The position numbers were made by a program, and so were the translations under genes. The notes beneath the pieces were generated by a model that saw only the letters and a program-made list of their open reading frames with translations, was not told where the DNA came from and did no database searches. Source: Flammeovirgaceae bacterium BBD 1991-12 (GTDB lineage: Bacteria; Bacteroidota; Bacteroidia; Cytophagales; Cyclobacteriaceae). From it: a stretch of 50,237 nucleotides of DNA. Below, in pieces: positions 1-50,237 of this stretch (position 1 is its first letter; each line of letters opens with the position of its first letter). Location: the NCBI GenBank assembly GCA_001657315.1, contig LYSV01000033.1:15644-65880 (forward strand). Direction: 5' to 3'.

Positions 1-100
1 GTGGGGACCGCTAAAAGGGATCTGGCTGGGTATAAAACGGCTTTCAAAATGTCATCCCTGGGGTACCTCCGGCTATGATCCGGTACCCAAAAAACCTTAA
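1..100 (+). CDS. yidD: YidD, membrane protein insertion efficiency factor (3' end only)
   Basis: The first 100 bases hold the last 32 codons of a gene cut by the window edge; the reading frame begins at base 2 and ends with TAA at 98-100. The translated end contains [12 protein letters not shown] followed by [16 protein letters not shown], which matches the conserved YidD C-terminus (a GP.KG.W...R segment, then CHPWG..GYDPVP). YidD is a small membrane-associated protein thought to assist YidC-dependent insertion. Here it is not beside yidC, which lies at 44.3 kb. Recognition rests on the motif alone because most of the protein is outside the window. Confidence 0.85.
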
Positions 101-209
101 GACTGGCAATCCGATGTTTATCACGGTCAGTCTTCCGGCATTTTGTGCCTTCCTTATCTCCATGGTAAAATTTAAAACCCGTTCCGAATATTGAAAATAC
201 CGAAAACGA

Positions 210-240
210 TTGTGGCCCGGGACCGGATTCAATACTTTTG
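210..240 (+). promoter_or_regulatory. Bacteroidota-type promoter before the ACMSD gene
   Basis: TACTTTTG at 233-240 matches the Bacteroidota -7 consensus TAnnTTTG. A TTG at 210-212 lies 20 bp upstream, the usual place of the -33 element. Transcription would begin about 20 bases before the ATG at 266. Confidence 0.6.
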
Positions 241-265
241 TGGGATTGGCCAACGCTGATCGAAC

Positions 266-1279
266 ATGTTGAAAATAGATATGCATACCCATGTCCTCCC
301 CAGAGACATGCCCAACTGGACGGAAAAGTTCGGTTATGGGGATTTTATTTATCTTCAGCATCACCGGGAAGGGTCAGCCAAAATGATGAAAGGCAATCAG
401 TTCTTCCGCGAAATTCAGGCCAACTGCTGGGACCCCGAGCTGAGGATAGAGGAATATGCCAGATTCAATACTCAGGTACAGGTGATCTGCACTATCCCGG
501 TGATGTTTTCCTACTGGGCACAACCGGATGACTGCAGGGACCTTTCAAGGTTTCTGAATGACCATATTGCCGAACTGGTCCATGAATATCCCAAAAACTA
601 TGTGGGGTTGGGCACATTGCCCATGCAGGACACTGATCTGGCCATAGAAGAACTGGAGCGCTGTAAGAATGAACTTGATCTAAAAGGTGTTCAGATCGGT
701 TCCAATGTCAACAATCAGAACCTCAGCGAATCACGTTTTTATCCGATCTTTGAAGCCTGCCAGCAGTTGGATATGGCCGTAATGGTACACCCCTGGGAAA
801 TGATGGGCATGCGATACATGAACAAATACTGGCTACCCTGGCTGGTGGGAATGCCCGCTGAAACCTCCCGGGCCATCTGTTCCATGATCTTTTCAGGAAT
901 ATTCGAAACACTGCCTGATATTAGAGTGAACTTTGCCCATGCAGGGGGTTCATTCCTGCCCACTATTGGCAGGGTGGAACATGGATATAACTGCCGGCCG
1001 GACCTTGTAGCCATTGACAACCAAATAAATCCCAGGAATTATATTGGTAAATTCTGGGTAGATTGCATAACCCATGACGCTGCTATGCTTAAATATGTAC
1101 TGGAAATGCAGGGATCAACAAGGGTTACCTTAGGCTCAGACTATCCTTTTCCACTGGGTGACCTTGAAATTGGCAGGTTTATTGAGGAAATGGACCTGAA
1201 TGAGGAGGTAGTTGAAGACATTTTCTGCAATGCTACGTTGGAATGGTTAAAGCTCAAAAAAGAAGATTTTACTACATGA
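266..1279 (+). CDS. 2-amino-3-carboxymuconate-6-semialdehyde decarboxylase-like amidohydrolase
   Basis: A 337-residue TIM-barrel metal-dependent hydrolase of the ACMSD family. ACMSD removes the carboxylate from 2-amino-3-carboxymuconate-6-semialdehyde in the kynurenine (tryptophan) or 2-nitrobenzoate degradation routes. The expected zinc ligands are visible: H7 and H9 in DMHTH, H175 in VHPWE, H225 in FAHAGG and D292 in LGSDYPFPLG. The length fits bacterial ACMSD (about 330-340). A promoter-like box ends 25 bases before the ATG. The stop overlaps the next start as ATGA, so the two genes are translationally coupled. No other kynurenine-pathway gene is in the window, so the physiological substrate is inferred from the family. 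Confidence 0.88.
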   Translation: MLKIDMHTHVLPRDMPNWTEKFGYGDFIYLQHHREGSAKMMKGNQFFREIQANCWDPELRIEEYARFNTQVQVICTIPVMFSYWAQPDDCRDLSRFLNDHIAELVHEYPKNYVGLGTLPMQDTDLAIEELERCKNELDLKGVQIGSNVNNQNLSESRFYPIFEACQQLDMAVMVHPWEMMGMRYMNKYWLPWLVGMPAETSRAICSMIFSGIFETLPDIRVNFAHAGGSFLPTIGRVEHGYNCRPDLVAIDNQINPRNYIGKFWVDCITHDAAMLKYVLEMQGSTRVTLGSDYPFPLGDLEIGRFIEEMDLNEEVVEDIFCNATLEWLKLKKEDFTT

Positions 1280-1899
1280 TCTGTAGAATTACCTTTATAG
1301 CACTTTTTTCACTGTCAGCAATTCAGGTACTCGCCCAAACGGAAGACGAGCTGTTGCAACAGCAGCTTCTGGACCGGGAGCAGGCCAGAGTAGCCGAAGT
1401 ATCCCGTATGCTGGATAATGGTGTTGTATTAATGGAAAATGAAGAATACCTGGCTGCGGATGATGTATTCAGGCAGGTACTGAAAAAGGCTAAGGTGGTG
1501 CCTACCGACCTCACCTTCTACTTCGGTAAAAACTCCTTTTACATCGAAAAGTATAAACAAAGCATAGACTGGCTGAACAAGTATGTAGAGCTGAAAGGCA
1601 CCTCGGGACGTTTTTACGAAGAATGTACGGAACTCCTCAAACTGGCGAATGCCTCTTTTCTGGCCATGAGAGAAGAAGAAAGAAAAGAGGCTCAGGAAAT
1701 ACTTACGACCAGCTATGACATTGATTGCGGCCCTACGGGTAAGGTGATCTGTCCGGTTTGTGCCGGCAAGGGAGTGATCATTCAGCAGGGCGCTTTTGGC
1801 AATACCTATAAAACCTGCCCCTACAGCGACGATCACGGTCAGCTGACCTGCACAGAATACAATCAATTGCTCAGAGGTGAGTTGAAGCCTAAGTTCTGA
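1276..1899 (+). CDS. Secreted TPR-like protein with a C-terminal cysteine motif
   Basis: I do not recognise a named family. The frame is open from 1243, but the ATG at 1276 overlaps the upstream stop (ATGA) and directly begins a signal peptide (hydrophobic residues 4-17, cut site near LAQ at 19-21), so it is the better start and gives 207 residues. Residues 35-140 are helical and look like a degenerate tetratricopeptide pair. The last 60 residues hold C151, then C159-P-V-C162-AGKG, C181 and C192, resembling half of a DnaJ-type CxxCxGxG zinc motif. A zinc or disulfide function is inference. Coupling to the ACMSD gene suggests co-expression only. Confidence 0.75.
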   Translation: MICRITFIALFSLSAIQVLAQTEDELLQQQLLDREQARVAEVSRMLDNGVVLMENEEYLAADDVFRQVLKKAKVVPTDLTFYFGKNSFYIEKYKQSIDWLNKYVELKGTSGRFYEECTELLKLANASFLAMREEERKEAQEILTTSYDIDCGPTGKVICPVCAGKGVIIQQGAFGNTYKTCPYSDDHGQLTCTEYNQLLRGELKPKF

Positions 1900-1967
1900 C
1901 CAATATCACCCACCAGTAAGTCCCAGGCTAACTGACGTTCGTCATTTTCCATTCCGAAGGATTAGAT

Positions 1968-1975
1968 TATCTTTG
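1968..1975 (+). promoter_or_regulatory. Promoter -7 box before trhO
   Basis: TATCTTTG is a full match to TAnnTTTG. It overlaps an upstream in-frame TTG codon (1973-1975), which argues that the true start of the next gene is the ATG at 2000. No clear TTG -33 element was found. Confidence 0.5.
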
Positions 1976-1999
1976 CAGCCGGATAATCATTCATGCAAA

Positions 2000-3070
2000 A
2001 TGATATTACACAACCAGGTCAACAAAAATGTTCTCAAACAGCAATTGAAAGAAAGTACGGAGGAACGGGTCACACTCTCGTTTTACCGGTATTTTCATAT
2101 TTATGACGTTCAGGCCTATCGCGACCAGCTTTATCTTGATCTTCTGAATCTGGGCGTGATGGGCAGGGTTTACATAGCCGAAGAAGGCATCAACGCTCAG
2201 ATCAGCTTACCGGGAGACCGGCTTGACGACTTTAAAAGCTATATTGACAGATCCGAAGAGCTATCTGGTATCCGTTTGAATATTGCCGTGGATGATAATG
2301 GCAAGTCATTTTTCAAGCTTAAGATCCAGATCAGAAAGAAAATTGTGGCAGATGGCCTGAATGATGAGTCCTTTGATGTCACAAAAAGGGGCATTCACCT
2401 CTCCGCTGAGGAATTCAACAAGCTGGCAGAAGACCCGGATACACTTATTGTAGACATGCGTAACCACTATGAAAGTGAGGTAGGCCATTTTCAAAATGCT
2501 ATATTACCGGACATAGACACCTTCAGAGAGGCCTTACCTGTGGTGGAGACCATGCTTGAAGACAAAAGAGACAGAAATATCATCATGTACTGCACCGGAG
2601 GCATACGATGCGAAAAAGCCAGTGCATGGTACAGGCACAGAGGCTTTAAAAATGTATTCCAACTGGATGGGGGTATCATTGAATATACTCGTCAGGTGCG
2701 TGAAAAGGAACTTGAAAACAAATTCATAGGCAAAAATTTCGTTTTTGACGAACGCCTCGGAGAGCGCATCAGTGATGACATCATTAGCCAGTGTCATCAA
2801 TGTGGCAAACCCTGCGATAGCCATACAAACTGTAAAAATGATGGTTGTCACCTGCTGTTCATTCAATGTGATGAATGTGCGGCCAAATATGACGCCTGTT
2901 GTTCCACAGAGTGTCAGGAAGTGATCCACCTGTCTGAAGAAGAACAAAAGGAACTTCGCAGCGGTGTGGATAAAGGTCGTCAGGTATTCAAAAAGGGACG
3001 ATCGGAGAAACTCATTTACAAATCGAACGCAATAAAAAGCACAGCAAACCAGTTACAAACGACCCCGTAA
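2000..3070 (+). CDS. trhO: tRNA uridine(34) hydroxylase, rhodanese-type (YceA family)
   Basis: A 356-residue homologue of TrhO/YceA, which hydroxylates uridine 34 of certain tRNAs in the cytoplasm using O2. An N-terminal acylphosphatase-like domain (about 25-115, with YIAEEGINAQIS) is followed by a rhodanese domain (about 135-240) with the active loop MYCTGGIR, where C198 is catalytic. The tail is rich in cysteine (CHQCGKPC, then CDECAAKYDACC), as in the family. The open frame extends to a TTG at 1973, but that codon lies in a -7 promoter box, so I take the ATG at 2000. Length agrees with E. coli (about 350). Confidence 0.9.
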   Translation: MILHNQVNKNVLKQQLKESTEERVTLSFYRYFHIYDVQAYRDQLYLDLLNLGVMGRVYIAEEGINAQISLPGDRLDDFKSYIDRSEELSGIRLNIAVDDNGKSFFKLKIQIRKKIVADGLNDESFDVTKRGIHLSAEEFNKLAEDPDTLIVDMRNHYESEVGHFQNAILPDIDTFREALPVVETMLEDKRDRNIIMYCTGGIRCEKASAWYRHRGFKNVFQLDGGIIEYTRQVREKELENKFIGKNFVFDERLGERISDDIISQCHQCGKPCDSHTNCKNDGCHLLFIQCDECAAKYDACCSTECQEVIHLSEEEQKELRSGVDKGRQVFKKGRSEKLIYKSNAIKSTANQLQTTP

Positions 3071-3192
3071 TGTCATTAATGGGGTACCAGCGGAATGAAA
3101 CTAAATTTCGACCCCAGACGTTAACCACTCTGAGTCATCAGAGAGCACCATTTGGCATTAAAACGTCATAATAATGGTCAAAACAAAGAAAA

Positions 3193-4173
3193 ATGGCAAG
3201 AATAAAATATTATTACGATACAGAAACATGCAAATATGAGCGTGTAAAGACCAAAACACAGGATGTCATCCTGAATTTTCTTGGTCTGGCCTCTCTCATT
3301 GTGGCATGTGCCGTAGGACTTCTGATGCTCTACAACAACTATTTTGAGTCGCCCAAGGAACTCATGTTGAAAAATGAGGTGGCTGAAATGGAGTACTATT
3401 ACAATAACCTGGAGAAGGAAGTAGAGCAACTGAAAGCCGTGGTTTCCGCGCTGGAAAACAGGGACGATGATATTTACCGTGTGGTGCTTGGCGCCGAACC
3501 TTATGACGCCAGCATCCGGAATGCAGGTATAGGAGGTGTGGACCGGTATGAAGATATCAAAAGCAAAAAGATCGATCACAAGGATGTGATCCTGAAACTG
3601 AATAAGGAGGTAGACAAGCTGAGGCGCAAAATGTACATACAGTCCACCTCGTATGATGAGATTATACAACTTGCCGACAATAAGGCTAAAATGTTTGCAG
3701 CCATACCAGCGATACAACCTATATCAAATAAGGAACTCATACGTCTGGCCTCAGGGTTCGGCCAAAGGATCCATCCGGTATATAAAGTGAAAAAATTCCA
3801 CTCCGGCATCGACTTTTCCGCCCCTATTGGCACGCCTATTTACGCTACGGCGGACGGCAAGGTGACCAAGGTAAAAAGCCGTTTCAGTGGCTATGGCAAA
3901 ATGGTGGAGATCGATCATGGTTTCGGCTACAAGACACGCTATGCACACATGCACGAATTTGAAGTAAAGGAAAGACAGTATGTAAAACGTGGCCAGATCA
4001 TTGGATACGTAGGTAACACAGGGTTGTCTACAGCTCCTCACCTGCACTATGAGGTGATCATGAACAATAAAAAGATCAATCCGGTGCATTACTTCTTCAA
4101 CGATCTTGATCCTGATGAATATGAAAAGGTCATCGAACTGGCGTCCATTGAGAACCAGTCGCTCGGCATGTAA
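3193..4173 (+). CDS. M23 (LytM-type) metallopeptidase, membrane-anchored
   Basis: A 326-residue cell-wall endopeptidase candidate. It has a cytoplasmic N-terminus of about 25 residues, one transmembrane helix (about 28-48), a predicted coiled coil (about 55-95), and a LytM/M23 domain in the C-terminal half. The zinc-site pattern is present: H...D in FHSGIDFSAPIGTPIYA, and the later HLHYEV. The architecture matches periplasmic peptidoglycan hydrolases of the MepM/EnvC class that shape or split the wall. It is a single gene just upstream of the his leader, with a separate promoter implied after its stop. Confidence 0.88.
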   Translation: MARIKYYYDTETCKYERVKTKTQDVILNFLGLASLIVACAVGLLMLYNNYFESPKELMLKNEVAEMEYYYNNLEKEVEQLKAVVSALENRDDDIYRVVLGAEPYDASIRNAGIGGVDRYEDIKSKKIDHKDVILKLNKEVDKLRRKMYIQSTSYDEIIQLADNKAKMFAAIPAIQPISNKELIRLASGFGQRIHPVYKVKKFHSGIDFSAPIGTPIYATADGKVTKVKSRFSGYGKMVEIDHGFGYKTRYAHMHEFEVKERQYVKRGQIIGYVGNTGLSTAPHLHYEVIMNNKKINPVHYFFNDLDPDEYEKVIELASIENQSLGM

Positions 4174-4191
4174 TTTTTTTTAAAAAAACAT

Positions 4192-4222
4192 TTGACCGGA
4201 AAAAACAATTAATTTACTTAGC
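4192..4222 (+). promoter_or_regulatory. Candidate his operon promoter
   Basis: TTG at 4192-4194 and TACTTAGC at 4215-4222 are spaced by 20 bp, the geometry of a Bacteroidota -33/-7 pair. The -7 box deviates from TAnnTTTG at its 3' end, so this is a moderate call. It would start the transcript about 10 bases before the leader ATG at 4238. Confidence 0.45.
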
Positions 4223-4237
4223 GGGCAGAAAAAAGAG

Positions 4238-4312
4238 ATGAAGAGAATATTAAACACATATCACCATCATCATTTAGCTTCACCTAAGATGCATGGAAAG
4301 ATAATGTGTTAA
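4238..4312 (+). CDS. hisL: his operon leader peptide
   Basis: A 24-codon ORF beginning MKRILNTY followed by four consecutive His codons (CAC CAT CAT CAT, 4262-4273), with a fifth His codon at 4292. It is preceded by the purine-rich AAAAAAGAG and sits between a candidate promoter and a terminator ahead of hisG. This is the hallmark of ribosome-mediated attenuation by charged His-tRNA. The product is presumably non-functional; translation through the His run is what matters. Confidence 0.88.
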   Translation: MKRILNTYHHHHLASPKMHGKIMC

Positions 4313-4364
4313 TGAAATTACTATAGAATACACAAAAAGGCTTACCATGCGGTAGGCCTTTTTT
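4291..4364 (+). terminator. his attenuator (terminator with competing antiterminator)
   Basis: The terminator is AAAAAGGCTTACC (4334-4346), loop ATGC, GGTAGGCCTTTTT (4351-4363): 13 pairs with one G-U, ending in a T run. A competing stem is visible: GCATGGAAAG at 4291-4300, inside the leader ORF just after the His codons, can pair with CTTACCATGC at 4341-4350 with one mismatch. A ribosome stalled at 4262-4273 would leave 4291-4300 free and favour read-through; one reaching the stop at 4310 would cover it and let the terminator form. Confidence 0.88.
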
Positions 4365-4386
4365 ATTTTGCAACTTTACAAAAAGA

Positions 4387-5244
4387 ATGGAAAAACTAAG
4401 AATTGCAGTACAAAAATCCGGCAGATTACAGGAAAAGACCGTAGCCCTGTTAAAGGAGTGCGGCCTGAGCTTTAGTAACGGCCCCAACCGGTTAAAAGCT
4501 GACGCCTTCAACTTTCCTGCCCAGATCCTTTATCTGAGAGACGATGACATACCTCAGTACGTTCAGGATTCCGTGGCTGACGTGGGCATAGTGGGAGAGA
4601 ACGTGTTTGTGGAAAAAAACAAGAAGGTCGCCCTCGTGGAGAAGCTGGATTTTGCCAGATGCCGTTTATCCATAGCCGTACCAAAATCAACGGAATATAC
4701 CGGTACCGGATTCCTGAATGGTAAGAAGATCGCTACCTCCTACCCTTTTATTGTTAACCGGTTTTTAAAGGAAAACAACATAGAGGCTGAGATCCATGAG
4801 ATCAGCGGCTCAGTGGAAATAGCCCCGGGCATAGGTCTTGCAGATGCCATTTGCGACATTGTGAGTACCGGAAGTACATTGCTCGGGAACGGCCTGAGCG
4901 AGGTAGAAACGGTTATGAAATCTGAGGCCGTACTGGTGTCAAATGAATACCTGAATAAAGAAAAACGGCTTATCCTCGATAAACTGATCTTCCGCATTAA
5001 ATCCGTAAAAACGGCCAAAAACAACAAGTATTTGCTATTGAATACACCCAATGACTCTATCGAAGCTATTACAAAAGTGCTGCCTGGCATGAGAAGTCCC
5101 ACGGTAACTCCGTTGAAGGAAGAAGGCTGGTCCTCCTTACATTCCGTAGTCAACGAAGATGATTTCTGGAATAAAATTGATCAACTGAAAGCCCTTGGCG
5201 CACAAGGCATATTGGTAATTCCTATTGAAAAAATGATCCTATGA
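4387..5244 (+). CDS. hisG: ATP phosphoribosyltransferase (long form)
   Basis: First enzyme of histidine synthesis; condenses ATP and PRPP to phosphoribosyl-ATP. At 285 residues it is the long, HisZ-independent form with a C-terminal ACT-like regulatory domain, so it should be feedback-inhibited by histidine. The N-terminus MEKLRIAVQKSGRLQEKT and the segment DAICDIVSTGSTL, which includes the PRPP-binding loop, are typical. It lies 23 bases after the attenuator T run, and its stop overlaps hisD by four bases (ATGA), so it opens a tightly coupled operon. Confidence 0.95.
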   Translation: MEKLRIAVQKSGRLQEKTVALLKECGLSFSNGPNRLKADAFNFPAQILYLRDDDIPQYVQDSVADVGIVGENVFVEKNKKVALVEKLDFARCRLSIAVPKSTEYTGTGFLNGKKIATSYPFIVNRFLKENNIEAEIHEISGSVEIAPGIGLADAICDIVSTGSTLLGNGLSEVETVMKSEAVLVSNEYLNKEKRLILDKLIFRIKSVKTAKNNKYLLLNTPNDSIEAITKVLPGMRSPTVTPLKEEGWSSLHSVVNEDDFWNKIDQLKALGAQGILVIPIEKMIL

Positions 5245-6533
5245 AAATGCAGATCATCAACAATCCGGAACGCGAAAAATGGCCTGTACTACTTTCAAGG
5301 CCGGTTTTTGAGGCACAAACGCTACAGAATTCAGTGCGCGGGATCCTGAATAAGGTCCGGGCAGAAGGCGATAAGGCATTGCTGGACTTTAATCTTCAAT
5401 TCGATAAGGCTGATACCTCCCGCCTTGACGTTACCCGTGAAGAAATTGAAAGAGCTGTTGCTCAGGTTGAAGATCCTTTAAAAGACGCCATCAAAACAGC
5501 TTTTGACAATATACTCAAATTCCACAAGGCTCAACACCGTGAAACACTCACCGTTGAAACTACACCCGGAGTAACATGCTGGAGAAGGTCGGTACCCATT
5601 CAAAAAGTAGGGATCTATATTCCGGGAGGCACGGCCCCATTGTTCTCTACCGTACTCATGCTCGGCGTCCCGGCCAGCATAGCCGGATGTGAGGAAATTG
5701 TGCTATGTACACCCCCGGGTCCGGACGGCTCAGTCAACCCGGTCATTTTGTTTACAGCTGATCTTATGGGGATCACCAAAATCTATAAAACAGGTGGAGC
5801 CCAGGCGATCGGCGCCATGGCCTATGGCACGGAAACCGTACCCAACGTGTACAAGATATTCGGCCCGGGCAATCAATATGTCACCGAAGCCAAGCAGCAG
5901 GTGAGTCTGGAAGGTGTGGCCATTGATATGCCTGCAGGCCCTTCCGAGGTTGCTGTCATAGCCGATGCTTCCTCAGATGCGTCTTTCGTAGCTTCTGATC
6001 TGTTGTCACAGGCAGAACATGGAGCAGACAGTCAGGTCATACTCATCTGCACGGATGAGAATAAGGTAAACGGAGTGGCTACAGAGATAAAAAGGCAGCT
6101 TGCCGAGCTGCCCAGGAAAGAACTGGCAGGCAAAAGTCTGGACAATAGCAAGGCATTTATTGTACCGGATACTACCACAGCCGTAGAGCTCAGCAACGCC
6201 TATGCTCCTGAGCATCTGATCATTTGCACGCAGGATGCTGACGACCTGGCGGAGAAGATCATAAATGCCGGCTCTGTCTTTATAGGGTCCTATACACCTG
6301 AGTCGGCCGGCGATTATGCTTCAGGCACAAATCATACACTACCTACCAATGGAGCCGCAAGGGCCTACAGTGGTGTATCGCTTGATAGCTTTATGAAGCA
6401 GATCACCTATCAAAAAATAGATCCGGCCGGTCTGAGGAATCTTGGACCTGCTATAGAGAAAATGGCTGCTGCCGAGCTACTGGAAGCTCACAAAAGGGCC
6501 GTAAGTATACGACTGGAAAAACAAGGACGATGA
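5241..6533 (+). CDS. hisD: Histidinol dehydrogenase
   Basis: Catalyses the last two oxidations of the pathway, L-histidinol to L-histidine, with two NAD+. The 430-residue length is standard. The motifs VGIYIPGGTAPLFSTVLM and the zinc/catalytic region DLLSQAEHGADSQ (Gln and His ligands) are present, as is the C-terminal ASGTNHTLPTNG segment. It overlaps hisG and hisC by four bases each (ATGA), indicating translational coupling. Enzyme order in the operon does not follow reaction order, as is usual. Confidence 0.96.
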   Translation: MKMQIINNPEREKWPVLLSRPVFEAQTLQNSVRGILNKVRAEGDKALLDFNLQFDKADTSRLDVTREEIERAVAQVEDPLKDAIKTAFDNILKFHKAQHRETLTVETTPGVTCWRRSVPIQKVGIYIPGGTAPLFSTVLMLGVPASIAGCEEIVLCTPPGPDGSVNPVILFTADLMGITKIYKTGGAQAIGAMAYGTETVPNVYKIFGPGNQYVTEAKQQVSLEGVAIDMPAGPSEVAVIADASSDASFVASDLLSQAEHGADSQVILICTDENKVNGVATEIKRQLAELPRKELAGKSLDNSKAFIVPDTTTAVELSNAYAPEHLIICTQDADDLAEKIINAGSVFIGSYTPESAGDYASGTNHTLPTNGAARAYSGVSLDSFMKQITYQKIDPAGLRNLGPAIEKMAAAELLEAHKRAVSIRLEKQGR

Positions 6534-7606
6534 AACCGCTGGACGAACTGGTTCGACCCAATATTCTGACCATGAAGCCCTATTCATCCGCCCGGGATGA
6601 ATTTGAAGGCGAGGGAGAGGTATTCCTGGATGCGAACGAAAATCCCTATGAGACCGGCCTGAACCGCTACCCGGACCCCTACCAGCGTGCGCTGAAAGAA
6701 AAGATAGCAGAGATAAAGGGGATCGACTCACAAAACATCTTCCTCGGTAATGGGAGCGACGAAGCCATTGACCTGATCATAAGAATATTTTGCGAACCGG
6801 AGAAGGACGGGATCATTATCACGGATCCTACCTATGGCATGTATCAGGTATCAGCTGCTATTCAGAATATTACAGTGGTCCGGGTTGCCCTGTCCAATGA
6901 TTTTACAATAGCTGCCAATGATGTTTTAGCTGCCGTTCGTGATAACACGAAGGTGATATTCCTGTGCAGCCCAAACAATCCCTCAGGAAATGATCTGGAC
7001 CACGAAGAAGTACTGAAGATCCTCAAGGATTTCCATGGCATTGTAGTCATAGATGAAGCGTATATCGACTTTACCGATCAGCCCGGCTTTCTGGGTGAGT
7101 TACCGGAATTTCCCAACCTGATCATATTACAGACCTTTTCAAAAGCATGGGGGTTAGCCGGTTTAAGGCTGGGTATGGCCTTCACATCTTTAGAGATCAT
7201 CAGCCTTTTTAATAAAGTAAAGCCTCCTTACAACCTCAATATTCTTACCCAGAATGAGGCATTACATAGAATTAGTAACAAAGCTGAAATGGAAAAGAAT
7301 ACACGCGAGATCCTTTCTGAAAGAGAATGGCTGGCCAAAGAACTTTTAGGGCTTGGAATAACTGTAAAGATCCATTCTTCCTCGACCAATTTTCTCCTGG
7401 TAAGGTTCGATCATTCCGACCGGATCTTTCACTACCTGATGGACCAGGATATTATAGTCAGGGACCGGTCGCGGACTCTTCACTGTGATGGCTGCCTCAG
7501 AATCACCGTTGGCACGAAAGACGAGAATAGAAAATTGATAGAAGCGCTTAAATCCTTTCAGCAAAATATCAAAGAAGGAAAAACCACGATAGCATTAAAA
7601 AAATGA
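6530..7606 (+). CDS. hisC: Histidinol-phosphate aminotransferase
   Basis: PLP-dependent fold-type I aminotransferase that converts imidazole acetol phosphate and glutamate to histidinol phosphate. It has 358 residues, with [17 protein letters not shown] near the N-terminus, SPNNPSGN, the PLP-contacting DEAYIDF, and the Schiff-base lysine K205 in [14 protein letters not shown]. It overlaps hisD and hisB by four bases. The his context separates it from the closely related aromatic aminotransferases. Confidence 0.95.
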
Positions 7607-8724
7607 AAAAAGTACTGTTCATAGATCGTGACAATGTACTCATCATGGAGCCGGAAGATGAGCAGATCGACAGTCTGGAAAAGCTGGAGTTCTATCCCGG
7701 TGTATTCCAGGGGCTGGGAAAGATTGCCAAAGAAACGGATTTTGTACTGGTGATGGTAAGTAACCAGGATGGCCTGGGGACAGACTCCTTTCCGGAAGAA
7801 ACCTTCTGGCCGGCACACAACAAAATGTTGGACACATTAAAGGGAGAAGGGATAGAATTTAACAAAATATTTATAGACCGGTCTTTTGAACATGAGAACA
7901 AGCCCACCCGCAAACCTGGCACCGCTATGCTTACAGAATACCTGAACGGACAATATGAGCTAACGGGGTCCTATGTGATCGGTGATCGTATAACAGATAT
8001 GCAGTTGGCGCGGAACCTGGGCACAAAAGGTATCTGGCTCAATACCCCGTCAGGTGAGGCTGAACTGCAGCAGAACGGCCTTCAGGATACCGTGGCACTG
8101 GTTACAGAAAGCTGGGAAGACATCTACCTGTACCTGACCCGGCCGACAAGATCAGGAAGTATAAGCCGCCAAACCAAAGAAACCGACATCCGCATTACTG
8201 TAGGACTGGACGGTAATGGCAAGTCATCCATCGCTACCGGCATCGCCTTCTTCGATCACATGCTGGAGCAGATCGCCAAACACGGTCTCATTGATCTGGA
8301 AGTCCAGGTAAAGGGAGACCTGGAGGTGGATGAGCATCACACCATAGAAGATACAGGAATTGCTTTAGGTGAAGCTTTTTTAAAGGCACTGGGTGATAAA
8401 AGAGGAATAGAACGCTACGGTTTCTGTTTGCCCATGGACGACTGTCTGGCACAGGTGGCATTGGATTTCGGCGGCCGTAACTGGATGGTCTGGGATGCGG
8501 AATTCAAACGTGAAATGATAGGCAAAATGCCTACTGAAATGTTCTTTCACTTCTTCAAATCGTTTTCGGATGCTTCAAAAAGCAATTTGAACATCAAGGC
8601 AGAGGGGACCAATGAACATCATAAGATCGAGGCTATCTTCAAGGCGTTTGCCAAAGCCATAAAAATGGCCGTACGAAAAGATGAAAAGAATAACCAGTTA
8701 CCCAGCACAAAAGGGGTTTTATGA
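7603..8724 (+). CDS. hisB: Bifunctional histidinol-phosphatase / imidazoleglycerol-phosphate dehydratase
   Basis: A fusion of two pathway enzymes in 373 residues. The N-terminal 165 residues are a HAD-superfamily phosphatase with motif I FIDRDNVL (D8, D10; NV replaces the more common GT but fits DxDx(T/V)), plus a [14 protein letters not shown] motif. The C-terminal part is the dehydratase, with [13 protein letters not shown] and [14 protein letters not shown] supplying the metal-binding histidines, and a second HHKIEA repeat. The fused form is known from gammaproteobacteria and Bacteroidota. The gene overlaps hisC by four bases and a small ORF (8721-8861) by four bases. Confidence 0.95.
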
Positions 8725-8861
8725 GCTCTGATAAGGCAAGATTGGTTTCCTACAAATTCCGCAAAGGTCTGCGTTGGGATCAAAACGTACTTTGCGCCCT
8801 TCGCGCTTCTCACAATGCTTTGCATGAAACCAGAACTCTCGAAAAGATATTAAAAACCTGA
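8721..8861 (+). CDS. Small ORF bridging hisB and hisH (46 codons, unknown)
   Basis: The ATG at 8721 overlaps the hisB stop as ATGA, and the TGA at 8859-8861 ends one base before the hisH ATG at 8863. The 46-residue product is basic and starts [18 protein letters not shown] recognise no family. The DNA inside (CGCAAAGGTCTGCG and CTTTGCGCCCTTCGCGC) resembles divergent inverted repeats, so this could be an inserted intergenic repeat that happens to be open. The exact fit of start and stop keeps a coupling role possible: it would carry ribosomes from hisB to hisH. Confidence 0.4.
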
Positions 8862-8862
8862 A

Positions 8863-9453
8863 ATGAAAATAGCGATCATAAAATACAATGCAGGAAACAC
8901 CCAGTCCGTCATTTTTGCTCTGAACCGGCTGGGCATCGAACCATTGCTTACCGCAGACTTCGAAGAGATCAGAAGGGCGGACAAGGTGATATTTCCAGGT
9001 GTTGGAGAAGCCAGTTCTACCATGAACCACCTCAGGGAGCTGGGCATGGACCAGCTCATCCCCGGGCTTACCCAACCTGTTCTTGGCATATGCCTTGGGC
9101 AGCAACTTATGTGCCGGTATTCAGAAGAAAACAACACCACTTGTCTTGGGATCTTTGACCAGGAAGTGAAGCGATTCAGGCCTGAAAATCACGAAAAAGT
9201 ACCTCACATGGGCTGGAATGACCTTCATGATACTACAGGACCATTAATGCGCAACCTCCCGGATCCTAATGTATACTTTGTACACAGCTACTATGTACCT
9301 ATCAATGAAAATACGTCTGCGGCAGCAAGTTATACACTCCCCTTCAGTGCTGCCATGCAAAAGGACAATTTTCATGCGGTACAGTTCCACCCGGAAAAAT
9401 CAGGACCTCAGGGACAGAAGATCATTCAAAACTTTATAGAGCTATGCGACTGA
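8863..9453 (+). CDS. hisH: Imidazole glycerol phosphate synthase, glutaminase subunit
   Basis: Class-I glutamine amidotransferase (196 residues) that supplies ammonia to HisF. The nucleophile is C77 in GICLGQQLM, and the His-Glu pair is in [12 protein letters not shown] near the C-terminus. [13 protein letters not shown] gives the oxyanion-strand region. It overlaps hisA by ten bases. HisH works as a HisH-HisF heterodimer, and hisF follows one gene later. Confidence 0.96.
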
Positions 9454-10166
9454 TACCTGCTATAGACCTCATTGACGGCAAGTGCGTCAGGCTAACTCAA
9501 GGGGATTACGATCAAAAAAAAGTGTATAATGAAGATCCGCTGGCTGTAGCAAGGGAATTCGAGGACGCAGGCATCCGCTATTTACATCTGGTCGATCTCG
9601 ATGGTGCGCGTTCGGGACATATTGTAAACCACCATGTACTGGAGTCAATTGCAGGCAAAACCTCCCTGAAGGTTGATTTCGGTGGTGGGGTGAAGAGCGA
9701 TGAGGACATCAGGAAAGCTTTCGATCACGGGGCACAACAGGTAACCTGTGGCAGTATCGCCGTCAAAAACAGGGACCTCGTTTTGAAATGGATCGGACAG
9801 TATGGCCCTGATAAGCTCATCCTCGGCGCTGATGTGAAAGACAAAAAAGTAGCTATCAGCGGATGGACAGAAAAAACAGACCTCGCCATTACCGACCTCA
9901 TTCAAAACTATACCTCAGCAGGTCTTGAATACGTCATATGTACGGATATCGCCACTGATGGTATGCTCACCGGTCCCAATTTCGGGCTGTACTCCGAGCT
10001 GCTGGACGCTTTCCCCAAGATCAAACTTATTGCCAGTGGAGGTGTCAGCAGTATTGAAGACGTCGAGCGATTACAAAAACTAAATCCTGAAGGTGTTATT
10101 ATCGGTAAAGCTATTTATGAAGGCAAAATAACACTACAACAGCTATCAACCTTATCCCATGCTTAA
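9444..10166 (+). CDS. hisA: Phosphoribosylformimino-AICAR-phosphate isomerase
   Basis: Amadori-rearranging (beta/alpha)8 enzyme that converts ProFAR to PRFAR. It has 240 residues with catalytic D8 in [25 protein letters not shown] and the phosphate-binding [11 protein letters not shown]. It overlaps hisH by ten bases and hisF by eight, so the three genes form a coupled block. Confidence 0.96.
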
Positions 10167-10911
10167 AAAAAGGATCATACCCTGTCTCGATATTAAAAAC
10201 GGCAGAACGGTGAAAGGTATTAACTTCGTTAACATCCGGGATGCCGGGGACCCTATAGAATTGGGTGAGTTCTATGCACAGCAGGGTGCCGATGAGCTGG
10301 TTTTTCTGGATATAACCGCTACAAAAGAAGAGCGTAAGACATTTGTGGAGCTTGTTCGTGATATAGCACATCACCTGAATATCCCTTTTACCGTGGGTGG
10401 CGGCATCTCCAGCGTGGAAGACGTGGCCCCCCTTCTGCAGGCCGGTGCCGATAAGATATCGGTCAATTCGTTGGCGGTAAAAGACCCTGGCCTCATTAAC
10501 GAGCTGGTAGATGCCTTCGGCAGTCAGTGCATTGTGGTAGCGATCGACGCCCGGTTTGTGGATAACCGCTGGATCGTACATACCCACGGAGGCAGCCGCC
10601 CCACGGAGCGCGAGCTGTTTTCATGGGCAAAGGAAGTTGAACAGCGCGGAGCCGGGGAAATACTGTTTACCAGTATGGACCATGACGGCACCAAACAGGG
10701 CTTTGCCATCAAAGCGTTGAAGAAGCTGGGTAATGAAGTGACCATCCCGATCATTGCCTCGGGTGGAGCAGGCACCATGGAGCATTTTGACGAGGTATTT
10801 CAGGAAGGTGAAGCTGATGCTGCACTGGCCGCCAGCATTTTCCACTTCAGGGAAATAGGAATACCTGAACTGAAAGATCATTTAAGAAAGAATGATATAG
10901 AAGTCAGGTAG
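10159..10911 (+). CDS. hisF: Imidazole glycerol phosphate synthase, cyclase subunit
   Basis: Barrel partner of HisH; uses ammonia to split PRFAR into imidazole glycerol phosphate and AICAR, the latter feeding purine synthesis. It has 250 residues with catalytic D11 in [14 protein letters not shown], a second Asp in [10 protein letters not shown], and phosphate sites [10 protein letters not shown] and [12 protein letters not shown]. The next gene, hisIE, is 36 bases downstream in the same operon. Confidence 0.96.
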
Positions 10912-10947
10912 CATAATCCACTCAATACATTTAAATAATCACAAAGA

Positions 10948-11547
10948 ATGACAACCGAAAACCCTGTACCTACTTTCGAAAAAGGCCTAGTTCCGGCCAT
11001 TATTCAAGACGCAACGACCAAAAACGTATTGATGCTGGGCTATATGAATGAAGAGGCATTTGTAAAAACCCGGAAGGAGGGCAAAGTGACTTTTTTCAGC
11101 CGGAGTAAAAACCGCCTTTGGACCAAGGGAGAAACCTCAGGTAATTTTCTGATGGTCAGAAACATTTCCCTTGACTGTGATCAGGATACTCTCCTTATCC
11201 ATGTCGACCCCGTCGGGCCGGTATGTCATCTTAATAACGACACCTGCTTTGGAGAAACCCCTAACAAATCAACAGACCTCGCATTTCTCGAACAGACTAT
11301 TCAAAACAGGGTCACTCACCCAAAGGAAGGGTCGTATACGAATGAATTATTGAACAAAGGCATCAACAAGGTAGCCCAAAAAGTGGGTGAAGAGGCCGTG
11401 GAACTGGTCATTGAAGCCAAAGATGACCATGAAGATCTGTTTCTGAACGAAGCAGCCGATCTGATGTATCACTATCTCGTACTGTTGGCTGCAAAGGGGC
11501 TGGAATTAAACGATGTGATCAAAGTACTGAAGCAAAGACATGGGTAG
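10948..11547 (+). CDS. hisIE: Bifunctional phosphoribosyl-AMP cyclohydrolase / phosphoribosyl-ATP pyrophosphatase
   Basis: Carries steps two and three of the pathway in 199 residues. The HisI part (about 1-110) shows LMLGYMNEEAF, TKGETSGN and the zinc-binding cysteines in DCDQDT and CHLNNDTCF. The HisE part (about 110-199) is an all-alpha MazG-like domain with GINKVAQKVGEEAVELVIEA and an EAADLMYHYLVLL helix. It is the last gene of the operon and is followed by an intergenic hairpin repeat. Confidence 0.95.
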   Translation: MTTENPVPTFEKGLVPAIIQDATTKNVLMLGYMNEEAFVKTRKEGKVTFFSRSKNRLWTKGETSGNFLMVRNISLDCDQDTLLIHVDPVGPVCHLNNDTCFGETPNKSTDLAFLEQTIQNRVTHPKEGSYTNELLNKGINKVAQKVGEEAVELVIEAKDDHEDLFLNEAADLMYHYLVLLAAKGLELNDVIKVLKQRHG

Positions 11548-11645
11548 TTCACAGTTCAAGGTTCGATGTTTAATATTCTAAGTTCAACCTGGAACTCAGA
11601 ACTTCAAACTGTGAACGTTAAACGTTGAACTTCGAACAAAAACAA
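11548..11645 (+). repeat. Intergenic GTTCRATGTT-type hairpin repeat after hisIE
   Basis: About 100 bases built of variants of GTTCAA/GTTCGA and their complements. GTTCACAGTT near the start is the exact complement of AACTGTGAAC further on, and GTTCGATGTTTAA can fold on GTTGAACTTCGAAC. A similar block lies between trpB and trpA (36439-36542), and a shorter relative follows yidC. It may serve as an end-of-operon hairpin; no protein is encoded. Confidence 0.7.
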
Positions 11646-11696
11646 GTTGTCAGATATGTTGCAAATGATTTATAAAATTGAGGCCATATTTGCAAT

Positions 11697-12383
11697 ATGA
11701 AAAACATCAGGGTCATAGACGGATATGAATTTGAGGAATACACCCGGGAAACCTTCTGTGAGGAAGAGGTACTGAAGCGCAGCCGGGAGTTCCACCAATG
11801 GATGAATACACGCAGGACGGTACGGAATTTCTCTGACCGGCCTATTCCAAAAGAAGTTATTGACAACATTATTCTTACGGCCTCCACGGCTCCTTCAGGG
11901 GCTCACAAACAGCCCTGGACGTTCTGCGTAGTGTCCAACACTGAATTAAAAAAGAAAATAAGAGAAGCCGCCGAGGCAGAAGAATACGAAAGTTACAACG
12001 GACGCATGAGTGATGAGTGGCTCGAGGATCTGAAACAATTCCAGACCGACTGGCACAAGCCTTTTATCGAAGTAGCTCCCTACGTCATTATCGTTTTCAA
12101 AAAAGCCTACGAACTTGACAAAGATGGTAATAAAAAGAACAATTACTATGTAAATGAGTCCGTGGGACTGGCCGTGGGCTTTTTACTCGCTGCCATACAC
12201 CACGCAGGACTGGTGGCCCTTACCCACACTCCCAGCCCAATGAATTTTTTGACCAAAATACTGGAAAGACCTGCCAACGAAAGGCCGTGCTTTCTGATCC
12301 CGGTAGGTTACCCTACGGATGATACCTATGTACCCAAATTATCCAGAAAACCACTGAAAGATATAGTGGTTTTTTACAAATAA
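11697..12383 (+). CDS. Iodotyrosine-deiodinase-like nitroreductase-family flavoprotein
   Basis: A 228-residue FMN protein of the nitroreductase fold, closest to the iodotyrosine/halotyrosine dehalogenase (IYD) branch. RRTVRNFSDRPIP and TASTAPSGAHKQPW give the FMN site. The residues that clamp the halotyrosine zwitterion in human IYD (E157, Y161, K182) have equivalents here at E96, Y100 and K121 with the same spacing. Reductive removal of halogen from tyrosine is the likely reaction, with other nitroreductase substrates as the alternative. It stands alone between the his operon and a convergent membrane-protein gene. A weak CATATTTG box lies just before the ATG. Confidence 0.82.
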   Translation: MKNIRVIDGYEFEEYTRETFCEEEVLKRSREFHQWMNTRRTVRNFSDRPIPKEVIDNIILTASTAPSGAHKQPWTFCVVSNTELKKKIREAAEAEEYESYNGRMSDEWLEDLKQFQTDWHKPFIEVAPYVIIVFKKAYELDKDGNKKNNYYVNESVGLAVGFLLAAIHHAGLVALTHTPSPMNFLTKILERPANERPCFLIPVGYPTDDTYVPKLSRKPLKDIVVFYK

Positions 12384-12432
12384 TCCGGCTGGAAACGGCG
12401 GTTCATGAAGATATTCAGGCAATATCAGAGCC

Positions 12433-13224
12433 TCAGTCCTCTTCGATCATCTCGGAAAACTCTTCCACATCAAATTTGATATCGTCCTCCCCTATCTGAT
12501 CAAACGGATTTTCAAGATGTCCCTGAATGTTATCCAGGCTGATCAAAATAAAACTGAACATAATGGGCATCATATATTGCAGACCATTACTGTATTGCTC
12601 GGCCACATACTCAAAATAAGGGCCATAAAGAATAGGAAAGCTGTAGATGAAAACCTTGCTGTACGCACGTAATGTGATGGGAGTTCTGTAGTGCAATATC
12701 ACCTTCAGATTTTCAATGGAGGTAGCCAGCTTGCTGACATATTGGCTCACACGGGACATCTCACCGGAAGGCAGGCCAAGGTCTCTGAAACCCATAAGCA
12801 ACTTCGAGATTTTTGAAATATTGTCAAAGATCCGCTGTTCGGCCTGCCGGGTATCGATCTTATCGGCAATGAACAGTGATCTCAGAGAAGTATAGGTCTC
12901 AATCAACTGGCCTTTCACTTCACGCTCAAACCCCTCAGATTCCACCCAATCACGCGAAGCATAAAAAATGGCCAGCAGATAAGCCTTAAAATCTGCCAGC
13001 AGGGCCAATGCACGCTCACGTCGTTTATAAGCACTGTCAATGGAAAAAACAACCGGAAATACGATCGATATACCTATGATGGTCAAGGGAAAATCAGCCT
13101 TGAGATCAAGTAATCTGCATGTGTAGGTAGAACCAATGGCCAGGGTAGTAACTATAAACGTTTTATAGTTAATGATCAGATATAAACTCCTCAATACTTT
13201 CACTTTCAGAATATTTTGTGTCAC
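12433..13224 (-). CDS. Membrane protein, possibly bestrophin-like
   Basis: A 263-residue protein starting at a GTG (MTQNILKVKVLRSLYL). Hydrophobic segments lie at about 20-35 and 47-62, and a further pair at about 192-240. The stretch SIDSAYKRRERALALLADFK after the second segment and the following DWVE resemble the bestrophin-type anion channel pattern, but the match is loose and I would not assign function. The tail is strongly acidic (EDDIKFDVEEFSEMIEED). It is convergent with the deiodinase-like gene and divergent from the T9SS substrate gene. Confidence 0.6.
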   Translation of the reverse strand: MTQNILKVKVLRSLYLIINYKTFIVTTLAIGSTYTCRLLDLKADFPLTIIGISIVFPVVFSIDSAYKRRERALALLADFKAYLLAIFYASRDWVESEGFEREVKGQLIETYTSLRSLFIADKIDTRQAEQRIFDNISKISKLLMGFRDLGLPSGEMSRVSQYVSKLATSIENLKVILHYRTPITLRAYSKVFIYSFPILYGPYFEYVAEQYSNGLQYMMPIMFSFILISLDNIQGHLENPFDQIGEDDIKFDVEEFSEMIEED

Positions 13225-13470
13225 AATTTAAAAAAAACCAGCCAATTTGCTAATGGTTAACAATCAATCACTTACTGATCTTCACAGCCGGGCAAACCTC
13301 CAAACAGCTCATGTTTCATCGCCCGATAGTCCCATTGATTGACAAAATATTGACTTCATCGATAATCCTGCTCCATTTTTGGGCTTTTATGGTTTATTAG
13401 ATAGTACACGACGGTACTAATATAATGTCATGGTTGGTTTTGAAATGGCAGCTTTTCCCATTTTAAAACT

Positions 13471-16400
13471 ATGTTGAGAGGATTTTTTGCAGTACTGATA
13501 TTTTTTGTGGGGAGCCTTCCGGGAAGGTATTCTGTTTATGCCCAGTGCAGTTCACTTAGGCCACAAATAAATTTTTCCTTTAATACCGACCAGGATTGCG
13601 CTCCGGTGACGGTAACGGATTTTACGGTGACGTACTTTTTTAACGCACCACAGAACCCCAACGATATCGAGATCCGGTTTGAGTGGAACGATCCCGGGAA
13701 TAACTTCGACGTTGTAAACATCGGTTCAGGGCTTATAGGCAATATAGATAATGATGAGTTTACAGCCTCAGCACCTATGTTCACCTACTTTGATAACGAT
13801 GGCCAGTGCACTATCATACCCACCGCCTACATTTACATCAACGGTGCGGTATGCCCTACTTCACAGGAAGTCCAGACCGCCTTTTTCTGGGGTACCGATG
13901 AGCAGGCCAATGCAGAATTATTCGTCAATCCCACCAATTATGAGGTCTGCTTCAATAATCCTGTGGTGAATGCAGTGTTTACTGATAATTCGGAATTCAA
14001 CTGTAACCGTAATGTAGAACCAGACCGACCCAATGAACAGCCCCGGCATGTTCAGTTCGTTTACGGGACAGGCCATAATCCTAGCTCAACTATTTTGAAC
14101 CTGTCACTGGAAGACGGTGGTACACGCCCTCTCACCAACGGTACAGGGAACCTCGTTTCGCCGGAAACTCGCGGTACGGCCGGGCAGCAGGTTACCGCCG
14201 GATATTTCGGTCCCATTGAAACGGTTCCTTTCCCGGCCAACGGCCCAAATGCGCAAAGCTTTCCCATGAATGCGCCAGCGGACGCCGCAAATCTTATTGG
14301 CAATAGATTTCAGGTGACTCTTTTTAACTGGAACATCTGCAACACCTGGAACGGTGACCCCATTGACCCGAACTACGAAGATGCCATATCCACCACAGCC
14401 TGGATCGTGATCACAGGAGCCCCGGAGCCGGAGTTCTGGACCCGTGAAAACAATGCTTCAGGGGACACCACAAGCTTTTTTTGTGTAGGCGATGATATCT
14501 ATTTTGACAACGAAACCCCGAATATGGGGGCACTGGACTTCCGCTGGGAGTTTTATGATGACCCCACCGGCACAACATTGCTTGACACACGTAACCGGAA
14601 CAATCCAACCTATTCCTTCAATACGCCGGGCCAAAAGCTCATTCGTCTGAGAGCAGAAGATCAAACGGCTCAAGGCTCATGCATTGAAACTTTTGAAAAG
14701 ATCATTACGATATCCGCACCTATGATAGCTCAGATCGGCATGACGGATGCAGCCGGCGACCCGGTTTCAGGGCTTTTCTGTCAGAACCCCATCACTCCAC
14801 AGGACTTCTACATCCGTTTTACAGATATTTCTACGGGCACTCCCAATGCCTTCACCCGATGGCGCTGGGAATTTTATGATGAGAACAATATGTTGGTCCG
14901 GGAAGAGCCCACCGGGGGTGTCTTTTCAACTTCAATACTGGGCCCTTTTGATGACACATTTACAAATACCGGTACCTACAGGGTACGATTGATCATAAGA
15001 GACGAAACAACCACCTGCCAGTCTGAAGATGAGATCCGGATCAGGGTCTATGAAAATCCTGCAGCTGCCTTCACTGCTACCCGCGTGTGCGAGGGGGAAG
15101 TTACCCGTTTCGAAGATGTATCTTCCCTCAACCCCATAAACGGGGAAAGTATTGTATCCTGGGAATGGGACTTTGACTATGACAGCGTTGCCTTCAATAA
15201 AGACGCCTCTTTTGACGATCAAACTTCGTTCGACCGCACTTTCAGCTCCGCCGGCACCTATAATGTAGCACTGAGAGTTACTACAGATCAAAATGCATGT
15301 TCTGACCTGTTTGTTATGCCTGTTACAGTAGATCCGCTACCTCTGGCTGACATAAGTGCAGACCAGCCAAACGGATGCAGCGTGCTTGAGGTTACGTTTA
15401 CGAATAATTCTGTGGGGGTCCAGCCTGATGCGATACAGCAATACATTTGGGAAGTGGATAATGGGTCAGGGTTCGTTGTAGACTCAGTTCAAAACCCATC
15501 GGACCCGGGCTTCTCCAGCCAGTATGTTCGCTATTTTGAAAATCTCACCACAGCTGATCTTACCTACCAGGTACGTCTCAGGGCTGTCACAGTAAATAAT
15601 TGCGAACGCCTGAGTGCTCCCGTGACAGTCGTGGTAGGCCCCGGTCCGGTTTCAGGCTTTAATGCCCTGAATTATTCTCCTTTCGATGACAATTGCAGCC
15701 CTGTAACCGTTGATTTTGAGGTGAACGATGAAACACTGGCCTTAAACCCTTCATCGTTTGTCTGGACCGTAGCAGACACCAGCGGTGTGATAGATCAGCA
15801 GAATACAGGCACCACTCCCTCGTTTTCATACGATTTTATAAATAACGGCCAGAACATAAGAGATTTTTCTGTGACACTGACAAGCATGCTGGCCAATGGC
15901 TGTTCCAGGGATTCCACCCGGGTGATCAGGGTAAATCCTATACCTTCTGCAGACTTCACCATTGACACACTGAAGTTTGACTGTGAAGTAATGCATCTGA
16001 ATTTTGAAGCTGTCACCAGGGGACTGAGCGAATATCGCTGGGAGCTGAGGATCAATAATGTAGTGCTGTTTTCATCATCCACGACTGGGGATAATTTTGA
16101 TTACATCGTAAGTCGTGCTACTGCTGACCAGGCTCTCGAGGTGTCTCTGGAAACCACAAATTTCGCCGGTTGTGTCAGCCCGACGGTGGTGAAAGCAGTG
16201 CAGGTTACTCAGGAGCAACTGCCAGGGACAGCATTCGATGTAACACCAATAACCCAGTCTCTTCCCAACCGCACAGTGACCCTGACCAATATGACCAACC
16301 CCGGACCCTGGGCTTACCGTTGGGACTTTGGCGATAGCACAAGTACTGACGAACCAGAGCCAGGCAGCCATACCTATGCCACACATGGCACTTACATTAT

Positions 16401-17274
16401 CACGCTCACAGCACAACTGAACGAATGTATTGAAACCGCCACCCGGACAATAACCATTAACCCAGTACCACCTGTCGTGGATTTTGACTACGACCCTCCG
16501 TCGGGCTGTGTTCCTCTAACAGTACAGTTCACCAACCTGTCGCAATTTGCTGATTCCACCAGTTATTTCTGGAGCTTTGGTGCCAATGAGGGTGTATCCC
16601 GGGCCGTCAATCCTTCCTACACTTATTTTGAGCCTGGTGTTTACACTGTAAGTCTGAGTGCCACCAATGTCCTGGGGGATACCGTAAGAGAGGTCAAATC
16701 CCAGATCATAGATGTATTTGAGCTTCCCGTGGCACAGTTCAATATACGCCCCAGAGTTGTTTTAATCCCGGACCAGCCTCTGTTTACTGATAACAACAGC
16801 TTTGGAGCAGATGCCTTTGAGTGGGATTTCGGTGATGGTACCATTTCCACGGAATTCGAGCCGCAGCATTTTTACGGAGAAGAGGGCATCTATGATGTTA
16901 CTCTCATTGCCTACAGCTCCAATGGCTGCACGGATACCACCCGGCGGGAAGGTCTCGTACAAGCGAGGACCGGAGGGCGACTGCTGATCCCGAACGCTTT
17001 CACCCCTAACCTGTCAGGAAGCACAGGAGGACGGCCAGGGAATGGCCTTAACGATGTATTCCTACCCCTTACACAGGGAGTATCACAGTTTGAAATGCTG
17101 ATCTTCAACCGCTGGGGGGAGCTGATATTTAAAAGTGAGAATAAAAACATTGGCTGGGATGGGTATTACCAGGGTAAGTTGTGCGCACAGGATGTATATG
17201 TCTACAAACTGGATCTTGTCTTTGAAAATGGTGAAAGGGCTGTTCGAACGGGAGATGTGAATTTGATAAGATGA
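13471..17274 (+). CDS. Large PKD-repeat surface protein with type-B T9SS sorting domain
   Basis: A 1267-residue secreted protein. It has a signal peptide (about 1-25, ending VYAQ) followed by several PKD/Ig-like domains, recognisable by repeated endings such as WEWDFDYDS, YRWDFGDSTST, YFWSFGANEG and FEWDFGDGTIS, each followed by a G.Y.V.L strand. The last 90 residues form the gliding-motility C-terminal (CHU_C, type-B) domain: IPNAFTPN, LNDVFLP, FEMLIFNRWGELIF, GWDGYYQG and DVYVYKL. This domain directs export by the type IX system and surface retention. The stop overlaps the start of the SprF-like gene, the typical pairing for type-B substrates. Role (adhesion or gliding) is inferred. Confidence 0.92.
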   Translation: MLRGFFAVLIFFVGSLPGRYSVYAQCSSLRPQINFSFNTDQDCAPVTVTDFTVTYFFNAPQNPNDIEIRFEWNDPGNNFDVVNIGSGLIGNIDNDEFTASAPMFTYFDNDGQCTIIPTAYIYINGAVCPTSQEVQTAFFWGTDEQANAELFVNPTNYEVCFNNPVVNAVFTDNSEFNCNRNVEPDRPNEQPRHVQFVYGTGHNPSSTILNLSLEDGGTRPLTNGTGNLVSPETRGTAGQQVTAGYFGPIETVPFPANGPNAQSFPMNAPADAANLIGNRFQVTLFNWNICNTWNGDPIDPNYEDAISTTAWIVITGAPEPEFWTRENNASGDTTSFFCVGDDIYFDNETPNMGALDFRWEFYDDPTGTTLLDTRNRNNPTYSFNTPGQKLIRLRAEDQTAQGSCIETFEKIITISAPMIAQIGMTDAAGDPVSGLFCQNPITPQDFYIRFTDISTGTPNAFTRWRWEFYDENNMLVREEPTGGVFSTSILGPFDDTFTNTGTYRVRLIIRDETTTCQSEDEIRIRVYENPAAAFTATRVCEGEVTRFEDVSSLNPINGESIVSWEWDFDYDSVAFNKDASFDDQTSFDRTFSSAGTYNVALRVTTDQNACSDLFVMPVTVDPLPLADISADQPNGCSVLEVTFTNNSVGVQPDAIQQYIWEVDNGSGFVVDSVQNPSDPGFSSQYVRYFENLTTADLTYQVRLRAVTVNNCERLSAPVTVVVGPGPVSGFNALNYSPFDDNCSPVTVDFEVNDETLALNPSSFVWTVADTSGVIDQQNTGTTPSFSYDFINNGQNIRDFSVTLTSMLANGCSRDSTRVIRVNPIPSADFTIDTLKFDCEVMHLNFEAVTRGLSEYRWELRINNVVLFSSSTTGDNFDYIVSRATADQALEVSLETTNFAGCVSPTVVKAVQVTQEQLPGTAFDVTPITQSLPNRTVTLTNMTNPGPWAYRWDFGDSTSTDEPEPGSHTYATHGTYIITLTAQLNECIETATRTITINPVPPVVDFDYDPPSGCVPLTVQFTNLSQFADSTSYFWSFGANEGVSRAVNPSYTYFEPGVYTVSLSATNVLGDTVREVKSQIIDVFELPVAQFNIRPRVVLIPDQPLFTDNNSFGADAFEWDFGDGTISTEFEPQHFYGEEGIYDVTLIAYSSNGCTDTTRREGLVQARTGGRLLIPNAFTPNLSGSTGGRPGNGLNDVFLPLTQGVSQFEMLIFNRWGELIFKSENKNIGWDGYYQGKLCAQDVYVYKLDLVFENGERAVRTGDVNLIR

Positions 17275-18284
17275 GAATATTACTGACCATTGTACTGTTT
17301 CTTGGGGTTTTTAGGGGTATGGCACAGGATCCTCATTTTTCACAATACTATGCTGCTCCCACCTATCTCAATCCGGCCTTTGCCGGAACGGGCGCCGACC
17401 ACCGTTTTATTGCCAACTACCGGAACCAATGGCCGGATATCAGCAATGGATTCATTACCTATGCCTTTTCTTATGACTACCATATGTCCGATCTACGCAG
17501 TGGCATAGGTATACTGGTCATGGCAGACCAGGCAGGCTCGGCTGGGCTACAATCCACCACGGTGAATTTCCTTTATTCCTACAAAGTGCAACTGGCCAAC
17601 AAATGGATCGTAACCCCTGGGTTGTACTTCGGTTACGGGTACCGTGACATTGACTTTAACCGGCTTGTGTTTGGCGACCAACTGGAGTTTCAGAGTGACG
17701 GTCAGGTACCTACTCAGGACCTGCAGGCCAATTCTCTGGGTAGTGCACATTACTTTGATTTTGGAAGCGGTCTGCTTATTTACAACAAAACCTTCTGGCT
17801 CGGTTTCGCTGCCAGCCACATCAACGAGCCAAACCGGTCGTTGCTGGGGGAAGAAAGCGAAATACCTATGAAAACTTCTATACACGCAGGTTTCAGAGTG
17901 CCATTGTATTCAGGGGTTTTCAAAAAGAAAAGGATCTCCAGCCTGGCACCTTCCATAGTTTATCAGAAGCAGGGAGATTTCGACCAACTGGACATAGGCA
18001 TGCACTTTCTGTACGAGCCCATCATGATCGGCCTGTGGTACAGAGGTATTCCCATTCAGCAAAATGTGAATGATAATATCAGTCAGGACGCTGTGGTGAT
18101 CATTTTGGGTGTACGCTTTGAAAACCTGGAAACTGCGTACAGCTATGATTTCACCGTTTCCGAATTGGGCTCTATCTCCGGCGGTGCACACGAAGTATCA
18201 CTCAAGTACAACCTGAACATGGCCGTGAAGTCAAAAGTAAAAAAGCCTGAGAAATTCATTCCCTGCCCGACGTTTAGTAAATAG
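17271..18284 (+). CDS. PorP/SprF family type IX secretion outer-membrane protein
   Basis: A 337-residue beta-barrel protein with signal peptide (MRILLTIVLFLGVFRGMAQ) and the family signature DPHFSQYYAAPTYLNPAFAGT, followed by barrel strands and the typical FDFGSGLLIYNKTFWLG segment. SprF-like proteins are needed for surface display of their cognate type-B substrate. The four-base overlap with the upstream PKD-repeat gene supports a dedicated pair. Confidence 0.92.
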   Translation: MRILLTIVLFLGVFRGMAQDPHFSQYYAAPTYLNPAFAGTGADHRFIANYRNQWPDISNGFITYAFSYDYHMSDLRSGIGILVMADQAGSAGLQSTTVNFLYSYKVQLANKWIVTPGLYFGYGYRDIDFNRLVFGDQLEFQSDGQVPTQDLQANSLGSAHYFDFGSGLLIYNKTFWLGFAASHINEPNRSLLGEESEIPMKTSIHAGFRVPLYSGVFKKKRISSLAPSIVYQKQGDFDQLDIGMHFLYEPIMIGLWYRGIPIQQNVNDNISQDAVVIILGVRFENLETAYSYDFTVSELGSISGGAHEVSLKYNLNMAVKSKVKKPEKFIPCPTFSK

Positions 18285-18380
18285 TTGATGGTCGTATGTT
18301 GATCGTTCTGATTTTCCATTATAAGCCAACAACAAACAACCATCACCCCCCTATTTAGCCATGCTAGAAGCACAGGTATT

Positions 18381-18525
18381 CGCTTTTGAATGAAATGACC
18401 AAAAATTCAGGCAATTTAAGACCATTTTCTTCCTCCGATGGGAGAAGGATTAAGCCCGCCTGGATGAGCTGGTCGGGCAGGGTTGAGGCCATCAAAATAG
18501 CTTAAATAGCCTGAAATAAATCTAT
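18381..18525 (+). repeat. Hairpin repeat element, copy 1
   Basis: The stretch of about 460 bases after the SprF gene contains no gene. Within it, GGCAATTTAAGACCAT (18410-18425), GGGAGAAGGATTAA (18440-18453) and GGTTGAGGCCATCA with a CTTAAATAGC segment recur, in reverse orientation and the same order, at 20382-20547. The two copies flank the two outer-membrane-protein genes. The rest of the interval (18526-18742) shows nothing I can identify. Confidence 0.6.
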
Positions 18526-18742
18526 TGAAGTAAGCGCCTGGAAAATACTGAGTCATATCGCGTTGAACCTAATTCTCTCATTCTATTGCCACTAACAATG
18601 ACACTAAGTTTTTTCGAGTAAGTAAAAGTCAACACCTAGTCACATGCTTTGTGCCGTGGAGCCTTCGTGGCCTGATTGCCAGTGTTTTATGTATTTACCT
18701 ACTTCGATAAATCTAAAAATCCTTTAAAAGTGGAATCCCAGC

Positions 18743-19522
18743 CTAGAAGCTTTGAAAATAGTAGCGTAGGCCTATTGAGGTATTGAAGTTGTTTAAGCGG
18801 TGGTTGAATTCTTCACTAAAATCTTTTTCAGGATCCGTGAACGAAAGGTTTACTCGGGTAGTAGCACTTTTAGTCAAGGTGAGGTTGAAGGATGACCGCC
18901 ACACGAGCGCCAAACGTGGATGAATAAACTTAGTTTCGAGGTCCACACCTACCGCCAAGGAGAGGTTAACCTTGTTCCATTCTCTGTTGGGCACATTTGT
19001 TACTGTTAATGTATCCGAAACAGTAGTACCTTCTTGTCTAAGTATAATTCTTTGACCTTCTAGATATTTAACTTCATTGACAACACTAGCGAGCACTCCA
19101 AGACTTGGCGTGAAATGAAAGTGGTTTTGAAGGAACGTAAATGGATATCTGCGCCCGTAAGATATATTGATATTAGTAGCACTGATATTTAAGTTAAAAA
19201 CCCGGACCCAATAGTTATCATGAGGTTGATACTCGTAGCTGAATAGGGGAAAATAGTCTTCAAAGAATAAGGTCGCTTTTACCACGTGTTTGTCTTGAAT
19301 AACAGTACCAATGCTTAACGGCACTACACCTGACAATCCAGTTAAACTGGAAATCTGTTCGGTACCGGAGCCAGAGGGCTTGGTAACGGTAAAGCCTGCA
19401 CCAACCTGTATGAAGTGAGGTGGTTTGCGTAAAGAATCTAGCACATGCATTCGGTTTTGTGCTGATAGGGAATCAATTAAGGATAGTAGGAGCCAGGCAG
19501 CCAAGAATATTTTTTTGCTCAT
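18743..19522 (-). CDS. Outer-membrane beta-barrel-like protein
   Basis: A 259-residue secreted protein with a signal peptide (hydrophobic residues 5-20, cut near SLSAQ) and alternating strand pattern ending in GLRYYFQSF, typical of outer-membrane barrels with a terminal Phe. I recognise no named family. It overlaps the preceding minus-strand gene by four bases (19519-19522), so both are co-translated. The base composition looks more AT-rich than the flanking housekeeping genes by eye, and repeats bracket the pair. Confidence 0.75.
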   Translation of the reverse strand: MSKKIFLAAWLLLSLIDSLSAQNRMHVLDSLRKPPHFIQVGAGFTVTKPSGSGTEQISSLTGLSGVVPLSIGTVIQDKHVVKATLFFEDYFPLFSYEYQPHDNYWVRVFNLNISATNINISYGRRYPFTFLQNHFHFTPSLGVLASVVNEVKYLEGQRIILRQEGTTVSDTLTVTNVPNREWNKVNLSLAVGVDLETKFIHPRLALVWRSSFNLTLTKSATTRVNLSFTDPEKDFSEEFNHRLNNFNTSIGLRYYFQSF

Positions 19523-20277
19523 AACTTTTGTTTGCTTTTTGTTTTCAACGGAAAAAGGTAGCCTATGCTCATTTGCATAAATGAGCCATTTGATTTGATT
19601 GTATAGCCTCTATCGCGATCTACGAATTCTCGAAATGATGTGCGGGTGCCAACGCCCAAACTCCCACGTAATGTTAGAAGTTTTTTGTTTGGGAGTTTTA
19701 CGGCTAGCGATACTCCTGCTGAAGGCATAACGCTGATCCACTTGCCATCGTCATAGTACGGCCCTCCTTGTTGTGATGTTAAGCTGTCCGTGTTTGTGGT
19801 TAAGTTAAGAGAGCCATTGTTCAGGCTTGACTTCGCCCCGTTTCCAAGGTACACCAAAGGGCCTAACTCAAAGAATAGTTGGGCAGGAAATCGCTTTTTG
19901 ATCACAATTTTTTTGACTTCATAGCTTGCTATGAGCGAGAAATGCCAAATACCGAATGTCCTTAATGATCGTCTTCTTCTTTTATATCTACCGCTTATTC
20001 GATACCTGCTGTACTTCCAGGAGACGGGTTGAGCCCTTGCACCCAAGTACATCCAAAACCGGGGTGATAACTGTTTTGTAAATAGCAATTGAAAGTTAGG
20101 TGAGGCCTGAGAGATATGTTGGAGTCGAATTTCATTTTTATTGGGCTTGTTCCCTTCCCAGAAAGAATGCGTAGCAGAAACACCCAATTCAAGACCCAGG
20201 TAACCATTGTATTTTTGACCGAGTAAACTCGTCTTGCTCAATAATACTATAAAGCCATAAATGACAACTCTCCTCAT
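19519..20277 (-). CDS. Outer-membrane protein, unknown family
   Basis: A 252-residue protein with a signal peptide (MRRVVIYGFIVLLSKTSLLGQ) and a barrel-like strand pattern (YLGLELGVSATHSFW, VMPSAGVSLAVKLPN, FMQMSIGYLFPL). It has a very basic stretch (RYRISGRYKRRRRSLR) near residue 90, probably an extracellular or turn region. Its stop overlaps the start of the downstream barrel gene. The pair looks like a small two-gene unit inserted between the T9SS locus and cca. Function unknown. Confidence 0.72.
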   Translation of the reverse strand: MRRVVIYGFIVLLSKTSLLGQKYNGYLGLELGVSATHSFWEGNKPNKNEIRLQHISQASPNFQLLFTKQLSPRFWMYLGARAQPVSWKYSRYRISGRYKRRRRSLRTFGIWHFSLIASYEVKKIVIKKRFPAQLFFELGPLVYLGNGAKSSLNNGSLNLTTNTDSLTSQQGGPYYDDGKWISVMPSAGVSLAVKLPNKKLLTLRGSLGVGTRTSFREFVDRDRGYTIKSNGSFMQMSIGYLFPLKTKSKQKL

Positions 20278-20381
20278 GTTTAGAGATCCTTAACGTAAGA
20301 CTTGGATATATATTATCTACTGAATGCGTCTAGAAGTAGTGCTGCTGCATGGACCTTTGATTAAAAGGGCGAAAACCCAGA

Positions 20382-20547
20382 GAAATCGCTTTTGAAATTA
20401 ACAAAGTTCATATCAAGCAATTTAAGTACTTTATGATCATCTCAACCTTTAATCCTTCTCCCAATGGAAAAGCTTGCCAGTCTGTTCAGGCGGGGAATAT
20501 GGCCTTAAATTGCCTAACATGTTAATCGAAGTTTTAAAAGCGATTTC
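20382..20547 (+). repeat. Hairpin repeat element, copy 2, with terminal inverted repeats
   Basis: The 166-base element starts with GAAATCGCTTTT (20382-20393) and ends with its exact complement AAAAGCGATTTC (20536-20547). Inner arms CAATTTAAG (20418-20426) and CTTAAATTG (20504-20512) also match inversely. It is related in reverse orientation to 18381-18525. The form is that of a MITE or a transcribed hairpin; no flanking target duplication was confirmed. Confidence 0.65.
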
Positions 20548-20592
20548 CCTTCATCAACCCCCATCAACTACCTCATTTTGCCATTTTAATAC

Positions 20593-20600
20593 TAACTTTG
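20593..20600 (+). promoter_or_regulatory. Promoter -7 box before cca
   Basis: TAACTTTG matches TAnnTTTG exactly and overlaps an upstream in-frame TTG at 20598, which is therefore unlikely to be the translation start. The ATG at 20646 would have a leader of about 40 bases. Confidence 0.5.
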
Positions 20601-20645
20601 CAGCTTAAAACTAATTCCTGGTTGGAAAAGTCTGGCAAAGCTCTC

Positions 20646-22067
20646 ATGAACCACTCCTCCTCACTGGCTAAAAATCCTATTTTCGATCTTGTAAGCAGCG
20701 TAGCACAGGAACAGGATCTCAAAACCTATGTCGTAGGTGGATGGGTTCGTGACCTGCTACTTAAGCGATCATCCAAAGATGTGGATTTTGTCTGTGTGGG
20801 CAGTGGTATTCAACTCGCCCAATCAGTAGCCCGAAGACTGGAAAATGCCAAAGTGAATGTGTTCAGGAACTTTGGTACAGCTATGATCCGCTATAAGGAC
20901 TGGGAGTTGGAGTTTGTGGGGGCCAGAAAGGAGTCCTACCGTAAGGATTCCAGAAAACCTCTGGTGGAGAATGGCACACTGGAAGATGATCAGAATCGTC
21001 GGGATTTTACCATCAACGCCATGGCTATTAGCCTGAATATTGATGATTTTGGAGAACTGATCGATCCTTTTAAGGGTGTTGCGGATCTTAAAAGTAAAAT
21101 GATCCGGACCCCTATGGAACCGGGTATTACTTTTAGCGATGATCCGCTGCGTATGATGCGTGGCATCCGCTTTGCCAGTCAGTTGAACTTTGATATTGAT
21201 CCTGATACATGGCAGGGTATCACGGACCATGCCGAACGGATCAGGATTGTTTCAGCTGAAAGGATCACGGATGAGCTGAACAAGATCATACTTTCTCCCA
21301 GGCCGTCCTACGGCTTCAAGCTGTTGTTCCATTCGGGCCTGTTAAAACTGTTCTTCCCCGAAATGGTCGACCTCCATGGCGTGGATACCATCAATGGTAA
21401 ATCCCATAAGGATAATTTCTATCATACCCTGCAGGTGCTGGATAATCTTTCGGAGACCTCCAACTATCTGTGGCTACGATGGGCAGCCATATTGCACGAT
21501 ATTGCCAAGCCCCCCACCAAACGTTTCGATCCAAAAGCCGGATGGACATTTCATGGGCATGAGGACAAGGGAGCCCGCATGGTCCCCGGTATATTCAGGA
21601 GGCTGAAACTGCCGCTGAATGATAAAATGGAATATGTCAAAAAACTGGTCAAGCTACATTTACGCCCCATTGCCCTGGTAAAAGATGACATCACCGACAC
21701 CGCCCTGAGAAGGTTGCTGTTTGAAGCAGGTGAGGATATTGATGACCTCATGAAGCTGTGCCGGGCAGATATCACCTCCAAAAACCCCGAGAAGGTGAAG
21801 AAGTACCTGAGCAACTTTAACAAAGTGGAGAGAAAATTGCTGGAGGTAGAAGAAAAGGACAGGATCCGTAATTTTCAACCTCCTATTACCGGCGATGAGA
21901 TAATACAGGCGTTCAATCTGAAACCGAGCCGAATTATAGGTGACATCAAGGAAGAAATAAAAGAGGCCATACTGGAAGGTGTCATCAAAAATGACAAAAG
22001 TGAAGCGTGGCAACTCATGCTGGATATCGGCAGGAAGAAAGGTTTGGAATTAGTTAACGAAAAATGA
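20646..22067 (+). CDS. cca: CCA tRNA nucleotidyltransferase / polyA polymerase with HD domain
   Basis: Adds or repairs the 3' CCA end of tRNA. The 473-residue protein begins with the class-II nucleotidyltransferase head VVGGWVRDLLL and the metal motif DVDFV, continues with RRDFTINAMA and the nucleotide-selecting DPLRMMRGIRFA, and ends with an HD phosphohydrolase domain (NFYHTLQVLDNL, AAILHDIAKP). This HD-containing arrangement is common in Bacteroidota. I chose the ATG at 20646 because the earlier TTG overlaps a promoter box. Confidence 0.93.
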   Translation: MNHSSSLAKNPIFDLVSSVAQEQDLKTYVVGGWVRDLLLKRSSKDVDFVCVGSGIQLAQSVARRLENAKVNVFRNFGTAMIRYKDWELEFVGARKESYRKDSRKPLVENGTLEDDQNRRDFTINAMAISLNIDDFGELIDPFKGVADLKSKMIRTPMEPGITFSDDPLRMMRGIRFASQLNFDIDPDTWQGITDHAERIRIVSAERITDELNKIILSPRPSYGFKLLFHSGLLKLFFPEMVDLHGVDTINGKSHKDNFYHTLQVLDNLSETSNYLWLRWAAILHDIAKPPTKRFDPKAGWTFHGHEDKGARMVPGIFRRLKLPLNDKMEYVKKLVKLHLRPIALVKDDITDTALRRLLFEAGEDIDDLMKLCRADITSKNPEKVKKYLSNFNKVERKLLEVEEKDRIRNFQPPITGDEIIQAFNLKPSRIIGDIKEEIKEAILEGVIKNDKSEAWQLMLDIGRKKGLELVNEK

Positions 22068-22089
22068 TACTTTTGGCGGTCAAAAAATA

Positions 22090-22800
22090 ATGAAGATGAG
22101 ATACTTAGGAGCACTTTTACTTACATGCATTGTTTCAGCAGCATTTTCTCAGGAAGAACCACCTCAGCAACCGGCAGCCACGGCAAGCCAGGTTTTTTCA
22201 TCCCACTATGCCCGTACCTATCAGGCAGCTCTGAGATACAACGACTACAATGTAGCAAAGCATGCACTCTACAGTCTGCTGGTGGAGAATCCTCAAAATG
22301 ACTCCATTTTGTATTCACTTTCACTGCTTTATATTCAATCTCAGCAGTATGCCTCAGCGGTATTGACCGCCAATGATATACTGGCCGTAAAGTCCAACCA
22401 TACCGGAGCAATGGAAATTGCCGCCATATCCTATGAAAATCTCGGGCTGAAGGACAAGGCGCTGGAAAACTATGAAACGCTCTACCTCAATACAGATGAC
22501 TATCAAACCCTGTATAAAATTGCCTTTCTGCAGTATGACCTCGCCAAATACCTGGAGGCCAAAACGAATGTAGATATTCTCCTGGGCAAAAAAGAGACGG
22601 AAGAACTTAAGAGTGTCTATACACTCGCCAACAATGAACAGAAGGAGTTTCCCATCAAGGTAGCACTGCTTTCCCTGAAAGGAATGATACTGAAGGCCGA
22701 GGGGGACAAGGAAGGCGCCAGGAAGCACTTCAATGACGCTCTGGCTGTCTCACCGGATTTTGAACTTGCCCAGGAAAACCTGAAAAATCTGGATAATTAA
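22090..22800 (+). CDS. Secreted tetratricopeptide-repeat protein
   Basis: A 236-residue protein with a signal peptide (about 1-20, cut near AAFSQ) followed by about four TPR-like helical pairs; segments NYETLYLNTDDYQTLYKIA and ARKHFNDALAVSPDFELA are the clearest. Likely a periplasmic protein-protein interaction module. It lies 22 bases after cca and just upstream of an ECF sigma factor, but co-regulation is unproven. An ATG at 22096 is an equal alternative start. Confidence 0.78.
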   Translation: MKMRYLGALLLTCIVSAAFSQEEPPQQPAATASQVFSSHYARTYQAALRYNDYNVAKHALYSLLVENPQNDSILYSLSLLYIQSQQYASAVLTANDILAVKSNHTGAMEIAAISYENLGLKDKALENYETLYLNTDDYQTLYKIAFLQYDLAKYLEAKTNVDILLGKKETEELKSVYTLANNEQKEFPIKVALLSLKGMILKAEGDKEGARKHFNDALAVSPDFELAQENLKNLDN

Positions 22801-22859
22801 TTCGTTTCCTATGCAACTTCTGTTAGCTGGCTCGGTCTTTGATTAGAATAAAGAGCTGA

Positions 22860-23420
22860 TTGGAACAGAAGGTCCATAATATTCATGCCGATCTTATCGA
22901 TCGATGCCTGAGAGGGGATGCTACTGCTCAGAATCAACTCTATACGCTATATGCACGGGCCATGTTCAATGTGTGCTACCGTATTGTCAATGATCAGAAC
23001 GATGCGGAAGACGTTCTTCAGGACGCTTTTGTAAGCGCCTTTACAGGTTTGGATTCCTGGCGTCGGAGCGCCACTTTCGGAGCATGGCTGAAGCGTATTG
23101 TGGTGAACAAAGCCATCAATTTCCTGAATAAAAAGAAAATTGATCTTGTTCAGCTCGACGAAGCGCATGAATTCGTTGAGGAAGAGCATACTATAGTGGA
23201 TAATCTAACCGTTAAAAGGGTGAAGCAGGCTATAAGCCAATTGCCCGATGGTTACCGCATAGTGTTTTCACTGTACCTGCTTGAAGGATATGATCACGGA
23301 GAGATTGCGGAAATACTGGGTATAACGGAATCGACTTCCAAATCGCAGTATAACCGGGCAAAAAAGAAAATAAGAGAGCTGCTTAAACATACAGATACAG
23401 GGCATGAAAGGCGATCTTGA
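22860..23420 (+). CDS. ECF-type RNA polymerase sigma factor
   Basis: A 186-residue sigma-70 family protein with region 2 (NQLYTLYARAMFNVCYRIVN, DAEDVLQDAFVSAF) and region 4 (LPDGYRIVFSLYLLEGYDHGEIAEILGITESTSKSQYNRAKKK in outline). Translation must start at the TTG at 22860: a TGA directly precedes it in frame, and the next ATG falls inside region 2. An AAAGAG eight bases upstream could act as ribosome site. It overlaps the next gene, a likely anti-sigma protein, by 17 bases. Confidence 0.88.
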   Translation: MEQKVHNIHADLIDRCLRGDATAQNQLYTLYARAMFNVCYRIVNDQNDAEDVLQDAFVSAFTGLDSWRRSATFGAWLKRIVVNKAINFLNKKKIDLVQLDEAHEFVEEEHTIVDNLTVKRVKQAISQLPDGYRIVFSLYLLEGYDHGEIAEILGITESTSKSQYNRAKKKIRELLKHTDTGHERRS

Positions 23421-23937
23421 AAAATTCATCGTAGAAAACAGGGGCCATTTTGACGACCGTGAGCCTTCAGAAAAGGTATGGCCTGCTGTAAAAGCCCGTA
23501 TTTACAGAAAAAAAAATAGCTTCCAATGGATATGGAAAGCTGCAGCTATTGTTTTCTTTCTGACCTCCCTGTTCCTCTATTTCAGAGGCAATGTCGAAAC
23601 AAGGGCACAACTACTGGCGCAAAAAGAAAAAATATCCTCGGACTTCAAGGATGTAGAGTCATTTTATTTTGAGCTGATCACTGAAAAAAGAAGCCTTATC
23701 GCCAGCTTTGAGGATAAAGTAGACATTGATCATGGCTACGAACAGGACATGCAAAACCTTGATGCCATGTATGAAGTGTTAAAGGACGAGTTAAGGACCA
23801 ACCCCAGTAAAAAAGTCGTGGATGCGCTCTTGCTGAATCTGGTAGTGCGTATAGATATTTTGAATAAAAAACTGGCTGAACTGGAAGAAGACGGCCCGGA
23901 AGGTAAGAAGAGTGCCAAAAGCGACCTTGAGATCTGA
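23404..23937 (+). CDS. Single-pass membrane protein, likely anti-sigma factor
   Basis: A 177-residue protein with an N-terminal cytoplasmic part (1-38), one transmembrane helix (about 41-60, WIWKAAAIVFFLTSLFLYF), and a C-terminal helical, probably coiled-coil, domain. No zinc-binding anti-sigma HxxxCxxC motif is present. Its overlap with the ECF sigma gene and its topology make it the probable membrane-bound regulator, an inference from context. Confidence 0.75.
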   Translation: MKGDLEKFIVENRGHFDDREPSEKVWPAVKARIYRKKNSFQWIWKAAAIVFFLTSLFLYFRGNVETRAQLLAQKEKISSDFKDVESFYFELITEKRSLIASFEDKVDIDHGYEQDMQNLDAMYEVLKDELRTNPSKKVVDALLLNLVVRIDILNKKLAELEEDGPEGKKSAKSDLEI

Positions 23938-23994
23938 TAAAGGATACCGGCCATCCGCTACCTTCTGATCGCCACCAATAACGACAAGATAATG

Positions 23995-24696
23995 TCAGTT
24001 GATACTGAACTGCTCAGTCCCTGAATCCATCACCTTCCCATTCTCACATTTCAGCACCCGGTAATTGTAACTTTCAACCAGTGAATGGTCGTGGGTGGCC
24101 ATAAGTACTGCCGTGCCACTTCGGTTGATCTCCTGGAACAGCTTAAAAATACCTATGGATACTTCGGGGTCCAGGTTTCCCGTAGGTTCATCAGCCACCA
24201 GTATCAGAGGCTCATTCAAAAGCGCCCTTGCGATGACCACACGCTGTTGTTCCCCTCCGGATAGCTGATGAGGCATTTTAGTACCTACCGAACCCAGCCC
24301 AACACGCATAAGAACTTCTGCCTGACGTGCTTTTAATTTAGCGCTATCCGTCCATCCTGTGGCCTTTAATACAAACTTCAGATTATCTGCTACCGATCTG
24401 TCCGGAAAAAGCTGAAAATCCTGAAAAATGATACCTACTTTCCTTCTCAGCATCGGTATATCCGCAGCTTTTATACCTTTTATATTGAATCCCGCCACTG
24501 TCATCTCCCCCGACCTCAGTGGCAGATCAGCATATATGGTTTTTAACAGGGACGACTTTCCTCCTCCTGTACGTCCAACCAGAAACGCAAACTCTCCCTT
24601 CTCAATTTCAAAATTCACATTACTCAATACGGTATTGTTCTCCTGAAATATAGAGACGTTTTTGACACTTATTACCGGATCAGAAGAAAAGGACAT
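23995..24696 (-). CDS. FtsE-like ABC transporter ATP-binding protein
   Basis: A 233-residue ABC ATPase with Walker A GRTGGGKSS, the Q-loop FQDFQLFPD, signature LSGGEQQR, Walker B LILVADEPTGNLD and the switch His in ATHDHS. The order and length match FtsE, which with FtsX controls peptidoglycan hydrolases at division. No ftsX is adjacent, so a LolD/MacB-type partner cannot be excluded. The gene is convergent with the sigma/anti-sigma pair and has its own upstream gap of 130 bases. Confidence 0.85.
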   Translation of the reverse strand: MSFSSDPVISVKNVSIFQENNTVLSNVNFEIEKGEFAFLVGRTGGGKSSLLKTIYADLPLRSGEMTVAGFNIKGIKAADIPMLRRKVGIIFQDFQLFPDRSVADNLKFVLKATGWTDSAKLKARQAEVLMRVGLGSVGTKMPHQLSGGEQQRVVIARALLNEPLILVADEPTGNLDPEVSIGIFKLFQEINRSGTAVLMATHDHSLVESYNYRVLKCENGKVMDSGTEQFSIN

Positions 24697-24826
24697 ACTT
24701 GTTTGTTAATTGGTTATTAAATAACTGAGTTATTGGGTCTGATCATCTAATGCTCATACTCTTTCTTTAAAAAACGAACATTCCGGAAAGGCTGGAAAAA
24801 TCTGCCACCCAATACACTAACAGCGG

Positions 24827-25483
24827 TCAACCATTAACCTTCCTGTGATCTGCAAGGAATTTCTCAAGGCCAATATCAGTAAGTGGATGGTTGAGCAAGC
24901 TGGTGATCACCTTTAACGGGCAGGTGACAACATCAGCCCCTATTTCAGCGCATTGCACCAGGTGCATGGTGTGCCTTATGCTGGCCGCCAGTATCTCGGT
25001 TTCAAAACCATAATTATCATAGATCTGCACAATCTGCTCGATCAACGCCAGTCCATCGTGAGAAATATCATCCAGCCTGCCCAAAAACGGAGACAAATAA
25101 CTTGCTCCGGCTTTTGCTGCCAGTATGGCCTGGCCAGCAGAAAACACCAGTGTACAATTGGTGCGTATCCCCTCGCTGCTAAAATATTTAATAGCCTTTA
25201 CCCCGTCCCTGATCATAGGCACCTTTACCACGATCTTATCATCGATCTTCGCCAGTTCCTTTCCTTCTTTCACAATACCGTCAAAGTCTGTGGCGATCAC
25301 CTCCGCGCTTACATTGTTATCTACGATCCCACAGATCGCCTTGTAATGAGCCCTGATATTGTCTGTACCGCTTATCCCTTCCTTAGCCATTAATGACGGA
25401 TTCGTCGTCACGCCGTCCAGTACACCCAGATCATAGGCTTCTTTTATTTCATCAAGGTTAGCGGTATCAATGAAAAATTTCAT
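24827..25483 (-). CDS. fsa: Transaldolase / fructose-6-phosphate aldolase family
   Basis: A 218-residue small transaldolase. The N-terminus [29 protein letters not shown], and the Schiff-base lysine K87 in KIVVKVPM identify the family; the end [12 protein letters not shown] is also typical. Such short enzymes act either as transaldolase in the pentose phosphate pathway or as fructose-6-phosphate aldolase, which sequence alone does not settle. It lies directly downstream of the SRP RNA gene on the same strand, separated by that RNA's terminator. Confidence 0.9.
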
Positions 25484-25541
25484 AGTGTGATGGTGGTTAA
25501 AATTTTTATGTTAAGATAAAGAGCAAAGTGCAAACAAAAAA

Positions 25542-25633
25542 GGCAAATCAAGTATCGCACCGCTACAACCGCTTACCCTTGCTACCTTCCGGTCCTGGGG
25601 GAGTTCAGCAGGAGCTGGTCGTACTGATTTGCC
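25542..25633 (-). ncRNA. ffs: Signal recognition particle RNA (small bacterial type)
   Basis: Read on the minus strand, the 92-base region begins GGCAAATCAG and ends GATTTGCC, giving a closing helix. The apical part contains AGGACCGGAAGGTAGCA, matching the conserved SRP domain IV (CCGGAAGG tetraloop and the asymmetric internal loop). A T run (CCTTTTTTG on the minus strand) follows at once, so the closing helix also serves as terminator. The RNA pairs with Ffh for co-translational membrane targeting. Confidence 0.93.
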
Positions 25634-25637
25634 GCTG

Positions 25638-25645
25638 CAAAGGTA
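25638..25645 (-). promoter_or_regulatory. Promoter -7 box for the SRP RNA
   Basis: On the minus strand TACCTTTG matches TAnnTTTG and ends five bases before the RNA's 5' end, which fits a start at 25633. No TTG -33 element at the usual distance was found. The remaining 25646-25920 contains no gene I can identify. Confidence 0.65.
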
Positions 25646-25923
25646 AGAGGAATACACCAATTGATGAAGGAAGTCTGTAAATTTAACCTCGATTAACCAT
25701 AATTATCAGGTATACAGGATATAGAAAACTGATTTTCAACATTTTGTTCTTGTTCAAAACATAAAACCATCAGCATAGATCAGGCTATTGGTTATCAACC
25801 ACAAAAGGGCATTTCCTGATTCTTTTCCACATAATTCAGGGAAACCGATCACCTGGCCCGGTCGCTGACAGAACATGAATGTGGCACGCAAAATTCAGGT
25901 TATCTGCAAGATCCGGAAACAAT

Positions 25924-25955
25924 AAAGGTGTCACAGCTTGCACCATGACACCTTT
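25924..25955 (-). terminator. Terminator-like hairpin after the PorT-like gene
   Basis: AAAGGTGTCA (25924-25933) and TGACACCTTT (25946-25955) form a perfect ten-base stem with a 12-base loop. On the minus strand it is followed by the weak T-rich stretch ATTGTTT. Position 27 bases beyond the stop of the minus-strand barrel gene supports a terminator role. Confidence 0.6.
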
Positions 25956-25981
25956 ACATTTGGCCCCTGACTTATAAAAAC

Positions 25982-26872
25982 TTAATCTTTGGAAGCACTT
26001 GTTAAAGGTTGTTTGCTTTTCCACGAACGTGTGCCTCCTATTACATAGTGTAATCCCAGTTGAACGCCAACCAGCAGATTGGCCCTCCTTTCAAACAGGT
26101 CTTCGACACCATTTTCCTTCAACTGATCGATGATCTCACCATTTCGCATATCTGTGAGGCTGTAGTTGGCCCTGATAAGCGAAGACAGGTACAAATGCTT
26201 GCCAAGGTCAATATCAAGCCCGAAAGAAGCGGCAATCTGAAATTCCTTGTTCCTGAATTTTTGCAATTCCTGCTCGGCCTTGTCGCTCAGCACCTCCGTA
26301 GTGGGGAGCTCCGACACATTATAGGTGCCCGCGGCGCTACCCAGGGTAGCTTCAGCATCCAGCACCTCGCCGGTGGAAGGGTCTGTAACTGTATATGTTC
26401 CATCACCATTGTCCTGTACAAACTCATCAGCAATGGCCATCACGGATTGTGAGTATTGAATGGTTTCTACTCCCGATCTTAGGATAGAGAGCTGGGGCCC
26501 AAAGGAAAAATTGGTACGGGCACCTTTGTCTTTTCCGCTCATGAACTTCATAAACAGTGGTACCTGGACATAGCTAAGATCTATATTTCGCTCGCCCACT
26601 ACCTCTTTGGCGGCGTCTACCACCTCAAATATCTGGCCCTGGTTGGCAATGATGGATTCCAGTTGAAGACCAAATCTTTTACCTATATCTACTCCGAAAG
26701 CGAATCCTACCGGGGCAAACTCATAGGTGAACGTAGAATTATATCTGGGATCCTCAGAAAGCCCCTTATCCAGTACAAATGAACTATTTACTGCCGTTGT
26801 AGCTCCAAAATGCAGCTGAGCCTGCGAAAAAAAAGCCAGAAGCAGACAAACAGAGGTGAAAAGAGTTTTCAT
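25982..26872 (-). CDS. PorT-like outer-membrane beta-barrel protein
   Basis: A 296-residue protein with a signal peptide (MKTLFTSVCLLLAFFSQAQ) and an OMP_b-brl/PorT-type strand pattern (LHFGATTAVNSSF, PVGFAFGVDIGKRFGLQLES, GVQLGLHYVIGG). A long insert in the middle (about residues 130-190) is rich in acidic and small residues and is probably an extracellular loop. Function is unknown; such barrels are abundant in Bacteroidota. The 270 bases between its start and the next gene hold nothing recognisable. Confidence 0.8.
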   Translation of the reverse strand: MKTLFTSVCLLLAFFSQAQLHFGATTAVNSSFVLDKGLSEDPRYNSTFTYEFAPVGFAFGVDIGKRFGLQLESIIANQGQIFEVVDAAKEVVGERNIDLSYVQVPLFMKFMSGKDKGARTNFSFGPQLSILRSGVETIQYSQSVMAIADEFVQDNGDGTYTVTDPSTGEVLDAEATLGSAAGTYNVSELPTTEVLSDKAEQELQKFRNKEFQIAASFGLDIDLGKHLYLSSLIRANYSLTDMRNGEIIDQLKENGVEDLFERRANLLVGVQLGLHYVIGGTRSWKSKQPLTSASKD

Positions 26873-27142
26873 ATTAAAAAATGATTGATTTTCAGTTAAT
26901 CAGTTGGGGCGAGCATTCAGTAACCCCCTGAAACTGAGCTGTGTAAGGTTTTATGCACTTTAGTACAAATACCACGCTGCCCGAATTTGAGGTTAGATAC
27001 GAACTTTTCCGCGCACTCCTTCAGGATAACTGCGGAAAAACAAGGGCATAACAGGAAATACAAACTTTAAGGATATTGTTGAAACAAGGTTACCTAATGG
27101 CTTCGATAACGGCTTGCAGTACCACAACCCGGCCTTACCGCA

Positions 27143-27409
27143 TCATACCAATCCTTTTAAATACAGGTTAAATTCCAGGGCACTGGCTTGTTCAAAACCG
27201 TCGGCCTCCAGATCATCATAGATATCCTCATCAAACTGCAGCTTACGTTTTTCAACATCGCCATCTTTGTGAACAACAAGCTCCATCCCTGCCAGACTAG
27301 CGGGATTAACCTGAACAAGGACCTTCAGGCCTTCAAGATCTTTTTTAAAATATTCGTGGACCACCAAAAACTTCTCAATCGGGAACCAGGCACGACCTGT
27401 GCTGCCCAA
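27143..27409 (-). CDS. Small conserved-looking protein with a suspected frameshift at its start
   Basis: I do not recognise a named family. The open frame gives 88 residues from a TTG at 27409 (GSTGRAWFPIEKFLVVHEYF and onward), acidic, with a compact alpha/beta look. An ATG at 27419-27417 overlaps the upstream stop as TAATG, the classic coupled start, but it is one frame off: reading runs ATG ATT ACC TTT and would join this frame if one G of the GGG that follows were absent. Either there is a real one-base insertion, a sequencing error, or translation begins at TTG. A TACCTTTG box at the junction is probably coincidental. Confidence 0.6.
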   Translation of the reverse strand: MGSTGRAWFPIEKFLVVHEYFKKDLEGLKVLVQVNPASLAGMELVVHKDGDVEKRKLQFDEDIYDDLEADGFEQASALEFNLYLKGLV

Positions 27410-27418
27410 AGGTAATCA

Positions 27419-27886
27419 TTATGTAACAATGGCAGTTTCCGGTCCTAGAGATGGAATATGGATATGATCAAGCAGTTCGTTTTCCAGCATTTGTGCCCAA
27501 ACCTCAAGATATTTCACTACATCATCACATCTGTTATGTCTGAGGTACCTTTCTCCGGGAGGCAGCTGCCTTAAAACCGTGGGATCTGACAGTTTTTCAA
27601 GGTGCTTGAGATCATCTGTATCAAATCCAAAATCCATAAGCTGAGTGATCAGATCATCCATGAGAAGCCCACTGGCAGGACAGTAATCATTGAGTTGCTC
27701 ATTCCAGTCACCATACTTCTGCATAGCTCTGGCGTGGATCTCGCTTTTGGTTAGCTGGGTAATCTCCTGTGCAAGGTGTCCGCAATTGCAACTGCCCATG
27801 TGCCCCCATTGGTAGGATTTGCTTCCCGACAATGTTTTTGCAGTATTTCTCAACGCCCGAACCAGCTCAATTGTTGCCTTTGCCAT
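27419..27886 (-). CDS. Conserved-looking hypothetical protein with CNC motif
   Basis: The 155-residue version starts MAKATIELVRALRNTA at 27886; the frame is open to 27916 but that extension adds only ten poorly fitting residues. It is helical, has C33-N-C35 in MGSCNCGHLAQE and another Cys in NDYCPAS, and ends with a low-complexity tail. No signal peptide is seen, so it should be cytoplasmic. I recognise no function. It is followed by the small frameshift-suspect gene, with a one-base overlap of stop and potential ATG. Confidence 0.7.
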   Translation of the reverse strand: MAKATIELVRALRNTAKTLSGSKSYQWGHMGSCNCGHLAQEITQLTKSEIHARAMQKYGDWNEQLNDYCPASGLLMDDLITQLMDFGFDTDDLKHLEKLSDPTVLRQLPPGERYLRHNRCDDVVKYLEVWAQMLENELLDHIHIPSLGPETAIVT

Positions 27887-28045
27887 ATACCTCTTATTTT
27901 TAGTTATTAAACACAATTTAACGTATAAAAGTTATAAGTCCGGTTGTCCAAATCAGGATCTTATCTATTCATGCTGCCGCTGACATAACTCAATAATTGT
28001 GATTGACTGTTTTTTCCCGAATTTGGGGTTCTAAACCACAGCTTT

Positions 28046-30115
28046 ATGGAAAAAACTTTTGAATTCAGGTTTTCATTACTCCTCATTGTGCTTCCCCTTC
28101 TTTACGGATGCGGTCCAGGCACTGAAAAAATGAACGATGAAGAAGTTATTGCCATCAATTTTGATTTCATGGACTCTACCATAAGTCCAGCGGACGATTT
28201 CTTCAAATTTGTCAATGGAGGTTGGGTAGATAAAACAGAAATACCCGGCGATCAGGGCCGATGGGGCAGTTTCAATGAACTGCGTGAAATGACCAATGAA
28301 ACAGTACTGAATGTACTGGAAACAGCAGCCGGCAATGAAAACTATAGTGAAGGCACCGATCAGCGTAAGGCGGCCGATTTTTACAGTGTAGGCATGGATT
28401 CATTACTGGCAGAGCGAACCGGAAAAGCACCTCTCAAACCTTTTCTGGATCAGATCAACCAGATACAAAACACTCAGGATCTGCAAAGGTATATGTCCAC
28501 ACAGCAGATGTATGGAGGAGGTGCCTTTTTTGGTTTCTTCATACTGGCTGACCTTAAGAACAGTAAGGAAATGGCAGCTTATGTAGGCCAGAGCGGCCTG
28601 GGACTACCGGACAGGGATTATTATACCAAAACAGATGACAGGTCCGTGGAGATACGGGAGAAATACCTGAACCATATAGGAAGAATGCTTGAGCTGGCAG
28701 GAACTTCACCGGAAGATGCCCGGACCTGGGCATCGGGAATAATGGAGCTGGAAACACGTCTGGCAGAAGCTTCCATGACCAACGTTGAGCGGCGCAACAT
28801 CCCGGCACTCTATAACAAAATGTCTCTCACCGAACTGGCCGCTGTAGTACCTTCATTCGATTGGAACAGGTACCTGCTGGATATGGAGGTAAAAGATGTG
28901 GATACACTTATTGTTATGCAGCCAAAATTCATGGCCGAATTCGAGAAAATAGTAACTGAGGTCCCGGTATCCACGTGGAAAGAGTACCTCACCTGGCATC
29001 TGATCAATGGCGCTGCCGGTTTCCTTAGCCATGACTTTGTTAAAGCTGATTTTAACTTTTTCAGCAAGGAATTGCAGGGAATAGAAGAGATGAGGCCCCG
29101 ATGGAAGAGAGTATTGGGCGTAACAAACGGCTCTTTGGGAGAAGCCATCGGCAAACTGTATGTGGAACAGGTGTTCCCTCCGGAGGCCAAGCAAAAGGCA
29201 CAGGCCATGGTGGAGAATATCAAACTTGCATTTGCCAGCCGGATCAAAGATCTGGACTGGATGACGGACTCCACCCGACAAAAGGCGCTGGATAAGCTAA
29301 AGACCATGACCGTGAAGATCGGCTACCCTGAGGAGTGGCGGGATTATTCTGCACTTACCGTGGACAATGACCCTGAAAAGTCCTCTTACATACAAAACGT
29401 GATGAACGCCACAAAATTTGGATTTGAATATCAGGTGGCCAAGCTCGGGAAACCCGTGAACAAAAAAGAATGGGCTATGACACCTCAGACGGTGAATGCT
29501 TATTTTAATCCTCTCTTCAATGAAATAGTGTTCCCTGCAGCTATACTACAGCCTCCGTTCTACAATTACAAAGCGGATGAAGCTGTAAACTACGGTGGCA
29601 TAGGCGCTGTGATAGGTCATGAGATCTCCCATTGTTTTGATGACCAGGGAAGCCGGTTTGACGCTGAAGGCAACCTTAAGAACTGGTGGACAGATGAGGA
29701 CGCCGAGCAGTTCAGGGCCCGTACCGGCCTGCTGGTGACCCAATACAACATGTATGAGCCATTGGAAGACGTCAATATCAACGGAGAGTTAACATTGGGG
29801 GAAAATATTGGCGATCTTGGGGGTGTAAATGCTGCCTATGATGGATTGCAGCGATTCTTTGCACAGAATGGTCGCCCTGAACCCATCGACGGACTAACTC
29901 CCGAGCAGCGGTTTTTCATATCGTGGGGTACCATATGGCGTATAAAATACAGGGACGAAACACTCAGGACACAGATCCTGACCAATACGCATTCACCGGG
30001 AATGTACCGGGCCAACGGTCCTCTGTCCAATATTGAGGCCTTCTATGAAGCATTCAATGTCGGAGCAGGTGATGGAATGTACCGCCCGGATAGTCTCAGG
30101 GTTCAGATCTGGTAG
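28046..30115 (+). CDS. M13-family zinc metallopeptidase, lipoprotein (PepO/neprilysin type)
   Basis: A 689-residue endopeptidase with a lipobox (LLYGC, about residues 18-22), so it is lipid-anchored in the periplasm or outer membrane. The N-terminal domain starts with SPADDFFKFVNGGW; the C-terminal catalytic part has NAYFNPLFNEIVFPAAIL, HEISH (H525, E526, H529) and the third zinc ligand E586 in ENIGDLGG. The end IEAFYEAFNV is also typical. It would degrade small peptides. It is monocistronic and followed by a long inverted repeat. Confidence 0.94.
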   Translation: MEKTFEFRFSLLLIVLPLLYGCGPGTEKMNDEEVIAINFDFMDSTISPADDFFKFVNGGWVDKTEIPGDQGRWGSFNELREMTNETVLNVLETAAGNENYSEGTDQRKAADFYSVGMDSLLAERTGKAPLKPFLDQINQIQNTQDLQRYMSTQQMYGGGAFFGFFILADLKNSKEMAAYVGQSGLGLPDRDYYTKTDDRSVEIREKYLNHIGRMLELAGTSPEDARTWASGIMELETRLAEASMTNVERRNIPALYNKMSLTELAAVVPSFDWNRYLLDMEVKDVDTLIVMQPKFMAEFEKIVTEVPVSTWKEYLTWHLINGAAGFLSHDFVKADFNFFSKELQGIEEMRPRWKRVLGVTNGSLGEAIGKLYVEQVFPPEAKQKAQAMVENIKLAFASRIKDLDWMTDSTRQKALDKLKTMTVKIGYPEEWRDYSALTVDNDPEKSSYIQNVMNATKFGFEYQVAKLGKPVNKKEWAMTPQTVNAYFNPLFNEIVFPAAILQPPFYNYKADEAVNYGGIGAVIGHEISHCFDDQGSRFDAEGNLKNWWTDEDAEQFRARTGLLVTQYNMYEPLEDVNINGELTLGENIGDLGGVNAAYDGLQRFFAQNGRPEPIDGLTPEQRFFISWGTIWRIKYRDETLRTQILTNTHSPGMYRANGPLSNIEAFYEAFNVGAGDGMYRPDSLRVQIW

Positions 30116-30121
30116 GATTAT

Positions 30122-30226
30122 AGTCGTGGCACCACTGCTGAATTACAGGTCAGATCTGCCCGGGAAATCCCAACAAATTAAATGGAAACCCTTTGATAAG
30201 ACCTGATCGGGACCGGTGCCACGACT
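30122..30226. repeat. Long inverted repeat downstream of the M13 peptidase gene
   Basis: AGTCGTGGCACC (30122-30133) has its exact 12-base complement GGTGCCACGACT at 30215-30226. Inner segments GGTCAGATC and GACCTGATC give partial extra pairing. There is no T run after the 3' arm, so a simple terminator is unlikely. It may be a structured RNA, an mRNA-stability hairpin or a small mobile element remnant. Confidence 0.55.
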
Positions 30227-30298
30227 CTTCCCTTCAAAGGGTACCTGGAATTTTTGTTCTGGTTTTGTTAAATTGGTGTGAACCAATTATTAAAACAT

Positions 30299-30472
30299 AT
30301 GGGAAAAGGTGATATTAAGACCAAACGAGGAAAAATAACCAAAGGAACCTATGGTGTGCGCAGAATGCGCTCCCGAAACAAAAAGGCTGCAAATCAGAAT
30401 GCAGAAGCCAAAACAACTGATGAAAAAGAAGCCCCCGCAGAAAAACCGGCAGCCTCAAAAAAAGAAAAGTAA
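30299..30472 (+). CDS. 30S ribosomal protein bTHX
   Basis: A 57-residue basic protein starting MGKGDIKTKRGKITKGTYGVRR, the signature of ribosomal protein Thx/bTHX, which sits in the head of the 30S subunit. The open frame begins at 30278, but the motif begins at the ATG at 30299. After the conserved 25 residues there is a low-complexity tail of Lys, Ala and Glu, longer than in Thermus Thx. The gene is single and precedes the trp leader on the same strand. Confidence 0.88.
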   Translation: MGKGDIKTKRGKITKGTYGVRRMRSRNKKAANQNAEAKTTDEKEAPAEKPAASKKEK

Positions 30473-30479
30473 TTTTTGT

Positions 30480-30509
30480 TTGTTAATTTGAAGCTGCTTG
30501 CTAGCTTTG
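30480..30509 (+). promoter_or_regulatory. trp operon promoter
   Basis: TTG at 30480-30482 and TAGCTTTG at 30502-30509 are separated by 19 bp and match the Bacteroidota -33 and -7 elements. The leader ATG follows only seven bases after the box, so the transcript would be almost leaderless. Confidence 0.75.
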
Positions 30510-30516
30510 ATCACAA

Positions 30517-30591
30517 ATGATGCAATACAATTATTTCAACAGCGCATGGTGGTGGCACTTTCAGAAAAATGGAAGTGAACAGCGTTATTGA
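30517..30591 (+). CDS. trpL: trp operon leader peptide
   Basis: A 24-codon ORF that starts with two adjacent ATG codons (30517, 30520) and contains three consecutive Trp codons (TGG x3, 30547-30555), then continues to a TGA at 30589. It lies between a good promoter and a terminator ahead of trpE, the arrangement of transcription attenuation sensing charged Trp-tRNA. Trp is the rarest amino acid, so three in a row in a 24-codon frame is strong evidence by itself. Confidence 0.9.
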   Translation: MMQYNYFNSAWWWHFQKNGSEQRY

Positions 30592-30648
30592 AGTATAAAA
30601 AATAAAGTCCAAACGAAAGGGCCCGCTGTTCATCAGCGGGCCTTTTTT
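30575..30648 (+). terminator. trp attenuator (terminator with competing antiterminator)
   Basis: The terminator is AAAGGGCCCGCTG (30616-30628), loop TTCAT, CAGCGGGCCTTTT (30634-30646) followed by more T: 13 pairs with one G-U. A competing ten-pair stem joins GTGAACAGCG (30575-30584, inside the leader ORF after the Trp codons) to CGCTGTTCAT (30624-30633, the 5' arm tip and loop), with one G-U. A ribosome stalled on the Trp codons favours the antiterminator; one at the stop codon covers 30575-30584. Confidence 0.9.
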
Positions 30649-30665
30649 GCTTTTGATATCGAAAT

Positions 30666-32066
30666 ATGGAACAGTATCAGTTTAAAACAAACTACAAAAG
30701 ATTACTCGCAGACACCCTTACTCCTGTGAGCATCTATCTCAGGCTCAGAGACAAGTTCGCCCAGAGCATACTACTGGAGAGCTCCGACTATCATGGGAAT
30801 GACAACAATTTCTCCTACATCTGCTTCGATCCTGTCGCTTCATTCCAGGCAGAAAAAGATCTGTTGCACATCACCTGGCCCGATGGCTCATCGGAGCAAA
30901 AAACTGTTGACAGGGAAAATCTGGTCCTTGAATTACAGCATTTCAGCCAGTCATTCCGTGAAGATCACAGCCTGGACTTCAAGTTTACTACCAACGGCCT
31001 GTTCGGTTATATCTGCTACGACGGGGTACGTTACTTCGAAGAGATCGACCTTGCGAATGGTAATGAGGAGATCCCCGACGTAGTGTACAGGATCTACCGG
31101 CATGTGATCGTTGTTGACCATTTCAAGAACGAACTTTATCTGTTTGAACACCTGACAGACCCGGCTGAAAACAGTGGTCTTGACCGGGTAGAATCCCTTA
31201 TCAAGGTAAACAATGACCCGCAGTTCAGCTTTGAGCAGCAGGGTGCAGAATCCTCCAATTATACAGACGATCAGTTTTTGCAGATCATCGAAAAAGGCCG
31301 CTCACACTGCCTTAGGGGTGATGTATTTCAGATCGTGCTTTCCAGAAGGTTCCGGTCAAAATTCCGGGGGGACGAATTCAATGTATACCGTGCACTGCGT
31401 TCGATCAATCCCTCACCCTACCTTTTCTATTTTGACTACGGCAGCTACAAGCTATTTGGGTCATCCCCGGAATCCCAGATCGTCATTAAGAATGATGAAG
31501 CTATCATCTATCCCATAGCCGGTACTTTCAGAAGAACGGGGAACGACACCGCAGATGCCGAACTGGCCAGAAAGCTCTCGGAAGATGAAAAGGAAAACAG
31601 CGAGCACGTCATGCTGGTAGACCTTGCCAGGAATGATCTGAGCCGGAGCTCTGAAGAAGTAACGGTAGAGGTATTCAAGGAGGTACAGTACTACTCTCAT
31701 GTGATCCATCTCGTTTCCAAAGTAACAGGTAAGCTTTCCGCAGAGACCGCTCCTATCCGTCTGGTGGCAGATACTTTCCCGGCCGGTACGCTTTCGGGAG
31801 CACCCAAACATATGGCCATGCAGCTCATTGACCGATATGAAAATGCCAGCCGCAGTTACTACGGCGGGGCCATCGGATTTCTCGGGTTTGACGGTGATTT
31901 TAATCATGCCATTATGATCCGGTCATTCCTGAGTAAGAACAATACCCTAAGCTATCAGGCCGGAGCAGGAGTAGTGGCGAAGTCAGTTATTGAAAACGAG
32001 CTGCAGGAAGTGAACAATAAGCTGGCTGCGCTGAGAAGTGCACTTAAAATGGCAGAGGAGATATGA
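30666..32066 (+). CDS. trpE: Anthranilate synthase component I
   Basis: Converts chorismate and ammonia (from TrpG) to anthranilate, the committed step of Trp synthesis. The 466-residue protein has the N-terminal Trp-binding region with LLESSDYHG (the LLES feedback motif) and the C-terminal chorismate-binding domain with PSPYLFYFDYG, SPESQIV, PIAGTFRR and AGAGVVAKS. Trp feedback inhibition is thus expected besides attenuation. The stop overlaps trpG by four bases (ATGA), matching their function as a complex. Confidence 0.96.
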   Translation: MEQYQFKTNYKRLLADTLTPVSIYLRLRDKFAQSILLESSDYHGNDNNFSYICFDPVASFQAEKDLLHITWPDGSSEQKTVDRENLVLELQHFSQSFREDHSLDFKFTTNGLFGYICYDGVRYFEEIDLANGNEEIPDVVYRIYRHVIVVDHFKNELYLFEHLTDPAENSGLDRVESLIKVNNDPQFSFEQQGAESSNYTDDQFLQIIEKGRSHCLRGDVFQIVLSRRFRSKFRGDEFNVYRALRSINPSPYLFYFDYGSYKLFGSSPESQIVIKNDEAIIYPIAGTFRRTGNDTADAELARKLSEDEKENSEHVMLVDLARNDLSRSSEEVTVEVFKEVQYYSHVIHLVSKVTGKLSAETAPIRLVADTFPAGTLSGAPKHMAMQLIDRYENASRSYYGGAIGFLGFDGDFNHAIMIRSFLSKNNTLSYQAGAGVVAKSVIENELQEVNNKLAALRSALKMAEEI

Positions 32067-32635
32067 AAATACTCGTACTGGACAACTACGATTCGTTCAC
32101 CTATAACCTGGTGCACATCATCCGGAAGCTGGGATATGCCAGTAATATGGACATTTACAGGAATGACCATATCACAGTACAGGAGGTAGACAAATACGAC
32201 AAGATCCTGCTCTCTCCCGGGCCGGGCATCCCTGAGGAAGCCGGGATCATGAAGCAGGTGATAGGGCAGTATGCACCTACCCGAAGTATCCTGGGGGTAT
32301 GCCTTGGGCATCAGGGCATTGCAGAGGTTTTCGGGGCGCAGCTCTACAATATGCCTGTGGTATTGCATGGCATGACCGGTACAATGAAGGTAGAGGACGA
32401 ACAGGAGCCACTGTTCCAGGGACTACCCCACTCATTTCAGGGATGTCACTACCATTCATGGAGTGTGAAGCCGGACACTATCAATGGCAGATTAAGGATC
32501 ACAGCGCGCGATGACCGTGGCCTGATCATGGGGATCAGCCACAATGAATACGATGTAAAGGGATTGCAGTTCCATCCCGAATCCATACTCACGGAAAATG
32601 GTCAGCAAATCATTGAAAACTGGTTAAAACATTGA
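32063..32635 (+). CDS. trpG: Anthranilate synthase component II (glutamine amidotransferase)
   Basis: A 190-residue class-I amidotransferase that feeds ammonia to TrpE. It begins LVLDNYDSFTYNLVHII, has the nucleophile C80 in GVCLGHQGIAEVF and the catalytic His in LQFHPESILTENG. The adjacent trpE makes the Trp assignment firm, although homologous PabA proteins can serve folate synthesis too. A gap of 110 bases to trpD contains a small hairpin. Confidence 0.95.
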   Translation: MKILVLDNYDSFTYNLVHIIRKLGYASNMDIYRNDHITVQEVDKYDKILLSPGPGIPEEAGIMKQVIGQYAPTRSILGVCLGHQGIAEVFGAQLYNMPVVLHGMTGTMKVEDEQEPLFQGLPHSFQGCHYHSWSVKPDTINGRLRITARDDRGLIMGISHNEYDVKGLQFHPESILTENGQQIIENWLKH

Positions 32636-32657
32636 TCCATATACCCAATATTCCATA

Positions 32658-32675
32658 GTCTGTGAAGACACAGAC
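32658..32675 (+). other. Small hairpin between trpG and trpD
   Basis: GTCTGTG (32658-32664), loop AAGA and CACAGAC (32669-32675) form a perfect seven-base stem in the 110-base trpG-trpD gap. There is no T run, so it is not a terminator; mRNA processing or stability is possible. The rest of the gap has no recognisable feature. Confidence 0.4.
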
Positions 32676-32745
32676 CATCACCCAGACCACCGGGTCGTGA
32701 AAAATACAATAACGGCACAATAAAAAACAGGTACAAAACATAATC

Positions 32746-33756
32746 ATGAAAGATATCCTCAATCAACTTATTGAATACAAAACATTGGATAAAGAGCGTT
32801 CCAGAGAAGTGCTGATCAACCTGGCACAGGGCGAGTACAACCAAAGTCAGGTGGCTGCCTTTCTCACGGTTTTTATGATGAGAAGTATCACGGTGGATGA
32901 ATTGCAGGGGTTCAGAGATGCCATGCTGGAGCTTTGCGTACCCCTTGAGATCAGTGAGTATAACGCCATTGATCTTTGTGGTACCGGAGGTGACGGTAAG
33001 GACACCTTCAATATCTCCACGCTCTCCTCCTTCGTCGTAGCGGGTGCCGGCCAGCCCGTGGCCAAGCATGGTAATAACGGCGTGTCCTCTTTATGTGGCT
33101 CTTCCAATTTGCTGGCCCACTTTGGCTATGAATTCACCAATAATAGTGATCGCCTCAGGAAAAGTCTGGATGAAGCAAACATTTGCTTCCTGCACGCCCC
33201 GCTGTTTCACCCTGCCATGAAAAATGTGGCGCCTATCCGCAAGGAACTGGGAGTAAAAACCTTCTTTAACATGCTGGGACCTATGGTGAATCCCTCATTT
33301 CCCAAAAAACAGTTGGTAGGAGTATTCAGTCTTGAGCTGGCCAGATTGTATGGTTATCTGTACCAACAAACGGATAAGGATTTTATTGTACTACATGCAC
33401 TGGATGGTTACGATGAGATCTCCCTTACCGGAGACTTCAAAATGATCTCCAATTCAGGCGAGCAGATACTTACCCCTGAGTCCATAGGACTTGAGAGGAT
33501 TGATGCCTCCCGGATCTATGGGGGGAATTCCATCGAAGAATCTGCCGGAATATTTGAAACCATATTAAAAGGCGAAGGGACAACGGAACAAAACTCAACA
33601 GTCATTGCCAATGCCGGAATGGCGCTTTACTGCGCAAATCAAACCGGCAGTATGGATGATGCCATAGCCTTGGCACGGGAATCCCTGGAATCCGGTAAGG
33701 CGCTGGATGCTTTCAAAAAACTAGTGAATCAAAAGACACAAATTTCAATGAGCTGA
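32746..33756 (+). CDS. trpD: Anthranilate phosphoribosyltransferase
   Basis: Transfers phosphoribosyl from PRPP to anthranilate. It has 336 residues with the PRPP motif LCGTGGDGKDTFNIST, KHGNNGVSSLCGSSN, and the anthranilate-side FLHAPLFHPAMKNVAPIRKELG. The segment FNMLGPMVNP is family-typical. It is separate from trpG, unlike the fused TrpGD of some enterobacteria. Only five bases separate it from trpC. Confidence 0.96.
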   Translation: MKDILNQLIEYKTLDKERSREVLINLAQGEYNQSQVAAFLTVFMMRSITVDELQGFRDAMLELCVPLEISEYNAIDLCGTGGDGKDTFNISTLSSFVVAGAGQPVAKHGNNGVSSLCGSSNLLAHFGYEFTNNSDRLRKSLDEANICFLHAPLFHPAMKNVAPIRKELGVKTFFNMLGPMVNPSFPKKQLVGVFSLELARLYGYLYQQTDKDFIVLHALDGYDEISLTGDFKMISNSGEQILTPESIGLERIDASRIYGGNSIEESAGIFETILKGEGTTEQNSTVIANAGMALYCANQTGSMDDAIALARESLESGKALDAFKKLVNQKTQISMS

Positions 33757-33761
33757 TAATT

Positions 33762-34571
33762 ATGGATATACTGGAAGAAATAATAACGCATAAGAAGAAG
33801 GAAGTTAAGGAGAATAAAGCCCTGTATCCTGTCAGGCTGCTGGAACAAAGCCTGTACTTCGGCTCTCACACGGTCTCCATGAAGAAATACATTCTCCGGG
33901 AGGATAAATCAGGTATAATTGCCGAGATCAAGAAGAAATCTCCTTCAAAAGGGATCATTAACGCTCATATTTCCATCGAAAGAACCTCCATCGGATACAT
34001 GCAGGCGGGAGCGTCCGCATTGTCAGTACTGACTGATCACCAGTATTTTGGCGGAAAAAACGAAGATCTCACTACCACACGTAAGTTCAATTTCTGTCCG
34101 ATCCTGAGAAAGGACTTTGTTATTGATGAGTACCAGGTGGTGGAAGCAAAATCCATAGGTGCTGATGCCATATTGCTCATTGCCGCCGCCCTTCAACCGG
34201 ACGAGATCAGGTCGCTTGCGGAAATGGCCAAGTCACTGGGGCTGGAAACTCTTCTGGAGGTGCACAATCAGGAGGAACTGGACCGGTCTGTTAATCAGTA
34301 TATCGACCTTGTAGGTGTGAACAACCGTAATCTAAAAACTTTCAAGGTAAACATTCAAACTTCGCTGGACCTGGCGACATCCATACCCGAGGAATTTGTT
34401 AAAGTATCAGAAAGCGGCATAAGCGAGCCGGAAACGATCCTTAAATTGAAAAAGGCAGGTTTTAACGGATTCCTGATTGGTGAAAGGTTTATGAAAACAG
34501 GACGACCTGGCCGGTCCTGCGCCAGATTCATTGAAACACTGAGTCAACTGGAAAACAGGGCCTATGCCTGA
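33762..34571 (+). CDS. trpC: Indole-3-glycerol-phosphate synthase
   Basis: Ring-closing (beta/alpha)8 enzyme of Trp synthesis, 269 residues. Typical segments are IIAEIKKKSPSKGII (catalytic Lys), ALSVLTDHQYFGG, LRKDFVIDEYQVVEA, VGVNNRNLKTF and SESGI. It is not fused to TrpF, which follows as a separate gene with an eight-base overlap. Confidence 0.96.
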   Translation: MDILEEIITHKKKEVKENKALYPVRLLEQSLYFGSHTVSMKKYILREDKSGIIAEIKKKSPSKGIINAHISIERTSIGYMQAGASALSVLTDHQYFGGKNEDLTTTRKFNFCPILRKDFVIDEYQVVEAKSIGADAILLIAAALQPDEIRSLAEMAKSLGLETLLEVHNQEELDRSVNQYIDLVGVNNRNLKTFKVNIQTSLDLATSIPEEFVKVSESGISEPETILKLKKAGFNGFLIGERFMKTGRPGRSCARFIETLSQLENRAYA

Positions 34572-35193
34572 ACTTGCTGACATACGGCTGAAAGTGTGTG
34601 GACTAAGGGATAATATCAGCGAAGTGGTGGCGCTCAGGCCTGATTTTGTCGGCTTTATCTTTTATCCGGGATCGCCACGCTACGTGGGAGACCTCGAGAC
34701 CAATAAGATCAAAGACATACCGGAGTCCATCAAAACAGTAGGGGTATTTGTGAATCAGCCGATTGATCAGGTGAAAAAAATTGCCCACAGGTATAACCTG
34801 GATCTCATCCAACTTCATGGTGAGGAACCTGTGGATTACTGTGTAGAGCTCAAAGCGGAGGATCTGAATTTGATCAAGGTCTTTTCAGGAAATAAACTGC
34901 CTGAACACAAGGTGCTGGAAGAGTACAGCTCATTTATTGACTATTACCTGTTTGATACCAGAGGCGAGAAACATGGAGGCACTGGTAAAATATTTAACTG
35001 GGGTAAGTTAGCAGATCTGCGTCTGAAGAAACCTGTATTCCTGAGCGGTGGTATTGACCTGGAGAACATCAAAAAACTCAGGGAGCTTGAAACAGCCATA
35101 TATGCCGTGGATGTAAACAGCAGGTTTGAGATCAGCCCCGGACTAAAGGACATACAATCATTGGAAAGATTAAAATCCATCATGACGGACTGA
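34564..35193 (+). CDS. trpF: Phosphoribosylanthranilate isomerase
   Basis: Amadori isomerase (209 residues) that precedes TrpC in the pathway. The catalytic Cys is in LKVCGLRD near the N-terminus and the general acid Asp in YAVDVNSRFE near the C-terminus; GFIFYPGSPRYV and LIQLHGEE are also typical. The start overlaps the end of trpC by eight bases, consistent with coupled expression of the two consecutive enzymes. Confidence 0.95.
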   Translation: MPELADIRLKVCGLRDNISEVVALRPDFVGFIFYPGSPRYVGDLETNKIKDIPESIKTVGVFVNQPIDQVKKIAHRYNLDLIQLHGEEPVDYCVELKAEDLNLIKVFSGNKLPEHKVLEEYSSFIDYYLFDTRGEKHGGTGKIFNWGKLADLRLKKPVFLSGGIDLENIKKLRELETAIYAVDVNSRFEISPGLKDIQSLERLKSIMTD

Positions 35194-35241
35194 GACACTG
35201 TATGCGGTACAGATAAGCGCTGTTGCGGAAAATGAAATGAA

Positions 35242-36438
35242 ATGATCAAGGAAAAAATGAAGTATTCAGTAGATAAAAACGGTTATTACGGGAAGTTCGG
35301 TGGCGCTTACATCCCTGAAATGCTTTACCCAAATGTAGAGGAGTTGCGTGAAAACTATCTGCAGATTATGGAATCAGCTGAGTTCCGGGAGCAATTCAGC
35401 AAGTTACTGAAAGACTACGTGGGCAGACCTACTCCTCTCTTTCTGGCTGAACGACTATCTGACAAATACAATGCGCGCATCTATCTTAAACGTGAGGATC
35501 TGTGCCATACCGGGGCACATAAGGTCAATAACACCATCGGGCAGATCATACTGGCCAGGAAACTCGGCAAGCGGAAGATCATAGCCGAAACCGGCGCCGG
35601 GCAGCATGGCGTGGCCACAGCTACGGTATGTGCGCTCATGGGTATGGAATGCATTGTATACATGGGTAGTGTGGATATGGAGCGGCAAAAGCCCAATGTA
35701 GAACGCATGCGAATACTGGGTACACAGGTGGAGCCCGCCAAAAGTGGAAGTCAGACGCTAAAGGACGCCACCAACGAAGCCATGCGTCACTGGATCAACA
35801 ACCCGACCGATACACATTACATTATCGGCTCCGTGGTAGGGCCTCACCCCTACCCTGATATGGTGACACGGTTCCAGTCTGTGATCAGCGAGGAGATCCG
35901 CTTCCAACTGAAGGAGGCTGAAGGCACGGAGCATCCTGACTATGTACTGGCATGCGTAGGGGGTGGCAGTAATGCCGCCGGTGCTTTTTATCATTTTCTG
36001 GATCATGATGATGTTCATCTGGTGGCGGTCGAGGCCGCAGGTCATGGGGTAGGCTCCGGTGAGTCGGCCGCTACTACGGCATTGGGTAAACCCGGGGTAT
36101 TACATGGCAGCAAAACACTGCTGATGCAAACAGCAGATGGACAGGTGATCGAGCCTTATTCCATTTCAGCCGGGCTGGACTACCCGGGTATAGGTCCCAT
36201 TCATGCTCATCTTTTTAACACCGGCAGGGTAAAATTCATGAATGCTACTGATGAGGAAGCAATGAAGGCCGGCATTGAACTGAGCAGGCTGGAAGGGATC
36301 ATTCCGGCCATAGAGTCCGCGCATGCCTTCGCGGCTCTGCAAAAACTGGACTTCAAACCGGATGATGTGGTCGTGATCAACCTTTCCGGCCGGGGTGACA
36401 AGGATCTGGAAACGTACATCAAATGGGGGAAATATTAA
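35242..36438 (+). CDS. trpB: Tryptophan synthase beta subunit
   Basis: PLP enzyme that condenses indole with serine. The 398-residue protein shows [25 protein letters not shown], the PLP lysine K94 in [12 protein letters not shown], the indole-site [10 protein letters not shown], and the phosphate clamp [10 protein letters not shown]. These features are those of the TrpB1 type that works with TrpA. Unusually, trpA does not follow directly; a 107-base gap filled by a hairpin repeat separates them. Confidence 0.96.
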
Positions 36439-36542
36439 TAGTTTAAAGTTTAAAGTTCGATGTTCAATGTTGGAAGTTAAACATCTGATCGAAGCAAACA
36501 TTGAACACAAAACTTTGAACCTGGAACGTAGAACTTCGAACA
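36439..36542 (+). repeat. Intergenic hairpin repeat inside the trp operon (trpB-trpA gap)
   Basis: About 104 bases of GTTCGATGTTCAATGTT-like units and their complements (CATTGAACA, CTTTGAACCTGGAACGTAGAA, CTTCGAAC), the same family as the block after hisIE (both share GTTCGATGTT at the left and AGAACTT/CTTCGAAC at the right). It can fold into an extended hairpin with no T run. It fills nearly the whole trpB-trpA interval, which is normally only a few bases. Confidence 0.7.
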
Positions 36543-36545
36543 AAC

Positions 36546-37319
36546 ATGAACAGGATCAATAAACTCTTTCAGGAAAAAGACAGGGGCATTCTTTCCATAT
36601 ACTATACAGCCGGGTTCCCTTCTGTGGACGATACCCTGGGAATAGCCAGCTATCTGGAACAGGCAGGAGCGGACATGATCGAGATAGGGATACCCTTCTC
36701 CGATCCCATTGCTGATGGCCCTACCATACAGGAAAGCAACAAGGCTGCTCTTGATAACGGTATGACGCTGGAATTGCTGTTTGAACAGCTTACTACATTA
36801 AGGGAAAAGGTGTCCATCCCGGTTATTCTAATGGGATACATCAATCCGGTGATCCAGTATGGGATTACGAGGTTTTGCCAGTCCTGCCGGCAGATCGGTA
36901 TTGATGGTCTCATTTTACCGGACCTGCCTATGCAGGAGTACCTGACTGAGTATAAAGGCATTTTCGAGGAGCACGGCCTTAAAAATGTATTTCTTATCAC
37001 CCCGCAGACCTCAGAAGAGCGTATCAGGACAATTGACACTTATACAGACAGTTTTATTTACATGGTATCCTCAGCAAGTACTACCGGGGCAAAAAGCTCT
37101 TTCGGCAGCGTTCAGGATCAATATTTTGCCAGGGTCAACGCCCTCAATCTGGATAACCCGACACTGGTGGGTTTTGGCATATCCAACAGAACCACCTTCG
37201 AGCAGGCCACACGGTACAGTGTCGGAGCTATTGTGGGCAGTGCCTTTATAAAACTATTATCTGGTTCACACAACCTTGAAAAGGACATAACAAGATTTGT
37301 AAATGATATAAAAGGTTAA
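36546..37319 (+). CDS. trpA: Tryptophan synthase alpha subunit
   Basis: Cleaves indole-3-glycerol phosphate to indole, which is channelled to TrpB. It has 257 residues with catalytic E46 and D57 in MIEIGIPFSDPIADGP, VILMGYINPVIQYG, GLILPDLPMQEY and the phosphate loop GFGISNRTTF. It is co-directional with trpB and lies five bases before the DAHP synthase gene. Confidence 0.96.
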   Translation: MNRINKLFQEKDRGILSIYYTAGFPSVDDTLGIASYLEQAGADMIEIGIPFSDPIADGPTIQESNKAALDNGMTLELLFEQLTTLREKVSIPVILMGYINPVIQYGITRFCQSCRQIGIDGLILPDLPMQEYLTEYKGIFEEHGLKNVFLITPQTSEERIRTIDTYTDSFIYMVSSASTTGAKSSFGSVQDQYFARVNALNLDNPTLVGFGISNRTTFEQATRYSVGAIVGSAFIKLLSGSHNLEKDITRFVNDIKG

Positions 37320-37323
37320 GATC

Positions 37324-38334
37324 ATGATCATTCAACTGGAAAAGGAAATTGCAGAAAAGGACAAGGAAAACATCATTAAAAAGGTCCGCGACCTGAAATA
37401 TAAGATCACTGATGTGCGTACGCAAAAAGGGGATTACCTGATCGGTATAGGCAAGAAGGAGTTTGATATCCGTGATGTAGGTCATATGCCTGGCATAGCG
37501 GATATCCATATCGTATCGGATGACTACAAGCTGGTTTCCAAAAAGTGGAAGGTAAAACCCACGGTAATAGATCTTGGCGATGGCATTACCATAGAAAAGG
37601 GAGGTATGGCCATAATGGCCGGGCCATGTTCAATAGAAGGTGAAGAACAGATCCGTAAAACCATAGACCACCTCAGGGAGAATGATGTGAAGATCATGAG
37701 AGGTGGTGTATACAAGCCCAGAAGCTCTCCCTATTCATTCCGTGGGCTGGGTATTGACGGTCTGAAGGTCTGGTATAAAGCAGCGCGGGAAGCCGGTATC
37801 AAGATCATTACTGAGGTGATGCAGGTGTCACAGATAGAGGAAATGTATGAATACGTGGATATTTATCAGGTAGGCGCCAGAAATACTCAAAATTTCAACC
37901 TTTTGGATGAACTGGGCCTGGTGGATAAGCCTGTTTTGATAAAAAGAGGGATCTCCGGCACCATTGATGAGCTGCTGTCTTCGGCGGAATATGTATTTTC
38001 AGCCGGCAACGAAAACCTGATGCTCTGTGAACGTGGAATAAGAACATATGAAAAAGCCAGCAGAAATACCATGGATATTAACGCGATCAGTATCCTCAAG
38101 GAAAAATCCCATCTGCCGGTTATCGCGGACCCGTCCCATGGCATAGGCATCCGGGACCATGTGGAACCTATCGCTCTGGCGTGCATAATGGCAGGAGCGG
38201 ATGGTGTGATCTACGAAACTCATGAAAAGCCTGAAGAGGCCTACTCCGATGGTCAGCAGACCCTGGATTTCAGGGAATCGGCCCGGCTGATCCACAAAAT
38301 GCGAAAGGTATTTGAGCTTAGGGAGAGTATGTAA
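37324..38334 (+). CDS. aroF: 3-deoxy-7-phosphoheptulonate (DAHP) synthase, type I-beta with ferredoxin-like domain
   Basis: First enzyme of the shikimate pathway (PEP plus erythrose 4-phosphate). The N-terminal 70 residues are the ferredoxin-like regulatory domain seen in Thermotoga-type enzymes, which usually confers aromatic-amino-acid feedback. The barrel has MAGPCSIE, GGVYKPRSSPYSFRG, VGARNTQNF, LIKRGISG and IADPSHGIG. It is the last gene of the trp operon, so entry to the shikimate route is placed under Trp attenuation. The gene symbol is a family choice; aroG or aroF would both be used. Confidence 0.93.
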   Translation: MIIQLEKEIAEKDKENIIKKVRDLKYKITDVRTQKGDYLIGIGKKEFDIRDVGHMPGIADIHIVSDDYKLVSKKWKVKPTVIDLGDGITIEKGGMAIMAGPCSIEGEEQIRKTIDHLRENDVKIMRGGVYKPRSSPYSFRGLGIDGLKVWYKAAREAGIKIITEVMQVSQIEEMYEYVDIYQVGARNTQNFNLLDELGLVDKPVLIKRGISGTIDELLSSAEYVFSAGNENLMLCERGIRTYEKASRNTMDINAISILKEKSHLPVIADPSHGIGIRDHVEPIALACIMAGADGVIYETHEKPEEAYSDGQQTLDFRESARLIHKMRKVFELRESM

Positions 38335-38403
38335 TGCCTGTGACAAAAGCTGTGATAACACAAATTTAATGCTTACCGAAGCTGGTAAATCAAAATTATC
38401 TTC

Positions 38404-38411
38404 TATCTTTG
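38404..38411 (+). promoter_or_regulatory. Promoter -7 box for the phhA leader
   Basis: TATCTTTG matches TAnnTTTG exactly. The leader ATG follows eight bases later (38420), so the transcript would be almost leaderless, as for the trp leader. A TTG -33 element is not obvious at the usual distance. Confidence 0.6.
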
Positions 38412-38419
38412 GATTTCGA

Positions 38420-38500
38420 ATGAGAAACTTCAGTACATATTACTACTACTATTTTAGCCGGCACAATCTCGGAACAGGTAGTATATGTATATACAAATAG
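38420..38500 (+). CDS. Tyr/Phe-rich leader peptide before phenylalanine hydroxylase
   Basis: A 26-codon ORF that begins MRNFST and then has five consecutive Tyr codons and one Phe (TAT TAC TAC TAC TAT TTT, 38438-38455); a further Phe codon precedes and a Tyr codon lies next to last. It starts eight bases after a -7 box and is followed by a terminator just ahead of phhA. A longer open frame running from 38312 includes it, but begins inside aroF upstream of the promoter box. By analogy with the his and trp leaders this is an attenuator peptide, here sensing charged Tyr-tRNA (perhaps with Phe-tRNA). Confidence 0.85.
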   Translation: MRNFSTYYYYYFSRHNLGTGSICIYK

Positions 38501-38554
38501 AGAAAGAATAAACAAAAATATAAAGCCTGGTTCCGAAAGAGCCAGGCTTTTTTT
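38469..38554 (+). terminator. phhA attenuator (terminator with competing antiterminator)
   Basis: The terminator is AAAGCCTGGTTC (38522-38533), loop CGAAA, GAGCCAGGCTTT (38539-38550) plus a T run: 12 pairs with one G-U. TCGGAACAGG (38469-38478, inside the leader ORF after the Tyr run) can pair with CCTGGTTCCGA (38526-38536) with one bulged base, which would block the terminator. A ribosome waiting at 38438-38455 leaves this segment exposed; one moving on covers it. Confidence 0.85.
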
Positions 38555-38580
38555 ATGGATCAATTTTATTAACAAAAGTA

Positions 38581-39351
38581 ATGGAAACAAAAAAGAACAT
38601 CCCGACCCTCAAAGACATGAAACAGGTGTACGAGGCCTACACTGAAGAGGATCACAAAGTCTGGAAAATACTATTTGACAGACAGATCGTTAACCTTCCC
38701 GAAGCCGCCACCCGTGAGTATCTCATTGGGCTGGAAAAGATCAATTTCACCGCTGATCAGATCCCCAATTTTGAGGAGACCAATGAGATATTAAGGTCTC
38801 TCACTGGCTGGGAACTGGTGGCTGTAGAGGGCATTGTGGATGATGGGCTGTTTTTCGAGCTGATGTCAAATAAAAAGTTTCCTGCCACTACCTGGCTCAG
38901 AAAAATGAGTGAACTGGATTACCTGGAAGAGCCTGATATGTTTCATGATGTATTCGCTCATGTACCTCTCCTGACCAACCAGGCCTTTGTTGATTTTCTT
39001 CAGGCTATCAGTCAGATAGGTCATGACCATGCTGACGACCCTGTGGCCATTGATCTGCTGTCAAGGGTCTACTGGTTTACCGTTGAGTTCGGTTTAATCC
39101 GGGAAAACGGGGAGCCAAGGATATACGGGGCGGGTATCCTGTCCTCAGCAGGTGAAACAGAATTTTCTCTCAGCCCGGAGCCCAGGCATTTTGAATATCA
39201 TGTAGAACAGATCCTGAATACCCCCTACAGAAAGGATATATTTCAGGACAGGTATTTCATCATAGATTCCTATGAGCAACTCTACAATTCCATTGATGAA
39301 ATAAAAAGAGGGCTGAATGAAAAAGTTAAAAAGCTATTGATTTTTGGCTGA
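38581..39351 (+). CDS. phhA: Phenylalanine 4-monooxygenase
   Basis: Tetrahydrobiopterin-dependent iron enzyme that hydroxylates phenylalanine to tyrosine. At 256 residues it is the short bacterial form without an ACT regulatory domain. Iron ligands are visible as H122 and H127 in PDMFHDVFAHVPLL and E169 in YWFTVEFGL; IYGAGILSSAGE is the conserved region that follows. It is expressed alone behind a Tyr-codon attenuator, which points to tyrosine supply rather than Phe breakdown. Its 3' end overlaps the convergent histidine kinase gene by 18 bases. No pterin-recycling gene (phhB) is adjacent. Confidence 0.95.
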   Translation: METKKNIPTLKDMKQVYEAYTEEDHKVWKILFDRQIVNLPEAATREYLIGLEKINFTADQIPNFEETNEILRSLTGWELVAVEGIVDDGLFFELMSNKKFPATTWLRKMSELDYLEEPDMFHDVFAHVPLLTNQAFVDFLQAISQIGHDHADDPVAIDLLSRVYWFTVEFGLIRENGEPRIYGAGILSSAGETEFSLSPEPRHFEYHVEQILNTPYRKDIFQDRYFIIDSYEQLYNSIDEIKRGLNEKVKKLLIFG

Positions 39352-40260
39352 CGGGACCATTACTGTATCCACTGGTATTTTGACCAGTTTGGGACTGGGT
39401 ACACTGAAGTAAAAGGTAGTACCCTTTCCCACCTCACTTCTCACCCAAATGTGTCCCCCCAGTTTGTCGGCGACATTTTTACAAAGGTTAAGCCCCAGTC
39501 CGGTCCCTTTCTCATCATGGGTGCCATGGGCACTCTCCAGATTGACCAGCTTAAAGAGTGAATTCACCCGTTCTGGACTCATGCCTACTCCGTTATCCTT
39601 TACCTGAAAAACCAGCAGATTACCCATAACACTGAAGGTGAGCACCACCTTTCCATTTTCATTGGTATACTTAATGGCATTCGACAGCAGATTACGTAGT
39701 ACAATTTTGATCATTTCCGGATCAGATTCTGCCTCATAATCATCAATTGCAGATATCTGCAGATCGATGCGTTTGTCTGATGCCATACTCTGGTAAATAT
39801 CGATGCTCTCCTGTAAAAGTGAAATTATCCTCGTTCTTACCTTTCTGGGGGTAAAATCACGTTGCTGCAGGTGTATCCATTTGATCAGGTTGTTTGTCAG
39901 ATTAAGGGTACTTTCTACATTTTTGGACAATAGCCTTACAAGATTGCTGAACTCTTCAGGACTTATCATTTTGGCATCCAGCATATACAGCGTCTGCTGG
40001 ATATTGTTCAACGGACTCTTGAGGTCATGCCCAAGAATGTTGATCAAACGGTTCTTTGTTTCATTGTTTGCCTCAGCTTCCTCGGATTGACTTTTTATCT
40101 TAATGGCATAGCTCACCGCCAGCAGGCTTATCGGGTAGCCCAGTACAATTGAAATGGCACTGGCCAGCAAAAAACCCGACCAGAAGGATGTAAAGGGAAT
40201 AAGCCAGTAAAACAGACTGTAAAGGACGGATACAGAGGCCCATGAGAGAAGAACCGCCAC
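39334..40260 (-). CDS. Membrane sensor histidine kinase
   Basis: A 308-residue kinase starting at a GTG (40260). Two transmembrane helices (about 5-22 and 28-52) with almost no periplasmic loop suggest that it senses a membrane or cytoplasmic signal. The catalytic part has the H-box NILGHDLKSPLNN, N-box NLLSNAIKYTNENG, G1 DNGVGMSPE and G2 GTGLGLNLCKNVADKLGG. No response regulator is adjacent, so it is an orphan. The start is limited by an in-frame stop (40326-40324), and a TAACTTTG box lies upstream. It is convergent with and overlaps phhA. Confidence 0.88.
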   Translation of the reverse strand: MAVLLSWASVSVLYSLFYWLIPFTSFWSGFLLASAISIVLGYPISLLAVSYAIKIKSQSEEAEANNETKNRLINILGHDLKSPLNNIQQTLYMLDAKMISPEEFSNLVRLLSKNVESTLNLTNNLIKWIHLQQRDFTPRKVRTRIISLLQESIDIYQSMASDKRIDLQISAIDDYEAESDPEMIKIVLRNLLSNAIKYTNENGKVVLTFSVMGNLLVFQVKDNGVGMSPERVNSLFKLVNLESAHGTHDEKGTGLGLNLCKNVADKLGGHIWVRSEVGKGTTFYFSVPSPKLVKIPVDTVMVPSAKNQ

Positions 40261-40318
40261 TCCATGACTCCTGATGGTTGTTAAAAACTGTATGGTCTTT
40301 TGCTTCCAGATGATTAAA

Positions 40319-40326
40319 CAAAGTTA
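40319..40326 (-). promoter_or_regulatory. Promoter -7 box for the histidine kinase gene
   Basis: On the minus strand TAACTTTG matches TAnnTTTG. It lies about 60 bases before the GTG start at 40260 and overlaps the stop codon that closes the frame upstream. Confidence 0.5.
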
Positions 40327-40463
40327 GGACACTCCGCAGCTTAAGGGTATACCATGAAATACTGAATTTGGTTGTATAAACTACTTATATCCAGCAGGTT
40401 TATAATAATCAGAGAAGTTTTCAACAGGATTTGAGTATATTAAAAGCATCAATAGGCTTTATT

Positions 40464-41945
40464 ATGAAAAAATACGATTTAGTGGTTATTGGCGCCGGTC
40501 CTTCAGGGTATGCAGCTGCCATGCGTGCGATGGATTTTAAGAAAAAGGTGCTGTTGGTAGAAAGAAATCGGATTGGTGGCGCAGGCGTAACCAACGGAGC
40601 CCTGTCCTCGAAGACCTGGTGGGAGCTTGCCCGCGAAACGTATCTTTTTAACAGACATCTGAAGCGGTATCACCTGGAAAGACCTGAGATCAATTTCCAG
40701 GAGATCAAAGAGGAGGTAAAGAGAGCAGTGAAGGAAAGAAAGGAAATGCTGACTGAGCATATGAAGCTTCTTGAACAATCCAATTATTCCAGTCTGCTTA
40801 CATTTCAAAATGGCTCAGCCAAATTGCTGACACCAAATGAGATCAATATAACCAGCAATGGAAGCAGTGAAACCGTGTGGGGCGATCATGTAATACTGGC
40901 TACCGGCAGCAGACCCCGAAAGCTGCCCGACATCCCCATCGATGAAAAGATCATCCTCACCAGTGATGGTATTGAGCATCTCGATGATTTTCCCAAAAGC
41001 ATGGTAATCCTGGGCGCCGGTGTGATCGGCTGTGAGTTTGCCACTATTTTTTCAGGTTTTGGACAGACCAGTGTACATTTAATTGATAAAGGCGACCGGA
41101 TACTACCTTTTGAGGATGAAGATGTAGTGAAGGTGATTGAACAAAACATGGAGAAAAACGGTGTTTTTGTTCATCGTAACAGCCGGCTGATCAGAATGGA
41201 GATAGTAGACGGGAAAGTCGAATATGAGCTTGAATACGATAATGGGGAAAACAGGATCTATCATGTGGATAAAGCCCTTATCTCTGTAGGACGCATACCC
41301 AACTATGAGGGACTGTGGGACGATGCCGTAGACATTAGCCTGAACTCCAGGGGCATTGAAGATGATGAAACACAAACCAGTGTTTCCAACATTTATGCGG
41401 TAGGTGACATTACGTCTGATATTGCACTGGTTAATGTGGGTGAGCTGGAAGGCAGGTATGCCGTGGAAAGGATATTCGGACATCCACATCGAAAGCTCGT
41501 ATACGAGAATATTTCTACCATCATGTTTCTAAATCCAGAGGTAGCCGGCGTGGGGCTGAATGAGATACAAGCTCAAAACAGGGGCATACCCTATAAAGTG
41601 GTTTCACTCGACTACAGTTGCATACCCAGGGCCATAGCCAAAAGGAATACTCAGGGTTTTATCAAGCTGTTGGTCACCAATGATCAGGACATGAAAATAC
41701 TGGGGATGCGTGTGGTGGGTAATCACGCATCCAGCGCCATACAGGCAGTGGCCTTACTGATCAGTATGGACAAGGGTATAGAAGAACTGGCAGAATGTGT
41801 TCATCCCCATCCGTCCATTATCGAAGGTATACAGGAGTGCGTACGGATGCTGCTGGGCAAGTCTATGTTCAAGCCAGAGGCATTAAAAGGCAGATTGACC
41901 TGTAAAACCTGCTGTGATGGTGTTTATGAAGACATCGTTTTTTAA
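40464..41945 (+). CDS. Dihydrolipoamide-dehydrogenase-like flavoprotein lacking the redox cysteine pair
   Basis: A 493-residue FAD/NAD(P)-binding class-I pyridine nucleotide-disulfide oxidoreductase by fold: FAD site VIGAGPSGYAAA, NAD(P) site ILGAGVIGCEFA, the second FAD motif YAVGDI, and the dimerisation domain with HPHPSIIEGIQE. At the position of the CxxxxC redox motif it reads GGAGVTNGALSSK, so both cysteines are replaced (G41, A46). This resembles soluble transhydrogenases in spirit, but the C-terminus instead carries CKTCC (C480, C483, C484). The start at 40464 is an ATG; an upstream TTG at 40431 is less likely. Electron acceptor is unknown. Confidence 0.85.
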   Translation: MKKYDLVVIGAGPSGYAAAMRAMDFKKKVLLVERNRIGGAGVTNGALSSKTWWELARETYLFNRHLKRYHLERPEINFQEIKEEVKRAVKERKEMLTEHMKLLEQSNYSSLLTFQNGSAKLLTPNEINITSNGSSETVWGDHVILATGSRPRKLPDIPIDEKIILTSDGIEHLDDFPKSMVILGAGVIGCEFATIFSGFGQTSVHLIDKGDRILPFEDEDVVKVIEQNMEKNGVFVHRNSRLIRMEIVDGKVEYELEYDNGENRIYHVDKALISVGRIPNYEGLWDDAVDISLNSRGIEDDETQTSVSNIYAVGDITSDIALVNVGELEGRYAVERIFGHPHRKLVYENISTIMFLNPEVAGVGLNEIQAQNRGIPYKVVSLDYSCIPRAIAKRNTQGFIKLLVTNDQDMKILGMRVVGNHASSAIQAVALLISMDKGIEELAECVHPHPSIIEGIQECVRMLLGKSMFKPEALKGRLTCKTCCDGVYEDIVF

Positions 41946-41950
41946 AAGTG

Positions 41951-42391
41951 TTATTCATCCACGTCTGATCTCCAGACTTTGGTATAGTTCAGCCCGGGAC
42001 CGTCACAGGGAAGGCTGCCTCCATTAAGCTTGTGATCATCGGTCAGTCTTAAATACTCTTTGGACGAGCAACTTTCGAGCAGTTCGGAATTTGGTTTATT
42101 AAAGGTCACCTCCACATACGTTTCACTGGTCAGCTCTTTTATGGAATAAGTGCCAGAGGCCGATTGTCCATTGCTCCGGTTCTTCAAAAAAGTACCGTCA
42201 CTGTTGAAAATAAAGTACTGGTTGTAATCGAGCTGCGATGCCGGCGTGACCTCGGCCGTCCATCCTGAGATCATCTCCGAAAGTTGCCATTTTCCAACAA
42301 TATCACTCTGATCTTCCACGGACATGCCTTTTTCCAATTCACAGGCGAACAAATAAATACAAAGCAGGTTGATAACGAAAATCCTCATCAC
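41951..42391 (-). CDS. Lipocalin-like lipoprotein
   Basis: A 146-residue exported protein with a lipobox (YLFAC, about residue 17) and a lipocalin-like pattern: IVGKWQLSEM near the mature start, then YFIFNSDGTFLK and SGTYSIK strands. Two further cysteines (CSSKEYL and LPCDGPG) could form a disulfide. Such small lipoproteins are common in Bacteroidota and usually uncharacterised. It is convergent with the flavoprotein gene, only five bases apart. Confidence 0.75.
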   Translation of the reverse strand: MMRIFVINLLCIYLFACELEKGMSVEDQSDIVGKWQLSEMISGWTAEVTPASQLDYNQYFIFNSDGTFLKNRSNGQSASGTYSIKELTSETYVEVTFNKPNSELLESCSSKEYLRLTDDHKLNGGSLPCDGPGLNYTKVWRSDVDE

Positions 42392-42579
42392 AGTTATTTT
42401 CTCTACGAGACACCATTAACTTTAAAAAGGTTGGAATGAGGCTTCATGATTTGTTGATGATTGCTGGTGGATTGTGTCTGGTCAGGATCAATCTTCAACG
42501 GAAAACGAAAAACAGGAAACAAATTCCAGCTATCAACCAACTTTATGAAATAACGTGTCAATTTTAGTTTTGATTCTCC

Positions 42580-42587
42580 TACCTTTG
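42580..42587 (+). promoter_or_regulatory. Promoter -7 box before pyrG
   Basis: TACCTTTG matches TAnnTTTG and lies 36 bases before the ATG at 42623. It overlaps the possible TTG start at 42587, which is therefore rejected as translation start. Confidence 0.5.
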
Positions 42588-42622
42588 TGCCCCATAAGTT
42601 TAGCAACAACTCAAAAAAACTT

Positions 42623-44266
42623 ATGGCCAAGGCAAAGTATGTTTTCGTTACCGGTGGGGTAACGTCGTCATTGGGGAAGGGTATCATCTCCGCATCATTA
42701 GGCAAGCTACTACAGGCAAGAGGATACAAAGTTACCATTCAAAAACTCGACCCTTACATTAACATAGATCCGGGAACATTGAATCCCTATGAGCACGGGG
42801 AGTGCTACGTGACGGATGATGGTGCCGAAACTGACCTCGACCTTGGCCATTATGAAAGATTTCTGAACACCCCCACGTCCCAGGCAAACAACATCACCAC
42901 AGGCAGGATATACAATAATGTGATCACGAAGGAGCGAAAGGGCGAGTATTTGGGTAAAACGGTCCAGGTAGTTCCGCACATTACTGACGAGATCAAGAGA
43001 AATATATTCCTGCTGGGTGAAAGTGGCGAGTACGATTTTGTGATTACGGAGATCGGCGGTTGCGTAGGTGATATTGAATCTCTGCCTTTTATTGAAGCCG
43101 TAAGGCAGGTAAAATGGGATGTAGGCCAGAACAACTCGCTGGTTATTCACCTTACACTTATCCCCTACCTAAAGGCAGCCAAAGAGCTGAAAACCAAACC
43201 TACCCAGCACTCGGTAAAACAGCTACTTGAGGCGGGTATACAACCTGACATTCTCGTATGCCGGTCAGAAATGAAGCTACCGGATGATATTCGCAAAAAA
43301 CTGGCACTATTCTGCAATGTTCAGTACAACTCAGTAATCGAGGCGCTGGATGCGGAAACCATTTATGATGTGCCCATCCTCATGCTCAAGGAGAAGCTGG
43401 CAGAGCGGGTACTTACCAAGCTAAAGATCTCCGGCAAGACTGAGCCTGACCTTCATCACTGGAAGGATTTCCTTGGAAAGCTCAAAAACCCCACAGATGA
43501 AGTAAAAATAGGGTTGGTAGGTAAGTACGTGGAGCTGCCCGATGCTTATAAATCCATTGCTGAAGCTTTTATTCATGCCGGCGCTGAGAATGAATGCAAA
43601 GTGGACCTTCAGTGGATCTCATCTGAAAGTATCAATGAAGAAAACTGCCATTCTGTCCTGAATCAGTTCCATGGCATCTTAGTTGCTCCTGGATTTGGTG
43701 AGCGGGGTATTCCGGGAAAGATCACTGCCGTGCGTTATGTGCGGGAGAATAATATACCTTTTTTCGGGATCTGCCTCGGTATGCAATGCGCAGTGATCGA
43801 ATTCAGCAGAAATGTGTTGAATATAAAGAACGCAGCCTCTACCGAATTCGACGAAAATACGAAACACCCGGTCATTGATTTGATGGAAGAGCAGAAAAAG
43901 ATAACGAACATGGGAGGTACGATGCGTCTCGGCGCTTACCCCTGCAACCTTAAAAAAGGAAGCAAAACCAGTTCTATCTATGGCAAAACAAAGATCAGTG
44001 AACGACATCGCCACCGCTACGAATTCAATAATAAATACCTCGAAAAGATTGAAGAGGCAGGACTTATGGCCTCCGGAATAAATCCGGACACAGGGCTGGT
44101 GGAGGTAGTAGAACTTGCCGATCACCCCTGGTTCGTCGGAACACAATACCACCCGGAACTGAAGAGCACAGTACTTAACCCACATCCATTATTTGTCAGG
44201 TTTGTTGAGGCTGCTCTTTATCATAGTAAAAAGGAACAGGAATTAGTTAAGATAAGAACAACTTAA
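42623..44266 (+). CDS. pyrG: CTP synthase
   Basis: Makes CTP from UTP, ATP and glutamine. The 547-residue protein begins [20 protein letters not shown] (the ATP site), continues through the amidoligase domain ([30 protein letters not shown]), and ends with the glutamine amidotransferase having the nucleophile in FFGICLGMQ and His-Glu in QYHPELKS. I chose the ATG at 42623 because the earlier frame overlaps a promoter box and adds residues unlike the family. The gene is two bases upstream of yidC, probably in one transcript. Confidence 0.96.
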
Positions 44267-44267
44267 A

Positions 44268-46082
44268 ATGGATAGAAATCAAGCCACTGGCTTAATCCTT
44301 ATCGCCCTGATGGTGATAACCTACTTCACTTTTTTTGCTCCTGAGGCTCCGCAGCCACAGCCGGAGACGGTGACAGAGCAGGCAAGTGAACCAGCCCAGG
44401 AGTCACCTGTGGTCAGCGACAGTACCTTTGTTGATGCCGGACCATCGGATTCATTGCAGGCTGTAATGAACACACAAAAATACGGTGTATTTGGAGCGGG
44501 AGCTGCAGGTGATGAAAAAACCATTACACTGGAAAATGAGGACCTGAGAGTTGATCTGAGCACCAAAGGGGCCATAATTCGGGAGGTGGAACTAAAATCC
44601 TTTAAGACCTATGATGATCAGCCAGTGGTACTGCTCACACCAGGTAGCAACAAATTCTCCCTGACGTTGAATTCACCTGGTAAGATCATAGACCTTGCAG
44701 AACTTTACTACAACCATTCGGTAAGTACAGTGGGAGATACTGCGGTCCATACCTTCCGTCTGGACATGGGAAATGGACAATATGTAAAGCATACCTACAA
44801 ACTTCCACAGCAGGGGTATGAACTGGCCTATGACCTTGAGCTGGTCGGACTGGACAATGTAGTTACCCGGGAGGACCTCATCTACCGGTGGGATGATCAC
44901 ATTCGGCCTCAGGAAAAGGATATGGAACTGAGCAGAACGAATACAACTATTAACTACTTTACCTCTAACGGTGATTTTGACTATCTCAGTGAACGGTCAA
45001 CCGGACTGGAAGAAGAGGTACTGGAGGAAAGCGTTAAATGGATATCGATAAAACAACGCTTCTTTATAGCCGGTCTGGTGGCGGAGAACCGCTTCAGCAG
45101 AGCACGGGTAAGCACCAACTACGATCCTGAGAAGGAGGATCAGGTGAAGTTCGCCCAGGTAATGCTGGGGTTGCCTTATGAAGACCTGAAGTCAGGCAAG
45201 GGTAGTTTCCGTTACTATTTTGGCCCCAACGACTATCATATCACCAAAAATGTTGCTGAAGACTTTTCAAAAAACCTATGGCTGGGCTGGCCACCTATGA
45301 TCTGGGTGAACAAGTTCGTCATCATTCCTCTTTTTGATCTGCTCAACAACTTTTTGAATAACTACGGCATCATCATCATTGTGATGGTGTTCATTATCAA
45401 GCTGGTTTTGTCCCCACTTTCCTATAAGTCATATGTATCCATGGCTAAGATGAAAGTGCTCAAGCCGGAACTCGACGAGATAAAGGAAAAACATGGCGAT
45501 GACATGTCCAAGGCTCAGCAGGAACAAATGAAGCTTTATCAAAAAGTAGGCGTGAATCCCATAAGTGGTTGTGTACCCATGCTGCTGCAGATGCCCATAC
45601 TCCTTTCCATGTTCTATTTCTTTCCTCAGTCTATCGAGTTAAGAGGCAAATCCTTCCTTTGGGCGGATAACCTTTCATCATATGACTCCATACTGGACCT
45701 GCCTTTCACTATACCTTTTTATGGCAGTCACGTCAGCCTTTTTGTATTACTGATGACCGTGTCTACCATATTTATAACGTGGCAAAACCAACAGGTGAGT
45801 ACGGTACAGGGGCCCATGAAGACTTTTTCATACCTGATGCCCGTTATTTTCATGTTTGTGCTCAATTCCTATCCGGCTGCGCTGAGCTTTTATTATTTTG
45901 TTTCCAACCTTGTTACTTTCGGACAGCAGGCGGCCATACGTAAGCTGATCGACGAAGACAAAATAAAAAAGGTGCTGGAAGAAAACCGGAAAAGAGGCGG
46001 AAGCAAGAAGAAATCGAAGTTCCAGGCCAGGCTGGAGGAAGCTATGAAAGCCAGTCAGCAGCAGGCACGGTCCAGGAAGTGA
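44268..46082 (+). CDS. yidC: Membrane protein insertase YidC
   Basis: A 604-residue long-form YidC. An N-terminal membrane anchor (about 6-24) is followed by an acidic, low-complexity linker, a large periplasmic domain (about 80-345), and the conserved C-terminal core with five helices: WPPMIWVNKFVIIPLFDLL, a hydrophobic IIIIVMVFIIKLVLSPL segment, the cytoplasmic hairpin KMKVLKPELDEIKEKHGDD, GCVPMLLQMPILLSMFYF and FVLNSYPAALSFYYFVSN. The tail is basic (RKRGGSKKKSKF), fitting ribosome contact. It inserts membrane proteins alone or with SecYEG. Confidence 0.96.
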   Translation: MDRNQATGLILIALMVITYFTFFAPEAPQPQPETVTEQASEPAQESPVVSDSTFVDAGPSDSLQAVMNTQKYGVFGAGAAGDEKTITLENEDLRVDLSTKGAIIREVELKSFKTYDDQPVVLLTPGSNKFSLTLNSPGKIIDLAELYYNHSVSTVGDTAVHTFRLDMGNGQYVKHTYKLPQQGYELAYDLELVGLDNVVTREDLIYRWDDHIRPQEKDMELSRTNTTINYFTSNGDFDYLSERSTGLEEEVLEESVKWISIKQRFFIAGLVAENRFSRARVSTNYDPEKEDQVKFAQVMLGLPYEDLKSGKGSFRYYFGPNDYHITKNVAEDFSKNLWLGWPPMIWVNKFVIIPLFDLLNNFLNNYGIIIIVMVFIIKLVLSPLSYKSYVSMAKMKVLKPELDEIKEKHGDDMSKAQQEQMKLYQKVGVNPISGCVPMLLQMPILLSMFYFFPQSIELRGKSFLWADNLSSYDSILDLPFTIPFYGSHVSLFVLLMTVSTIFITWQNQQVSTVQGPMKTFSYLMPVIFMFVLNSYPAALSFYYFVSNLVTFGQQAAIRKLIDEDKIKKVLEENRKRGGSKKKSKFQARLEEAMKASQQQARSRK

Positions 46083-46130
46083 AGATTGTAAGTTACGGGT
46101 TCAATGTTCCAGGTTCCACGTTGGAAATTA
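46083..46130 (+). repeat. Short relative of the GTTCAATGTT-type repeat after yidC
   Basis: GGTTCAATGTTCCAGGTTCCACGTTGGAA resembles in outline the units after hisIE and in the trpB-trpA gap, but only one arm is obvious. The remaining interval to 46311 shows no gene or RNA I recognise. Confidence 0.45.
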
Positions 46131-46311
46131 TGATCCGGGCCGGAGGCAGTAAACAGGTATCATTTACTACTTACCAACCTTCCCTGTTAATGGGATGAGA
46201 CCCAGGCCGTCTGATCGTTACACAACATAACGAACTGCCTGATTGTCAATTACCTTCCTCCATTTCCCTGAATTGAATAGGGCCGACTCCTCCATAATTG
46301 AATTAAACTTA

Positions 46312-46319
46312 TATCTTTG
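46312..46319 (+). promoter_or_regulatory. Promoter -7 box before the UPF0173 gene
   Basis: TATCTTTG matches TAnnTTTG and lies 39 bases upstream of the ATG at 46358. Confidence 0.5.
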
Positions 46320-46357
46320 TATCCCTGATTTTAAGCATATAATTTACTCTGAACCTG

Positions 46358-47038
46358 ATGCAAGTTACCTACTACGGACATTCCAGTTTTTTAGTCCAGA
46401 CACAGGGCAAAAAACTTCTTTTCGACCCTTTCATAAGCCCAAATGAACTGGCGGGAAGTATTGATATTGATGCGATACATCCGGATTTTATCCTTCTATC
46501 ACACGGACATCAGGATCACGTGGCGGACGTTGAAAGGATCTACAAGGCCTCGGAGGCACTTATCATTTCATCTTTTGAAGTTGTCTCCTGGTTTGGCGAA
46601 AAGGGACTTGAAAACTATCACCCCATGAACCATGGCGGAGAATGGCAGTTTGATTTCGGAAAGCTTAAAATGGTCAACGCTATACATTCCAGCAGCATGC
46701 CGGATGGCAGTTATGGTGGCAACCCGGGCGGTTTCGTTATCAGCAATGACGAAGGCACCTTTTACTACGCCGGGGACACGGCGCTTTCCATAGACATGAA
46801 GCTCATTGCTGATGAATTTGATATCGATTTTGCTTTTTTACCGATCGGCAGTAACTTCACCATGGGAATAGCCGATGCCTCCAGAGCTGCGGAATTTGTC
46901 AATACCAAAAAGGTCATCGGAATGCATTATGATACCTTTCCCTATATCAAAATAGATCATACAACAGCTGTTGAAACCTTCAAAAAGAAGGGGCAGGAAT
47001 TGATGCTGATGGGCATTGGAGAAACCATAAACATTTGA
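46358..47038 (+). CDS. UPF0173-type metal-dependent hydrolase
   Basis: A 226-residue metallo-beta-lactamase-fold protein: it opens MQVTYYGHSSFLVQT, has the metal motif LSHGHQDHVADVE, and later HSSSMPDG, YYAGDTALS and the C-terminal GMHYDTFP. This is the YtkL/UPF0173 family, whose substrate is not established. It lies eight bases before parA on the same strand, so it may share the promoter at 46312. Confidence 0.9.
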   Translation: MQVTYYGHSSFLVQTQGKKLLFDPFISPNELAGSIDIDAIHPDFILLSHGHQDHVADVERIYKASEALIISSFEVVSWFGEKGLENYHPMNHGGEWQFDFGKLKMVNAIHSSSMPDGSYGGNPGGFVISNDEGTFYYAGDTALSIDMKLIADEFDIDFAFLPIGSNFTMGIADASRAAEFVNTKKVIGMHYDTFPYIKIDHTTAVETFKKKGQELMLMGIGETINI

Positions 47039-47046
47039 TCTTTTAG

Positions 47047-47814
47047 ATGAGTAAAATAATAGCGATTGCTAATCAAAAAGGTGGAGTTGGCAAAACAACT
47101 ACGGCCATAAATCTTGCGGCCAGTCTGGCGGCGCTTGAATATAAAACACTTGTGGTCGACGCAGACCCGCAAGCCAATTCTACTTCCGGACTGGGAATTG
47201 ATCCCAAGGGAGTAGAAACCAGCGTATATGAATGTATGGTGGATGGCGTAGATGTAAAGGATGCCATTCGCCCCACAGAAATTGACTATCTGTACGTACT
47301 GCCATCCCATATTGATCTGGTCGGTGCTGAGGTAGAGATGGTAAGTATTGAGCGGCGTGAAGAAAAAATGAAAGAAGCCCTGCAGGACATTACGGGTGAC
47401 TATGATTTTATAATCATAGACTGCTCCCCTTCTTTAGGACTGATCACCATCAATGCGCTGACAACGGCCAACTCAGTATTGATCCCTGTCCAATGTGAGT
47501 ACTTTGCGCTGGAAGGATTGGGTAAACTACTGAACACCATCAAAATTATCCAGTCAAGGTTAAATACCTATCTGGAGATCGAAGGCATCCTCCTCACCAT
47601 GTATGACGTGAGGCTGAGATTGAGCAATCAGGTGGTAGAGGAAGTAAGAAAGCACTTCAAATCCATAATGTTCAATACCATCATCCCAAGGAACATCAAG
47701 CTGAGCGAGTCACCGAGCTTTGGTGTGCCGGCTATTGCACACGATGCAGAAAGCAAAGGGTCCGTTAGTTACCTGAACCTGGCGAAGGAAATAGTGGACA
47801 AGAACGGTGTTTAA
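47047..47814 (+). CDS. parA: Chromosome partitioning ATPase ParA (Soj)
   Basis: A 255-residue Walker-type ATPase with the deviant Walker A KGGVGKTT (conserved first Lys), [13 protein letters not shown] and the Walker B-like [11 protein letters not shown]. It binds DNA as an ATP dimer and moves ParB-parS complexes during segregation. The short form without an N-terminal helix-turn-helix is typical of chromosomal ParA. parB follows 17 bases later. Confidence 0.95.
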
Positions 47815-47831
47815 ATTTAAACTGAGGTAGA

Positions 47832-48728
47832 ATGACAAAACAGTCAAAAAGAAAAAACGCTCTTGGACGTGGATTGGGAGCCCTGCTGGAAGATTCTCCC
47901 TCAATGGATAAAAAAATTCCGATCAGTGAACCCCAGACAGGCTCCATCAACGAAATTACGCTCGAGGAAATTGAGGTAAACCCCTATCAGCCCAGAACCC
48001 ACTTTGATGAGGAGTCACTGGAAGAACTGGCCGAATCCATAAAAGTTCAGGGAATAATTCAGCCTATTACGGTCAGGAAGCTTTCAAAAAACAAGTATCA
48101 GCTCATTTCCGGGGAGCGAAGGTATCAGGCTTCCAAAATGGCCGGGATGGAGGCTATTCCGGCGTATGTCAGGACCGCTGATGACCAGCAGATGCTGGAA
48201 ATGGCGCTTATCGAAAACATCCAGCGGGAAAACCTTAATGCGATCGAGATCGCTCTGAGCTATCAACGCCTGCTGTCAGAGTGTGACCTGAAACAGGAAG
48301 AACTGGGGGATCGTGTAGGAAAGAACAGGACCACTGTAAACAACTACCTGAGGCTGCTCAGGCTTCCTCCGGACATTCAGGCTGCGTTGAGAGACAAGAA
48401 GATATCCATGGGCCATGCCCGCGCTTTGATAAATATTGACAACGTTGATCATCAACTCGATATTTTCAAAAAGATCATTAGTCAGGATCTTTCGGTAAGA
48501 AAGGTGGAAGAGTTGGTCAGATCCATGGGACAGACAGAAAAAGAAACCAAAAAAGCAGAAGATACGCCTGAGGTTGGCAAGGAAATTGTGAATCTTCAAT
48601 CAAAACTAGCGTCACATTTCGGCACCAGGGTCCAGGTGAAGTCCGATGGAAAGAAAGGTGAGATCAAGATACCTTTTGTATCCGTTGATGACCTGAACCG
48701 CATCCTGGAGATCCTTGATATCCAATGA
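47832..48728 (+). CDS. parB: Chromosome partitioning protein ParB (Spo0J)
   Basis: A 298-residue CTPase and parS-binding protein. After KKNALGRGLGALLEDS (the ParA-stimulating N-terminus) comes the ParB domain with NPYQPRTHFD, the CTP motif SGERRYQASKMAG and ENIQRENLNAIE, then the helix-turn-helix KQEELGDRVGKNRTTVNNYLRLL, and a C-terminal dimerisation segment. It overlaps the DUF5683 gene by four bases. I saw no convincing parS site nearby. Confidence 0.95.
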   Translation: MTKQSKRKNALGRGLGALLEDSPSMDKKIPISEPQTGSINEITLEEIEVNPYQPRTHFDEESLEELAESIKVQGIIQPITVRKLSKNKYQLISGERRYQASKMAGMEAIPAYVRTADDQQMLEMALIENIQRENLNAIEIALSYQRLLSECDLKQEELGDRVGKNRTTVNNYLRLLRLPPDIQAALRDKKISMGHARALINIDNVDHQLDIFKKIISQDLSVRKVEELVRSMGQTEKETKKAEDTPEVGKEIVNLQSKLASHFGTRVQVKSDGKKGEIKIPFVSVDDLNRILEILDIQ

Positions 48729-49339
48729 AAACCGGGTTATTACTTTTTTTCCTTGTCTGTTCTTTTTTTACCGGCTTCGCACAGATCACACCACCAGCGG
48801 TCACGGTGGATACCTTGCGTACTCAGGACGACCTTATCCCTGAAAAGGATACCAGCAATGTACAGGTAAAAGAGATACAATCCTATGCCACCCGGTTTGT
48901 GCCCAGGAAAGCCTCACTATATGCAGCCATACTCCCAGGCATGGGACAGGTGTATAACCGGGACTACTGGAAGCTGCCCCTGGTCTACGGAGGCTTTGTG
49001 GGCCTGGCACTGGCCATTGATTTTTATGATGATCAGTACCGGGAGGCCAGATCAGAGCTCTTCGCACTGCTGGAATCCGATGATCCCAATGGGGTCTCTC
49101 CGAGGAACCTCACACAGGACCAGCTCAGGTCGATCATTGATGATACACGCAGAGAACGGGATTTTTACATGGTCATGACGGCAGTTTTCTATTTTCTGCA
49201 AATTGCAGAAGCACATATTTCTGCTCATTTAAAGGAATTTAAACTCAACCCTGACCTGAGGGTGAAGATCGAACCCTCCTTTGAACAGCCTCAGTTTGAA
49301 AACTATCGTGCGGGGCTCTCTATTAAACTAAAATTTTAG
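48725..49339 (+). CDS. DUF5683 protein, secreted or membrane-associated
   Basis: A 204-residue protein with a signal peptide (MKTGLLLFFLVCSFFTGFAQ), then ASLYAAILPGMGQVYNRDYWKLPLVYGGFVGLALAIDFY, which has the membrane-inserting P.GQ.YN..YWK pattern of DUF5683. The C-terminal part has a second hydrophobic helix (FYMVMTAVFYFLQIAEAHISA) and a barrel-like end. Function is unknown. It overlaps parB and is one base from dapB. Confidence 0.85.
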   Translation: MKTGLLLFFLVCSFFTGFAQITPPAVTVDTLRTQDDLIPEKDTSNVQVKEIQSYATRFVPRKASLYAAILPGMGQVYNRDYWKLPLVYGGFVGLALAIDFYDDQYREARSELFALLESDDPNGVSPRNLTQDQLRSIIDDTRRERDFYMVMTAVFYFLQIAEAHISAHLKEFKLNPDLRVKIEPSFEQPQFENYRAGLSIKLKF

Positions 49340-49340
49340 C

Positions 49341-50057
49341 ATGAAAATTCTATTGTTGGGCTATGGTAAAATGGGTAAGACCATTGAAGCAATAGCACTT
49401 GAAAGAGGACATCAGGTCATTGAAAAAATAGATCTTGATAATCGTACCGCCCTTGAGCAATACAACGGATCCAATGTAGATGTAGCCATTGAATTCAGCC
49501 AACCGGATGCCGCATTTGAAAACATTGGTTATTGTATCAAAAACGGTATCCCCGTCGTATCCGGCACCACAGGCTGGCTGGATAAAAAAGAGCAGATCCA
49601 TGAGCTATGCCGATCACATGACGGCACCTTCTTCTATGCTTCCAACTTCAGCATCGGGGTGAACCTTTTTTTCAGGCTCAATGAACAACTGGCCGGCATG
49701 ATGGAGGCTTTTGATGATTACAATATATCCATGGAAGAGATCCATCATACAGAAAAGAAAGATGAGCCCAGTGGCACAGCCATATCTCTTGCAGAAGGTA
49801 TAATGGCTCATAATCGCAATAAAGAATCATGGGCTTTAAACCAAACGGACTCCAAAAACATTATACCCATAGTTTCCAAAAGAGTTGGGGAAGTACCAGG
49901 AACGCATATCGTTACTTATGCCTCACTGGTCGATTCCATTGAGATCAAACATACGGCCCATTCCCGTCAGGGGTTTGCCAGAGGTGCCATGCAGGTTGCT
50001 GAGTGGGTACCCGGTAAAAAAGGTGTGCTGGGAATGACTGATTTTCTGAAGATTTAA
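49341..50057 (+). CDS. dapB: 4-hydroxy-tetrahydrodipicolinate reductase
   Basis: NAD(P)H-dependent enzyme of lysine and diaminopimelate (cell-wall) synthesis. At 238 residues it is shorter than the E. coli enzyme (about 270), as usual in Bacteroidota. The dinucleotide motif is LLGYGKMGKTIE; GTTGWLDK, FYASNFSIGVNLFF and the substrate-binding EEIHHTEKKDEPSGTA follow. Its placement after parB-DUF5683 suggests one operon with lepB. Confidence 0.94.
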   Translation: MKILLLGYGKMGKTIEAIALERGHQVIEKIDLDNRTALEQYNGSNVDVAIEFSQPDAAFENIGYCIKNGIPVVSGTTGWLDKKEQIHELCRSHDGTFFYASNFSIGVNLFFRLNEQLAGMMEAFDDYNISMEEIHHTEKKDEPSGTAISLAEGIMAHNRNKESWALNQTDSKNIIPIVSKRVGEVPGTHIVTYASLVDSIEIKHTAHSRQGFARGAMQVAEWVPGKKGVLGMTDFLKI

Positions 50058-50122
50058 AAAAATTAGGCTTTCTTTGTAAGATTTTTTGAGAGAGAACACC
50101 TTTAATACAGAATTATATACTG

Positions 50123-50237
50123 ATGACTGAAATATTTATCTACCTGGTCTTCTTACCAATAATCATAGGCCAGCTTGTGGGGTACTGGATGCTCTTTGAA
50201 AAGGCAGGCGAAAACGGCTGGAAGGCTCTGATACCCG
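50123..50237 (+). CDS. lepB: Signal peptidase I, N-terminal end only
   Basis: The ORF from the ATG at 50123 runs off the window after 38 codons: a hydrophobic start (MTEIFIYLVFLPIIIG) then FEKAGENGWKALIP. This resembles the extra N-terminal segment found on Bacteroidota signal peptidase I (DUF5684-like region), and lepB commonly follows dapB there. The call rests on that pattern and context only. A TTTCTTTG box (50069-50076), one mismatch from TAnnTTTG, lies in the 65-base gap. Confidence 0.6.
   Translation, partial: MTEIFIYLVFLPIIIGQLVGYWMLFEKAGENGWKALIP

Follow-up and report, generated by a model that had tools for sequence, protein, structure and literature searches.

A putative tyrosine-codon leader attenuator precedes the phenylalanine hydroxylase gene in part of the Cyclobacteriaceae

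The trp, his, and phe leader attenuators of E. coli combine a short open reading frame (ORF) that contains codons for the end product with protector, antiterminator, and terminator helices and a U tract. We know of no well-described tyrosine type among these classical leader attenuators. Annotations mostly treat bacterial phenylalanine hydroxylase (PAH) as catabolic. A screen published in 2010 describes leader-peptide systems as known from Proteobacteria and Actinobacteria and adds Firmicutes, and the strings "Bacteroid," "tyrosine," and "phh" are absent from its text (PMC2965389). In the B. cereus group, a T-box is reported to control the PAH gene, alongside T-box control of tyrosine synthesis (Wels et al., 2008, PMC2494555). 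The leader RNA of S. meliloti trpL is described as beginning at the AUG of the leader ORF, with a published start site (PMC7298713). Within the Bacteroidota, a putative attenuator was listed in 2005 for the pheA...tyrA genes of B. thetaiotaomicron (Merino database, PMC1173090, Table 7), putative attenuators are reported at amino acid operons of F. psychrophilum (PMC9723704), and short ORFs are described in long 5' untranslated regions (UTRs) of B. thetaiotaomicron (PMC7366714). Leader-peptide attenuation, tRNA-dependent attenuation of PAH through a T-box, and the proposal, made in 2020, that PAH serves as a tyrosine route in the family studied here all predate this analysis.

The window analyzed here is a stretch of 50,237 nucleotides of Flammeovirgaceae bacterium BBD 1991-12 (contig LYSV01000033.1). 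Judged from its sequence, the region from 38404 to 38581 is very probably a ribosome-mediated transcription attenuator that would sense charged Tyr-tRNA and turn phhA on when tyrosine is low. Like the E. coli trp, his, and phe type, the phhA leader has a run of end-product codons, three helices, and a U tract; unlike that type, it has Tyr codons, phhA as its target, an apparently near-leaderless mRNA, and a host in the Bacteroidota. The B. cereus T-box follows the same logic, placing a PAH gene under tRNA-dependent transcription attenuation, but there the RNA is described as binding tRNA directly, with no translating ribosome, in Firmicutes. S. meliloti trpL is likewise a leaderless leader peptide on the published account, but for tryptophan and in Alphaproteobacteria, whereas the putative attenuators of the Bacteroidota share the phylum and the leader-peptide clues, with no phhA or Tyr leader named in the passages that describe them. 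Searches of an open-access library, supplements aside, turned up no account of a Tyr-codon leader on phhA, and the main text of the GapMind paper that treats PAH (PMC7311316) contains neither "attenuat" nor "leader peptide." The original prediction was aware of no Tyr-tRNA attenuator described on phhA; because of the T-box on PAH in the B. cereus group, that statement is restricted to attenuators of the leader-peptide kind and to the searches carried out. What apparently has no earlier description is an attenuator on phhA whose leader holds Tyr codons and is probably read from a near-leaderless mRNA.

The identity of PhhA was supported by a match to PF00351 (Biopterin_H; 9.4e-46), by scores that pass the NCBIfam cutoffs of NF008877 (283.2 bits versus 247) and TIGR01267 (265.9 versus 264.75), and by best solved-structure matches that are phenylalanine-4-hydroxylases. 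The gene follows a cluster with the order trpE-G-D-C-F-B-A-DAHPS, in which trpD, trpA, and the DAHP synthase gene (DAHPS), like phhA, were named through Pfam and the remaining trp genes through reading of their translations. The gap between the DAHP synthase gene and phhA is 246 nt and contains the leader, the terminator, and their associated elements (Table 1).

Table 1. Coordinates of the phhA leader region and of related features in the window, with the loci that carry the Algoriphagus-type peptide
Feature	Position	Strand	Details
-7 box TATCTTTG	38404-38411	+	Agrees at every position with TAnnTTTG, the sigma-A -7 box of Bacteroidota
Leader ORF, 26 codons, MRNFSTYYYYYFSRHNLGTGSICIYK	38420-38500	+	Stop TAG 38498-38500; equivalents in relatives
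Regulatory codons, 5 consecutive Tyr (TAT TAC TAC TAC TAT)	38438-38452	+	Next codon Phe (TTT 38453-38455)
Region 1, 5' arm of protector helix	38433-38447	+	Partner 38477-38490; fold and own-versus-permuted partners
Region 2	38469-38490	+	Antiterminator 5' arm 38469-38479; protector 3' arm 38477-38490; inner antiterminator stem 38482-38486
Region 3	38518-38536	+	38518-38522 pairs with 38482-38486; 38525-38536 pairs with 38469-38479
Intrinsic terminator	38522-38554	+	3:4 hairpin 38522-38550, -18.4 kcal/mol; T-run 38548-38554 (seven T)
phhA, phenylalanine 4-monooxygenase, 256 aa	38581-39351	+	Pfam, NCBIfam, nearest solved structures
DAHP synthase gene, last of the upstream trp-DAHPS cluster	37324-38334	+	Pfam
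Putative trpE attenuator of like build	30502-30642	+	-7 box 30502-30509; leader MMQYNYFNSAWWWHFQKNGSEQRY 30517-30591; antiterminator arm 30576-30584; terminator hairpin 30619-30642, T-run next
Algoriphagus-type leader peptide	L112, L120, L122, L123, L128, L130, L135, L142, L156, L157, L161, L164, L166, L168		

Folding indicates that the sequence from 38404 to 38581 has the capacity for each of the three helices known from the trp attenuator type of E. coli. The original prediction named a leader with five Tyr codons and one Phe codon in a row and a segment at 38469 to 38478 able to pair with the 5' arm and loop of the terminator at 38526 to 38536; both are present, and the pairing comprises 10 pairs with one bulged G. 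The predicted T-run terminator followed by phhA is also there, with a spacing from the T-run to the ATG of 26 nt instead of the 27 first given. To these parts the present analysis adds the protector helix, the inner stem of the antiterminator, and the -7 box, as well as a Trp attenuator of like build before trpE. The 3' side of the antiterminator at 38525 to 38536 also makes up most of the 5' arm of the terminator. From this arrangement we infer the start site, the stalling, the termination, and the response to tyrosine that follow. Transcription would be expected to start at about 38416, some 4 nt before the leader AUG, so that the leader would be translated from a nearly leaderless RNA. With ample tyrosine, the ribosome would pass the five Tyr codons and reach the stop codon, no antiterminator would form, and the terminator would end transcription before phhA. 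With tyrosine in short supply, the ribosome would stall on the Tyr codons and cover region 1, leaving region 2 free for region 3; their pairing would block the terminator, phhA would be transcribed, and phenylalanine would be converted to tyrosine.

Folding of 38404 to 38570 gave a z score of -3.5, and none of 200 dinucleotide shuffles was equally stable. The minimum free energy structure of this region contained the terminator and the protector helix, in which the Tyr codons pair with region 2, and no antiterminator, as is expected where the ribosome is absent. Folding of 38467 to 38540 alone, which mimics a ribosome positioned over region 1 at a time when most of the 3' arm of the terminator is yet to be made, yielded the antiterminator (bulged G at 38529) together with the inner stem, at -17.0 kcal/mol.

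Relatives were drawn from a sample of 148 genomes of the source organism's family, 102 of which had a phhA match; the upstream region was read for 90 of these, the other 12 hits being paralogous, fragmentary, or not fetched. A Tyr-rich leader with a terminator was found before phhA or its operon in 33 of the 90 genomes, and the other 57 were without a leader by the criteria used. The original prediction looked to close relatives for conservation, and the leader is kept in all four genomes of the source genus in the family sample (L001 to L004). A wider scan covered 170 phhA starts, made up of the 90 family loci and 80 named loci, the two sets overlapping, and counted as a hit a leader score of at least 2.5 together with a terminator at the right distance. 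Hits were found at 67 of these starts. Upstream regions of 227 further long ORFs from these loci served as controls, not matched for gap length and some of them possibly not genes, and gave 1 hit; the sole control hit is the leader of an aminotransferase-tyrA-phhA operon in L095. By leader score alone (Tyr/His), values of at least 4 were reached in 53 of the 170 phhA upstream regions versus 1 of the 227 controls, and values of at least 3 in 71 versus 6. Three aminotransferase starts, added after their leaders were seen, bring the hits to 70 of 173 starts and 59 distinct leaders, a set that includes L022.

On a midpoint-rooted PhhA tree of 82 rows, 42 of them with a leader, 13 changes are needed versus a mean of 27.6 after shuffling, with some of the rows scored as lacking it being false negatives (L118 and L126 carry the Algoriphagus peptide, with no terminator called). 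The Fulvivirga/Marivirga/Roseivirga branch has the leader in 19 of 19 rows, whereas the Belliella/Cecembia (12 rows) and Ekhidna/Marinoscillum (10 rows) branches have it in none. In the five rows of the Ekhidna group, the DAHPS and PhhA matches overlap or are separated by no more than about 25 nt, so phhA there is probably read with DAHPS. Ten of 11 genomes of the genus Echinicola have the leader, and one of the leader-bearing genomes (G574) is presumably E. vietnamensis. In a sample of the order, phhA was matched in 117 of 194 genomes, of which 106 belong to other families; 59 of these 106 were read, and a leader with a terminator was counted in 6, across four other families. L183 probably duplicates the record L158, and in L218 a leader was called but no terminator. 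A phylum sample had phhA matches in 84 of 247 genomes, and the scan of 26 further loci from it gave one Tyr leader (L245, from another order of the class), whose terminator was recognized by eye.

The position of the -7 box suggests that the leader RNA starts close to the leader ORF in these relatives as well. In 40 of the 59 leaders, a -7 box with at most one mismatch ends 3 to 10 nt before the called leader ATG (22 perfect matches), versus 3.7% (0.3% perfect) of 292 windows shifted 60 to 120 nt upstream, some of which fall in coding sequence. For Roseivirga, the leader as called began at an ATG lying before the -7 box; when any in-frame ATG before the Tyr run is accepted, which the control does not allow for, the box is found in 47 of 59, mostly at 4 to 6 nt. 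The sigma-A -7 box of F. psychrophilum, TAnnTTTG, is placed at -12 to -5 relative to the start site by PMC9723704, which counts 5.5% of the mRNAs as leaderless and describes the Bacteroidota as being without Shine-Dalgarno sequences; for B. thetaiotaomicron, 5' UTRs shorter than 10 nt are reported to make up about 3.7% (PMC7366714). The spacing of the motif would place the start site 0 to 5 nt before the ATG in the relatives, which makes the leader mRNA probably near-leaderless. It is possible that leader-peptide attenuation in the Bacteroidota runs more generally on near-leaderless leader RNAs.

Pairing across the relatives was examined with a permutation test in which the segment after the Tyr codons was folded against its own terminator 5' arm or against those of other relatives, a comparison that does not depend on alignment columns. 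For the 59 leaders, the antiterminator had a mean of -13.7 kcal/mol with its own partner versus -10.7 (standard deviation, 0.32) with permuted partners, and none of 5,000 permutations was as good. Partner permutation leaves some relatedness in the comparison, against which a subset of 27 leaders with dissimilar peptides serves as a guard; here the means were -13.5 and -10.2, again with none of 5,000 as good. Taken singly, 33 of the 59 antiterminators outdid shuffles at the 1-in-50 level; in a few cases, L018 among them, pairing was weaker with the leader's own arm than with those of strangers. The protector helix behaved in the same way (-14.5 with its own partner versus -11.5 permuted, 0 of 5,000 as good), as it did in the 27-leader subset. 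Leader, terminator, antiterminator, and protector recur with partner-specific pairing at roughly one third of the phhA genes of the family and in some further families of the order, which supports the prediction of an attenuation unit before phhA.

Compensatory changes had been suggested as a check on both stems, and the alignment test was the stronger for the terminator. A 26-sequence alignment showed six terminator pairs changed on both sides, and RNAalifold recovered the terminator stem; there were 30 double-change cells versus 12.0 in shuffles (0 of 500 as high). The count of double-change pairs was a less clear signal, equaled or exceeded in 48 of 500 shuffles, and pair types were not unusually numerous, with 499 of 500 shuffles reaching their number. 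For the antiterminator, the partner permutation was clear, and column covariation in the MAFFT alignment was weak: 23 double-change cells versus 13.7 (6 of 500 shuffles as high), with 242 of 500 shuffles having as many pairs with a double change. We think that this weakness arises because the bulged G and the variable spacing shift the columns.

The genes that accompany phhA point to tyrosine synthesis. In five genomes of the family, phhA shares an operon with tyrA: the order is leader-phhA-aminotransferase-tyrA in two (G036 and G142) and aminotransferase-tyrA-phhA in three (G019, G054, and G115), where no leader was called before phhA and a leader with a terminator precedes the aminotransferase gene in all three. 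In the Roseivirga locus L101, the aminotransferase gene and tyrA lie about 1 to 3 kb upstream on the same strand, with the leader before phhA. The varied arrangements of leader, phhA, and tyrA indicate that the element goes with tyrosine genes. The aminotransferase encoded next to tyrA matched no NCBIfam model above its cutoff, and the label aspC used for it is our own. Leader, phhA, aminotransferase gene, and tyrA were also seen joined on one strand, in several orders, at the loci L003, L004, and L093, at L095, L104, and L174 with L013, and at L101.

The main alternative is that PhhA serves mainly phenylalanine catabolism and that the attenuator is a feedback switch that turns the gene off when its product, tyrosine, is ample. 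Most descriptions of bacterial PAH present it as catabolic (PMC7311316), and a gene for 4-hydroxyphenylpyruvate dioxygenase, which would make tyrosine breakdown possible, is present in the source genome and above the cutoff in 116 of the 148 family genomes. Yet a catabolic enzyme would be wanted when phenylalanine and tyrosine are both ample, which is when attenuation by tyrosine would shut it off, and phhA follows trp and DAHPS genes here and shares operons with tyrA elsewhere in the family. In addition, PAH (Echvi_2513) is reported to be important for growth of E. vietnamensis, of the same family, in some defined media, and fitness data led Price and co-workers to propose that Echvi_2513 and a prephenate or arogenate dehydrogenase both supply tyrosine there, redundantly (GapMind, 2020, PMC7311316). 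Together, the phhA-tyrA operons and the E. vietnamensis data support the biosynthetic reading, and we regard a mainly catabolic role as unlikely. Homogentisate dioxygenase (PF04209) was dropped as a marker of catabolism because its model is probably insensitive here: it gave weak hits in 6 of the 148 genomes, none in the source genome, one of which (G072) is 0.9 kb from a match to the 4-hydroxyphenylpyruvate dioxygenase. Second hydroxylase matches in open frames of about 700 codons (G013:C1:1234334-1237464, G019:C3:36635-39780, and C121:9148-12302) are separate from the attenuated phhA and have second 4-hydroxyphenylpyruvate dioxygenase-like matches as neighbors.

That the enzyme makes tyrosine, as the original prediction implied, is in keeping with the leader-phhA-tyrA operons and the Echinicola fitness data, though not as the sole route in the source organism. 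The possibility had been raised that this genome lacks prephenate dehydrogenase, which proved not to be so: TyrA is present, unlinked to phhA, as is prephenate dehydratase, and PhhA would therefore be a second tyrosine route and not the only one. No Tyr leader was recognized upstream of the source aminotransferase-tyrA genes (L173) and no Phe leader upstream of the source pheA (L176), where a 32-codon ORF with three Phe codons was taken as spurious. A match to PF02153 was absent from 12 of the 148 family genomes, 9 of which have a phhA that was read, 6 of them with the leader. With the source TyrA as query, there was no hit in 8 of these 9 and one of 9e-4 in G013, nor was there a hit in four genomes with weak PF02153 matches (G028, G100, G042, and G106). 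Prephenate dehydratase was found in five of the six leader-bearing genomes without TyrA, the exception being G011, and had no match in G022 and G141 among the others. PhhA may be the only tyrosine route in these six (G107, G011, G013, G023, G057, and G118), which carry an attenuated phhA and have no convincing prephenate dehydrogenase match; G107 belongs to the source genus. Loss of TyrA occurred in 6 of 33 leader-bearing versus 3 of 57 leaderless genomes (P = 0.07, not significant) or, with the four weak-match genomes counted as lacking it, in 8 of 33 versus 5 of 57 (P = 0.06, not significant). As an explanation of the leader, loss of TyrA was rejected, since the source has TyrA and the association is not significant.

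On balance, we lean toward a broader proposal, that in part of the Cytophagales PAH is a regular tyrosine synthase controlled by tyrosine starvation under a leaderless Tyr-codon attenuator, that this element follows tyrosine synthesis genes across operons, and that PAH has let some lineages lose TyrA. If so, bacteria that make their own phenylalanine would use an animal-like step from phenylalanine to tyrosine. A switch responding to tyrosine starvation before 33 of 90 phhA genes in the family, and before tyrA operons, would tell annotators and modelers that phhA belongs to tyrosine synthesis here, and the leader would offer a regulatory reason for the Echinicola fitness data.

The composition of the leader peptides bears on what is sensed. 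Among 27 nonredundant leaders, 125 of the 161 residues from the first to the last Tyr are Tyr, 21 are His, and 15 are others, and outside this stretch the peptides differ widely among genera. The excess of His, at 21 of the 36 non-Tyr residues, could indicate that the leader responds to something other than the charging of Tyr-tRNA, either through arrest by the nascent peptide or through sensing of His or Phe. This possibility applies chiefly to the Tyr-poor leaders of Algoriphagus (MNPTPRT[YF][VI]HHS...), which have one to three Tyr and two to four His in a conserved peptide and are the weak point of the Tyr-sensing reading. The predominance of Tyr and the divergence of the peptides between genera argue against it, and a change from TAY to CAY keeps or strengthens the pairing with region 2, U-G becoming C-G, as read off examples such as L006. 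Replacement of TAY by CAY opposite G in region 2 would, in such examples, account for the His excess with no sensing involved, and we consider a signal other than Tyr-tRNA charging to be improbable. The conserved Tyr-poor, His-rich pattern M[NS]PTPRT[YF][VI]HHS[YH] was found in Algoriphagus and in one uncultured relative (L157).

With 85 nt between the end of the DAHP synthase gene and the leader ATG, and with the trp cluster in the same orientation, the hairpin might only be the terminator of the trp-DAHPS operon, with the Tyr-run ORF a product of chance in an AT-rich gap. Five consecutive Tyr codons in an ORF were seen in none of 5,000 mononucleotide shuffles of the 246-nt gap (the best run was 4, once), and the pairing is specific to the leader's own partner. 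The leader and helices also recur at loci with no DAHPS found in the stretch covered (e.g., L006, L010, and L015) and before aminotransferase-tyrA-phhA operons. A chance ORF beside an operon terminator was rejected on the grounds of conservation, shuffles, and partner-specific pairing, and hardly any weight is left to it. Sensing of Tyr-tRNA by a T-box or another RNA aptamer, with no translating ribosome, has a precedent in the PAH gene of the B. cereus group and is given next to no credence here, as the region had no Rfam match at the gathering score and is a translatable ORF with Tyr codons, and Wels et al. report no T-box in seven Bacteroidetes/Chlorobi genomes (PMC2494555).

The same window contains a Trp leader with three consecutive Trp codons at 30502 to 30647, upstream of trpE, in which the antiterminator rests on a 9-base match. 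Its -7 box lies 7 nt before the leader ATG, a spacing that would make it near-leaderless like the phhA leader. The only Rfam match listed within the window is a Bacteroidales-type small signal recognition particle (SRP) RNA at 25537 to 25641 on the minus strand.
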